A model generated the notes under the pieces. That model was not told where the DNA came from and searched no databases. It was given only the letters and a program-made list of their open reading frames with translations. Positions 1 through 64,000 of a stretch of DNA of 64,000 nt are shown piece by piece. Origin of the DNA: a secondary endosymbiont of Heteropsylla cubana (lineage in GTDB: Bacteria > Pseudomonadota > Gammaproteobacteria > Enterobacterales > Enterobacteriaceae). The first letter of the stretch is position 1, and every line of letters begins with the position of its first letter. The DNA lies in NCBI RefSeq assembly GCF_000287355.1, contig NC_018420.1, positions 868,001 through 932,000 on the forward strand. Reading direction: 5' to 3'. Both the position numbers and the translations under genes were made by a program.

Positions 1-1
1 A

Positions 2-358
2 CTGAAAATTGTTTTGCAAGCTGGATTTCATTTTGGAGACATGAATATATTTCATCGTCATCTTAATCCTAGCGGTAGCGGACCAATATTATTTAGTTTG
101 GTGAATATGGTTAAACCAGGTTCCTTTTCCTTAGAAAAAATTGCAGATTTTAGTACTCCAGGTGTCTCTGTTTTTATGACAGTACCAACAGCTTATGGTG
201 ATTCTTATCAAAACCTTAAATTAATGTTACAAGCAGCTAATCGTATAACCTCTGATTGCGGTGCTCGCCTCCTTGACGATGAACGATCTATAATCACCTC
301 GGAAAAAATAGATGACTATAAAGATCGAATTCAGAGAGTGTTATATGAAACTTCATAG
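2..358 (+). CDS. zipA: Cell division protein ZipA, C-terminal domain (5' end outside window)
   Basis: ZipA is an inner-membrane division protein that anchors and bundles FtsZ at midcell. Only the C-terminal FtsZ-binding domain lies in the window, and the frame is open from base 2. The reading [18 protein letters not shown], then [18 protein letters not shown] and [11 protein letters not shown], matches the E. coli domain closely; this domain binds the FtsZ C-terminal tail in a hydrophobic groove. The N-terminal membrane anchor and the Pro/Gln-rich linker cannot be seen. In E. coli ligA follows zipA directly; here about 770 bases of AT-rich DNA without a gene follow. There is no sign of damage in the visible part. 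Confidence 0.93.
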
Positions 359-1129
359 TTTTTAGGCATGTCTTTTTAAAACGTATAGTCCATATCGTAT
401 TTTAATGCTTTATATGCACGTATTAATGAGTGATTTTCTAATACAAGTAATATCAATGAGAAAATTAGACATCACACTAACCATTATGATATCTAAATAC
501 TACTTTGAATGTAAAAAAATTCAAAAGCAGTTCCTTTTTTATTCACTAGTAATGAACTAAACTAAATTAACTTATAAATTCCATTTGATTGATAATCAGG
601 GCATACATTTTATGCTAAATATATTTAAAAGAAAATATGTTGCATTATAGCGAACAAAAATCGTGACAGGAATATTCTTGAAATAGTGTTTAATAATACA
701 AATCAGCATATCGTGTAATTAGTTATATTTTAAGATAACTATATCTTTTTAAACTATTTTTTTTATATTCACTAATAGAATAAAACTATTATATTTTTCT
801 TTAAAAGAAAAAGGTATTTAATTCTAAATAAAACTTTAATTTTTTTAAATAATATTTTTTATTTAATATTTTACCAACATCTTAGAATTGACATAATACT
901 AGTAAAATTAAAAAGATAACATGATGGAGAATTAGCAATAACATGCAATATTAATACAAAGTAATTAACGTTTTATTTATACAAATAAAACTATATTGTT
1001 TTAAATAAAAGTAAAGCGTTATATAAGATACTTATATAAACAAATACTACTGCAATAGTAGTGGTATTTGTTTTTACTTTATAGTATATTTTTTTAAATA
1101 TTTAAAAGTAGTTTAGCGGGCGACATCAT
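359..1129. other. Gene-free AT-rich spacer
   Basis: I see no gene in this stretch, and no readable trace of ligA, which follows zipA in E. coli. The only structure I can point to is a hairpin at 1041-1075, listed separately. Confidence 0.6.
1041..1075 (+). terminator. Hairpin followed by a T-run upstream of suhB
   Basis: CAAATAC and GTATTTG form complementary ends around an imperfect inner stem (TACT/AGTA), and five T follow directly. This has the shape of a weak Rho-independent terminator on the plus strand. No intact gene lies directly before it, so it could be left over from a lost gene or could lie in the suhB leader. Confidence 0.35.
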
Positions 1130-1912
1130 ATGCATCCGATGCTCAACATTGCTATTCGCGCTGCGCGAAAAGCAGGAAAATTAATTTCACAATACTATGA
1201 AACACCTTCTATCTACGAAAACAAAACCAACTTTATTTCCACTTTCTGTCGGGAACTAGAACGATTAATTATTGAAGTTATTCGACGATTTTATCCACAA
1301 CATAGCGTTTATGCCGAAAAAAGTGGAGAACTAATAGGAAAGAACAATGATGTAAAATGGATTATTAATCCATTAGATAGTTCTACGAATTTTATTAAAC
1401 GTTTTCCTCATTTTTCTGTATCTATTGGCATATTAGTGAAAAGCTGCATGACAGTTGCAGTCATATATGATCCGATGCGCAATGAACTGTTTACTGCATC
1501 TCGAGGTCAAGGAGCACAATTAAACGGTTATCGTTTGCGTGGGGGCACAGAACGTGGTATAGAGAGCACTGTATTAGGCACTACTTTCTTGTTTAATACG
1601 CAAGAAAATTCTAGTAATTATATTTCCATAATAAGCAAGTTATTTCTAAAATGTAAAGCGTTTCGTTGCACAGGTTCACCATTGTTAGATTTAGCCTATG
1701 TCGCCGCAGGTCGTTTAGATGGATTTTTTGACATTGCTTTAAAACCATGCAGCTTTCTTAGCGGAGAACTTATAGTACGTGAAGCTGGAGGGTGGGTTAC
1801 CGATTTTATCGGTAGCCATAATTATTCTGTATCTGGGAACATCATAGCTGCTAATCCTAAATTATTGAAAGTAATAGTATCTACTATACGTAATGAATTG
1901 AAAAATTTTTAA
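1130..1912 (+). CDS. suhB: SuhB, inositol-monophosphatase-family protein with degraded active site
   Basis: SuhB of E. coli is an inositol monophosphatase and also part of the NusA/NusB/NusG antitermination complex on rRNA operons. The 260 aa product follows E. coli SuhB from MHPMLNIA through YDPMRNELFTASRGQGAQLNGYRLRG to the end (E. coli 267 aa). The metal site is broken. Motif 1, normally IDPLDGTTNF, reads INPLDSSTNF, so the first Asp is Asn80. The Trp-Asp of motif 2 is Cys207-Ser208. The Asp of the VTNVD segment is replaced by Cys40. Glu63 and Asp83 remain. The frame is open to the normal end, so this is not an ordinary pseudogene. I infer that phosphatase activity is lost or very low and that selection acts on the transcription role. 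No strong ribosome binding site is visible, but the start matches E. coli. Confidence 0.92.
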   Translation: MHPMLNIAIRAARKAGKLISQYYETPSIYENKTNFISTFCRELERLIIEVIRRFYPQHSVYAEKSGELIGKNNDVKWIINPLDSSTNFIKRFPHFSVSIGILVKSCMTVAVIYDPMRNELFTASRGQGAQLNGYRLRGGTERGIESTVLGTTFLFNTQENSSNYISIISKLFLKCKAFRCTGSPLLDLAYVAAGRLDGFFDIALKPCSFLSGELIVREAGGWVTDFIGSHNYSVSGNIIAANPKLLKVIVSTIRNELKNF

Positions 1913-2997
1913 ACGCTTAATTTGTAATTAACAACTGTATAGTGTTATTAAGAAATTAAATATATAGCATTTTTTTTAATTTACGTGTCAAGAATATCTA
2001 CACCTATATAAAAGATAATTTACTCATCTTAAATTTTCATAAAAAATTTATTTTTTTAGATAAAAATCAGAAAGAATATTATTTTACATATATTCAATAA
2101 ATTAAGTTTTTTATTTTTTTTAGTTAGACAGAATATTATTATAAAATTGTAATCTATGTTGCTGTTTAATTTTAATAATTAAGCATTTTTTTGTGACTTT
2201 TCTCGAATTTAAAGCAGTCTATTGTCTATTTGTTGTAGTTTTGTATGAAACGCTCATCAAAATGTTTAATCTGAGTCGTAGTTAAAGATATGCAAATCCA
2301 GTTAAAGATTCTTTTTTTTGACCAGAATTACTAAATATTTTTACAGTAATATGTCTAAGATACACGAAACAAATGAAGATTATTTTTAGTTTATTTTTTT
2401 TATTAATACTAAAATTGATCATGCCTTATATGAAAAATTCATATAGATTATAAAAAATCAATATATTGTTGAATAATTAAAAGTAGAACGATCAAGTATG
2501 GGATCTAAAATTAATATCTATAATCTGCATATTTGATTTTCAAAATTGCCTGAAAAAGATCTAAGAGTATTTTCCGTAACAATTAGGGAAAAATAAATTG
2601 CTAATAATAATATAAATAGAATTATTATTAGCAGTAAAAATAGATTTTTAAACAAAATTATACGGAAGGTTGATTGGTTGTATATTTATCTGTAATAGTT
2701 TTTTATTTTGGATTGTGATTCTGATTAAGAATATATGTATTAAATATAAAATTTAATTTTTCATGGTTTTTTATTTTGCTAAAGCGTAAATCTTAACAAT
2801 AGAATTAATTTAGAAGTATGATGCGCATTTAAGTCTAAATAATAAGATGAATTGTATTTATAATTATAAAAATAAGTTTAGTTTAGACTAAATGTGATTT
2901 TATGATATAGTTGATCAACGATAGTGATCGTTTGCAATTTTAAAAAAAAATTATTTATACTCAACTAACATTTTTTGTTAATTCAAAGGTGATATTT
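1913..2997. other. Gene-free AT-rich spacer
   Basis: There is no gene I can support. A short plus-strand stretch at 2537-2596 reads FSKLPEKDLRVFSVTIREK before a stop and looks less random than its surroundings, but I cannot assign it to a family. Confidence 0.5.
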
Positions 2998-3708
2998 ATG
3001 GTTCGTTTTTCTCGCTCTCACAGCTCTATAGTTGAACGTGCTAATAAAACTATTCAGCCATTTATGGCCCAAGTCTATGGTTGGATGACTTGCGGCTTAT
3101 TATTAACTGCTTTTGTCGCTTGGTATGCTGCTCGTACGCCAATATTGTTGCAGTTTATTTTTTCAAATCACTTAGTATTTTTTTCTCTTATGATAGTTCA
3201 ATTAGTGGTGGTTTTTATTCTTTCAAACATGGTAAATCGCCTTAGTAGTATGTTAGCCACCTCTTTTTTTATGCTATATTCAGCTTTAACTGGTTTAACG
3301 TTAGCAAGTATTTTTATCCTATATGCATCTTCTTCTATCGCCAGTACGTTTGTAATAACTTCAGGTATGTTTGGTGTTATGACGGTGTATGGATACACAA
3401 CTAAACAAGATTTAACTAGCTTTAATAATTTATTGTTAATGACATTGATTGGTGTAGGATTAGCTTCCCTAGTGAATTTATGGTTAAAGAGCACTATGTT
3501 AACGTGGTTAGTAACATATACTGGTGTACTTCTTTTTGTAGGACTAACTGCTTATGACACCCAAAAACTGAAAAAAATAAATACTCAGCTTTCATTAGGA
3601 AATAGGGAGCAATTTCATAAAGAGTCCATATTTGGAGCACTAACTTTATATTTAGATTTTATTAATTTATTTTTAATGTTTCTTCGTATTTTTGGTAATC
3701 GTCGTTAA
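2998..3708 (+). CDS. ybhL: Bax-inhibitor-1 family inner membrane protein YbhL
   Basis: This polytopic inner-membrane protein belongs to the BI-1/YccA superfamily. It matches E. coli YbhL over its whole length, including AQVYGWMTCGLLLTAFVAWYA, FMLYSALTGLTLASIFI and the C-terminal ALTLYLDFINLFLMFLRIFG. Six to seven hydrophobic segments are visible. A GTG at 2989 would add three residues, but I place the start at the ATG at 2998: AAAGGTG at 2985-2991 is a ribosome binding site at the right distance, and MVRFSRS aligns with E. coli MDRFPRS. The product is 236 aa (E. coli 234). The physiological role of YbhL is unclear; the related YccA interacts with FtsH. Keeping it in a shrinking genome suggests a useful membrane function. 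It stands alone. Confidence 0.9.
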   Translation: MVRFSRSHSSIVERANKTIQPFMAQVYGWMTCGLLLTAFVAWYAARTPILLQFIFSNHLVFFSLMIVQLVVVFILSNMVNRLSSMLATSFFMLYSALTGLTLASIFILYASSSIASTFVITSGMFGVMTVYGYTTKQDLTSFNNLLLMTLIGVGLASLVNLWLKSTMLTWLVTYTGVLLFVGLTAYDTQKLKKINTQLSLGNREQFHKESIFGALTLYLDFINLFLMFLRIFGNRR

Positions 3709-4135
3709 TTTGTGTAATCTTAATTAAAAAGGGGTATTTCCGGGTTATAATATTCTAATACTATGAAATATTTTTTATGTTCGCAATGAATGTTTCCCTA
3801 AGATCTAGCCCCAAGTGTTTTTTTAATGACATGTGAGAAAAAATGTAAGGTTATGGACCTAATTAACATAAAAGTTTTGTATTTTTAGGTTAAATGAAAT
3901 TATTGATTTTAATACGACTCAAAATTTTAAAACTTTTTATAAAGTTTAATCTTAAGTGCAATAAATTAATTTATTTATGTGTATGAAGGAGAAAAAATCT
4001 AGATAATAATAAATATTATTAAATATTGATGGTTTACCTTTTTAGAAATTTAATAATGTGGATGTAGATTAATTTTATTAATTATATAGTTATGTTAGAA
4101 ATTTTGAATTTATAAAAAGATTTTTTAAAAAAATC
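3709..4135. other. Spacer between ybhL and tRNA-Pro
   Basis: AT-rich sequence in which I see no gene. The genes on either side converge on it. Confidence 0.5.
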
Positions 4136-4212
4136 TGGTCGGCATGAGAGGATTCGAACCTCTGACCCCCGCCACCCCATGACGGTACGCTACCAGTCTG
4201 CGCTACATGCCG
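4136..4212 (-). tRNA. proL: tRNA-Pro, anticodon GGG
   Basis: On the minus strand a full 77-base cloverleaf is visible. The acceptor arms are CGGCATG and CATGCCG, the D-arm reads GTAGCGCAGACTGGTAGCG, and the anticodon stem CCGTC/GGCGG closes the loop ATGGGGT. The T-arm is AGAGGTTCGAATCCTCT, followed by discriminator A and an encoded CCA. The loop gives anticodon GGG, as in E. coli proL, which reads CCC and CCU. It is the only tRNA I found in the window. Confidence 0.95.
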
Positions 4213-6737
4213 AAAAGCATACTATTTTAGTATAAATTAAAAAATATTTTGATGAGCTATATTACTTGTAATCTTTCATTAAAGCGAGATTTTTATAAAA
4301 ATTTTATACTGAAATATCAGTTATTAACCTCTAACTTTATAGAGTTAAACGTCAACTTTCATAAAAACGATGAACTTCTTGTTGTAATTCAACTGAATAG
4401 TTCAATAAACCTATTTTTTATTAACGCAATAAAACTTTTATTATTATGTTAATAGTATAATTAAATGACAAACATGAAAAAAGTATTTAGAAAGTAATAT
4501 TATTATCAGAATACAAAATTTCTTTTTCTATATTATTATTCTTAACCGTGAATAAAAATTTTTATATTTTTGTCTTATCTAATAAGATTAGATTTATAAA
4601 AATACAGATTTAGAATATTATTCTAATTTAAGATTTTTAGATGATTAATCTATAAATGTTTTTTTATTATATCGGTATTCAAAAATAAAATCTTCTGCAA
4701 TAAACAGATATGTTTAAATATTTTTCAAAAATTAAGATTATACATTAATTTTGGTAAATTATTTTTTCTAAAATTTTATAGAAAATTTTTTATGAATGTT
4801 TATTTATTTAAAATACAGCATTTTTTAAAAAATATTTTTTTATTTAGTTTATATGTTTCTTCTCTCATGTTAATTTCGAATTATTAAAATTAAAAACGAG
4901 AAAAAATTTAAAAATAAGTTATGTAACTATGAATGTTAATTGCATTAAATAAATTTATTAAATGATTTTGGAACGATTATCTATTTTATATAATAAAATT
5001 AGAAAAAATATTTAAAATGATGCTATATTTATATCAATATAAGTTATTTTAATTTTAATTTTTAAAATTATTTAAACGATTATTAGAAATTAAGTAATAG
5101 GAATTGAATAATGTAGAAAAGATAGTTTAAATTGCCCTAAAAAAATACCAACGCTCATTAAGCGAGAAATAGCATTTCATGCTTTCAAGAATTTATGTTT
5201 ACAGCTTCTCAAAAAAAAATAAATAAAAAGCAATATAATCAAGTATCTTATAAATAAGATTTGCACATTATATAGATTTAGCTAATAAAAAACTTTTTTA
5301 TTAGTCTATATTCTAGTCCGTAGACTAATTTTTTAATTCTACCTCACTAAAAATATTAAACAGTCATTTTAACATACTGACAGGAAGTAACTTTTTATTT
5401 AAAAAATATTGTTTAAAAAACAAGAGCGAGAATTTTTCCTTCTCACTAAAATAGTGAAGCATAAAAATTATTAGTTTATTGATTGGTAATAAATACATCT
5501 TTAGTACGTATATAACGAAGACATGAAGAACAAAATTTTCATTTTATTCGATGAATATTTTTTCACCCATCCAAAAAAAATAGACAAAGAATGCTAATAA
5601 TAAATAGGCAATAAAATGTTTTACAAGATATTCGAGGTTGATAATGTATTAAGTTCAATAGATATGATCATTACTCGGCAATATTGATATGAGATAAAAT
5701 CTTTTTTAAGGTATATAAAATTGATTTACAGTAATAATGGATTAATTTGCTTTATACATATTGCGTTTTGAAAAAACACGAATGTTTTTAAAACCTGTCA
5801 AAGACCAACAAACCATAATTCGTCAAAGGTTAAAATACGTTATAAAGAGTCTTTTTAGCGGTAATGATATCACGAGTTTACCTCTAAACTTGTCATATGA
5901 TTTATTGTTCCAAAGTAAATAGTTAAAATCGTTATCGCGTATTTTTTTGAATAGTTTAGCTTATCTGATAACTTTATCCAACTCTTAAAGACTTACCTTA
6001 ATGTTAAGTAGTTCGGTAGTAAACTAATCTTTTCTGTTTAGCTACCTATACTAGAATAAAAAAACTAGAAACAACTGATGTGTAATTATAAAAATAATAT
6101 TATTAATGATTATTAAGATTACATTAGTAGTATTTTTAAATTAACTTTAGATCTATAATTGGTAGATCAGAAAAACCAGGTTATTGGTTCTAATAGAAAA
6201 GAGCTGTTATTAGATAAAATTTTTATCTCTGATCCATTATAAGAAAAGAATAAAACCATATTATATAATATGGAATCTATTTTTTTTCTTGAGTTGGTTT
6301 TTCTGCCCCTTTTGATAGGCTTATAGAATAAAGATATTTTATCCTGATCTTATAGAGATCTTAATTCAAAAAAATATAGTTACTAGAATTTATCCTTATT
6401 GTCTCCAAAAAAATTAATCCATTAGTATATTGTAGCATAATAACTACATCTTTTGGTTAAAAAGGCTTGTTTATTCATATATAAATTACATTTATCATTC
6501 GATAATATCAACTAGTTTTTTACAATAAAAAAACCTCTAAAAGAAGCAAATAAATTGTATAGAAATTAAAATATTTTAATATTAATTAAATAAAAATGTT
6601 TATTTTTTTTAAGTAATACGGACCAATCCATCTATTGATAGATGTGACACATAAATCACATTTATATAAACAATGAAATTATACACAAATATTAAAATTA
6701 AATATTTAATTATTATCTTTCAGTTAGGAGAAAGAAC
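4213..6737. other. 2.5 kb gene-free spacer upstream of gmhB
   Basis: There is no supportable gene. Open frames such as 4249-4452 are AT-driven and match nothing I know. In E. coli the metN-metI-metQ block lies divergently beside gmhB and is about this long. One minus-strand segment (about 6290-6326) can be read as SLSKGAEK, faintly like an ABC-transporter LSGGQK signature, but this is too weak to call a remnant. Confidence 0.45.
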
Positions 6738-7310
6738 GTGACAAGTTTTGTTTCCGCAATTTTCTTAGATCGTGATGGAACTATTAATTATGATAAAGGT
6801 TATGTTCATAAAGTTGAGGATTTCCATTTTTTTGATGGAGTAATTGATGCTATGAGAGAATTAAAAACTATGGGGTTCGCCTTAGTAATAGTAACAAATC
6901 AATCTGGGCTAGCTCGTGGTTTTTTCAAAAAAGATCAGCTAATAAGTCTTATAAAATGGATAAATTGGTCTCTTTTAGATTATCGAATTGATCTCGATGG
7001 ACACTACTTTTGTCCACATCATCCGCTCGGAATAATTAAAGAATTACGCAAGAAATGCAATTGCCGTAAACCTAAGCCTGGAATGCTACTAACTGCACAG
7101 CGCCATTTACATATCGACATGACAACTTCTTACATGGTGGGCGATAAAATAGAAGATATGCTCGCAGCGAAAGCAGCAAAAGTGAATATGCGCGTTTTAG
7201 TTCGCAGTGGTAACACTGTAACAAAAATAGCTAGTAAAGCTTCAGATTGGATAATTGATAGTCTCGCAACACTACCTGCTGTTATTAAACAACAACAAAG
7301 AAAACAATAA
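6738..7310 (+). CDS. gmhB: D-glycero-beta-D-manno-heptose-1,7-bisphosphate 7-phosphatase
   Basis: GmhB removes the 7-phosphate from heptose bisphosphate in the ADP-heptose pathway, which supplies the LPS inner core. It is a cytoplasmic HAD-family enzyme. The HAD nucleophile motif is FLDRDGT (Asp11, Asp13), followed by VTNQSG. The zinc site is CPH (Cys92, His94) with KCNC (Cys107, Cys109), and the last motif is VGDKIED with Asp136. The length of 190 aa matches E. coli (191). It starts with GTG at 6738, with AGGAG at 6726-6730 spaced 7 bases away. All key residues look intact, so heptose is probably still put into LPS. In E. coli gmhB does not neighbour rpsB, so the order is rearranged here. 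Confidence 0.95.
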
Positions 7311-7760
7311 ATTTCACGTAAAAGTAAGCATTTATTTCAAATAATATAGCCACTTTATAAAAAATAGATATTTTTTTTGAAAGGTAGCGATATGTTGTAA
7401 ATAAACCCATTCATCAAATTTATGACAAGCACTTTAATCACTTATTTTTCGATAAAATCGAGAAAAATCTTTTTATTTATAATAAACTGATTTCTATCAA
7501 TATAACATTAAGTTTTATATCTTGAAGAAAGCTTTTTAGAGCGTCATATAGAGTCTACACTTAGTTTATAGTATAAAATGGAGCTTCTTTGCCAACAAGA
7601 TTTTAATCCTCAAGTCTATTACTAGAACGATATTCAACTTTTCTATTACACATTCGTATCTGCGCATAAACCGGAGATCTCTACACTTATACTGTTCGAA
7701 TCGAATATACGGGATATGTTGAGGTATAACCCCACAAAAAAAATAGAGGTTTATTTATAT
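7311..7760 (+). promoter_or_regulatory. rpsB upstream/leader region
   Basis: There is no gene in these 450 bases. In E. coli the rpsB leader mRNA binds S2 protein for autoregulation of rpsB-tsf. The 60 bases before the start are less AT-rich than usual spacers here, contain TTCGAATCGAAT and GAGGTATAACCCC, and end with AGAGGT at 7745-7750. I infer that some leader function may remain, but I cannot fold it with confidence. Confidence 0.3.
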
Positions 7761-8492
7761 ATGGCAACTACTATTTCCATTCGTGACTTGCTCCAGGCTG
7801 GAGCTCATTTTGGACACCAAACGCGCTATTGGAGTCCTAAAATGAAAGATTTTATCTTCACTGCTCGTAATAAGGTTCACATTATCAACTTAGAAAAAAC
7901 TGTCTTTTTATTTCAAAGCGCCTTAATGGAACTTAATAAAATCGCTTATCGAAAAGGTAAAATCCTTTTTGTTGGAACAAAGCGTGCTGCAAATAACGCG
8001 ATACAAGAAGCAGCAGTTAGTTGTGATCAATTCTTTGTTAATCATCGCTGGCTAGGTGGAATGTTGACCAACTGGAAAACGGTTCGTCAATCTATTAAAC
8101 GTTTAAAAGATTTGGAAATTCAGTCGCAAGACGGTACATTCGAGAAGCTTACTAAAAAAGAAGCGTTGATTCGTACTCGAGAATTAGAAAAGTTAGAAAA
8201 AAGTCTGGGTGGTATAAAGAATATGGGCGGATTACCAGATGCCTTATTTGTTATTGATGCAGAACATGAACATATCGCTATTAATGAAGCAAACAATCTT
8301 GGAATTCCAGTTTTTTCTGTAGTTGATACTAATTGTAATCCAGCGGGAATAGATTTTATTATTCCAGGTAATGATGATGCTATTCGTGCAATCAATCTCT
8401 ATTTGAACGCTGTAGCTACTACAGTTCGAGAGGGGCGTCATCATGCTCTAGAAGAGCAAAGTGAAAAAATTTTTCAGAAACTAAATAACTAA
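7761..8492 (+). CDS. rpsB: 30S ribosomal protein S2
   Basis: S2 is a structural protein of the small ribosomal subunit. The product is nearly collinear with E. coli S2: [62 protein letters not shown] and [10 protein letters not shown]. An upstream in-frame ATG at 7716 would add 15 residues, but MAT at 7761 is the conserved start and AGAGGT precedes it by 10 bases. The length is 243 aa (E. coli 241). tsf follows after 114 bases, as in the classical rpsB-tsf operon. Confidence 0.98.
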
Positions 8493-8606
8493 AAAATATT
8501 ATTATCAGAATTTATTTAGATTGATCTTGAATAATTAAACCAAGAGGGTCGTTTATTAGATCTTTTTTTGTATATAGTTTTAACATAGCATCATAAGGAA
8601 AATATA

Positions 8607-9407
8607 ATGGCGTATGTTACCGCTAATCAAGTTAAAGAACTACGCGAACGTACTGGCGTAGGGATGATGGAATGCAAAAAAGCACTAGTTGAAGCGCAGG
8701 GTAATATTGAAATAGCTATTGATAATATGCGTAAAGCAGGTCGGGCTAAAGCTGCAAAAAAAATGAGTCGTATTGTAACAGAGGGAATTATTCTCATCAA
8801 AATCGCCAATAATAAAAAATATGGCGTTATTATGGAACTAAATTGTGAAACTGATTTTGTTGCTAAAGCTCATGATTTTAAAACTTTTGGTAATGAAGCG
8901 ATTAGTGTAGCATTAAATGAATCTATTAAAGATGTTAAAACTCTTAATGTTAGATTAGAAGAAGATCGTACTACGCTGATCAATAAAATTGGAGAAAACA
9001 TTGATATTCGCCGCATTAGCATTTTAGAAGGTGAACTTCTGGCTTCTTATCTACACAATGAGCGCATTGGCGTTATAGTGTCTGGAAAAGCTGATACAGA
9101 ACTATTAAAACATATTGCCATGCATATTGCAGCTAGTAAACCAGAATATGTACATACTGATGATATCCCATCTAAAGTAGTAGATCGTGAATATCAAATT
9201 CAACTCAACATCGCCATGCAATCTGGAAAACCCCTTGAAATAGCAGAGAAGATAGTAGCAGGGCGTATGAAGAAATTCAGAGAAGAAATATCTTTAACTA
9301 GTCAAAATTTTGTGATGGATCTAAGTAAAACTGTTGGTCAATTGCTTAATAAAAATGATTTTAAAATAAAAGACTTTATTCGTTTTGAAATTGGAGAAGG
9401 TATTTAA
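8607..9407 (+). CDS. tsf: Translation elongation factor Ts
   Basis: EF-Ts exchanges GDP for GTP on EF-Tu. The N-terminal UBA-like module ([19 protein letters not shown]) is complete, and the TDFVAK motif that contacts EF-Tu is at residues 82-87. The core ([35 protein letters not shown]) is conserved. The protein ends at IRFEIGEGI, 266 aa against 283 in E. coli, so the last C-terminal helix is missing. AAGGAAA lies before the ATG. The pairing with rpsB suggests they are transcribed together. Confidence 0.97.
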
Positions 9408-9425
9408 AGAAAAGACGCTTTCTTT
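9406..9425 (+). terminator. Weak hairpin overlapping the tsf stop
   Basis: AAAGAAA at 9406-9412 pairs with TTTCTTT at 9419-9425 around a six-base loop. The stem is A/T-rich, so this is a weak terminator candidate at best. Confidence 0.25.
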
Positions 9426-9463
9426 TATTAATAAAATAAATATGGTAAGTAATAGATAAAACA

Positions 9464-9493
9464 ATGCGCAGCTTGTTTGTCGTAGTTGCGCAT
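9464..9493. other. Strong hairpin between tsf and pyrH
   Basis: ATGCGCAGCT and AGTTGCGCAT form a 10-pair stem with one G-U pair and a 10-base loop. It is unusually GC-rich for a spacer here. There is no T-run on the plus strand, so it may be an attenuator, an RNA-processing site or an RNA-stability element. Confidence 0.4.
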
Positions 9494-9594
9494 AAATAAT
9501 ACCTTGATAGGTTTTTTAGATACGCTAACTGTATAAACCTCATTTAAAATGACTTGGTTAACTCTAACCATCTAATTCTTTTCGAGGAAGAAAA

Positions 9595-10332
9595 ATGGTA
9601 AAAAAAGCAACACCCATTTATCAGCGTATTTTATTAAAATTAAGCGGTGAGGCATTGCAGGGAAATACAGATTTCGGTATTAACGCTAATGCATTAGAGA
9701 ATGTGATTCATGAGGTAAAAAAAGTAATAGAACTTGGTGTTCAAGTTGGTGTCGTCGTCGGAGGTGGTAACTTATTTCGCGGTGTTCGGCTTGTAAAAAC
9801 TGGTATGAATCGTGTTGTCAGCGATCATATAGGAATGTTAGCAACCGTGATTAATGGACTTGCGATGTGTGATGCATTACGTAGTGTTAATATTAAATCT
9901 CATTTAATGTCAGCCGTTTCTATAAATGGAATCTGTAATAATTATAATTGGGCCAAGGCTATAAAGTTGCTTTGTGATAACGATATTGTAATTTTTGTGG
10001 CGGGAACTGGAAATCCTTTTTTCACTACAGATTCAGCTGCCTGTTTACGCGGTATTGAAATCAAAGCTGACGCGGTCTTAAAAGGAACGAAGGTAGATGG
10101 AGTATATTCGGCAGATCCGGAACAGCATGTAGATGCTACTTTTTACGAAAAACTAACTTATCAAGACATTATTAAAAAAGAATTAAAAATAATGGATCTG
10201 AGTGCATTTTCTTTAGCGAGAGATTATAATTTACCAATATGCGTCTTCAATATTAACAAACCTAATGCCTTACATCGAGTGGTTATGGGTGATAAAGAGG
10301 GTACTTTAATCACTCACTCAATAGACAAATAA
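9595..10332 (+). CDS. pyrH: Uridylate kinase
   Basis: PyrH phosphorylates UMP to UDP in the cytoplasm and is a hexamer of the amino-acid-kinase fold, unlike eukaryotic UMP kinases. The phosphate-binding segment [13 protein letters not shown] (11-23), the glycine loop [10 protein letters not shown] (54-63) and [17 protein letters not shown] (136-152) are all present, with [10 protein letters not shown] and [10 protein letters not shown] near the end. It is 245 aa, against 241 in E. coli. Its position between tsf and frr is the classical one. The start ATG follows AGGAAG. Confidence 0.97.
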
Positions 10333-10388
10333 ATCAAATTAGCTATCCTAAACTCTATTTGAATTGCTCAGCTTTAAGGGTTCGCAAC

Positions 10389-10946
10389 GTGCTAAATACA
10401 ATCATTAACAACACCGAAATACGTATGAAAAAATGTGTAGATGTCTTTGAAAACCACATGAAGAAAGTCCATACAGGACGCGCTTCTTCGCACTTGCTAG
10501 ATAGTATTCAGATAGAATATTACGGTTCTTTAACCCCATTATATCAGCTCGCAAATGTTGTTGTAGAAGATTCTTGCACTCTAGCTATTACTGTCTTTGA
10601 TCCGAATCTCGTTCCAATTATAGGTAAAGCTATCATGAAATCTGCTTTAGGGCTCAATCCAGTTTGTACTGGTATAGTAATTAGAGTACCTCTTCCGTCT
10701 CTGACTGAGGAACGACGAAGAAATTTGATAAAGTTTGTTCGAACCGAGGCAGAGCAGAGTAGGATATCCATACGCAATATTCGCCGAAATGCTAATGAAA
10801 AAATAAAAATGCTTTTAAAAGAAAAAAATATCGACATAAACGAAGATCGTCACTTCCAAAATAAAATTCAGACACTTACAGATACCTGGATTAAAAATCT
10901 TGATAATAGTCTAGCTAAAAAGGAAGCGGATTTAATAAAAGTTTAA
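10389..10946 (+). CDS. frr: Ribosome recycling factor
   Basis: RRF, with EF-G, splits the post-termination ribosome. It is a two-domain protein with a long three-helix bundle. The conserved stretches are [46 protein letters not shown] and [14 protein letters not shown]. The frame is open further upstream, but I place the start at GTG 10389: AAGGG at 10376-10380 is correctly spaced, the predicted sequence then begins (M)[15 protein letters not shown] in register with E. coli, and the length becomes 185 aa, equal to E. coli. It directly follows pyrH. Confidence 0.96.
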
Positions 10947-11096
10947 TATAGTTAAAACTATCAAATTTCGTATTAACCACCCTCCTAAATAGATGTGCAT
11001 TGCAATGTTTATAATAAAAATATATATAATTTTATTTGATTACATCAGAATAGACACTTTTTTTATCCTTCTAACGCGGTACAATAAAGCAACTTT

Positions 11097-12293
11097 ATGC
11101 GGCATTTGACGATTCTTGGTAGTACGGGTTCAATTGGTACCAATACGCTTGCAGTGATAAAGCAAAATATTAAACAATATACAGTGCACGCATTAGTTGC
11201 GGGTAATAATGTTAAATTGATGACCAAACAGTGCCTGTATTTCTGTCCTGCTTATGCATGTATGGCAGATTCAGCTTCAGCTCGAATTCTTAAAACTAAT
11301 CTGGAAGAAGCTGGTATGGCCACAGAAGTACTATCTGGCATACAGGCAGCTTGCGAACTCGCTGCGCTAGATGAAATAGACACCGTAATGGCAGCCATTG
11401 TTGGAGCGGCTGGGCTTGCTGCAACACTTTCAGCGCTACGCGCTGGTAAACGAGTTTTATTAGCTAATAAAGAAGCTCTTGTAACCTGTGGTAGATTATT
11501 TATGCAAGAAGCACATCGCAATAATGCTCGCCTCTTACCAGTAGATAGTGAGCATAATGCTATTTTTCAGAGTTTACCTGAAGGACTTCGACACAAGTTA
11601 GGTTCCGGTTCTTTAACGGAATATGGTGTGTCACGTATCGTTTTAACTGGATCTGGCGGCCCTTTTCGCTTAACCCCGCTTGGGGCACTAGCCAATATGA
11701 CGCCACAACAAGCCTGTGCACATCCCAATTGGTCAATGGGTCAAAAAATTTCAGTAGATTCAGCCACGATGATGAATAAAGGTTTAGAATATATAGAAGC
11801 GCGATGGCTCTTTAATGCGGACGCAGAACAGATTGAAGTATTATTACATCCTCAGTCAATTATTCACTCTATGGTACGTTATACTGATGGAAGTGTTTTA
11901 GCTCAACTCGCTCCTCCTGATATGCGAATACCAATTGCTAACGCAATGGCATATCCAGAACGGATAAAATCCGGTGTCAAACCATTAGATTTTTTACATC
12001 TTGGTAGCTTAAGTTTTGCACATCCTGATACTGAACGTTATCCCTGCTTACAACTTGTTTTTGACGCTACCCAACAAGGTCAAGCTGCGACTACAATACT
12101 TAATGCGGCTAATGAAATCGCAGTTGCAGCATTTTTACATGGCGACATTCGTTTTACGGATATCGCTTCTGTAAATCAATGGGTGTTAGAGAAAATTAGT
12201 CTTCCTGAACCAAATACTTTAGAAGAAGTGTTTGCCATTGACATTCAAGCTAGAGAAAAAGCTCGTCAAAGTGTTATTCATTTTAGGCTTTAA
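11097..12293 (+). CDS. dxr: 1-deoxy-D-xylulose 5-phosphate reductoisomerase
   Basis: Dxr makes 2-C-methyl-D-erythritol 4-phosphate with NADPH, the committed step of the MEP isoprenoid pathway. The NADPH loop GSTGSIG is at residues 8-14. The metal and substrate site [13 protein letters not shown] (Asp150, Ser151, Glu152) and the loop [23 protein letters not shown] are intact, as is TGSGGPFR. It is 398 aa, the same length as the E. coli enzyme. Its base composition is richer in G and C than its spacers. In E. coli uppS follows closely, while here 1.5 kb intervenes. Confidence 0.97.
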
Positions 12294-13798
12294 TGAGATT
12301 TAAATATAGGAATTAGGTTATGATAACTACTATTCTTGCGCGCACTTGGTAATCTAAAAAACATAGTTAATAAATTAATTTATTGATAAATCGATTTTGT
12401 AAACCACGAACTTTATTCCTATATCAAATTTATTATTATCGCGATATGAATATTCTTTAACATATCGAATATAGTTATCTGTTATCATTTTAATATTAAA
12501 AGATTTTTACTAATGTAGAATGCTTCCGTAAGAATAAAAATTTAGTAGAATCAACATTCTAATATAGAAATTTTCCTGAAATCTACTCTCAATAAAATTG
12601 ATTTTTTATCTACTTTTATTGTTTTTAAATGAAACTAAGTTTTCACAACTTAATTAAATGTTAACAACATATCTATTATGTTTGTATATCTATTAATAAT
12701 AAAATAGCAGTTTTATTGCTTGCTTACAAAAATGTCATCATAGACTGCTAGTTATTCCAATAAGAAGTCAGTTAAATAAGTTTTATTATAAATTATTACA
12801 TTTTAGACTTTTAGTCTAATTTAAACATTTCTTTGTTTAGTCCCATATGTCGTATTTTTATACATTTTTTCTTTTTTTTTATTGATACTATAATGTTAGT
12901 TAGATATAAAAAAAATTTAATTATAGGTCGGTTTTTTTATTAATTTATTCTTTCACTTACTTACAGAGTTACAAGTAATCGAGAAAATATAATAGAACCT
13001 CAACAAAATTCAACAATAGACCCCCTCTGTGAGGATTCAAATGTATTAAAAAAAATAAATAGATGATTCCGTTATTTGTAAGTTTTTTTTCATTTTCTAC
13101 AACAAAGATGCATGACTATTATTTTACTTACTGAAAAGTAGTACCAATTAACAGTGTTTTATAAAATATTATTTTTTTTAAATTTATCTAATGATTATGA
13201 CTTGTAAACAAGTGGCACTATTAAAAAAATATTTTTTTCAAAAAAAAAATAGTCTCGTAACAAGTTTTGTTAATCATCTAACAATCTTACCTTATGCAAT
13301 ATTTTTTCTGGATTGATGATAGAACCCGTTAGTTACAACCAAATCCGATTAGTTAAAATTAAATAATAAATAAAATCGTTTGTTTTTTTAATTATTTGAT
13401 AGAATAAGAAACATAAGATAGGTTACTCTAAAATAAGCAAGAATTTAAATATTCATTCATTTATCAATTCATATCCAAGTAAAATACTATTAATTAACTA
13501 TATAAGGAATGTTGTTAATGTCATTTAATATTCTTTAAGAATTAATAACCAATTAAAATACTTAACATATAGATTCTATGGTAACTTTATAAGAATAATT
13601 AGCTTGAAACTTAATATATTTCATAATCTTTCATCTCTACTTTTGTTTGTTACCTAATAGAATTCTATAGTGTCTATATATTTAGTTGATATAACTAGTT
13701 AATTAAAATTAGTCATAGAATACATATCAATATAGTTTTTACACATTTATGAACCTTTCTTCGTTCTAATAAATTTTGGTATCTTAGTAAGGAAATAT
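12294..13798. other. 1.5 kb spacer between dxr and uppS
   Basis: I see no gene. In E. coli and its relatives dxr and uppS are near neighbours, so this stretch cannot be explained by loss of a gene from the usual order. It is AT-rich, with no legible protein trace on either strand. Confidence 0.5.
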
Positions 13799-14584
13799 GT
13801 GAGAGTAATGTTCTCTAAAAATAAAAAATCTGAACAAGAATTACCTTTCTCCTCACCACGCCATGTAGCTATTATTATGGATGGAAATGGACGATGGGCT
13901 CAAAATCGAGGAAAACTACGAGTTGTTGGTCATCAAGCTGGCGTACAGTCTGTACGCTATGCTGTAAATTTTGCTATTAAGCACCGGTTTCATGCTTTAA
14001 CGTTATATGCATTTAGCAGTGAAAACTGGAGTAGACCGAAACAGGAAGTCTCTGCTTTAATAGAATTGTTTGTCTGGGCGTTAGATGGAGAAATAAAAAT
14101 TCTTCATAAGAACAATATTCGATTACGCATCATTGGTAATATTGTAGCATTTCCTTTGCATTTGCAGGAGAGAATTCACCGTTCTGAAAGATTAACTTGT
14201 ACAAATGATGGCTTAAATTTAAATATTGCTGCAAATTATGGTGGACGTTGGGATATTATCCAAGGGGTGCAGAAGATTGCTTCACGTGTTAAAGCGGGTA
14301 TACTTCAACCTGATGAAATCAATGAACAGATTTTTTGCCAAACATTGTGCATGAATGAGGAACCCCCGGTAGATCTTGTTATTCGCACTGGAGGTGAATA
14401 TCGAATTAGTAATTTTCTGTTATGGCAAATTGCATATGCAGAGTTATTTTTTACCGATGTGTTATGGCCAGATTTTAATGATGTCATTTTTGAAGAGGCT
14501 TTAAATGCTTTTGTACAACGTGAGAGACGTTTTGGTAAGACTATTCCTAATGATGTGAATTTATGTAATAGGGAAAAAATATGA
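13799..14584 (+). CDS. uppS: Undecaprenyl diphosphate synthase (cis-prenyltransferase)
   Basis: UppS adds eight isopentenyl units to farnesyl diphosphate to make the C55 carrier lipid for peptidoglycan and LPS. The catalytic Asp lies in HVAIIMDGNGRWA (Asp28). HALTLYAFSSENW, LNIAANYGGRWDI, DLVIRTGGEYRISNFLLWQ and YAELFFTDVLWPDF are all conserved. It is 261 aa, against 253 in E. coli. The start is uncertain: GTG at 13799 sits 4 bases after GGAA, and ATG at 13808 is the alternative. It overlaps cdsA by 4 bases (ATGA), so the two are translationally coupled. Confidence 0.95.
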   Translation: MRVMFSKNKKSEQELPFSSPRHVAIIMDGNGRWAQNRGKLRVVGHQAGVQSVRYAVNFAIKHRFHALTLYAFSSENWSRPKQEVSALIELFVWALDGEIKILHKNNIRLRIIGNIVAFPLHLQERIHRSERLTCTNDGLNLNIAANYGGRWDIIQGVQKIASRVKAGILQPDEINEQIFCQTLCMNEEPPVDLVIRTGGEYRISNFLLWQIAYAELFFTDVLWPDFNDVIFEEALNAFVQRERRFGKTIPNDVNLCNREKI

Positions 14585-15426
14585 AATATCGTTTAATTTC
14601 TTCCTTTATTTTAATAAATATAGTTATTGCCGCAATGTTTCTTTTATCACTAAGAGGTTTTTCTTTAGCTGTTGGTTTAGTATGTATTCTAAGCATGTGG
14701 GAGTGGGGTAAGCTGTCTGGATTAACCAGTTTCAAGAAAGTGATTATTTTAAAATTTTTTTTTGGGTTTTGTTTAATTTTTATAACAAAAATTATTCACC
14801 CTGATCTGCCATACATGAATTTCTGGCAGGTGCGATATATTTTTAAGGCTTCTATAATTTGGTGGATTTTAGCTTTTATTTTAGTCTTTTTCTACCCACG
14901 CTCAGCAAGGCTATGGATTGGATCTCAAGCTCTGCGATTAATATTTGGATTTCTAACCATTATACCTTTTTGTTTAGGGGTGCTAATTCTTCGTCAATAC
15001 CGTTATGATATTAACGAGTTCAGCGGAGCTTGGTTACTATTATATCTTATGGTGCTTATATGGAGTGCTGATTCTTGCGGTTATATATTTGGGTGTGCTA
15101 TGGGATGTCATAAACTAGCACCTAACGTTTCCCCTAATAAAACGTGGGAAGGTTTGTTAGGTGGATTACTTATATCTACAATGCTCGTTTTTTTATTAGG
15201 AAAATATGTATCGATTGGTATTTCGCCGCTTAGGTTGATTATTGGTTCAATAGTTGCAATTTTAGCGTCCGTTATAGGGGATTTAAGCGAAAGCATGTTT
15301 AAACGAGCATCTGGTGTTAAGAATAGCGGCTACTTAATACCTGGTCATGGAGGAATTTTAGACCGTATAGATAGTTTAACTGCAGCTGTGCCAGTATTTC
15401 TTTGTTTAATACTAGAAGTGTTTTAA
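14581..15426 (+). CDS. cdsA: Phosphatidate cytidylyltransferase (CDP-diacylglycerol synthase)
   Basis: CdsA makes CDP-diacylglycerol from phosphatidate and CTP at the inner membrane, and all phospholipids derive from it. The protein is polytopic, 281 aa (E. coli 285), with conserved WSADSCGYIFGCAMGCHKLAP and NKTWEG. The family signature near the C-terminus is SMFKRASGVKNSGYLIPGHG followed by GILDRIDS. The Asp that normally follows the second Lys of the signature (KD) is Asn248 here, while Asp261 and Asp264 remain. That Asp belongs to the metal site in the family, so activity may be altered; a base error or a tolerated change are alternatives. It overlaps uppS by 4 bases. Confidence 0.94.
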   Translation: MKYRLISSFILINIVIAAMFLLSLRGFSLAVGLVCILSMWEWGKLSGLTSFKKVIILKFFFGFCLIFITKIIHPDLPYMNFWQVRYIFKASIIWWILAFILVFFYPRSARLWIGSQALRLIFGFLTIIPFCLGVLILRQYRYDINEFSGAWLLLYLMVLIWSADSCGYIFGCAMGCHKLAPNVSPNKTWEGLLGGLLISTMLVFLLGKYVSIGISPLRLIIGSIVAILASVIGDLSESMFKRASGVKNSGYLIPGHGGILDRIDSLTAAVPVFLCLILEVF

Positions 15427-16378
15427 TGTTGTTAAGTATATAAGTCTTGAACGACGATTAATTAAATATACATGAATAACGCACTCTTAGTTTAAGATTT
15501 AGGATTTTTATCCTAAATTAAAGGAATGTTTAAAATAATATACAGTTCATCTATAATTTATTTTATATTGACAGGTTTTTGACTGTTATATTGACGAAAA
15601 TACACAGCGAGTGTTATTTTTTATCATTTAAAAAAATCATAGCATAACCTCCCGATTTATATTTTTTATTATCTATGGAGAATTTTTTATTAACTCCAAT
15701 ATTTAACTTTAAATAAAGTTTCCTATAAGCTCTTTGGGAAGTTTTGTCAATTAAAGAATCAAAAAAAATAAACACTTTCTTCTTAGAGAAGAGGGGGGGG
15801 GTAAACATTCAAAAAAAACAAATTAAAGATTTTATATAAATCAATTTCTCTGAAACTGCTATAACATATCGATCATCTATTCAGACTTATCTTAATAGTA
15901 ATTTAATTAATACTTAGTAAATTAATATAAATGAAAGTTATCGAAAAAAACGGTAAAGTTTACCTAAATAGTTCATTGTTAGATATAGCAATGCCCCCCC
16001 TAATTATAAATTGTATAAAAACTGCTCGTCTCACAAAATAAAAATAATTTATTAAATATATTTATTTTATAAGTATAACTTAAATATTAACAATTATTTT
16101 TAAAATAAGGAATTATATTGATAAAGCTCGATGTTTATATAAATCATCGAGTAGTTCAGATAGCTGTCTTTGATGTAGATAAAATCTTTTTAAAGGAACG
16201 TGTCTTAATTTTTAATTTATTAAGATACAAGTAACTGAATTAATTGTCATGATGATGTATTTATCAAAATAACGTTGTTAAAATTTCAGGAATATATTAT
16301 AGATTTAATGAAAATAAATTTAATCTTAGGGGCTAAGAACTAGCTGATTTTATGTAATAACTCTATGGGAATTTTCTT
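15427..16378. other. 0.95 kb spacer between cdsA and rseP
   Basis: There is no supportable gene. It holds a 9-bp hairpin at 15497-15518 (ATTTAGGAT/ATCCTAAAT), a run of nine G at 15793-15801 and seven C at 15994-16000. In E. coli cdsA and rseP are almost adjacent, so the spacer is not explained by a known lost gene. The 64-codon minus-strand frame at 15614-15808 is rejected. Confidence 0.5.
15497..15518. terminator. Hairpin downstream of cdsA
   Basis: A perfect 9-bp inverted repeat with a TTTT loop lies about 70 bases after cdsA. No T-run follows, so it could be a processing or stability hairpin rather than a terminator. Confidence 0.3.
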
Positions 16379-17617
16379 ATGTTGCATTTTTTTTGGAACT
16401 TTTCTACATTTCTTTTAGCAATGGGTATGTTAATAACAGTGCATGAATTAGGGCATTTTTTGGTAGCTCGGTGCTGTAAGGTAACTGTGGAATGTTTTTC
16501 TATAGGGTTTGGAAAAGCTATTTTTCGTTGGCGCGATAGACTAGGCACAGAATATATTATCGCTGCTATTCCCTTAGGGGGTTATGTTAAAATGTTAGAC
16601 GAACAAACATCTAACATTCTACCTGAAAATCGTTATAGAGCGTTTAATCAAAAAAGTATTTGTCAACGTGCTGCAATAATTGCAGCTGGACCGATCTTTA
16701 ATTGTTTATTTGCTACATTGCTTTATTGGATAATATTTCTTATCGGAATCCCAATCTCTCAACCAGTTATAAACACATCAATGGCGAATAAATATGAAAA
16801 TTTATCACCTATAAGTTTAAAACCAGTTAAGCATGTCAAAGATTTTAATATACATGATTCACAAATTGATAAGAAAGCATATAACAATGATGAATCATTA
16901 GTTTCAATTCTACAAGAGTTAAAAAATCATCTAGTAATTTCTGAAATTCAACCTCATTCGGCAGCAATGAAATCTGGTTTACAGGTTGGCGATACAATCA
17001 TTGCAGTCAATGATATAAAAATGACTTCATGGGAAAAATTTATATGCATCATACGAGACAACCCCGGTCGTATACTTAAAATAGGTATTCTACGAAAAAA
17101 TGAACTATTCAATATAACTCTCCAGCCTGATAGTAAACTTGTTGGAAAGGATAAAATGGAAGGTTTTATTGGAATATTACCATCTATAAGTTTTTCACCA
17201 TTAGATCTTAAGACTATTCAGCAGTACAGTCCTATAGAAGCTTTTCATCTCGCTGTAAAAAAAACGTGCTATATCATTTACCTTACAATCAATATGTTAA
17301 GCAAATTAATAACAGGGCATGTCAATCTAAATAATTTAAATGGTCCTATTTCTATTGCTAAACACGCGGGGATCTCCGCAGATTACGGTATAATTTGTTA
17401 CCTAATGTTTCTAGCATTAATGAGTATTAATTTAGGTGTTGTCAATTTATTCCCTTTACCGGTTTTAGATGGTGGCCATTTAATCTTCTTAATACTAGAA
17501 AAACTTAAAGGAAAAGCAATTTCAACACGAATGCAAAACTTTAGTTACCGTATTGGTTCAATTGTGCTGATACTGTTAATGGGTTTAGCAATTTTTAATG
17601 ATATTTGCAAACTTTAA
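16379..17617 (+). CDS. rseP: Site-2 protease RseP with reduced periplasmic region
   Basis: RseP is an intramembrane zinc protease that cuts RseA in the sigma-E response and also clears signal-peptide remnants. The zinc site HELGHF has His22, Glu23 and His26 in the first membrane helix, and the third ligand is in PLPVLDGGHL (Asp364). The second PDZ domain is readable (VISEIQPHSAAMKSGLQVGDTI). The region that should form the first PDZ domain, roughly residues 120-180, shows no similarity and is shorter; total length is 412 aa against 450 in E. coli. The gate that PDZ-N provides may be lost, perhaps because RseA is gone or only signal-peptide cleanup matters. bamA follows after 36 bases. Confidence 0.94.
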   Translation: MLHFFWNFSTFLLAMGMLITVHELGHFLVARCCKVTVECFSIGFGKAIFRWRDRLGTEYIIAAIPLGGYVKMLDEQTSNILPENRYRAFNQKSICQRAAIIAAGPIFNCLFATLLYWIIFLIGIPISQPVINTSMANKYENLSPISLKPVKHVKDFNIHDSQIDKKAYNNDESLVSILQELKNHLVISEIQPHSAAMKSGLQVGDTIIAVNDIKMTSWEKFICIIRDNPGRILKIGILRKNELFNITLQPDSKLVGKDKMEGFIGILPSISFSPLDLKTIQQYSPIEAFHLAVKKTCYIIYLTINMLSKLITGHVNLNNLNGPISIAKHAGISADYGIICYLMFLALMSINLGVVNLFPLPVLDGGHLIFLILEKLKGKAISTRMQNFSYRIGSIVLILLMGLAIFNDICKL

Positions 17618-17653
17618 AAATGAGATAATATTAGGAAGAGCCCATATACCACC

Positions 17654-20080
17654 ATGTCGATAAAAAAATTATTTATACTGTTATTACTTTTAACCAGCCC
17701 TAGTATATATGCTGAAAAAGGATTTATTGTAAAAAAGATTCATTTCGAAGGACTTCATCGAGTGTCTGTTAGTACAGCCCTGCTCAGTATCCCGATCAAA
17801 ATCGGGATCGAGATACAGGACAAAGACATTACTAATACTATCCATGCTTTGCTCGCTACTGGACACTTCGAAGATATTCGGGTGCTACGTGATCAAAGCA
17901 TATTGATAATACAAGTCAAAGAATATCCGATTATTTCACGTATTACCTTCATTGGTAATAAGACAATAAAAAAAGATCTTCTTAAACAATCTTTAGACAA
18001 TCAAGATATTCGAGTTGGAGAACCCCTCCATTTTAGCAAGATTTTTAACACAAAAAAAAGTCTTGAAGATTTTTTCTATAGCTCTGGAAAATATAATACA
18101 ACGATAAACATTGAAGTCATACCTGTGCCGAATAATCGCGTTGATCTTAATCTGGTTTTTAAAGAAAGCGCATCGGCTAAAATTCAGAAAATTAATATTG
18201 TCGGAAACCATGTTTTTACAACCAATGAGCTGGTTTCAAAGTTTAAATTACACAACGAAATTCCATTGTGGGGTGTTGTAAGAGATCGCATATACTGCAA
18301 ACAAAAGTTAGCCGATGATCTAAACATCCTAAGAAACTTTTATCTAGAACATGGTTATGTTTGTTTTAATATTTATTCCACGCAAATTAGTTACACCCCT
18401 GATAGAAATAGTATCTATATCACTATCAATATTACCGAAGGTTCGCAGTATAAGCTATCAGATATTGTGTTAGATGGAAATATGGGTGAATATTCGACTA
18501 AAATTAGACAGTTAATACAGCTCAAGAGGGGAACTATATATAATGGATCCCATATTGCGAGTATACTAAATAGTATAAAACAATTACTGGATTCTTATGG
18601 ACATGCTTATCCACGCGTAGCAATTCAACATAAAATTAACGAAAAAGATAATACAGTAAAACTTTATATTAATGTTGACATAGGAGAACGTTTCTATGTT
18701 CGACAAATACATTTTAAAGGCAATAATATTACGAAAGACGTTGTTTTACGACGTGAAATGCGTCAGATGGAAGGTTCCTGGCTCAGTAATAATCTTATCC
18801 GTCAAGGTAAAAAGCGTATTAATCGACTGGGATATTGTGAAATTATAGAAAGCGAAATGCAGCCTGTTTCTAGTTCCCCTGGTCAAGTAGACCTTATTTA
18901 TAAAGTCAGAGAGTCCAATACTGGTAGTATTAACCTTGGTGTTGGAATGGGAACCGAAAGTGGAGTAAGTTTTCAATGCGGAATCCATCAGGATAACTGG
19001 TTGGGAACTGGTAATGCTATTGGTTTTAGTGGTACTAAAAACGACTACCAAACTTACGCTGATCTTTCGATGACAAATCCATATTTTACGATAGATGGAA
19101 TTAGTCTAGCTGGAAAAATTTTTTATAATTACTTCCATGCCGATGATGCAGACTTGTCTGATTATAATTTACGAAGCTATAGTTCAGGAGCTACGCTTGG
19201 TTTTCCTATCAGTGAGATCAATATGCTACATTTTGGTCTAGATTACGTGCATAATGAACTAAATAACATACAACCACAAGTCACTAGATGGCGTTACTTA
19301 AATAGTGTTGATGTTACGCCTAAAGTGATGTTTTCTAATAATAAAAACAGCGATTCTAGTATCGTAGCGAATGATCTCTTTTTGTCAATGAGTTGGAACT
19401 ATAACAACTTAAATAGAGGATTTTTCCCAACTAGTGGTTCACGTGCGACTCTTAACGCCAAAGTGACATTGCCTGGTTCTGATAACGAGTATTATAAAAT
19501 TACTTGTGATGCTAATCATTATTTTCCTATGAATAAGATGGATACATGGGTTCTTTTGGTTCGTCTCCGTTCCGGATACGGGGGAAGTTTAAGAAGAAAA
19601 GAGATGCCATTTTACGATAACTTCTATGCAGGAGGGGCGAATACTGTCAGAGGATTCGGATCTAATACAATCGGCCCAAAAGCAACTTATTATAACTGCA
19701 ACACACATCACACTCAGTGTAGTGATTGTAAGTTAATCAACTCTAGCGATGCCATAGGCGGTAATGCAATGGTGATTGCTAGTGCCGAACTTATCGTACC
19801 CACCCCATTATTAAGTAAAAAATATCCTCATTCTATCCGCACTTCTTTGTTTATTGATAGCGGTACTGTATGGGATTCTAATTGGAACAATACCATTGAT
19901 ACCCGAAAAGCGGGTATTTTAGATTACAGCGATAAAAGCAATATCCGAATTTCCACTGGTATTGCGTTGAAATGGATTTCACCATTAGGGCCTCTAGTAT
20001 TTTCTTATGCAAAGCCAATTAAAAAATACAATAGCGATAAGTTAGAGCAGTTTCAGTTCAATATTGGCAAAACGTGGTAA
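17654..20080 (+). CDS. bamA: Outer membrane protein assembly factor BamA
   Basis: BamA is the core of the BAM machine that folds beta-barrel proteins into the outer membrane. An N-terminal signal peptide ([20 protein letters not shown]) is followed by five POTRA domains over about 22-420, with [14 protein letters not shown] in the fifth. A 16-strand barrel fills the rest. The barrel lid motif [13 protein letters not shown] is present and the chain ends FQFNIGKTW, as in E. coli. It is 808 aa (E. coli 810). AGGAAG lies about 15 bases before the start. A short cysteine-containing loop ([11 protein letters not shown]) follows the VRGF segment, where E. coli has a disulfide. skp follows, as usual. 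Confidence 0.97.
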
Positions 20081-20214
20081 TATTAGATCAATTTGTAAAA
20101 AGCCTACCATTATTAAAATGAATATATAAAATATAATTACGTTATTTAATAATATGTTTTGGTATTTCCTAATTTTATATTACACTACAACAGATAGTAA
20201 TTAAGGAGTTTATA

Positions 20215-20712
20215 GTGAAAAAGTGGTTATGTGTTTTTGGACTAAGCATAGTTTGCTTTATGCCTCCTGGAGCACATGCTTTTAATAAAATTGCGGTGGT
20301 TAATGTTTCTACTATTTTTCAGAAATTACCTCAACGAGTTGAAATTGCAAAAAAACTTGAAAAAGAATTTGAAGGACGAGCTACCGAACTTCAATCTATG
20401 GAGCGTGATTTACAGATAAATATGCAACGTCTACAAAATGGTAGCGCCACAATGCAATCTAGTGAACGTCTTTCATTAGAAAATGCGCTGATAGCGCAAC
20501 GCGAAAATTTTTCCACTAAGGCGCAGGCTTTTGAACAAGAAAATCGTTATCGACAAACAGAGGAACGTAATAAGATTCTTAAACAAATTGAGGAGGTTGT
20601 AAAAAATATAGCTATTAAAGAAGGTTATAATATAGTTATCGATGCTAATGCAGTTGCATATGCTGTAAAATCTAATGATATTACTGATGACGTTCTGAAG
20701 CAGGTTAAATAA
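20215..20712 (+). CDS. skp: Periplasmic chaperone Skp
   Basis: Skp is a trimeric, jellyfish-shaped periplasmic chaperone that holds unfolded outer-membrane proteins for BamA. The signal peptide (MKKWLCVFGLSIVCFM to GAHA) is clear, then FNKIAVVNVSTIFQKLPQR. A long charged coiled-coil region follows (about 45-125), and the C-terminal core reads EEVVKNIAIKEGYNIVIDANAVAYA. It is 165 aa (E. coli 161). It starts with GTG at 20215 after AAGGAG. lpxD begins three bases after the stop. Confidence 0.95.
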   Translation: MKKWLCVFGLSIVCFMPPGAHAFNKIAVVNVSTIFQKLPQRVEIAKKLEKEFEGRATELQSMERDLQINMQRLQNGSATMQSSERLSLENALIAQRENFSTKAQAFEQENRYRQTEERNKILKQIEEVVKNIAIKEGYNIVIDANAVAYAVKSNDITDDVLKQVK

Positions 20713-20715
20713 GAT

Positions 20716-21741
20716 ATGTCTTCAATTCGATTAGCTAATCTAGCACAAGAGTTGCATGCACAATTGCATGGTGATGGTGATATTACCATCACTGGTATTG
20801 CTTCTCTGCGCAACGCAAAAATAGGAGATATTACTTTTCTCTTAGATACTCGCTCTTACGAAGAACTTTCTTCCTGTCAAGCATCAGCAATAGTCCTTAC
20901 TTCTAGCAGTCTACCTTTTTTTAAAGGTGCCGCACTAGTAGTTAAAAACCCTTACTTGACTTACGCGCGCATTGCACAATTAATGGATACTACACCCAAA
21001 CCTGCGGAAAATATTGGGTTAGGGGCATTTATTTCGCCTAGCGCAACCCTTGGAAAACGGGTTGCAATAGGATCTAATGCTGTAATTGACTCTGGAGTTA
21101 TCCTTGATGATGACGTGATAATTGGCCCTGGATGTTTTATTGGAAAAAATACTAAAATTGGATCCGGTACTCAATTATGGGCTAATGTCAGCGTGTATCA
21201 TAACATTTTTATTGGAAAAAACTGCATTATTCAGTCCAATTCTGTCATCGGTTCTGATGGATTTGGATATGCAAACGATTGTGGAAACTGGATAAAAATA
21301 CCTCAATTAGGACGGGTTATTATTGGTGATAGAGTTGAAATTGGTTCCTGTACTACTATTGATCGCGGGGCCTTAGATGACACTCGTATCGGCAACGGTG
21401 TGATTATTGATAATCAATGCCACATTGCACATAATGTGATTATTGGTGAAAATACCGCAATTGCTGGAGGTGTTATCATGGCTGGAAGCTTAACCATCGG
21501 TTGTTCTTGTATGATTGGAGGAGCAAGTGTCATCAAAGGTCATATAACTATCTGTGATCAAGTTATAATCACTGGGATGGGAATGGTAATGCGACCGATC
21601 ACTAAACCGGGTATTTACTCATCAGGGATACCGTTACAGCCGAATAAAGATTGGCGTAAAACTGCTGTATCAGTCATGGCTATTAATGATATACGAAAAC
21701 GCATGAGAGCCATTGAGAAAAAATTAGATAAAATCAGTTAA
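20716..21741 (+). CDS. lpxD: UDP-3-O-(3-hydroxymyristoyl)glucosamine N-acyltransferase
   Basis: LpxD adds the second hydroxyacyl chain in lipid A synthesis, using acyl-ACP. After an N-terminal uridine-binding domain (about 1-100) comes a left-handed beta-helix of hexapeptide repeats (about 105-310). The catalytic His lies in [18 protein letters not shown], and [20 protein letters not shown] is conserved near the end. It is 341 aa, as in E. coli. It lies in the compact run skp-lpxD-fabZ-lpxA-lpxB, probably one transcript. Confidence 0.97.
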
Positions 21742-21819
21742 CTCAGTTGTGTGTTTTCTTGTCGAGATTGAAGCAGGCCCTGTTGTTAATGCTAAGTTTT
21801 TATAAACAGGAAGAGTATT

Positions 21820-22275
21820 TTGATTACTGACATTCATACTCTGCATATTGAAGAGATATTAGCGCTATTGCCTCATCGCTTTCCATTTTTATTAGTAGAT
21901 CGTGTCTTAGATTTCGAAAAAGGAAAGTTCCTTTCGGCGATAAAAAACGTTTCTTTCAATGAACCTTTTTTTCAAGGACATTTTCCGGGTAAACCAATTT
22001 TTCCTGGAGTATTAATTCTCGAAGCTATGGCACAGGCGACCGGTATTCTAGCGTTTAAAAGTGCAAGTAAGTTGGCTTTAGGAGAGCTATATTATTTTGC
22101 TGCTATTGATAAAGCTCGATTTAAACGTCCTGTGCAGCCAGGCGATCAGATGGTTCTTAAAGTTGAATTTATTAAAGAGCGTCGAGGTGTCGCCCGATTT
22201 AAAGGTATAGCTAAAGTTAATAATGAAGTGGCATGCGAGGCATTAATGATGTGCGCTCGGCGTAGGGAGGCGTGA
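21820..22275 (+). CDS. fabZ: 3-hydroxyacyl-ACP dehydratase FabZ
   Basis: FabZ dehydrates 3-hydroxyacyl-ACP in fatty-acid elongation and competes with LpxA/LpxD for the same substrate. It has the hot-dog fold, 151 aa, equal to E. coli. The active-site His and Glu lie in [35 protein letters not shown] and [13 protein letters not shown] are conserved. It starts with TTG at 21820 after AGGAAG; the E. coli gene also uses TTG. The genes on both sides belong to lipid A synthesis. Confidence 0.97.
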
Positions 22276-22279
22276 TTAG

Positions 22280-23068
22280 GTGATTGATCAATCAGCCTTT
22301 ATACATCCTAGCGCTATTTTGGAAAAAGGGGCTATCATTCATGCCGACGTACATATTGGCCCGTTTTGCATTATTGGCTCACAAGTTGAAATTCATCCCC
22401 GCACAATACTGAAGTCTCATGTAGTAATAACTGGTATTACTAGAATTGGGGAGGATAATCATATTTATCCGTTTGTTTCACTGGGAGAGGTAAATCAAGA
22501 TCTAAAATATGCTGGAGAGATAACGCGAGTTGAAATTGGAAATCGTAATTGGATAAGAGAAAGTGTTACTATTCATCGAGGGACTATACAAGGTGGAGCA
22601 GTTACTCGAATCGGTAGCGATAATTTACTAATGGTGAACACTCATGTAGCTCACGACTGCACAGTAGGTAGTCACTGTATTATGGCAAACAATACGACAC
22701 TTGGTGGACATGTAGAAGTTGATGACTACGCGATTATTGGAGGCATGACTGCAGTACATCAGTTTTGTGTCATTGGAGCTTACGTTATGATTGGTGGTGG
22801 TTCTGCTATAACACAAGATATTCCACCTTTTATATTAGCTCAGGGTAATCATGCTACCCCCTTTGGATTAAATGTTGAAGGATTAAAGCGACGAGGTTTT
22901 GATCGGCATTCACTAAAAGCAATACGTGCTGCCTACAAAATTATTTATCGCAGTGGAAAGACTTTAGATGAAGCTAAGCTGGAGTTATCAGCACTATCAA
23001 AAGAACATCAGGTGGTAAATGCTTTCCTCGATTTTCTTCCCCGATCCAAGCGGGGTATTATTCGATAA
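22280..23068 (+). CDS. lpxA: UDP-N-acetylglucosamine acyltransferase
   Basis: LpxA performs the first step of lipid A synthesis, acylating UDP-GlcNAc from hydroxyacyl-ACP. It is a trimer of left-handed beta-helices. The catalytic His is in [15 protein letters not shown], followed by [17 protein letters not shown] and [20 protein letters not shown]. It is 262 aa, the same as E. coli. It starts with GTG four bases after the fabZ stop, with GGAGG just upstream inside fabZ. The last base of its stop is the first base of the lpxB ATG. Confidence 0.97.
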
Positions 23069-24246
23069 TGATTTCATCATCTCTTATTACTATCGGACTG
23101 GTTGCTGGAGAGGCATCAGGAGATATTCTTGGAGCTGGATTAATACGTGCGATCCGAAGACATGTCCCGAAAGCTCGGTTTATCGGAATTGCTGGCCCAC
23201 TGATGAAACTAGAAGGCATGGAATCCTGGTATTCTATGGAAGAACTAACAGTTATGGGGTTAATGGAAACACTTGAAAGGATTCCTAGAATACTTCGTAT
23301 TCGTCATGATTTAATTGCGCGTTTTAGTATATTACGTCCTGACGTATTTGTTGGTATTGATTCACCAGATTTTACAATCTACATTGAAAAAAAACTTAAG
23401 CAACGTGGAATTCGTACCATTCATTATGTAAGTCCTTCTATTTGGGCATGGCGAAAGAAGCGGATATTTAAAATTCGTCAGGCTACAGATAACGTGCTTG
23501 CTGTATTACCTTTTGAAAAAGCCTTGTATGATAGCTATAATGTTCCTTGTCAATTTATCGGACATACTTTAGCTGATGTAATGCCTATTGAGCCAGATAA
23601 AAAATCGGCCCGTAAGTTTCTTAATATTCGCTCTGATGCGCTCTGCCTTGTTCTGCTTCCAGGGAGTAGAAAAAGCGAAATAGAAATGTTAAGTGCAGAT
23701 TTTTTACGTGCTGCAGAGCAATTATATAAACGACTCCCCAAGCTAGACATTATTGTCTCGTTAGTTAGTCTCGAAAGACAAGTTCAGTTCGAAAAAATCA
23801 AATCAAAAGTTGCTCCTAAATTACCGTTACGATTATTGAAAAATCAATCTCGAGAAGCTATGACTGCCGCCAATGTAACCCTACTTGCTTCTGGTACAGC
23901 ATCTCTTGAATGCATGTTAGCAAAATGCCCAATGGTAGTTGCTTATCGTATGAATCCATTAACCTTTTCGTTAGCACGTCGATTAATAAAAACTTCTTGG
24001 ATATCCCTTCCTAATCTTCTAGCAGGTCGTGCGTTAGTAAACGAACTGTTACAAGAAGCCTGCCACCCAGAATCCCTTGTGAACGCACTTCTTCCTTTTT
24101 TGCATGAAAATAGACACGATTCGGCCTTGTTGGCTACATTCTCCCAACTACATCAACGAATTCGATGTAACGCTGATGAACAAGCTGCACGCGCTGTTTT
24201 GAAGCTTATTAGTAATCATCAATTTTTTTATAAAACGAACGCGTAA
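23068..24246 (+). CDS. lpxB: Lipid-A-disaccharide synthase
   Basis: LpxB is a GT-B glycosyltransferase (family 19), peripheral on the inner membrane, that joins lipid X and UDP-diacylglucosamine into the lipid A disaccharide. [17 protein letters not shown] at the N-terminus, [30 protein letters not shown] and [13 protein letters not shown] are all present. It is 392 aa (E. coli 382). It overlaps lpxA by one base. In E. coli rnhB follows and overlaps; here 1.1 kb of empty sequence precedes dnaE. Confidence 0.97.
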
Positions 24247-25367
24247 ATCACGATATGATATGTTTATGTATTTTTTTATACTCCTATTGTTTTAAAGTTT
24301 ATAATTCTAAAAAAAATCATAATTTTTACATGAAATATTAGTTTAACTATATTATGTGCTATAAATCAGTATAAACTTTTAATTATACATCCTAATAAAG
24401 TTGCTAGTGTAATATAATATAGAAACATGCAAATATAGATGAAATGCATTTTTTTGTTATCATATAGAAAGTTCTTCTTTTGTAATAATTCAAGATTCAT
24501 TTTTGTCTTTATAAGATTTAAGATATTTCTAATATAACTTTCTGTAATTAAAAAATTAAATTATTTATTAAAAATACGAAAAAGCATTTCGAATAAAAAT
24601 ATTTATTATTATTCATAGAATGTCTTTTGTGTTAAAATGAAAAAAATTAGATTTTTTTTGAAAAAAAAGAATCAACAAAAAAAACAATATGTTTTAACGC
24701 GTATGAGTTTATGTCTAAAATAAAAAAACTGAATATAAATACCATAACTTTTATTAAATATTTTATGAGATACACGGCTAATAAATTATTCAGCTTATTT
24801 AGTGCGTAATGAGCTAAGTATCATCTAGTTGGTCTTCTCTAAATATAATTTTAATAATTCATTAAAATGATAATGTTTTTATGCAGAAAACAAAATAAAT
24901 GTCCAATTAATATTCTGATCGTAACTAAAAAAACAGTTGATTCTCTATTTAAAAATAGAGAGTAATTGTAGAAAAAAAATCAACTTACTTATCAAGTTTA
25001 CTAGATAAAAGAATGATTTTATAAATTTTTTTAATAGATGTTAATCTACATTACTTTCTTGCTATAACTATAAAAAATAGTTATAAAGTAATCATTAATA
25101 TTTACATACATTTAAACTGTATAAAAATAAATTTTTTTAAAAAGACTAATTTTTAGTTATATAATAACTATTTTATGTATAGTTTTTATTGATCTCCCTT
25201 GTGCATTCGCATGATCAGATCATAAAACGAAGATACCATTCATATCAATATAGTTTATTTCAAAAAAAATCTTCCCATCTTACAACACTCACACACACAC
25301 AATAACTCTATTACTAATTGCAATTATAGTATAATTTCATCAGAAAAACTTCTTAGCGAGTAAGAAT
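24247..25367. other. 1.1 kb spacer at the rnhB position
   Basis: rnhB lies here in E. coli (lpxB-rnhB-dnaE), but I see no legible trace of it. The stretch holds small AT hairpins (for example CTCTATT/AATAGAG at 24943-24960) and a short CA-repeat near 25285-25300. It is otherwise empty. Confidence 0.5.
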
Positions 25368-28300
25368 ATGGTTGAACCACGTTTTATTCACCTTCACGTA
25401 CATAGTGATTACTCTATAGTCGATGGGATCATCAAAATTGGATCTTTAATTGATAAAGCTGCAGCTTTATATATGCCAGCTATAGCTATTACTGATTTCA
25501 ATAATTTATGTGGAACTCTTAAATTTTACTGCAGTGCCTATAAAGTGGGAATTAAACCGATTATTGGTGCGGATTTTCTTATAAAAAGTGACATACTAAC
25601 AAATGAAGTGGGAGAATTAACCTTACTAGCAGCCAATGACATAGGATATCGACATTTGACTTTATTAATCTCAGAAGCCTACAAACGGGGATATGGATCT
25701 TCTGGACTTGTAATAAATCGTGAATGGTTAATTAAATATAATAAAGGATTAATTTTACTCTCTGGAGGAAGAAAAGGCGATATTGGAAAATTGTTAATAC
25801 GAGGAAACATGCTAAAAGTAGAAAAATGCTTGCTTTTTTACGAGAAATATTTTCCGAATCATTACTACATTGAACTAATTCGAACAAAACGAGAAGATGA
25901 AGAAAATTATATTCATGCTGCAGTAGATCTTGCGGCGCGTCGAGGGATTCCTATTGTAGCTACTAATGATGTGCGTTTTATCAACCAAGAAGATTTTAAT
26001 GCCCATGAAATTCGTGTGGCAATACACCATGGTTTTACCTTAAATGATCCTAAAAGACCAAGGATTTATAGTCCACAGCAATACATACGCAAAGAAGAAG
26101 AAATGTGTACACTATTTGCTGATTTACCAGAAGCATTAACTAACAGCGTTGAAATTGCAAAACGTTGTAATATTTCTATTCCGATGGGAAAATATTTTCT
26201 ACCAAAATTTCCAACTGGTGAGATATCTATAGAAAATTATTTAATAAAATGTGCACAAGAAGGATTAGAAAAACGATTAAGATTTCTTTTTCAAGACCCT
26301 AAGATACGTCGAAAAAAACGGCATCTATATGATGTACGTTTAAATGTTGAATTGAAGGTAATAAACCAAATGGGATTCCCAGGTTACTTTCTAATTGTGA
26401 TGGAATTTATTCAATGGTCAAAAAATAACGGTATTCCTGTTGGACCTGGTCGAGGATCCGGTGCTGGATCATTGGTAGCTTATGCATTAAATATTACTGA
26501 TCTTGACCCCCTAAGGTTTGATCTATTATTCGAACGTTTTTTAAATCCAGAACGCATATCACTACCAGATTTCGATGTTGATTTTTGTATGGAAAAACGA
26601 GACCTGGTAATTGAACACGTTGCTAAAACTTATGGTCGAGATGCGGTTGCTCAAATTATTACATTTGGAACAATGACAGCTAAAGCGGTAATACGAGACG
26701 TTGGGCGTGTGCTTGGCTATCCTTATGGATTTGTGTATCAAATTTCAAAACTAATACCTCAAGATGCTGGTATGACACTCGAAAAAGCTTTGTATATGGA
26801 GCCGCAATTACAATCAATTTATGATCGTGATGAAGAAATAAAAATTCTTATTGATATGGCTAGGAAGCTTGAAGGTATCATTAGAAATGTAGGAAAACAC
26901 GCCGGAGGCGTGGTAATTGCACCGACAAAAATTACTGATTTTTCAGCATTATATTGTGATGCTAAAGGAAATCATCCGGTAACTCAATTTGACAAAAATG
27001 ATGTAGAGTACGTCGGTCTCGTAAAATTTGATTTTTTAGGTCTTCGCACCCTAACTATTATTAATTGGGCTCTTGAGAAAATTAATAATCGACGCGAAAA
27101 TCAAGGTCAGAGCCTTATTGACATTAAAACGATTCCGCTAGACGATAAGAAAAGCTTCGACATTTTACAGAAATCCGAAACGACAGGTGTATTTCAGCTA
27201 GAATCCCGAGGAATGAAAGATCTTATAAAGCGATTACAACCAGATTGTTTCGAAGACATGATTGCCCTTGTAGCTTTATTTCGTCCTGGACCTTTGCAAT
27301 CTGGTATGGTTGATAACTTTATTGATCGAAAACACGGTAATGAAGCAATATCTTATCCTGATAGTGAATGGCAACATTTATCACTGAAAAGCGTATTAGA
27401 TCCGACTTATGGAATTATTTTGTATCAAGAACAAGTCATGCAAATAGCCCAAGTTTTGGCGAACTATACTCTAGGTGGGGCTGATATATTACGCCGAGCT
27501 ATGGGAAAAAAAAATCCAAGAGAAATGGTTACACAGCGCTCTATTTTTAAAAAAGGAGCTGAAAGCATTGGTATTGATGGTAAACTATCAATGAAAATAT
27601 TTGATTTAGTTGAGAAATTTGCAGGTTATGGTTTTAATAAATCTCATTCTGCTGCTTATGCTTTAGTATCCTATCAAACCTTATGGTTAAAAGCTCATTA
27701 TCCTGCTGAATTTATGGCGGCAACAATGACTGCAGATATGGATAATACTGAAAAAGTTGTAGGGCTAGTTGACGAATGTCTTCGTATGAACCTAAGAGTT
27801 CTTCCCCCGGATATTAATACTGGTCAATATTATTTTTATGTTAATTCAGATGGTGAAATAGTTTACGGTATTGGTGCTATCAAAGGGGTGGGAGAGGGGT
27901 TTGTTGAAGAAATAATTAAAGCACGCAATAAAAATGGCAAATTTACTGACTTATTTGATTTTTGTATGCGTATTAATATTAAAAAAATTAATCGGCATTC
28001 AGTAGAAAAATTAATTATGTCAGGAGCTTTTGATCGACTTGGATCACATCGAGCTGCATTAATAAATAATCTAAAAGACGCATTTAAAACAGCTATTCAA
28101 CAAGCTCAAGCTGATAGTATGGGTCAAACCGATATGTTCGGAATATTACCTGGAAATTCAGTAGTGCCAGAAAAAGTCTCTAATAGCAATATAACACCAT
28201 GGTCTAAGCAACTAATACTTGAGGGTGAACGAGAAACAATTGGATTCTATCTAACTGGTCATCCTATTACACAGTATCTTGATGAAATCGCACATTATAC

Positions 28301-28853
28301 AACTGGAGAACGTTTAAAAGATATACACCCTACTGAGAACGGAAAAATCGTGAAGGCCGTAGGATTAGTGCTATCTTCACGAATAATACTTACTAAACGT
28401 GGAAACCGTATTGGAGTTTTTACACTGGATGATCGTTCTGGACGTCTAGACGTTATTCTTTTTCAAAATGTTTTAAAACAATATCAACATTTAGTAGAAA
28501 AAAACCGTATTCTTATCGTAGAGGGGGAAGTGAATCTTGATGAAATTAACGGTAGATTAAAAATGACTGCTCGAACATTAATGGATCTAAGTGAAGCACG
28601 TCAGAAATATGCGCGGAGACTTGTTGTCTCTTTAAGTAATAAGACAATTGATGAAAATTTTCTCAACCATCTCCAGTCATTATTAGAACCCTATCGATTT
28701 GGAACAATTCCAGTACATATTGCTTATCGAGGAAAATATGTATTAGGACGATTGCATTGTGGATCTGACTGGAAGGTAACACCAAGTGACCATTTACTTA
28801 ATGATTTAAGACAACTTGTTGGAGATGAACATGTAGTACTAGAATTTAAGTAG
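25368..28853 (+). CDS. dnaE: DNA polymerase III alpha subunit
   Basis: DnaE is the replicative polymerase. The product is 1161 aa (E. coli 1160). It has an N-terminal PHP domain ([13 protein letters not shown] at about 8-20), the palm with catalytic Asp401 and Asp403 in PDFDVDFCM, the glycine-rich [14 protein letters not shown], and the fingers. The beta-clamp-binding region, with QTDMFG, and the OB-fold follow ([26 protein letters not shown]). The C-terminal tau-binding domain ends [19 protein letters not shown]. No key residue is missing. It lies 12 bases before accA. Confidence 0.98.
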
Positions 28854-28865
28854 TATAGGAATACT

Positions 28866-29825
28866 ATGACTCTGAATTTTCTTGATTTTGAACAGCCAAT
28901 TGCAGATTTAGAAGCAAAGATTAACTCGCTTGTTGCAATTAATCATCAAGATGAAACATTCGATATTAATTTAGATAAAGAGATTAGTCGGCTTCGCGAT
29001 AAAAGTGTAGAATTAACAAAGAAAATTTTTTCTCATTTAGGAGCCTGGCAAGTAGCGCAGTTAGCACGTCATCCTATGCGACCTTATACGCTGGATTATA
29101 TCCAACATATTTTTACTGATTTTGATGAATTGGCAGGTGACCGTATTTATGCTGATGATAAAGCTATTGTCGGCGGGATTGCTCGCCTCAATTCACGTCC
29201 GGTAATGATTATTGGACATCAGAAAGGTCGGGAAACAAAAGAGAAAATACGTCGCAACTTCGGTATGCCATCTCCGGAGGGGCATCGTAAAGCATTGCGG
29301 CTCATGGAAATGGCCGATCGTTTTCAATTACCGCTTCTTACATTTATCGATACTCCAGGGGCTCATCCAGGTATCGGTGCTGAAGAACGCGGACAAGCTG
29401 AAGCTATTGCAAAAAATTTACGTGAAATGTCAAGTCAGCGGGTACCTGTGATTTGCACAGTAATCGGCGAAGGGGGATCGGGGGGAGCATTAGCGATTGG
29501 GGTGGGTGATAAAATCAATATGCTGCAATACAGTACTTATTCAGTAATATCTCCGGAAGGTTGCGCTTCTATTTTATGGAAGCGTGCAGATAAGGCCCCT
29601 ATTGCTGCTGAAGCTATGGGTATTATTGCCTCACGTTTAAAAGCGCTAGAACTTATCGATAATATCGTACCCGAGCCGCTAGGAGGAGCTCATCGTAATG
29701 TACAAGCAACGGCTGCATCAGTAAAAATGCAATTACTTACCGATTTATCAGAACTTGATACTCTGGATATAGAAGATTTACTAAAGCGGCGTTATCATCG
29801 TTTGATGAATTATGGTTATTGCTAA
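28866..29825 (+). CDS. accA: Acetyl-CoA carboxylase carboxyltransferase subunit alpha
   Basis: AccA with AccD transfers carboxyl from biotin to acetyl-CoA, the first step of fatty-acid synthesis. It is 319 aa, exactly as in E. coli. The crotonase-fold motifs are [22 protein letters not shown] and [19 protein letters not shown], then [18 protein letters not shown]. The start has AGGAA five bases upstream, and the spacing to dnaE suggests joint transcription. A structured element follows the stop. Confidence 0.98.
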
Positions 29826-29836
29826 ATAATCGATAA

Positions 29837-29918
29837 GGCTTCCTAGAAGAGTAGTGCTCTACAGCAGAGATAATAGCTATCTACCACTTACACATTGTGT
29901 AATTAGCTTTTAGGAAGC
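29837..29918 (+). other. Structured element after accA (candidate terminator or small RNA)
   Basis: GCTTCCTAGAAG and CTTTTAGGAAGC pair over 12 bp (one G-U) around about 57 bases. Inside lie smaller inverted repeats: AGAG/CTCT pairs and TTACAC-ATT-GTGTAA at 29888-29902. The element is clearly richer in G and C than the flanks. It does not fit a tRNA cloverleaf, and I do not recognise it as 4.5S, 6S or RNase P RNA. It could be a complex terminator or an uncharacterised RNA. Confidence 0.4.
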
Positions 29919-30876
29919 ATATGTAAGAGATAATCTCTGATGTTAAATAAAAATATTCTTATATTACAACAGTTTTTAATGATTTTAGAAATATTCTTTT
30001 AACATAGTGAAAACCTATACCTATTTAGTACTTTTAAAATATTTTTTTTTAAAAAAGCAGTATGCTTATACTTCATATTATCTGTTTTTAAGTGGTTTCA
30101 TAAAATAATATGCTGTTTAACAGTGAGTGGATAAAATAAATTCTCAAATATTCGTTGTAGATTTTTTAGACGCTATTATCCCCCTTTTTTTGTTTAATAA
30201 TTTTTAATACACTACTTATTGTTTTTTCTTTTAGCTGATCTAAATAAACTAACTTTTTTAATATTTTAATTTTTTATAAATTTTAACTAAAGATGTTTAT
30301 TTTTCTATATGAACGATGGAATATGCGTTTTTTTTAAAATAGATATTTCAAAATACTTTTTTTTGAAACGTTTGTCGCTTTTTTAATTAGCAAACAACCT
30401 AAATCACTTTCTAAAAATTTGTTTAAATGTAAAATGATATTAAGAAAACTCTCTAAAATTTATAAGTCTTTGAAGATGTACTATATCGAAATATATTAAC
30501 AATGAAATACGCTTTCAGATTTAACTAGATCGCTAAATACTTATTTTATTACGATAAAATCTAAAAAGTCGATAAATTCAATACATCAAGTAATCTTGAA
30601 CGATGATATCTCTTGGTACAAAAGAAGTCTAAAGTTGATAATCTAAAAAATAAGAATAAAATTCTATGAACATACAAAACTTAGAAGTGTATAATATTTT
30701 TTTTGATAAAGATTCATTTATTTTTATTACTAGTTAATCCGATCAGTCTTAATTTATAAAATATAAACATCGAAGTTAGGAGTCATTATTAACTCGAAGT
30801 TAATCTTCTATTTATCACAATAGCAAATGAAAAGATTTTTTTAATCTTATTAAACAAAAAGGACAAGAGTCAGACT
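29919..30876. other. Gene-free spacer before dksA
   Basis: AT-rich sequence in which I see no gene. The dksA ribosome binding site (AAAGGA, about 30858-30863) lies at its end. Confidence 0.5.
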
Positions 30877-31332
30877 ATGCAAAAAAAACAAAATCACAAG
30901 ATATCTGCCATAAATATTCTAGCCATTGATCGAGTAAATCCATATCAGGAAAAATCTGATGAAGAGTACATGAATAATGCTCAACTATTACATTTCAAGC
31001 GAATTTTAGAAGCTTGGCTTAATAAAATTAAAAATGAAATTGGCCGAAATTTTTTATATATACAAGATGAGGCAATGAATTTTCCTGACCCAATAGATCG
31101 TGCTGTGCAAGAAGAAGAATTTAGTTATGAATTAAGAACCCGTGATCGAGCATATAGGTTGATTAAGAAGATTTCGAACACTCTTAAGAAAATAGAAGAT
31201 AACAATTTTGGATTCTGTGAATCTTGTGGAATTGAAATTGGTATTCGTCGTCTCGAAGCGCGACCAACTGCAGTTTTGTGCATTGATTGCAAAACTCTAG
31301 CTGAAATTCGAGAAAAGCAGATGGCAGGGTAA
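30877..31332 (+). CDS. dksA: RNA polymerase-binding transcription factor DksA
   Basis: DksA enters the RNA polymerase secondary channel and, with ppGpp, represses rRNA promoters. The length of 151 aa equals E. coli. The coiled-coil tip keeps FPDPIDRA with Asp71 and Asp74, the residues that act near the active site. The zinc finger CESCG and CIDC and the final [20 protein letters not shown] are conserved. Its presence with suhB suggests that control of rRNA synthesis is still selected for. It stands alone, with no neighbour within about 1 kb. Confidence 0.97.
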
Positions 31333-32347
31333 ATTAATTTTGATTATAAATTTACATTTATATAAAAATCACCAGATTATTAATAATATCTATCAAATTA
31401 GATTCTGATTACTATATATTAATTTTGTATATTTTTAATATAGACCTTTTTCTATTGCACCACACATGATTTGTTTCCATTTTTAATACCTGTTTAATTG
31501 TTAACTTAAATATATATATCTACTACTTTTTTTATCAATTATACATACAATATATTAATCAACCATATAAGTTTATCGTATCTGTGTTATAGTATTGTTT
31601 TATCTATTGATATCAGTAATAATAAATCTAGAAGACATTGTTTAATATATGCTTTATTTAAAGCATTATTTCTAATTCATTTTTTGTCTAAATGTTTTTT
31701 TTAATTTTTAATTATAAAAACAACATAATTTTAGATTAGCGCTCATAGTAATTATATTTATCATATGGCTACCTCTACATTATAGTAATACATATTATAT
31801 ATGCTAACAATACTGCATAAATAAAAACAATATTTTACTCATCAATATTTCTTTTGTCTTTATAATTAAAGAAAGATCAAAAATCTTCATCGTGCTAAAA
31901 AAACGATACTATAGCAATAATTGCTTCTAAAAAAAATCACGAAATATAAAATTATATAGCTTCAAACAAACTAAAAAATAGATTGTTTTATCTCTATTCA
32001 TTTTTTTTATGGACAACATAAAATACTATAAATCTATTTTTTGATCAAAAAATCATGTGATAATTGAAAAAAAATAATAACTTTTTATAAAAATAAACTC
32101 GATTTTTATCAAAAATTATCTATTGATCAGTAATCTCATAAAGCCATTTTAACAGACGAGGATAAGTTTTAATTTAAAATGTTTAAATGTATAACAACAG
32201 CAAAATACTTTAATAAAGTGAAACTTTTAGAAAAAACTAAAATTTTTTTCATATTCTAAATATTTATTTAATGAATCAATATAAGTTCCTACTTTTGATG
32301 ATAAACTATATAATAATTTTTAAGATAAATAAGATGTCTCTTCTTAT
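31333..32347. other. Spacer at the rpoS position
   Basis: In enterobacteria rpoS follows nlpD on the same strand. Here the 1,015 bases downstream of nlpD (minus strand) hold no gene and no sigma-factor motif that I can read. The length is close to that of rpoS. Confidence 0.5.
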
Positions 32348-33328
32348 TTATCGCTTTGGAAGATAAATTAGCGGATTTACGGATTTCCCTTTATAACGAA
32401 TTTCAAAATGTAGTCTGATTGTATTACTTCCAGTACTACCCATAGTGGCGATTTTTTGTCCCACTAATACTAATTCTTCTTCTCGAACCAACATCTTTTC
32501 GTTGTGGGCATAAGCGCTTAAGTAATCATTTTTATGTTTAATAATAATAAGGTTACCATAACCTTGCAAAGCGTTTCCAGCATAAACGACTTTTCCGTTG
32601 GCACTTGCTAAAATCGCTTGTCCACGAGAACCGGAGATATCAATTCCTTTATTACCACCCGCTTCATCGACAAAATGATCGAGAATCTTTCCATTTGTTG
32701 GCCAACACCAACCAATAATGATCGTGTTTGGAGAAGGACTAATATCTGGTGTAATTTTTGTCGATTTAATTAACTTGGTAGAAGGAAGAATATCATTAAG
32801 AATATTTTTTTCTCTATGAAATATCTTTAAGATATTTTTTGCATTTTGTTTGCTTTTTTGTTCATTAGTGTAAAATGGTAAATCATTCTCACCTAATGGT
32901 TCCTTTCTAATTAAATCTACCGTTTTGTTAGTTATTTGAAGAACTTTACCTACATGTAGGATGTAAGGTTCTTGAATATTATTTTTTCTTGCTAAATCTT
33001 TATAGTTATTCCCTGTTATCCAGGCGATATAAAATAGAGTATCACCAGATTTTACTTCGTATCGCGTATCATGATAGCTTCCTTTTTGAAGGTTATTATA
33101 ATTTCTATTATATAGACTATTTTCTTGCAAAACTCTGTTTATCTTATAATGCGAATATTTTTTAATTAAAGAACGGGATTGATCATGCTTACCTGTTTTT
33201 TTAAGACTGTAACTATGACCAATTTCGCTTATTGAAGCATGTAATTTATTATTGGTGCAACTGGCTAGAAATCCGCTGCCTATAATAAACAGTACAGCGT
33301 GATTATATTTCTGGTTAGTGTTAACCAT
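32348..33328 (-). CDS. nlpD: Murein hydrolase activator NlpD (LysM and LytM-domain lipoprotein)
   Basis: NlpD is an outer-membrane lipoprotein that activates amidase AmiC at the septum during daughter-cell separation. The N-terminus has a lipobox ending LASC (Cys24). A LysM domain follows at about 89-132 (YEVKSGDTLFYIAWITGNNY). The C-terminal M23/LytM domain spans about 215-322 (GGNKGIDISGSRGQAI, YAGNALQGYGNLIIIKH, RLHFEIRYKGKSVNPLIYLP). It is 326 aa against 379 in E. coli, because the variable linker is short. The LytM metal site is degenerate in this family, which activates rather than cuts. A run of nine G lies about 11 bases before the ATG and overlaps the place of the ribosome binding site. 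A ruined pcm lies upstream. Confidence 0.93.
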   Translation of the reverse strand: MVNTNQKYNHAVLFIIGSGFLASCTNNKLHASISEIGHSYSLKKTGKHDQSRSLIKKYSHYKINRVLQENSLYNRNYNNLQKGSYHDTRYEVKSGDTLFYIAWITGNNYKDLARKNNIQEPYILHVGKVLQITNKTVDLIRKEPLGENDLPFYTNEQKSKQNAKNILKIFHREKNILNDILPSTKLIKSTKITPDISPSPNTIIIGWCWPTNGKILDHFVDEAGGNKGIDISGSRGQAILASANGKVVYAGNALQGYGNLIIIKHKNDYLSAYAHNEKMLVREEELVLVGQKIATMGSTGSNTIRLHFEIRYKGKSVNPLIYLPKR

Positions 33329-33339
33329 AGCTCAATTCT

Positions 33340-33348
33340 CCCCCCCCC
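33340..33348. repeat. Nine-base C-run (G on the coding strand) before nlpD
   Basis: On the nlpD strand the sequence reads G9, then AGAATTGAGCT, then ATG. Such runs are rare in this AT-rich DNA and prone to length change. Here the run merges with the ribosome-binding position. Confidence 0.6.
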
Positions 33349-33534
33349 TAATATCATAAAAACTAGTAATCGTTTTAAATAAATAAAAGAATTATATCTT
33401 CATATCCTATATAATTAGATAACAACTAAATGTAATTTTTTATAACCTTTATATCCAACCTACACTTTATCTACTCATGACATCATCAAATACTGTTTTC
33501 TTTTATAAATATATATAACGTTAGGAATTAAATA

Positions 33535-34170
33535 TTAAGCAAGGTCTTCTTTTGTTAATGGGAACAAATTTAAGATATTCGACAATATCGATAATATGCT
33601 TTCCACGTATATATTGCATTTGTATTACATGCTGTTGTTCTTATCTCACAGAAAAAAAACCATGCCTCCACCTTCATTTATTTACACCCATAGTGTTTTT
33701 CAGATTATTGACGACGCGTCTGTAACAATGATACCATCAAACCGTTTACCTAATTTCCAATTTTACCAACAATCAATGTGGTGAGTAGAAACATTATGTA
33801 AATCCAGCAACTTTAGTCATCTCTTTTCTTGCTATTGTAATTTTTAATTCGTTTTATTTAATAAACGTATAGAACAAGATGCGCTAAAATAGCAGTTTAA
33901 TATACAAAATTAGTATCAATTGCTAATATTTGTTTTTTTAAATAAAATAATTGGCTTATATCTGATACGATACAAGGTTTAAAATTGTTTTCTAAAAAAT
34001 CATTGACGGTGCCGTATAACGATAAGTTTTACATTCAAAAAAAAGCCTCATCAAATAATATATTCTCTAGATACCGATTCCATAACTTTTTAAGAAAAAA
34101 CGAACATCTTGGATATCTTGTTGTCGAAGCTGAATAACTAATGTTTTATATATCTCTCTAATGTAAGAAA
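33535..34170 (-). pseudogene. pcm: Pseudogene of protein-L-isoaspartate O-methyltransferase
   Basis: Pcm repairs isoaspartyl damage in aged proteins. On the minus strand, across several frames, the following match E. coli Pcm in order: REIYKTLVIQLRQQDIQD (E. coli SRRVQALLDQLRAQGIQD), LFDEAF, VY-TAILAHLV, LDLHNVSTHH, GKRFDGIIVTDAS, HIIDIVEYLKFVPI and the end TKEDLA-stop (E. coli VKGELA-stop). The total span is near normal length (627 bases in E. coli). Frameshifts and in-frame stops break it, and the SAM motif VLEIGTGSGYQ is corrupted. Order and strand (pcm then nlpD) are as in E. coli. Repair of isoaspartate is therefore lost at this locus. Confidence 0.85.
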
Positions 34171-34270
34171 ATCCTTCTATGTTGGAAGTATCTTGATAAC
34201 TCGTATGTTATGTAAGGGCAGTCCTTTTCCCACAGTTTTATTCCTTAAAATATAGAAATAATTAAAATAA
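34171..34270 (-). pseudogene. surE: Possible remnant of the surE 3' end
   Basis: Just upstream of ruined pcm, where surE ends in E. coli, the minus strand reads LPLHNIRVIK, loosely like the SurE end TPLHVDLTAH. Only a few residues match, and nothing further upstream is legible. The call depends mostly on position. Confidence 0.25.
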
Positions 34271-37194
34271 ATTATCTTGTCAATAACACAAATGACATTC
34301 ATTAAAATAACTGTTTTGAAGCTCTATACTGTAAGTCATTTTAGTCGATCTGGACGATGTTTAAAATCGCTAGAATAAGTAGATACCTATATGTAAAAGT
34401 TATAGATATCCTATTTTAAATTTGAATTTAATGATATTTACATATAATATCAACTAATGTAGCGAATGCTTTATTTATTAAATTTCTTGCTAATAATTTT
34501 TGTAATTAAAATTATACATATAATCCTTTTCGGATTATAATTTGAAATATCTCCTGTATTAAAAAATCTGTTTTAATATAAAAATAAAACCTTACTAAAC
34601 TAAAACTCTTAAAAATAAGAAAAATTTTTACCACTAATACAATAAATAAAACTTTAGTATTCTAAAGTATTTCTTTATAAATAAAAACTTTATTATTGAT
34701 AGATTGGTAAAAATTAGTATTGTGCAATAATTATAAAGCTAAAAGGTTTCATATAGATCTTGCCAGATGCTGTTAAAAAAAACGTTATTATATTAACGTT
34801 TTATGATACTTATCAAATTAAATACTTTAATGTTATGCTTAAATAGATTTAGATGCTTGTATGAATTTTTTATTAAAAATACTAAATCAGTGACTAGGTG
34901 ACTAGTTTATCTGAGGTATTTTTTTTGTTTTCCTTTATTATGTAAAATATCTTTTTTTTTACATCTTTTTAAAGTTAATAAGCACTTATATCAATTTATT
35001 TTTTTCTCTCCAGAATGTTCTGTTTATTTAGCAAAAAATCAGATATAGAATCTTCTTATAAAAGGATATTTTTTATTTTCACATATAAATTCTTTTTTTT
35101 TGAAGACGTATTAAAGTAAAAATTTAAGAAAACACGATTTTTAAAACAAATGAAGATGAATAAAATCCCTAATTATTTTATTAAAACCTTGAAAAAGAAG
35201 TATGTCTAAAGACTAAAATACTTAAATGTCGGTTTATTACTTAACTTACAAAACATCAACAATAATTATATAACTGTTGAATAACATAATTAATTGTTGA
35301 TAACAATTTGTAAACATTTAATAATCTAATCTCTTTACTTTTATTTAATTTTTAAACATTTTATTAGATATATCAGTTATAAAAAACAAGAATATTATGT
35401 AGACAATATTACCTATTAATATAACTTGTATAACAAAAATATTTATATTTAAAATATTAATTTCAGATAAATTAACATAAGTCCAAATTCCTCTATTAAT
35501 TAGTTAAACAGAAACAAATAGAAGAAACAATAGATATTTTAAATATCTCTATGTTAAAAATCACTATAAAAATATGTGTATATTACTATAAATTAATAGA
35601 AATTTTTTCTAACCATCAGTATTAAAAATAGATTATTTCTAAAGTTAGACTTAAAAATCATAAAATAACAAAAAAATCTTAGGATATAGAATAAATGAAA
35701 ATTATGATATTAGTTGGTATAAAAAATCAGATATTTTTTTAAAAACACAATCTGATCAGAGAGATTATGTGTGCTTTATTTTTAATATATCTAATATTTA
35801 TTGTTGCAATTTATGTTTTTATATAGATACTTTAGTTCAATTTCACCTTCATGATAAAGGACACAAACTACCTAATTAAGTTTATGGATACATCGAAAGA
35901 GTAGATCTATATATGTATCCCATATCAAAAACAAAATGAGACAATTATTGAAAAATACAACATGGATAAATATTTAATATCACCAAACTAAGAGAATGTT
36001 CTATATTCACCAATTCTATTAAGGTTTTATATCGTATGTTTGATTTTCCATATAAAAAAGAAAATTAAATTGACTTTAAAATTACTTATAATGATAAAAA
36101 TTGATGAATATAGAAAAAAATCAATATATAGGAAGTATTGTTGTTTTTTTATCTAAATCAACAATTTATTATAATGCTACTATTAAAAAAGAAGAAATAT
36201 CAGATTTTTATATATTATTTTGATTTCTTAAATCTATTAATGAATATTTTAATAGCTACCGAAGATTGGTCATATTTACAATATATAGACGATATCAATC
36301 CGTTATCAATAATATATATTTTTCTGACGCAGATTATCACTAAATATGCATAAATATGCAGTAAAAAAAGAGGAAAAACGCCAACATTACAGCGTGTAAA
36401 AATCTACTCTTTAATAATCTTATACTATTTCGATCAACCAGTCGATGAGCTTCGTCTTGATCAACAAGAAATATTCGCAAGAATGATAAAAAATACGTCG
36501 TTGTATAATTTTGGTATAGAACCATAACAACAAAATATAATGTTTGAAATAATGAAAAAAAATAAGAACTTTTTTTAATTAGAGTCATATATAAAATGTT
36601 AATTTTATATCCTCTAGGGATAGGATATTCGTATAAGTATTTTAAATATATCACCATATTTTATTCAAAGGGTACGTGAAGTGGTCGTTTTTTTTATTTA
36701 ATTACCACTTATAGTCAACTTTTTTATACTTATTTTTTTTGATAGAAATAAAAAAGTCTATTATTATAAATATTCTTACTACAGAATTAATAATTATTTG
36801 ATTAACATTTATTTTATTTAATAAAACAATAGACGTTTTATCTGTCTTTATATCCATTTTTTTAAAAACAAATAAAATAAACTATACTAACTAATTATTT
36901 ATATAGTTGTCGTTAAAATCAAAGTCAATAAGGCAGATTTTTTAAAATCTTTAATTTTTATATACAATATTATATACTACTAAATATAATACTATTATAA
37001 TGATTCTTATTCCTAAAAATTTAATTATATAAAGATATTAAAGCAAGAAAGTAATCTTTTATAGGTAAGTGACAAATAAAACAATAAGTATTTTCTTCTA
37101 AAGCATTTATTTTAAGACTCTATACGAATCTGTATATAAATCATTATTTATGCAGTAAGTATCTTTATATCTTAAGACATTAAGCCAATTATAT
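34271..37194. other. 2.9 kb gene-free spacer
   Basis: There is no intact gene. The truD-ispF-ispD genes that precede surE in E. coli are not readable. One unassigned coding-like stretch lies at 36243-36530 on the plus strand and is listed separately. Everything else is AT-rich noise. Confidence 0.45.
36243..36530 (+). pseudogene. Unassigned coding-like stretch with one stop
   Basis: The plus frame reads NILIATEDWSYLQYIDDINP, a stop, then KKRGKTPTLQRVK and YYFDQPVDELRLDQQEIFAR up to GIEP. The composition, with Asp/Glu/Gln/Arg-rich segments, is unlike that expected from random AT-rich DNA. I cannot assign it to a protein. The minus strand is also open here (105 codons at 36340-36657), with a less protein-like sequence. 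Confidence 0.3.
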
Positions 37195-37680
37195 TTATTT
37201 TTTAGTTTTAATCTTTTTATTCGTTCGACAAGAACGAAAAAAATTACTGATTTTATCAGAACAGAGTTGTTCTAATACATTTCCTGTTTTTTTGATTGAA
37301 AAATTTATACCTGGATAATCAAATAAAGCTATCAGTGATCCTGCGGCGCCAGTTTTTTTGTCATGTGTACCAAAAACTAAACGACTGATACGGGCATGGA
37401 TCATGGCGCTAGCACACATTATACAAGGTTCTAAAGTTACAAATAAAGTTGCTTTTAGTAAACGATAATTCTTTATTTTTTGCCCTGCGTGACGCAGTGC
37501 TATGATCTCAGCATGGCCTGTAGGATCATGTGTTTTAATAGAAGAATTTGAACCTTCACCAATAATTTCTTCATCAAGTACTACGACTGCTCCTACTGGA
37601 ACTTCACCTTTTTCTTCAGCTTGACTAGCTAAATTTAAGGCATGATGCATCCATATTTCATCACTATTGTTTTGGATCAT
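37195..37680 (-). CDS. tadA: tRNA-specific adenosine deaminase TadA
   Basis: TadA turns A34 into inosine in tRNA-Arg(ACG), so that one tRNA reads CGU, CGC and CGA; it is essential in E. coli. The zinc site is HAE (His56, with catalytic Glu58) and PCIMC (Cys86, Cys89). MIHARISRLVFGTHDKKTGAAGS follows. It is 161 aa, with a Lys-rich C-terminal tail. The start is ATG at 37680, with AGGGAG five bases upstream. No neighbour from the E. coli locus is kept. Confidence 0.96.
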   Translation of the reverse strand: MIQNNSDEIWMHHALNLASQAEEKGEVPVGAVVVLDEEIIGEGSNSSIKTHDPTGHAEIIALRHAGQKIKNYRLLKATLFVTLEPCIMCASAMIHARISRLVFGTHDKKTGAAGSLIALFDYPGINFSIKKTGNVLEQLCSDKISNFFRSCRTNKKIKTKK

Positions 37681-38373
37681 GAATGCTCCCTGTTAATACA
37701 ACTGAACTAGATTATACCAGTATAACTAGATTTTTCTAACAAAAGTTAGATTTTTATAAGAATAAATTTCGAGTCTATATTGATATTTTATAAGCAAGTT
37801 TTTATAAAAAGATAATTTTATACGCTTTTGTTAAAAATAAACATACGTTTTAAACGATTAAGTATATTAATAAGGTTTGTGTAACGAAATATTATGACAT
37901 ATTTTACTATAAGTAGTAGTCATTTTACTCTTTATTATAGCATTCATTTTACTATAAACGCGTCCTATATCCATATGAATGCTGATTATATAGGATATTT
38001 TTATTACATATTAAAGATGCACTTATATTTTTTACGCGTTTTAAAGGAATATCCACATTTTACGTCATATAAACTGTTGATATATTGATTTAACTGGTTT
38101 TTGCATATAAGTATAAAAAATTAAATAAAAACGTTTATAAAATTAAATATTTTGGATAAACAAAACAACATGCAATCAAAACAGATAGTTAAAAACCGTT
38201 TATAAAACATATAATGACTTCATAAATAATTTGAAAAATTATTGATAATGAACATTTGTAATTTAAGTAATTAGTGTTATAAAAATATTATTTTATGTGA
38301 AATATTATTTTTTTTGACGAAGGTCATTTAATAAAAAAACCTTAAAAACATATATTTATATTAAAATTAACAC
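37681..38373. other. Spacer between tadA and topA
   Basis: I see no gene here. A 64-codon plus-strand frame at 37894-38088 has no similarity I recognise and is rejected. Confidence 0.5.
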
Positions 38374-40995
38374 TTAAGATGATATGGAAGAAGATAATCT
38401 ACGCTTTTGTTTTTTTCTTACCTGCCATTTGTTGTCAATATAAAAAGCGCTCCAACCAGTTGTTTTTCCATTTTGTTCCGATGTAATATATTGTTGTTTA
38501 GTTTTACGATTAAAATGTACTGATGTATTATTCCCTTCATCATCTACAATAGGGGCATCCGCCAGATACCTTAATCTTTCCGGAAGACAATCTCGAAAAC
38601 GTGCTAGTTCAGCTACAAGTGGTGCTCTGGTCTCTCTAGATTTTGGAAATGTATTTGCAGCTAGAAAAATTCCACTTGCACCATTACGTAAAACAAAGTA
38701 AGCATCTGATTTCTTACACTGTAACTTTGGGAGTGGGATAGGGTCCTCCTTAGGAGGAGCTATATCACCATTTGAGAGGACTTTACGAGTATTTTTGCAT
38801 TCATTATTAGTGCAAGCCATGAATTTTCCAAATCGACCCAATTTTAATTGCATATCAGAACGGCACTTGTCACATTCCACTACCGATCCATCATATCTTC
38901 TAGTTCCAAAATTACCTTCTACGACATCGTAGCTATCACATAATGGATTATTGCCACATACATAAATTTTACTATACCTATCAACAAGGTAGGTATCCAT
39001 TGCAGTGTTGCATTTACTACAACGACGTTGAAGAAATAAATCCTTAGTTTCTTTATCTTCGCTTCTTTGTATGTTAAAGGGTTCCAATTCCGAAATTAAA
39101 TTAATAGTATTTTTACAACGCAATTTTGATGCAAGAAGATAACCAGAACAACCAAGAAACACTCCTGTAGTAGCAGTACGAATACCCATGTTTCGGTAAC
39201 ATACCTTACACTTAATACTCGTTATTAGCATTGGGTTTAGTTGCATTCCTCCCTCTTCTGGAGCTTTTTCGGCCTTTTTTAAGTGCTGACTGAACTTATG
39301 AAAAAAAGTATCTAAAACTTGTTTCCATTCTTGTTGATTAGAGGCTACTTTATCAAGACTATTTTCCATATTTGCAGTGAAGTTATAATTCATTATCTCA
39401 TCAAAGTGCTCTTCCAAGCGATCAGTGACGATTTCTCCGATTTTTTCTGCATAAAACCGACGGTTCTTTATATGAACATATCCGCGATCTTGTATTGTAG
39501 ATATTATGGAAGCATAAGTAGACGGTCGCCCAATGCTACGTTGTTCAAGTTCTTTTACTAACGAGGCTTCACTATAACGTGGAGGTGGTTTAGTAAAATG
39601 TTGACTTGGAACTAACTCAACCAACGTAAGTATTTGACCAGATTCGATTACTGGTAGTGGTAACACCTCTGATTTTTTTTGTGTTTCCAGCATAATCTTC
39701 GTCCATCCATCAAAAATTAAAGTTCGATTACGCACACGCAGTTGAAATTTGCCTGCAGCAACAGTAAGAATGGCAGAATTATATTCTGCAGGCATCATTT
39801 GACAGGCAACAAATTGTTGCCATATTAATTGATAAAGTTTTTTTGCATCCGATTCCATATCTTTTAAGTGTTCAGATAAAATATTAATATTGGAAGGACG
39901 GATCGCTTCATGTGCTTCTTGAGCTTTGTTTTTAATATCACACCTATTGGGTTGCGTTGGTAAATAGCGACTTCCAAAAAATGCAAAAATATAATCACGC
40001 ACCATTTTTAAGGCATCTTGACTTAGGTTGGTTGAATCAGTACGCATATAGGTGATATATCCAGACTCATATAAGCGTTGTGCTAACACCATGGTTCTTT
40101 TTACCCCATAACATAAATGTGTGTTAGCTGCTTGTTGTAGCGTAGATGTGGTAAAGGGACATACTGGCTTGCTGGTGGTTATTTTATTATTACTATCTAT
40201 TACAACATAGTTTGCATTTTTCAAGTTGTCTAAAGCAAATTGTATTTGTTTGTTATTAACTGGTTTAAAAGGTTTATTTCCATAATGGGTTACCTGCATT
40301 GTTAATAACGTTGCTTCCGGCGTTTTTAACCTACCATGTAATTCCCAGTATTCTGTTGGCATAAAGATCTTTATTTCTCGCTCACGTTTTACCACCAGTC
40401 GAACTGCAACAGATTGCACTCTTCCAGCCGACAACCCCCGAGCAATTTTTTTCCAAAGAAGAGGTGATACCATATACCCTACAATACGATCCATAAAACG
40501 TCGTGCTTGTTGCGCATTTACCCGATTAATATTGAGTTCAACGGGTTTTTTAAAAGCTTTAGTAATTGCATTTTGAGTTATTTCGTTAAATACAACGCGA
40601 CTAAAACGTTTATCAGAACCGCCGATAACTGTACGCAAATGCCACGCTATAGCTTCGCCTTCTCTGTCAAGGTCAGTAGCAAGGTAAATATGATCCACAG
40701 TTTTTGCTAAAGCTTTTAGTTCGGTTACTACTCTTTCTTTTCCTGGCAAAATTTCATAGTGAGCTTTCCAATCATTATAAGGATCAATACCCATCCGGTT
40801 AACTAATGCATATTTTGCATCCAATTTGATCTTTTTATTTTTTCTGCCTACGCTATTTTTTGTATTTTCTAGACTATTTGTCGGTAAATCACGAATGTGA
40901 CCCATGCTTGGCTTAACTATGTAGTCTTTACCTAAAAATTTATTAATTGTTTTAGCTTTAGCGGGCGATTCAACAATAACTAGAGCTATACCCAT
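38374..40995 (-). CDS. topA: DNA topoisomerase I
   Basis: TopA relaxes negative supercoils by single-strand cleavage. The Toprim domain begins [20 protein letters not shown] and has [13 protein letters not shown]. The active-site Tyr is in [17 protein letters not shown]. Three C-terminal zinc-ribbon modules keep their Cys pairs (CKVC with CSGY, CSKC with CGNN, CDKC with CTNNEC). The last part ends [14 protein letters not shown], with a basic tail. The frame is open 16 codons upstream to 41043, but the start at 40995 matches E. coli ([11 protein letters not shown]) and has AGG 11 bases before it, giving 873 aa (E. coli 865). An intact TopA implies normal supercoiling control. Confidence 0.97.
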
Positions 40996-42608
40996 TTTAG
41001 CTTTACCTAATTGATTTTTTAAAATAAGAAACTTTGCTCTCAAAACCCTAATATCTAAAATTAATCACATTAATTCATACTAGAGAATGAAATAAAAAGA
41101 ATTTTTAAATTGCTTAATATAAAATTTGTCTAATGTGTTTTATATTAGTTTAAGAATTGCTGGTGTATTGCATAATAAATAACTAATCAACAACTTGTAA
41201 CGTTTGTTGGTTATAAAATTTTTAATAATAAAGTAAAATTTAAGATATTGTAAAATAGGAAGTGTAAAATAAAAAAGTTGGTAACTTTGATGTCGAAAGA
41301 GCTAATTAATTAAAATATACTATCTTTAATATATTTTTAACCTAACTAATAAATTGATTATAACTAATTAAATAATTTTATATATTTCTGATTAATGTTG
41401 CACTCTTTAATTGACAAACAATAAATACCCTTTTCTCATTTTTTAATTATATTATACCGATTATAAGCATCATTTGCTCCAAAAAATTTAGATCTATATT
41501 ATTAGGTTTTTTGTTAAAATCTATATTTTTTTTATTTAGAATTACAAAGTTTAAGATCATTGTTTTAATACATATAGAACAATTCTAATCATTTGTTATA
41601 CTGTTTTCCACGCTTTACAACAATACAATACGTTTTGTGTTATAACATTAATTTGTTAAAATAGTCATTTACTTTAAACTAGATCAGAAAACTGTAATGT
41701 TGTATATAACAGATTATAGTTTACAATGCTATTTCAGTTGAAACTGATGTGCTTCTAGATAAAATAATCCTAGTAATTTTCAATAAAAAATAATCTAGAG
41801 GTAAAAAGTAGCTTTATAATAAAAAATAAAAAATATAAGATTGTAGTGAAATCAAAGTTCGTGATATCAAATTAAAAAAAAGTGTTGATGATTATAAAGC
41901 TGACAACACCTATCTTCAGACGGTAATGCGTTAATTTAATTATTTAAGTATTATTTCCTTATGTAAAAAAATAATTGATTTTATTAACTTAACATATTGC
42001 ATGCTACATTAATTAAAAGGTATATTTTTGAATGAAAAAAAACTTATTATGCTAAGCTTTTAGCGTGAAGATTTAAACATTCAAAGAAAATGTAGTCTTA
42101 ATGAAGATGTAATTATTAAACATTCACGTGATATCTTAAAACTTATTTTAAAACTCAAACGACACCTATATTTAAATTCATATCTATATGATTTATAAAT
42201 AAAATACCAATAAACGTAAGAAAAAATGTTTAATATATAAAGATTGTCAGCAATATCGATTTAGCCTCAATATTCTATATTTTTCACTAACTATACTACA
42301 TCGTTCATCAACGAATAGTTCGTTAACATAAACTAATTGTTTATTCAAAAGTAGTTCACAAATATGTAAGTTACTTAAAGCAAGTAAAGAGACTAAGAGT
42401 AATATTTTATTGTTAATACAATTATTTTATATTTAACTTTATCGAGATGTATATAGTTTATATTAAAGTATAATTTATCATATTTATTCTATTAAAGAAG
42501 ATCGGTTAATTTAAATTATTAAAATATGTATATTTTTTTGAATTTATTATCTTTGTATAACATGTATAGCTGATAGAATTATAAAATAATCATCTTATAT
42601 GGTAATTT
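40996..42608. other. 1.6 kb gene-free spacer upstream of topA and lgt
   Basis: This region lies between divergent topA and lgt, so both promoters should be here, but I could not fix them. A short open stretch at 41839-41934 (plus strand) reads SEIKVRDIKLKKSVDDYKAD and ends in a stop; I cannot identify it. The rest is empty. Confidence 0.45.
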
Positions 42609-43487
42609 ATGAGTATTTATTATATTTCCTGCCCTAACTTTAATCCAGTAATCTTTTCTCTGGGTAGTTTTTCCCTACATTGGTATGGTGCAATGTATGT
42701 GGGAGGTTTTATATGTTCTATGTATTTAGCAATGCGACACACACGTTATCCTAAAAGTCAATGGACTAAAAAAGAAATTGAAAGTCTTTTTTATGCTTCT
42801 TTTTTCGGAGCTTTTCTCGGTGGGCGCATTGGTTATGCTATCTTTTATAACGTACATTTTTTTCTTATAAATCCCATTGAACTATTTAAAGTTTGGAACG
42901 GTGGTATGTCTTTTCATGGTGGAATGATTGGAGTGATATTAGTCGTATTATGGTTTTCTTGCCATACTGATCGCTTATTTTTTCAAATAGCCGATTTTAT
43001 TTCACCAATAGTTCCAGTAAGTTTAGGGTTAGGCCGTTTAGGAAATTTTATTAATGGAGAGCTGATTGGGAGAGTCACAAAAAATGCTCCCTTAGCTATG
43101 CTTTTTCCTAATGCTAAACAAGAAGATATGGCATTTCTTTTAACTAATCCTGAATGGTGTCTATTTTTTTCACATTATGGTGCTATACCTCGTCATCCAT
43201 CTCAAATTTACGAAATTCTACTTGAAGGAGTGCTTTTATTCATTATTCTTAATTTTTTTATCCGTAAACCGCGACCGCTCGGGAGCGTATCTGGCATTTT
43301 TCTAATTTTTTATGGTGTTTTCCGTTCTTTAATCGAATTTTTTCGTGAACCTGATAGTCAATTAGGACTATTTGTTGAATTCATAAGTATGGGGCAAATC
43401 CTATCGTTACCAATGATTATTATTGGTCTAATAATAATAATTTGGTCTTACAGTTCCATTCCGATTTCAAATAAAAATACTTACTAG
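42609..43487 (+). CDS. lgt: Phosphatidylglycerol-prolipoprotein diacylglyceryl transferase
   Basis: Lgt adds diacylglycerol to the lipobox Cys of prolipoproteins, the first step of lipoprotein maturation in the inner membrane. There are about seven membrane segments. The conserved stretches are [36 protein letters not shown], the family signature [14 protein letters not shown], and [13 protein letters not shown]. It is 292 aa (E. coli 291). Only a weak ribosome binding site is visible. It fits with nlpD and lolCDE elsewhere in the window. In E. coli thyA follows, but no trace was seen here. Confidence 0.96.
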
Positions 43488-44156
43488 ATCGTCTATTTTA
43501 CTAAGCTTGATTAATTTATAAACATCCAACTTTCTGTTGAAGAAAATTGAATTCCATTATTTTTATAAACAATTTCGCTATAGTTATTTCAATTATGCAC
43601 TCCAGCGCGGGGATACAATAAAAAATTTTCAACTATCTATAAAAATCGTCGATTTTTAACTTTATTACAGATTAATTTAATAACGAAATTAATTAATAGT
43701 ATATAAAGTCTTTAATTTTTAAAACAACTTTAAAAAGTAAAGTATCTAGCTCTAAATTACTCTATGGCTGAAATAATCATGATATAGAATAATATTGTTA
43801 AAAAAAACATCACATAGTATATCACATTATGTTTTAATTAAAGTTATTTAGATTGGTTGCTATGTTATAAAAAATTTGTCTAGTCAGATATCTCTACATA
43901 ATAAAAATATTTTTTTTAATTCCTTTATTATTTCTATTTAGGATAGTTTCAACTCTTCTATTTTTATATACCAAAAATAAATGTCCGATTTGTTTATATT
44001 CGCACTGAATTGCTAAAATATTAATCTGTACAAAAATATAAGGGAGGAACAACATCATCTATAAAGTTGCAGTTATTCTTCGAAAAAAAATAAGTAATCT
44101 TCGAAGCGTCATTGCAAAGTGAGCAACCTACAATTTTATAAAAAAGGAGGTGTCTA
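43488..44156. other. lgt-manX spacer with a ribosome-binding-like site lacking a start codon
   Basis: No gene is supported. AGGGAGG at 44041-44047 lies 6 bases before ATC, which opens a 22-codon frame to TGA at 44120-44122 containing two TTCGAA palindromes. This may be a dead or non-AUG leader frame upstream of manX. A GC-rich patch lies near 43605-43620. Confidence 0.35.
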
Positions 44157-45110
44157 ATGAGTGTTGCTATTATAATTAGCACTCACGGAGCGGCAGCTAA
44201 ACCATTACTGCAAACCGCCGAAATGATTTTAGGACAACAAAACAACGTCAGCTGGATTGACTTTTTCTCAGGTGAAAACACTGAAACATTAATCGAAAAA
44301 TATATTGCTTGTCTAGCCAATCTCAATACAAAAGCAGGTGTATTATTTTTAGTTGATACGTGGGGGGGGAGCCCATTTAATGCGGCTAGTCAAATTGTTA
44401 TTCATAAAGATAATCATGAAGTCATTACCGGAGTTAACATCCCTATGTTAATTGAAACCTTCATGGCTCGCGATGACAATCTTCCGTTTCAAAAATTAGT
44501 TGAAATTGCTTTGGAAAATGGTCGCACAGGTGTAAAGAGATTAAAATCTCTCAACGTAACACAAACTACTTCTTCTACTATTCAACCGATCAAAAAAACT
44601 AATCACTCAACTCAAAAGCTAGATAATCATATGATTATCAGCTTAGCTAGAATTGATGATCGATTAATCCATGGTCAAGTTGTTACTCGGTGGACAAAAG
44701 AAACTAAAATCAAGCGCATTATTGTAGTTAGCGATGATGTAGCAGCAGACAAGATCCGCAAAACCCTGCTTATGCAGGTTGCACCTCCGGGTATTACCGC
44801 TCATGTAGTTGATGTAGAAAAAGCAATTCGTGTTTATAATAATCCGAAATATGCCAACGAACGCGTGATGTTATTATTTACTAATCCCAACGATGTTGTT
44901 CGCCTTGTAGAAGGCGGAGTTATACTTACTTCAGTTAATGTTGGTGGTATGGCTTTTCGAAAAGGAAAAACTCAAGTAAACAATGCAGTTTCAGTAGACG
45001 AACAAGATGTTTCTGCTTTTAAAAAGCTTAATAAGTTTGGGATTGAACTAGAAGTACGTAAAGTATCTAGTGATGCCCGCATAAATATGATGGATTTAAT
45101 TAAAAACTAG
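44157..45110 (+). CDS. manX: Mannose-type PTS enzyme IIAB (ManX)
   Basis: ManX carries phosphate from HPr to the sugar during uptake of mannose, glucose, glucosamine and related sugars. The IIA domain has its phosphorylated His10 in IISTHGAAA, and LFLVDTWGGSPFNAAS follows. A linker (about 135-155) leads to the IIB domain, whose active His172 is in DDRLIHGQVVTRWTKET. SVNVGGMAFRKGKTQVNNAVS is conserved. It is 317 aa (E. coli 323). An almost perfect AAGGAGG ribosome binding site sits before the ATG. A run of eight G (44362-44369) encodes Trp-Gly-Gly and could slip. manY and manZ follow. Confidence 0.97.
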   Translation: MSVAIIISTHGAAAKPLLQTAEMILGQQNNVSWIDFFSGENTETLIEKYIACLANLNTKAGVLFLVDTWGGSPFNAASQIVIHKDNHEVITGVNIPMLIETFMARDDNLPFQKLVEIALENGRTGVKRLKSLNVTQTTSSTIQPIKKTNHSTQKLDNHMIISLARIDDRLIHGQVVTRWTKETKIKRIIVVSDDVAADKIRKTLLMQVAPPGITAHVVDVEKAIRVYNNPKYANERVMLLFTNPNDVVRLVEGGVILTSVNVGGMAFRKGKTQVNNAVSVDEQDVSAFKKLNKFGIELEVRKVSSDARINMMDLIKN

Positions 45111-45197
45111 AAAATCAATTTTTAATCAGAATTTTTCCTTAAATATCTACAAACAGATACATTGCTCTATTTACGCAAGGTAATTAGGAGAAGCAAA

Positions 45198-45998
45198 TTG
45201 GAGATTACCGCACTTCAAATCGTACTGATATTCGTTATCGCCTGTATTGCTGGAATGGGGTCAATACTCGATGAATTTCAGTTTCACCGCCCACTAGTAG
45301 CTTGTAGTTTAATTGGCTTAGTGCTTGGAGATATTAAAACCGGTATTATTATTGGCGGGACTTTAGAAATGATCGCGCTAGGATGGATGAATATCGGTGC
45401 TGCTGTAGCACCTGATGCAGCTTTAGCTTCTATTATCTCCACTATTTTAGTGATAGCTGGAAATCAAAGTATTGGTGCCGGTATTGCTCTAGCTATTCCG
45501 CTAGCTGCTGCCGGACAAGTTCTAACTATTGTTGTACGTACCATTACAGTTGCTTTTCAGCATGCAGCTGACAGTGCAGCTGAACGTGGAAACCTCACAA
45601 CACTAACTTGGATCCATCTTTCTGCTCTACTACTACAAGCTATGCGTATCGCTATTCCAGCAATAATTGTAGGCATTTCAGTAAGAACTGATACCGTAAG
45701 TACCATACTTCATTCTATCCCTGAAGTTGTTACAAATGGTTTAAACATTGCTGGTGGAATGATTGTTGTCGTTGGTTATGCTATGGTGATCAACATGATG
45801 CGTGCAGGGTATTTAATGCCTTTCTTTTATCTCGGTTTTGTCATTGCTGCTTTCGCCAATTTTAATTTGGTAGCATTAGGGGTAATAGGCGTGGTTATGG
45901 CTATGCTGTATATCCAACTTAATCCACGTTATAATCGAATACAAGGACAAGTTACACCACAGGGCAATGATGACCTCGACAATGAACTAGATGAATAG
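45198..45998 (+). CDS. manY: Mannose-type PTS permease IIC (ManY)
   Basis: ManY is one of two membrane subunits that move the sugar. It is strongly hydrophobic and nearly identical to E. coli: GMGSILDEFQFHRPL, GGTLEMIALGWMNIGAAVAP, IAGNQSIGAGIALAIPLAAA and VVGYAMVINMMRAGYLMPFF. The frame is open to 45162, but I place the start at TTG 45198: AGGAG at 45186-45190 is 7 bases upstream, the protein then begins (M)EITALQIV, and the length becomes 266 aa, equal to E. coli. The high conservation in an eroding genome argues for strong selection on sugar uptake. Confidence 0.96.
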   Translation: MEITALQIVLIFVIACIAGMGSILDEFQFHRPLVACSLIGLVLGDIKTGIIIGGTLEMIALGWMNIGAAVAPDAALASIISTILVIAGNQSIGAGIALAIPLAAAGQVLTIVVRTITVAFQHAADSAAERGNLTTLTWIHLSALLLQAMRIAIPAIIVGISVRTDTVSTILHSIPEVVTNGLNIAGGMIVVVGYAMVINMMRAGYLMPFFYLGFVIAAFANFNLVALGVIGVVMAMLYIQLNPRYNRIQGQVTPQGNDDLDNELDE

Positions 45999-46007
45999 GT
46001 GATATAA

Positions 46008-46859
46008 ATGGTTGATACTATTATAGCTATAGAGCAGAAAAAACTAACACCAAGTGATATACGTAGCGTATTTATCCGATCTAATCTTGCTCAGGGATCT
46101 TGGAATTTTGAACGTATGCAGGCGCTTGGTTTTTGTTTTTCTATGATACCAGTTATTCGTCGCTTGTATCCAGAAAACAATGAACATCGCAAACAGGCGA
46201 TTAAACGACATCTAGAATTTTTTAATACACACCCCTATGTAGGTGCACCAATACTAGGAGTGACAATGGCTATGGAAGAACAACGGGCTAATGGCGCACC
46301 AATTGATGATGCTGCAATTAACGGTATCAAAGTGGGACTAATGGGACCATTAGCGGGCGTTGGCGACCCTATCTTTTGGGGGACAGTAAGACCAGTATTT
46401 GCCGCACTAGGTTCTGGAATTGCGATGACAGGTAGTCTTATTGGTCCATTGTTGTTCTTTATATTATTTAATACAATACGATTAGCAACACGTTATTACG
46501 GTGTAGCTTATGGCTATCGTAAAGGTATTAATATCGTTAATGATATGGATGGCGGATTTCTACAAAAACTAACAGAAGGAGCGTCAATTTTAGGATTATT
46601 TATTATGGGGGCATTAGTTAATAAATGGACACATGTTAATATCCCCTTTGTCATCTCTAGTATTACTAATTCTGAAGGAAAAACTACAGTAACCACGGTA
46701 CAAACAATTTTAGATCAACTCATGCCCGGTTTAGTGCCTTTATTATTAACTTTTGGATGCATGTGGCTACTTCATCGTAAGGTTAATGCGTTATGGATCA
46801 TCATGGGTTTTTTTATTATCGGTATCCTCGGTTATTGGTCTAAATTACTTTCCATATAA
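46008..46859 (+). CDS. manZ: Mannose-type PTS permease IID (ManZ)
   Basis: ManZ forms the second membrane subunit of the EII-Man transporter. It has conserved IRSNLAQGSWNFERMQALGF, HLEFFNTHPYVGAPILGVTMAMEE and GLMGPLAGVGDPIFWGT. The C-terminal part has several membrane segments. It is 283 aa, near E. coli. AGGTG precedes the ATG, and it starts nine bases after manY. The operon is complete, which suggests the symbiont takes hexoses from host fluids. A GC-rich hairpin follows. Confidence 0.97.
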   Translation: MVDTIIAIEQKKLTPSDIRSVFIRSNLAQGSWNFERMQALGFCFSMIPVIRRLYPENNEHRKQAIKRHLEFFNTHPYVGAPILGVTMAMEEQRANGAPIDDAAINGIKVGLMGPLAGVGDPIFWGTVRPVFAALGSGIAMTGSLIGPLLFFILFNTIRLATRYYGVAYGYRKGINIVNDMDGGFLQKLTEGASILGLFIMGALVNKWTHVNIPFVISSITNSEGKTTVTTVQTILDQLMPGLVPLLLTFGCMWLLHRKVNALWIIMGFFIIGILGYWSKLLSI

Positions 46860-46872
46860 GTCTAGTATTAAA

Positions 46873-46895
46873 AACGGGGATCAAAATTCCCCGTT
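46873..46895 (+). terminator. Hairpin after manZ
   Basis: AACGGGGA and TCCCCGTT form a perfect 8-bp stem with a 7-base loop, 13 bases after the manZ stop. No long T-run follows on the plus strand (CTAATC), so it may end or protect the man transcript. Confidence 0.55.
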
Positions 46896-47894
46896 CTAAT
46901 CAATAAAAATATATATATTATTTTAATAGATTTGTTATAGCTGTATAAAAAAATTATATTAATGATAATTTATATTAATATCCCTGATAGATAACATAAA
47001 TTTTATTAATATAAGCAATAAACCGTCTTGTTACAAAACTGATTTTACTTATTAATATTTTTTTATTTTTCATAAAGAAAATAACGTGTTTTCTGTTGTT
47101 ATTTATCAAATATAATGTAAACTTCTTTTTTATAAGTAATATCAAAACAATGGTTTTGTATCTGATTTAATCAAATTAAATAAATTAAAATTATTTAATA
47201 TTATAAATAATTGTTCTCTAAAACATCTCTGTTTTTTAAAAAGATATAATTATATATATTTTCTTAATTAATTATTTAAATAAAAATTTTATTTTATTAC
47301 ATAAAAAGTATTTATTCTTACTGAAATTTAATGCTAATTTAAGATTGAAATATCTTTATTTAAATAAAATAAATAATCAACAAAAATATAATATAGCTAT
47401 GTATTTTAATACGTTAAATTTTCTTATAACGAAGAAATCTAAAAAGATATATTGATAAAATCAATATAAATGTTAATTAAAAAAAATCTTTTATATAACA
47501 AATAAAATTAGACATGTAATATTTTTTAAGTTAAGGAATAAATTAACTATATAAGTATTTAATTTTATTATATAAGAGAAAACGTATATTTCTAATTGTA
47601 AGTATATTAGATTTTTGTAAGAACTACATTTTTATTGCTTTATTCTTATAAAAAATTAACAATAGATTTCAGTTGATTACAAAGAATAACATAAATAACT
47701 CTCAAGTAATTTTAACAGTTGTAAATTTCAAGAAGTTCTCTTTTCTTATTATAATTCACTTTTTATACGTTTAATTTAAGGGAAAAATATTAAATTTTTT
47801 ATTTTTCTGCTTACATAAATAAAAAATTTAAAGATTAATGATCTGTATAATAGATAAAGAAAGTAATTCTCTAAGAAAAAAAGTAAGCGATTTT
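46896..47894. other. Gene-free spacer at the expected secF position
   Basis: secF follows secD in E. coli and would lie here on the minus strand. The sequence is among the most AT-rich of the window, and I see no legible trace. Confidence 0.5.
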
Positions 47895-49580
47895 TAATAG
47901 AAACCATCTTTTTTAGATCCTAAACCATTAAGTTTTCATGCCTCGCACCTAAATTCAGTGCTAATAAATTAAACATATAAATAAAATTAATAAAATCAAT
48001 AAATACGTTACTATCTGTAGTTCTCGCCGTAAAAACAATACTTTCAATTTTAGAAACAACACTTTAACGTTATACTGAAAACAACAAAATAAATCCAATA
48101 ACCAAGATTAACGTAACAATGAAAACCAAGATGATGATAAGACCAAATTTCGATACGAATCCAGCATAAGAAAGAATGGTTACTAATACCACCTCCCCCT
48201 ATTCAGAAAATAAACGTATATCTCTATATAACATTCTTTTTTTTTCCTAAAGTTAGATTAATAGTACGTTCTCCAACTACTTGAAGTGGTGCACGTAAAG
48301 GTCTAGTCTTCAATAATAGAGCGAATTATCGAGTTTTATTAGGATCTGAATCCCCATGATACGCAATTTTTATAATTAAAATTAAATAATAGTAATATAC
48401 TTCCCCATTTCTCAACACAAAAGAGTTTCTTGTATCTTTTTTTTTCAGTGTTTAGTAATCAACAAACAAGGCAAGAATTAACTTCCCTGTGTTCTTTTTT
48501 TTATAAAATTAGATATGATAATACCACCCATTTTATTAAAAAATATATTTATTTCCGGATAGTTATATTTATTCACGCTATAAGAACACACAGCAGTATA
48601 ATCAACTGTCAGGATAACTGGTTTTATACAATAACTAGCTAATAACTGTCTATGGTATTTTTTATTTATTAATCCTTTAGACTAAGCAGATTAACGGAAT
48701 GACTTTCCTCTGCTATAGCATTAATTTCACGGAATTTTAATATTACATTTTCGAAAAAAATTCTTCAGCACAACCGACATCATAGATGTCGGGTAATTTA
48801 ACTACAATACGATCAACACCTTATGTTGTATTGTATAAAGATTCGGGTAAACCTAGTTAGTAATTCAGTTACGTAAAACACTTATAATTTATTGCAGTGA
48901 GTATTCAGAAACTTATCGTATTTTATTATAAAAAATCCTCATATAAAGTGTCTTTATTCTGATTTTTTATTTTTCAAAATTAAGATGAACACCTTTCAAT
49001 AAAGGTGCTTTATCTCGGTCTATAGAATTAATAAAACAGAAGTTTTTAGAATAATTTTCACATGTCTAACCTAAGCATTACAAATAAGCAAATCGTATAA
49101 ATCTAGGAAAAAGATATTTGTCATCTGTGCTTTTAATTTATTAAAAGCAATATCCCAATCTTTCTGCATCAAAAAAACATATAAGCTCCACGTGAATCTA
49201 CCCTGTATAGGGTATGGGATATACCCCCAGCATAGTTAACTAATGAAAACTCTCTTGATGAGAGATCATCATCAATAAAATAATCACTATAAAGCAAACT
49301 TATAAGTATTTTATATACATGAAACTATAAATCTAAGTTGCAAAAAAGTAATAAAAAATTCCTTTTTCCAGACAAGAAACTTGTAAAAAACATACTAATT
49401 TCATTGGTATATTCATAATAATTAACAATTGCTGATTATCTAGCTTTAATAGCTTGAATGCTTAGTAGTTTAAATAAAAAAAATCTTTACTACATACAGT
49501 TAAAACGTGTAAACCATTCCGGTAGTAATTACCACAATTACAATAATCTACTTTTATGTAAGATCATAATAGTTCAACAT
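47895..49580 (-). pseudogene. secD: Pseudogene of protein translocase subunit SecD
   Basis: SecD with SecF helps the Sec translocon finish protein export using the proton gradient. Beginning 27 bases after yajC on the minus strand, AAGGAAAA and an ATG are still in place, and the reading is MLNYYDLT-stop-K-stop-IIVIVVITTGMVYTF (E. coli MLNRYPLWKYVMLIVVIVIGLLYAL). Further on come DSRGAYMFFLMQKDWDIAF (GLDLRGGVHFLMEVDMDTAL), DPNKTR-stop-FALLL, LRAPLQVVGERTINLTLG, KFGLIIILVFIVTLILVIGF and TTDSNVFID. Several stops, frameshifts and deletions make it non-functional. The order tgt-yajC-secD is the enterobacterial one. Small plus-strand frames here are shadows. Confidence 0.88.
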
Positions 49581-49606
49581 TATAATTTTCCTTATTAAAT
49601 CAACGA

Positions 49607-49939
49607 TTAAAGAGATTTAATAGTCCCTTTTGGTAAAACAGCAACTATAAAATCACGCTTAATAATAACTTCATTGATGTCGTTAAGCGCGATAAAAATA
49701 TAATCATTATCAGTAACCTTAATTACATGGCCGACTAAACCACCAGTTGTTAGTACTTCATCTCCTCTAGTAATTGAATTCATTAATTTCTTATGTAAAT
49801 TAGCTTGTTTTTTCTGTGGCCGAAGAACCATAAAATAAAAAATTAAGCAAAAAACCACTAACATCACTACTAAAGAATAAGGGCTAGATTGATGCGAAAG
49901 AGCGGTTGATTTAGTGATATCAGAAACAAAAAAATTCAT
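49607..49939 (-). CDS. yajC: Sec translocon accessory protein YajC
   Basis: YajC is a small single-span inner-membrane protein that associates with SecDF-YidC and the Sec channel. It has one membrane segment at about 22-42 (YSLVVMLVVFCLIFYFMVLRP), then a soluble tail with GDEVLTTGGLVGHVIKV and VIKRDFIVAVLPKGTIKSL. The length of 110 aa equals E. coli. It is kept intact although the secD gene behind it is ruined, so it may act with SecYEG or YidC alone, or be under weak selection. It lies 29 bases after tgt. Confidence 0.95.
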   Translation of the reverse strand: MNFFVSDITKSTALSHQSSPYSLVVMLVVFCLIFYFMVLRPQKKQANLHKKLMNSITRGDEVLTTGGLVGHVIKVTDNDYIFIALNDINEVIIKRDFIVAVLPKGTIKSL

Positions 49940-49968
49940 TTAAATCCTCTTATTGTTAAAATCGACAA

Positions 49969-53107
<3,139 letters not shown>

Positions 53108-54061
53108 TTATTTACGTAAATGCACTCTTTTCACTACATGATTTGTGCTTTTTTCAAGAATAAGGCTTGCACGATTACGGGTGGGCAAAATATTTTCCTG
53201 AAGATTTCGGCTATTAACGTCCTTCCATAATTGACTGGCAATGCTAATCACTTCCTCTATGGTGAGTTTCGAATAATGATAAAAATGAGACTTAGAATCA
53301 GAAAATGCACCTCTGCATAACTTTAAAAAACGATTAATATACCAGCTTTTAATGAGATTTTCATGGGCATCAACATAAATAGAAAAATCGATAAAATCAG
53401 AAATGAATTCGCAATGTGATTTATAAAAACGATTCCTACTACTTTGCAACACATTTAACCCTTCTAGTATTAAGATATCTGGTTGAAGAATGATTTTTTG
53501 TTTATTTGGTACGATATCGTAAATTAAATGTGAATAGACCGGAACTGTTATCCGTCGCACCAAACCTGCTTTTAGTGTAGAAATAAAATTTAGTAAGCTA
53601 ACTATATCATAAGATTGTGGAAATCCTTTTTTTTGCATAAGATCTCGTTGCTTAAGTACTTTATTCGGATATAAAAAACCATCTGTTGTCACTAATTCTA
53701 CCCTACGATTTCCAGACCATCCGCTTAATAGTGCTTGTAAAACACGAGCTATTACACTTTTTCCTACTGCTACACTACCGGTAATACCGATTATATAAGG
53801 AATACGTTTACAGTGAGTGCCAAAAAATTGATCTAAAACTGCCTGGTGGCGCAGACTAGAATTAATATACAAATTAAGTAAGCGAGATAACGGAAGATAG
53901 ATTTTCATTACTTCTTGAAAAGAGAGATCTTCATTTGTTCCATTAAGCTTAACGATTTCTTCCTCGGTTATCATAAGAGGTAAAGAATTATGTAATTCAG
54001 CCCACTGTTTTCGGCTAAACTTTAAATATAGTTCAGAGAAAGATTGCATTTTTTTAATCAT
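53108..54061 (-). CDS. coaA: Pantothenate kinase
   Basis: CoaA phosphorylates pantothenate, the controlling step of CoA synthesis, and is inhibited by CoA in E. coli. The P-loop GSVAVGKS is at residues 95-102. [35 protein letters not shown] and [10 protein letters not shown]-type segments ([20 protein letters not shown]) follow. It is 317 aa (E. coli 316). The ATG at 54061 has no clear ribosome binding site; an ATG four codons inside is the alternative. It suggests that pantothenate, made or imported, is turned into CoA by the symbiont. Confidence 0.95.
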
Positions 54062-55383
54062 AATGCGAAATTAGCATCTAAAATCGTCTATCCTTAGGAG
54101 TAAGAAGCTCACTTGGAGAGAAACAGTGAGTTATATACACCGCATACGTGTATTCAGAGTTAAATTTATTATAAACAAGATTCGCTATAAAAATTAAACT
54201 CTGAAATAGCTATAAAACGTTCTAAATTAATATTTTCAGAACATGAGTTCATGTAGAACATAATTCTTCTATAAATTTAAATATTTAGTAATATTTAAAT
54301 AAAAAAAATAGTTAACTGTCTATTTTTTAATAAAATGCGTTGTATTTAATGTCTAATTATAATTTTTAACATCTAACATTTTTAGATGAAAAGTTACAAT
54401 AATAAATATATTTATTTAAAATACAAATTTTAATCGGGATGAATCGTTAATAAACTTAACAATCATATTTTATGAATAATATTAATTATTATATATCAAA
54501 TTACTTTCTAATTTTTTTGAGAAAATATAATAAATAGAAACATCAACTCATATAATATGATACATTTTATTATCACTGATAATAAAATTATTGAGATTAT
54601 ATATGATATATAAAGATTGAAATAACATTGTTATAAAAAAATTTGAAGATTGTAAAAAGAAATAATAAAAGAAGTTTATATGTAGATGAAGTTGTCCATG
54701 ATGAAATCGTATTTCATGGAATATGAATGAAGATAAGATCCTATTAGCTTTTATAAATAAGATTCATAAAAAAACAAACATACTATCAACAATCACCATA
54801 TTTAATATAAACCACTGATTTAAATACAAAATATTAATCAATAAAATTAAATCATGCTTCAATTTTATTTAAAAACTAACACCTTACTATGATATTAACA
54901 TTTTCGCTTTATTTTAATAAAATAACTTCTCAAAACAGCGAGAAATTTGTAAGAACCTAATAACTAAAAAATATTCTATATTCTGAGTTAAAACATTACA
55001 TGAAGTAATTTTTAAAACTTTAATCCGATGTAAAGATAAATACGATACCAGTGCAAGTTATAAAATTATCTAATTAAACATAATGAATAATAATTTAATT
55101 CTTATTAATAATTAATATGTATTTATACACATGGTTACTACTGTTTGTCTGCGTAATAGATGTTCTCATATGTAAAAAAAAGATACCTATAATAATGTAT
55201 CTCAACATATTTCCACAACATTGAATTTATACTTTATTAACTTCGTTATGTTAAGATGCTAGTATTTACTACTATTGAAAAGTACCCGCAAGATATACTT
55301 CTCTTATGTTAGAGAAGGCAAACAACACGAAACGTAAATCGTCTTTATAAGAAGAATCGTCTGAGCTATATGCCCAACAAAAT
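54062..55383. other. Gene-free spacer between coaA and pepN
   Basis: There is no gene. A 7-bp hairpin (CTTCTCT/AGAGAAG, 55298-55317) lies about 65 bases downstream of pepN and may stabilise or end its transcript. Confidence 0.5.
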
Positions 55384-58002
55384 TTATACTTTGGTGAGCG
55401 CTTTGCTTACTTTTTCAAATAAATCACCAGATAAATTTTCTAGATTTTTTAAATCTTCTAAAGCTGAATACATCAATTTCTGTCGTTCTAAGTTATAACG
55501 TTTTACTCTTATGAGCGGTTCAACCATTATCGAAGATAACTGTGGATTATAAATATTTAAGTCAGTTAAAATCTCTACTAAAAACGCATATCCATTACCG
55601 TTAACTTCATGAAATGCAGCTGGATTATTAGAAGAAAATGCTCCTATGAGAGCCCGAACTCTGTTTGGGTTTTTAAGATTAAAAGAACGATGATTAAGTA
55701 AAGTTTTCACCTTATACAGGACATCCGGCGCTGGACTAGTAGCTTGTACTTTAAACCACTTATCCATAACCAAACCATCCTGATACCAACGATCATCAAA
55801 CTGAGTTAGTAGCTGATTTTGACAAGGTAGTTGTGCCGCTGTTGCCGCTACTATTGCTGCTAGCGTATCTGTCATATTATCTGCCTGATGATATTGTTCT
55901 GTAATAAGATGCACTGCAAGCTTTTCATCCCCAAAAGCTAGATAATACAAACAACAGTTACGTAATGCGCGCAACCCGATATCACGATGTTCGATCCGAT
56001 ATATACCTCTAGGATTGGATCGGTAAACTGTTAAAAACTCATCTCTTAATTCATTTGCAATCCAAATTGTTAGTACATTACGTACATGATGAATAGCAAT
56101 TGGATCCACACAATCAAACCAACTAGCCATTTCATTTTCAGTTGGTAGCATAATAATTTCTGCCACCAATGCTGGATCTAATCCAGGATTAGATAAAATC
56201 TTACGGAAGGCGTCAACAATATGTAATGGTAGATTTAGTGAATTTCCTGTTTGATAGAGTGTTACATTTAAACGAACATAAATAGATAGTAAGCTTTGTG
56301 TTGCATCCCACCGAGAAAAATCATTAGTAGAAAAAAGCATCAGTGTAATTAGTTCTTTATCCCTATAAGGGTAGTCTACCCTTACCGGTGCTGAGAAATT
56401 CCTTAATAGGGAAGGAATAGGACGTGAAGGTACTCGATCAAAGGTAAAACTCTGTATACTTTCATTTATATTTAATATTTTATTGAGCATCACACCATTA
56501 TATTGAAGAGGAATGACTGCTCCATGAACATCGTATAATTCAATATCTAATGGAATATGCAATGATTTTTTTTCTGGTTGATCTAGGGTAGGTAACGTTT
56601 TTTGTGTGACATAAAGTGTATACTGGTTGAGTGTATTATTATAATCATCTCGCACAGTTAATAATGGTGTTCCTGACTGACTATACCAACGACGAAATAA
56701 CGTTAAATCAATCTTTACGGCTTCCTCCATAGACACCAGAAAATCTTCACATGTAACAGCATTTCCATCATGACGTGACACATAGTAACGCATACCTGCT
56801 TGAAATTTTTCTTCTCCAAGTAAAGTATGAAGCATCCGAATAACCTCTGCACCCTTTTCATATACGGTTAAAGTATAAAAATTGTTTATTTCAATTACTT
56901 TATCTGGACGAATAGGATGCGCCATCGGGCTAGCATCTTCAGCAAATTGTTCACTTCGCATGATACGAACGTTATTGATTCGATTTACAACACGTGACCC
57001 AATATCTGAACTAAATTCCTGATCTCGAAAAACCGTTAACCCCTCTTTTAGACTAAGCTGAAACCAATCACGACAAGTAATACGATTTCCAGTCCAATTG
57101 TGAAAATATTCATGACCGATAACCCGTTCAATATTTAGATAATCTATATCAGTTGCTGTATCCATTCTAGCCAGTACATACTTAGCATTAAAAATGTTAA
57201 GCCCTTTATTTTCCATTGCCCCCATGTTGAAAAAATCGACTGCGACTATCATATAGATATCTAAATCATACTCAAAACCAAAACGAGTTTCATCCCACCG
57301 CATTGCACGTTTAAGGGAAGCCATAGCCCAATCCGCGCGTTCTAAATTGCCGCAATCAACAAATATTTCTAATTTCACTTCTCGCCCAGAACAGGTAATA
57401 AATTTATCTTGTAGCACATCAAAATTTCCCGCAACTAGTGCAAATAGATAAGAGGGTTTGGGAAAAGGATCTTCCCATACCACCCAATGTTTCCCCTCAC
57501 CAGTATCCCCGAAATTAACAAGATTTCCATTGGAAAGCAAATAAGGATACTGTTTCTTATCTGCTAAGATGCGGGTGGTAAAGCGAGCCAAGACATCTGG
57601 GCGATCTAAGTAAAAAGTAATATGGCGGAAACCTTCTGCTTCACATTGAGTGCAAATGGTTTTTTTAGAGAGATACAGTCCATCAAGTGCAGTATTATTT
57701 TTCGGATAAATCAGCGTTTTTACTGTCAAAGTAAAAGTGTTTGGTAATTCCTCAATAATTAGAATATCTTCTTCTAAGCGATAACGAGTAGGTTCTTTAC
57801 CATCTATCTGAAGGTTTATAAGACGTAAATCTTTACCGTTAAGCACTAAAGGTGTGCCGGCTTTTCCTTGAAGAACAACAGTACTGATTGCGGTAACCGT
57901 AGTAATATCGGCATTAAGATCAAAATCAAGATGAATATTAGTAATAGTATAGTCAGTAGCACGATAATCATGTCGATACTTTTCTTTCTGTTGTTGCATC
58001 AT
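55384..58002 (-). CDS. pepN: Aminopeptidase N
   Basis: PepN is the main cytosolic M1 zinc aminopeptidase, which finishes degradation of peptides made by ATP-dependent proteases. The exopeptidase motif GAMENKGLNIFN is followed by the zinc site HEYFHNW (His297, Glu298, His301) and Glu320 in LSLKEGLTVFRDQEF, at the same residue numbers as in E. coli. TVYEKGAEVIRMLHTLLG and DGNAVTCEDF follow. It is 872 aa (E. coli 870) with no break, and lies alone. It may recycle amino acids or supply them to the host, which is an inference. Confidence 0.97.
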   Translation of the reverse strand: MMQQQKEKYRHDYRATDYTITNIHLDFDLNADITTVTAISTVVLQGKAGTPLVLNGKDLRLINLQIDGKEPTRYRLEEDILIIEELPNTFTLTVKTLIYPKNNTALDGLYLSKKTICTQCEAEGFRHITFYLDRPDVLARFTTRILADKKQYPYLLSNGNLVNFGDTGEGKHWVVWEDPFPKPSYLFALVAGNFDVLQDKFITCSGREVKLEIFVDCGNLERADWAMASLKRAMRWDETRFGFEYDLDIYMIVAVDFFNMGAMENKGLNIFNAKYVLARMDTATDIDYLNIERVIGHEYFHNWTGNRITCRDWFQLSLKEGLTVFRDQEFSSDIGSRVVNRINNVRIMRSEQFAEDASPMAHPIRPDKVIEINNFYTLTVYEKGAEVIRMLHTLLGEEKFQAGMRYYVSRHDGNAVTCEDFLVSMEEAVKIDLTLFRRWYSQSGTPLLTVRDDYNNTLNQYTLYVTQKTLPTLDQPEKKSLHIPLDIELYDVHGAVIPLQYNGVMLNKILNINESIQSFTFDRVPSRPIPSLLRNFSAPVRVDYPYRDKELITLMLFSTNDFSRWDATQSLLSIYVRLNVTLYQTGNSLNLPLHIVDAFRKILSNPGLDPALVAEIIMLPTENEMASWFDCVDPIAIHHVRNVLTIWIANELRDEFLTVYRSNPRGIYRIEHRDIGLRALRNCCLYYLAFGDEKLAVHLITEQYHQADNMTDTLAAIVAATAAQLPCQNQLLTQFDDRWYQDGLVMDKWFKVQATSPAPDVLYKVKTLLNHRSFNLKNPNRVRALIGAFSSNNPAAFHEVNGNGYAFLVEILTDLNIYNPQLSSIMVEPLIRVKRYNLERQKLMYSALEDLKNLENLSGDLFEKVSKALTKV

Positions 58003-60262
58003 AGTAAACCTTGTTAGAATCAGTATTAATCTCTAAAGTTTAGTCTATCGACTATTGGGAGGGAATTGCCATAAGTCAACTAAACAAAGTTATTAAAATA
58101 GTTTAATAAGTTATTTTTTTTCCTATGAAAACATATTTTATATATAAATATATGCTTTTGGTTGCTTATTTTTATGTAGTATGTAATTTATATTTTTAAA
58201 AATTCTGGGTTTTAAGTGAATTTTTAACAAGTTTCTGCATATTTACAAGATTGATATTATAATTTTAATTATTGATTAAATTAGGAATTTAAAATACGAT
58301 TTTTTCTAAATCTTAAGGAGATTACATTAGAATATAAATTCTACAGAATTTTAATCTTTTGTTGATAGTTTATATTTTTTAGTATATAAATTATTTTTTT
58401 TAACCTCATTAATAATATTATAAAGTTAACAATATTATTTATTTTAATACAGACTTAGATCTTTTAAAAACTATAGAAAAATTTTATAATTTTCAATTAT
58501 TATTTTAAAATAAACGCATGTAACGTGACGTTAAGTCTTGTTATTTAAACTTGTAACAATAATTATAAATTAATTATAGAAAATTTATTTTAAAAAAAGT
58601 ATGCTCAAGTAATTATTATACAATCTATCTTGTATAAGAAATATATTTTTTCGGTTTATACTTCTATGCATCATCTCCAGTCAAGAAAAAGCTACACTGT
58701 ATATTACATTAATATCTCTAATAAACGAATAAACCATTATGAAAAATTTTACTAAATTACAATTAATCACTAAAACACAGTACATTTTAAAGTTAACTCT
58801 GATCATTATCTAAATAATAAAACTGCTAGATATATTAACAATATGTTTTAATGCATGATCACTGTCACTAGAAAAACTCTAAAGATAAAAGTGTTGTATT
58901 TAATTATAAATATTACTTAAAATAGTGATCTCACATAGAGTAACATTTTATTATGTTATACTTTACCTTTATGCTTGAATTCCAAACAGTAATTGATAAA
59001 TTAACATATACTATAAATTTCTATAACTATTAAAATATTAACCTTTACTACTGAAACATGAATAAAAATATTCAACATGATGAGAAATAATTGTTTAGGC
59101 CATAGACCTCGATTTAAATATTATATGATAAATAATCATTTCAAGAACAATAAAATATAAGTATAAATCTAACATACCTGTAGAATAAAGAAGCTTTCTA
59201 CGCAATAAAAATGAACAAATATAATAAAAATCTTGAAAGTATAAATCAAATAAACCAAACAAGTTAAGAATATGAGTGAGAAAATTTAAATATGTTCAAA
59301 ATATAAAAAATATCTCCGGTTGTTTCAGAAAAAATTTAAAGAAAATATACCGAGATATTTAAAAGCAATTAATAATAGTGTTTAATTATAGAATTCGTTG
59401 ACATATAACCAAGCAAATACACTTTACACTAATAACAATGTTGATATAAGTCGGTTTTTTAGAACAGATACATGAATTTAAATAGCATTACTTTAATTAA
59501 TGTGTATAGAAACAAGTTCCATAAACATCATAGCGTTACTTCTTTCTTATGAACTAAGTAATCTAAACAAACTCACTCTAACTCGTTCAGTTTTGTGAGA
59601 AAAATTAAATAAAACTTACATCAACTATGTTTAGGGAAATTCTATCCCATAAAAACTAAAAATCGTGTAATTAATAGTTAATATTATTTTTTTTTAAAAA
59701 AATCACGAATTTGCTCTATTTAAAAACGTAAATGTTACGTTGACAACAACAAGAATATTATTTAGTAAATAAACACATCAAATAAAAAAAACCAACCCTT
59801 AATTAAAGATTTTTAATCTATTAGATTTTAACTATAACGTTTTATTAGATTTAGTTAATAATTCTAAGTATTTTAATAACCAATCCATCAGATAACAATA
59901 GATCAGAGAAATATTACTATAATTTAAAAAAAAATCAGATGCTATATCTAATAGAAATTTTATTACTAGTATTAAATATTAGGTAATTAGCTATTTATTA
60001 AGAGGTTTATCGTTTTATTACCTTAAAAATAAAATAATATTATGAAAAAATTAAAAATAAATATTTTTATTACTTAATAGCATAAACACTAATAAACTTA
60101 TTTATTTTTAATATTGAGCTAACTACAAATGATTACCTCATTTAGTAACAATTCATTATAAAAAGTTAAATTAATTAGTTTATTCACTTTTAATTAAAAA
60201 GCTGACATTAATCAGATATTATCTTAAAAAATTCAATTTATTAAAACATTTATATGTTACAT
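58003..60262. other. 2.3 kb gene-free spacer upstream of pepN
   Basis: It is very AT-rich. Neither pncB (beside pepN in E. coli) nor nagK (after lolE) is readable. I see no gene, RNA or repeat I can support. Confidence 0.5.
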
Positions 60263-61525
60263 CTATTTTTTATCAGAATAAAACTGACCGATTAATATTT
60301 TAACAGGATCAATGCAACTTGCACGCCGTGCCGGATACCAACTTGCTAATAAAGTTAATAAGATTACCGTTATAAGGACGACACTGACATCTACCCAATG
60401 TAATTCCGTAGGCAAAAAATCAATAAAGTAAATATTACTCGACAATAACTGTTGACCAAGAAATAATTCAAATAATTCAACAAGTTTTGTTAAATTAAGA
60501 GCCGTTAACACACCGAATATCGCACCGAAAAAACTGCCGATTAAAGAAGCAAGTAATCCATACCAAATAAAAATACTAGTGATTAAACCATCCTTAGCAC
60601 CAAGGGAACGTAAGATAGCTATATCATTTCTTTTATCATTTACCGACATAACTAATATTGAAACAATATTAAAACAAGCAACCCCTATCACTAATAGCAT
60701 TGCTATATATATAATTATACGTATTATTTGAATATCACGAGATATATAGCCATGGGTACTGATCCAGCTACGAATTTTTACAGTATTATGGATGACTGCT
60801 CCTGCATCATGTACAATTTTTTCGGCATTAAACACATCTATTACCTTTATAGCAAGTCCACCCACATCATTATAACGATGCAAGTAATGTTGAGCATCTT
60901 CTAGAGGGATTATTGCGATATTTTGATCTAAATGGCTTTTTATAGATAAAATCCCGCTGACTTGTAATTGGATATGTTGAGGTAGTACGAGACTTCTTGT
61001 CGAATTATTATTTGGAGTGATGATCGTAACCCAGTCACCAGCCTTAACTTTTAACGTATTAGCGACCCCACCCCCTAAAATAATCTTTTGTTGACCGCTA
61101 TGAAAGTGAGTCCAAGCATTTTCCTGAGAATAGCAATGAAAACTATTTAACTTTATTTCTATTTCGGGTTGAATTCCTTTTATTTCAACAGCTTGAAATT
61201 TATTATTATACTCAACTAACGCACTAAAATTTAGATAAGGAGAAACACCAAGGATTCCAGGTAACTGTTTAATTCGCTTTAAAGCTTCTTTCCAATCAAA
61301 AAATGGTGGATTTATTGGTTCAATTTGACCGTGTGGAATAATTGATAATATTCGATTATTTAATTCTCGATTAAATCCATTCATAGCGCTTAAACCAACA
61401 ATAAGAACACATACACCAAGACCGATACCCATAACTGAGATAACTGAAACCAATGATAACATAAATCCCTTCTGCTGTCCGTAGCAGAAACGGATTGCAA
61501 TCCGCAACGAGAGAGGGATGTTCAT
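60263..61525 (-). CDS. lolE: Lipoprotein-releasing system membrane subunit LolE
   Basis: LolE with LolC and ATPase LolD extracts mature lipoproteins from the inner membrane and hands them to LolA. It has one N-terminal membrane helix, a large periplasmic domain (about 45-265) and three C-terminal helices. LIVGLSAMNGFNRELNNRIL, VIGVACFNIVSILVMSVNDK, DIAILRSLGAKDGLI and LASWYPARRASCIDPVKIL match E. coli LolE rather than LolC. It is 420 aa (E. coli 414). It starts one base after lolD, with AGGATG overlapping the start region. Confidence 0.96.
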   Translation of the reverse strand: MNIPLSLRIAIRFCYGQQKGFMLSLVSVISVMGIGLGVCVLIVGLSAMNGFNRELNNRILSIIPHGQIEPINPPFFDWKEALKRIKQLPGILGVSPYLNFSALVEYNNKFQAVEIKGIQPEIEIKLNSFHCYSQENAWTHFHSGQQKIILGGGVANTLKVKAGDWVTIITPNNNSTRSLVLPQHIQLQVSGILSIKSHLDQNIAIIPLEDAQHYLHRYNDVGGLAIKVIDVFNAEKIVHDAGAVIHNTVKIRSWISTHGYISRDIQIIRIIIYIAMLLVIGVACFNIVSILVMSVNDKRNDIAILRSLGAKDGLITSIFIWYGLLASLIGSFFGAIFGVLTALNLTKLVELFELFLGQQLLSSNIYFIDFLPTELHWVDVSVVLITVILLTLLASWYPARRASCIDPVKILIGQFYSDKK

Positions 61526-61526
61526 C

Positions 61527-62210
61527 CTATTTTCTTAACAAGACTCCGTCTCGCATTTCTAATTGATAGTCTAATCGCTTTGCTAAATATAGATCATGGG
61601 TTACAATTAGGAAAGCAGTTCCGTGGTCTACATTCAGCTTAGAAAGAAGATCAAAAATATTATTAGCATTCCTATAATCAAGATTTCCGGTAGGTTCATC
61701 AGCCAATACTAACGCTGGACGATTTACCAGCGCACGTGCGATCGCTACCCGCTGTCGTTCACCTCCAGATAGTTCTGCAGGTTGATTATAACTATGTTTC
61801 TCTAAACCTAGGGTAGCTAATATTTTCCAAGCTCTCTCTCGAGCTTCTATAGAGCAGATCCCACCAATGAGTAGCGGCATTGCCACATTTTCTAATGCAG
61901 TAAAGTCTGCCAATAAATGATGAAATTGATAAATAAATCCCATCCTACGATTACGCAACACTGCACGCGTAGATGATGAAAGCGTATGCAATACTTGCCC
62001 TTCAAAAATTACCTTTCCACTTGTTGGTTTATCTAACCCCCCCAAAATATGTAACAACGTGCTTTTTCCAGAACCGGAACTACCCACAATTGCCATCATT
62101 TTTCCAAACTCCAGTTTGAAATTGACGTTACGTAACACATTGGTGTAAAGACCACCTTCTTGATAACACTTTTGAAGTTGAATGCACTGTAATAAAGGAA
62201 TATCACACAT
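61527..62210 (-). CDS. lolD: Lipoprotein-releasing system ATP-binding subunit LolD
   Basis: LolD is the ABC ATPase of the LolCDE complex. Walker A GSSGSGKS is at residues 43-50, with the Q-loop FIYQFHHLL, signature [15 protein letters not shown], Walker [13 protein letters not shown] and the switch His in VTHD. The frame is open to 62270, but the start at 62210 gives [20 protein letters not shown], in register with E. coli MNKILLQCDNLCKRYQEGS; the product is then 227 aa (E. coli 233). It overlaps lolC by 8 bases, so the three lol genes are coupled. Confidence 0.96.
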
Positions 62211-63396
62211 AACGTAAAGCCTCAGCAGGATAAATAGTTGCAGCGTACCAAGAGGGATAGATAGTGGCAATAATTGCTAATAGCATAGCTGATAGCATGA
62301 TCGTTATTACCTGTAAAGGTTCAATAACAACTGGTAGTGCACGTCCATCAATTAATACTTCAAAGATTAGTATCAGTCGGTTTATATGAGTAGCAACTAA
62401 TATTCCAATAGTAGTCCCTAAAAATGCACCGATAATACCTGTTATACTTCCTTGAATAATAAAAATTAACATCACCTGTCTACGAGTAAGCCCTTGAGTC
62501 TGCAAAATCGCTATTTCAGATTTTTTTTCTATAACAAAAAGTCCTACTGAGGTAAGAATATTAAACGCTGCCACTCCTACGATGAGGCTTAATAATAAAC
62601 TCATTATGTTTTTTTCTAATCGCATTGCTTGAAATAATGCACCTTTACGTTCACGCCAATCTTTCCAAACTAAACCACCTGGAAGTAATTGGGTATTTAT
62701 TTTATCTACCGATAAGGGCTTCTCTAACCACAACCTCCAACCACTAATATACCCGGAAGGATAACCCATAAGGCGTGATGCATCACTTTGATTAACAAGG
62801 AGTTGATAGCAATCTACTTCACTTTTAGCGGAGAAAATCCCAATTACTGTAAACAGTCTTTGATTTGGGATTCTTCCTATTGCTGTAAATTGGTTAGCAC
62901 CAGGAAATATCAATCTTACCTTATCACAACATTTAACTCCAAGTATAGCCGCAAGCTCATTTCCTAAAATTACCCTGTATTGCCCAGGTATAAGGTTATT
63001 CAAGCATCCCTCTACAACATAAGAGGCTAACGGCTCGGGATCTTTTGGATTTACTCCAAGCATCACTCCAATTGAGAGACCACGAGTGCTTTGTATTACT
63101 ATATCACCAACAGTTATCGGTGTAATGCCTAAAAACGTGTCTTTAATTACGTCGGGTATATAGTGAGAATCTATATGTCCATAAGAGGTAGTTAATAACG
63201 CATGAGGTATAAAATCAAGAATCTTACTTTCCAATTCATGCTCGAAACCGTTCATTACCGATAATACAGTAATTATCGCCATCACACCAAAAGTAATAGC
63301 TATCGTAGAAAACCACGATATCACTCGAAAAAAGCGATCTGCTCCTCTTCCAAGAACGTAACGCATCCCAATATATAAGACAACAGGTTGATACAT
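62203..63396 (-). CDS. lolC: Lipoprotein-releasing system membrane subunit LolC
   Basis: LolC is the second membrane subunit and the one that docks LolA in E. coli. The start [24 protein letters not shown] and the end [19 protein letters not shown]-type sequence match E. coli Lol[41 protein letters not shown] and [17 protein letters not shown] are conserved. It is 397 aa (E. coli 399). Separate LolC and LolE mean the heteromeric type of exporter is kept, not the single LolF type. It is the first gene of the operon. Confidence 0.96.
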
Positions 63397-63599
63397 TAAT
63401 TTTCCATCTTAACGTGGTTGCAATAAACATTAATAAAAGATAATAAAGTGTCGCATGAAATTTCAAAAGTATTTTTAGTAAGTTAGAATTTTGCAAAAAA
63501 AGATAGATTTTTAAGGGATTATTTTCGTCGCCATAGTATTCTATAGGTAAGCCATCACCTATGGTATTCTCATGAAAATAAAAAAAAGATTTATTAGTA

Positions 63600-64000
63600 T
63601 AGCACTATCATCACGTATGGTTGTTATACCTACTAAATCAAGCTGCTAAAAAAATGATTCTTGATCAGATTTTTACTACTCTGTAAATCTTATACATCGT
63701 CGATTATTATTCCAAACTAGTTCTTCTTATTAATCCAGATAAACAAAGTTATAACTGCGTCATAAGATTTTACAATTTAGTCGTTATCGAATATTAATCC
63801 TTCCGGTTGAAAATCCTTTCCTTATATTAGGCTTTTCTCCCCACCAAGATATTATTTCTGATAGGATAGCTACTATTTATCAAATCCCCTTTGCTAGTAA
63901 GGGGTCTTGTTATTCTTTTTGTAAAAACCTTAATGTGAGAATTTTTATCCAAATACTTTTTATATCGTTATGTATTAGCTAATAACTGAAGACAAAATCT
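63600..64000 (+). pseudogene. mfd: Pseudogene of transcription-repair coupling factor Mfd (5' part; continues beyond window)
   Basis: Mfd removes stalled RNA polymerase and recruits UvrA for repair. Divergent from lolC, close to its position in E. coli, the plus strand reads AAKKMILDQI (E. coli AACATLVAEI), then LVLLINPDKQ (VVLIAPDMQ), then FSPHQDIISDRIATIYQIP (FSPHQDIISSRLSTLYQLP) in different frames. A stop follows the first match (CTG TAA), and TAA follows the second. So the gene is broken by stops and frameshifts. The rest lies outside the window. Transcription-coupled repair through Mfd is therefore probably lost. Confidence 0.82.

Follow-up and report, generated by a model that had tools for sequence, protein, structure and literature searches.

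In Escherichia coli, SuhB belongs to the rRNA antitermination complex as one of its subunits, and is needed there for NusB and S10 to enter stably and for Rho to be delayed (PMC6614801). The initial annotation noted that this role in rRNA transcription does not need phosphatase activity, and both PMC4807359 and PMC6614801 state that the activity is dispensable for the role of E. coli SuhB in growth; of the cellular roles of SuhB in gammaproteobacteria, that in the Nus complex is the best described (PMC4807359, PMC6614801). Because E. coli keeps both functions, the reason for conservation of the phosphatase site of SuhB, and any contribution of that site to ribosome production, have hitherto been unclear. 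The window analyzed here, a stretch of 64,000 nucleotides with a GC content of 0.30, lies in a single-contig genome of 1,121,596 bases from the secondary endosymbiont of Heteropsylla cubana, for which a genome of 1122 kb and 28.9% GC has been published (PMC4285135, PMC10434271). Judged from its sequence, the SuhB encoded in the window is very likely to be a dead inositol phosphatase, kept for its work as a Nus factor in the synthesis of rRNA.

The suhB gene and its altered active site

The open reading frame at 1130-1912 on the forward strand runs from an ATG start to a TAA stop without interruption and encodes a product of 260 amino acids, in agreement with the full-length frame described in the initial annotation. 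The product matches PF00459 in a profile search (E=1.9e-52), is 57% identical to E. coli SuhB over its full length, and has E. coli SuhB (2qfl/6ib7) as its closest solved structures in a sequence search. It groups with the SuhB proteins of free-living enterobacteria in a tree, and its gene is the single match to a SuhB query in the genome; it is a full-length orthologue nearest to E. coli SuhB and present in one copy. An AF2 model built from eighteen input sequences has a pLDDT of 90.8 and a pTM of 0.91 (a four-sequence version with a pLDDT of 54 was discarded). The best structural match of the model is E. coli SuhB (Z 39.8, rmsd 1.4 A), with Z 39-40 and rmsd 1.4-1.6 A against the E. coli SuhB structures overall, Z 39.4 and rmsd 1.4 A against the SuhB copies in the rrn antitermination complex (6tqn), and Z 33-35 against human IMPases. 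Between zipA, which ends at 358, and suhB, which starts at 1130, a 16-bp hairpin followed by a T-rich stretch (1038-1073, forward strand) resembles a terminator. Elsewhere in the window, about 3 kb of low GC content (3709-6737) contain one tRNA gene (4139-4212, reverse strand) and no open reading frame of 80 amino acids or more, and are probably decayed genes.

The four side-chain metal ligands of SuhB are E67, D84, D87 and D212, the residues that bind metal or substrate being well established for the IMPase family; numbering is that of E. coli SuhB, the reference having been verified against the K-12 sequence. The features of the gene are as follows, the residues being assigned by alignment to E. 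coli SuhB:

1130..1912, forward strand: suhB, 260 codons plus TAA, encoding a catalytically degraded protein of the inositol-monophosphatase fold (open reading frame, PF00459 and structure matches)
1247..1249, forward strand: Cys40 (TGT), replacing the active-site Asp44 of the VTNVD motif
1316..1321, forward strand: Glu63 (ligand E67 retained), then Lys64 replacing E68
1367..1369, forward strand: Asn80 (AAT), replacing the metal ligand Asp84
1376..1384, forward strand: Asp83 (ligand D87 retained), then Ser84-Ser85 replacing G88-T89
1667..1669, forward strand: Cys180, replacing Arg184 in the core of the SuhB dimer
1748..1753, forward strand: Cys207-Ser208, replacing W211-D212, of which D212 is a metal ligand
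1868..1879, forward strand: Lys247 (K251 retained) to Val250 (L254V), the NusA AR2 contacts in E. coli (PMC6614801)

Thus the active site of the protein is dismantled by substitution, with the reading frame and the predicted fold retained. Two of the four metal ligands are lost (D84N, D212S) and two are retained (E67, D87), and D44C, E68K, G88S, T89S and W211C are further changes in the active site; the protein has the profile and fold of an IMPase but not the complete set of four side-chain metal ligands of an active one. The three sites named in the initial annotation (Asn80, Cys207-Ser208 and Cys40) align to D84, W211-D212 and D44 and were correctly read, but Lys64, Ser84-Ser85 and Cys180 had been overlooked. 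Of the positions that are invariant in large-genome relatives, the protein retains 2/9 catalytic positions versus 93/135 others (Fisher p=0.0075), so the catalytic loss is beyond chance. D212S and D44C require two nucleotide changes each, and therefore are not single AT-biased transitions. Changes of the D84 and D212 type inactivate IMPases, and the searched literature yielded no paper on the effects of such mutations on activity. The window's SuhB would be unable to bind the catalytic metals properly and would be without phosphatase activity.

Loss of metal ligands in reduced genomes

The initial annotation treated the lesion as peculiar to one genome, which proved mistaken: ligand loss is nearly universal and recurrent among reduced-genome symbionts. 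Of 392 genomes surveyed in this GTDB family, 375 encode SuhB (E<=1e-30), and the sequences read were those of 90 genomes of at most 2.4 Mb, from 53 genera, and of 53 larger genomes. The reduced-genome relatives are presumably insect symbionts, to judge from their family, size and composition. Among the genomes of at most 2.4 Mb, 87/90 lack one or more of the ligands, as do 77/77 of those of at most 1.2 Mb, and 52/53 larger genomes retain all four. The reduced genomes retain none (21), one (43), two (19), three (4) or all four (3) of the ligands, an exchange of Asp for Glu or the reverse that could save the site occurs in none of the 90, and the frames are full length in all 90 (249-294 amino acids). 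Replacements of D84 vary by lineage (N, Y, H, T, S, I, E and others) and are mostly Asn. In the dimer core, 82% of the sampled symbiont genera with ligand loss have another residue in place of R184, and 92% retain its neighbour R183. Some R184 mutants of E. coli reportedly fail to complement; as the residue is replaced in the window and in most ligand-lost genera, the dimer interface may have changed. The sole exception among the 53 larger genomes (L202 of G092, 3.3 Mb) retains one of four ligands. In another genome of 3.1 Mb (G170), counted apart from the 53, stop codons interrupt the suhB frame (L257), and ligands are lost as well.

Losses were counted on a tree from which the active-site columns and the more diverged sequences were left out. 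Seven changes between kept and lost sites are needed on this tree (bootstrap 6-8; at least 3 are forced by strongly supported branches), so that the family has seen no fewer than about seven separate losses. Genus g72 comprises a 3.6 Mb member with an intact site, which is one of the larger genomes of the count above, and three reduced members, each with a lesion of its own (D84Y; E67K+D84N; E67K+D87N+D212N). Ligands are also lost in several other families (G056, G587, G666, G674, G696, G556/G764 and G438). Small genome size alone was considered as the cause and rejected, because most non-enterobacterial gammaproteobacterial genomes of 0.9-2.0 Mb retain all four ligands. The SuhB of one 1.0 Mb genome of another family (L221 of G587) has D212N as its single lesion, apparently a very recent independent loss, and two other sampled congeners are ligand-intact.

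Selection on SuhB and retention of its partners

A ratio of dN/dS near 1 over the whole gene had been named in advance as evidence against the proposed separation of functions. The dS of the window's suhB relative to free-living relatives is saturated by the NG86 method (pN 0.22, pS 0.80) and the window's genus consists of one genome, which places the recent dN/dS of this lineage beyond computation, and pairs of congeners among other symbionts took its place. In all 50 such pairs from reduced-genome genera, dN/dS of SuhB is between 0.12 and 0.57. Of 144 positions that are invariant in large-genome relatives, mean retention is 0.32 for 9 catalytic positions versus 0.64 for 135 others (Mann-Whitney p=4e-4), a difference of the same direction in 50/50 genera. 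The rate of difference within genera is 0.42 in catalytic columns, 0.41 in variable columns and 26% in other formerly invariant columns, and that of catalytic columns among large genomes is 0.000. Thus constraint in the relatives was lost in the active-site columns alone, and SuhB combines lost catalytic residues with a retained frame and fold and with purifying selection elsewhere, which is measured in relatives and extends to the window's lineage indirectly. The indirect evidence for that lineage is the low pN relative to the saturated pS (0.22 versus 0.80), together with GC contents of 0.43, 0.40 and 0.25 at the three codon positions of the window's suhB versus 0.20-0.21 in its flanking spacers.

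These results bear on two other explanations of the substitutions. General decay, in which relaxed selection and AT-biased mutation are turning suhB into a pseudogene and the lesions at the active site are incidental to this, would suit the AT-rich genome, the replacement of D84 mostly by Asn (a single G-to-A step) and the broken suhB frame of the 3.1 Mb genome G170, but it is highly improbable given the full-length frames and low dN/dS of the reduced genomes. Moreover, invariant Asp and Glu residues outside the catalytic set are retained at 0.48-1.00 (except D38 and E205) versus 0.14-0.56 for the catalytic residues, and two of the window's lesions need two base changes each. CysQ, a paralogous phosphatase of PF00459, retains all of its ligands in the 20/20 reduced genomes checked, with a within-genus dN/dS (0.15-0.51) similar to that of SuhB; as the same mutation bias and fold leave the CysQ ligands intact, AT bias or general decay does not explain the pattern in SuhB. 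It is scarcely credible that SuhB has kept catalytic activity, whether through a changed metal site or on a different substrate: E67 and D87 persist in the window's protein and its fold is intact, but the replacements of D84 differ between lineages and form no new conserved pattern, 21 of the 90 reduced genomes are devoid of all four ligands, and an Asp/Glu exchange rescues the site in none. The catalytic columns drift within genera, whereas a new catalytic site should be conserved.

What the presumably dead phosphatase is retained for can be approached through its partners. The window's genome retains Rho, NusB and a 502-amino-acid NusA frame with both C-terminal acidic repeats, and has one rrn operon, in the leader of which boxA (TGCTCTTTAATAA) has one mismatch and boxC (TGTGTGGGCACT) is exact; the distance of 27 nt from the start of boxA to the start of boxC is identical to that of E. 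coli rrnB. All the Nus components looked for (NusA with AR repeats, NusB, Rho and an rrn boxA) are thus present. In a comparison of 60 genomes, NusB is absent or disrupted in 3/6 of those without SuhB versus at most 1/54 of those with it (p=0.0006-0.002). A 1.2 Mb relative (G118) is without SuhB and NusB and retains both NusA acidic repeats and Rho; its gene L146 encodes a CysQ-like protein of the PF00459 type with all ligands present. In papers on Buchnera, suhB is among the genes lost in some lineages or is unconnected to the biomass reaction, which agrees with a Nus-only role. A pseudophosphatase kept for a role other than antitermination, for example a function with RNA polymerase, as a chaperone or at the level of mRNA, is unlikely in view of the retained NusB and Rho, the boxA and boxC of the window's genome, the association of SuhB absence with NusB absence, and the standing of the Nus complex as the best-described role of SuhB (PMC4807359, PMC6614801); in its favor are the wide replacement of R184 and the acidic repeats of NusA, which are reduced or missing in 9/52 reduced genomes that retain SuhB. 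No match to the C-terminal acidic repeat was found in the NusA of four SuhB-retaining genomes (G076, G115, G146 and G286). The persistence of SuhB in several symbionts whose NusA is devoid of acidic repeats means that the AR2 contact alone does not explain why SuhB is retained. Co-variation of K251/L254 with the AR repeats of NusA (35/43 versus 3/9, p=0.0076) is given no weight, since SuhB is also most diverged in the genomes without repeats (0.33 versus 0.52 in mean identity to the E. coli protein). The NusB and AR2 correlations are partly confounded with overall genome decay. As correlations, the retained partners, boxA and the NusB association point to retention of the presumably inactive SuhB for its Nus role.

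A probable Nus factor stripped of its enzyme

The proposed mechanism is that genome reduction strips away an unneeded enzyme function of SuhB and leaves its Nus-factor function. A complex of RNA polymerase, NusA, NusB, NusE/S10, NusG and S4, with the SuhB dimer as its hub, would assemble on boxA of the rrn leader, keep Rho off the untranslated rRNA and aid the folding of rRNA. SuhB is probably retained because its dimer is the structural hub of this complex, for which there is published support in E. coli. The suggestion in the initial annotation that reductive evolution separated the moonlighting role from the enzyme is supported by the dN/dS of relatives, the loss of constraint in the active site, the retained partners and boxA, and the SuhB of symbionts may be, as that annotation put it, a pure transcription factor. 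Comparison of the sequences makes it likely that host restriction in gammaproteobacteria leads generally and repeatably to loss of the SuhB phosphatase site: the enzyme half would have been discarded on many independent occasions, the transcription half would be selected like a working enzyme, and dozens of symbiont genera would have a SuhB that is obligately a Nus factor and no longer an enzyme. No prior report of this pattern of ligand loss was found in the literature searched, which was mostly that outside subscription journals.

Dozens of symbiont lineages thus constitute a natural separation experiment, in which the gene survives without the active site, and their SuhB proteins offer structural biologists and geneticists natural separation-of-function variants. 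The pattern suggests that rRNA antitermination is under selection even in very small genomes. The annotation of symbiont suhB as inositol monophosphatase in metabolic models is wrong by sequence.

Among known systems, the fungal inactive Dis3/RNase II pseudonucleases resemble symbiont SuhB in the reported repeated loss of catalytic residues and the keeping of a non-catalytic, RNA-related role (PMC8097288); they differ in that the window's genome has no duplicate of suhB, the sole copy found being the degraded one, and in that the setting of SuhB is genome reduction under host restriction. CysQ, the 3'(2'),5'-bisphosphate nucleotidase, shares the PF00459 fold and is found in many of the same symbiont genomes, but with its complete catalytic ligands it is an enzyme by sequence. 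E. coli SuhB (2qfl, 6ib7, 6ib8, 6tqn) is the orthologue, alike in sequence, predicted fold, K251, and the Nus partners and boxA/boxC of the genome. It differs in having D84, D212, D44, E68, G88, T89, W211 and R184, none of which is present in the window's SuhB, and in being an active phosphatase in vitro, though its cellular role is independent of that activity. Overall, the SuhB of the window is best regarded as a moonlighting enzyme in a form that has been inactivated in nature, and repeatedly so.
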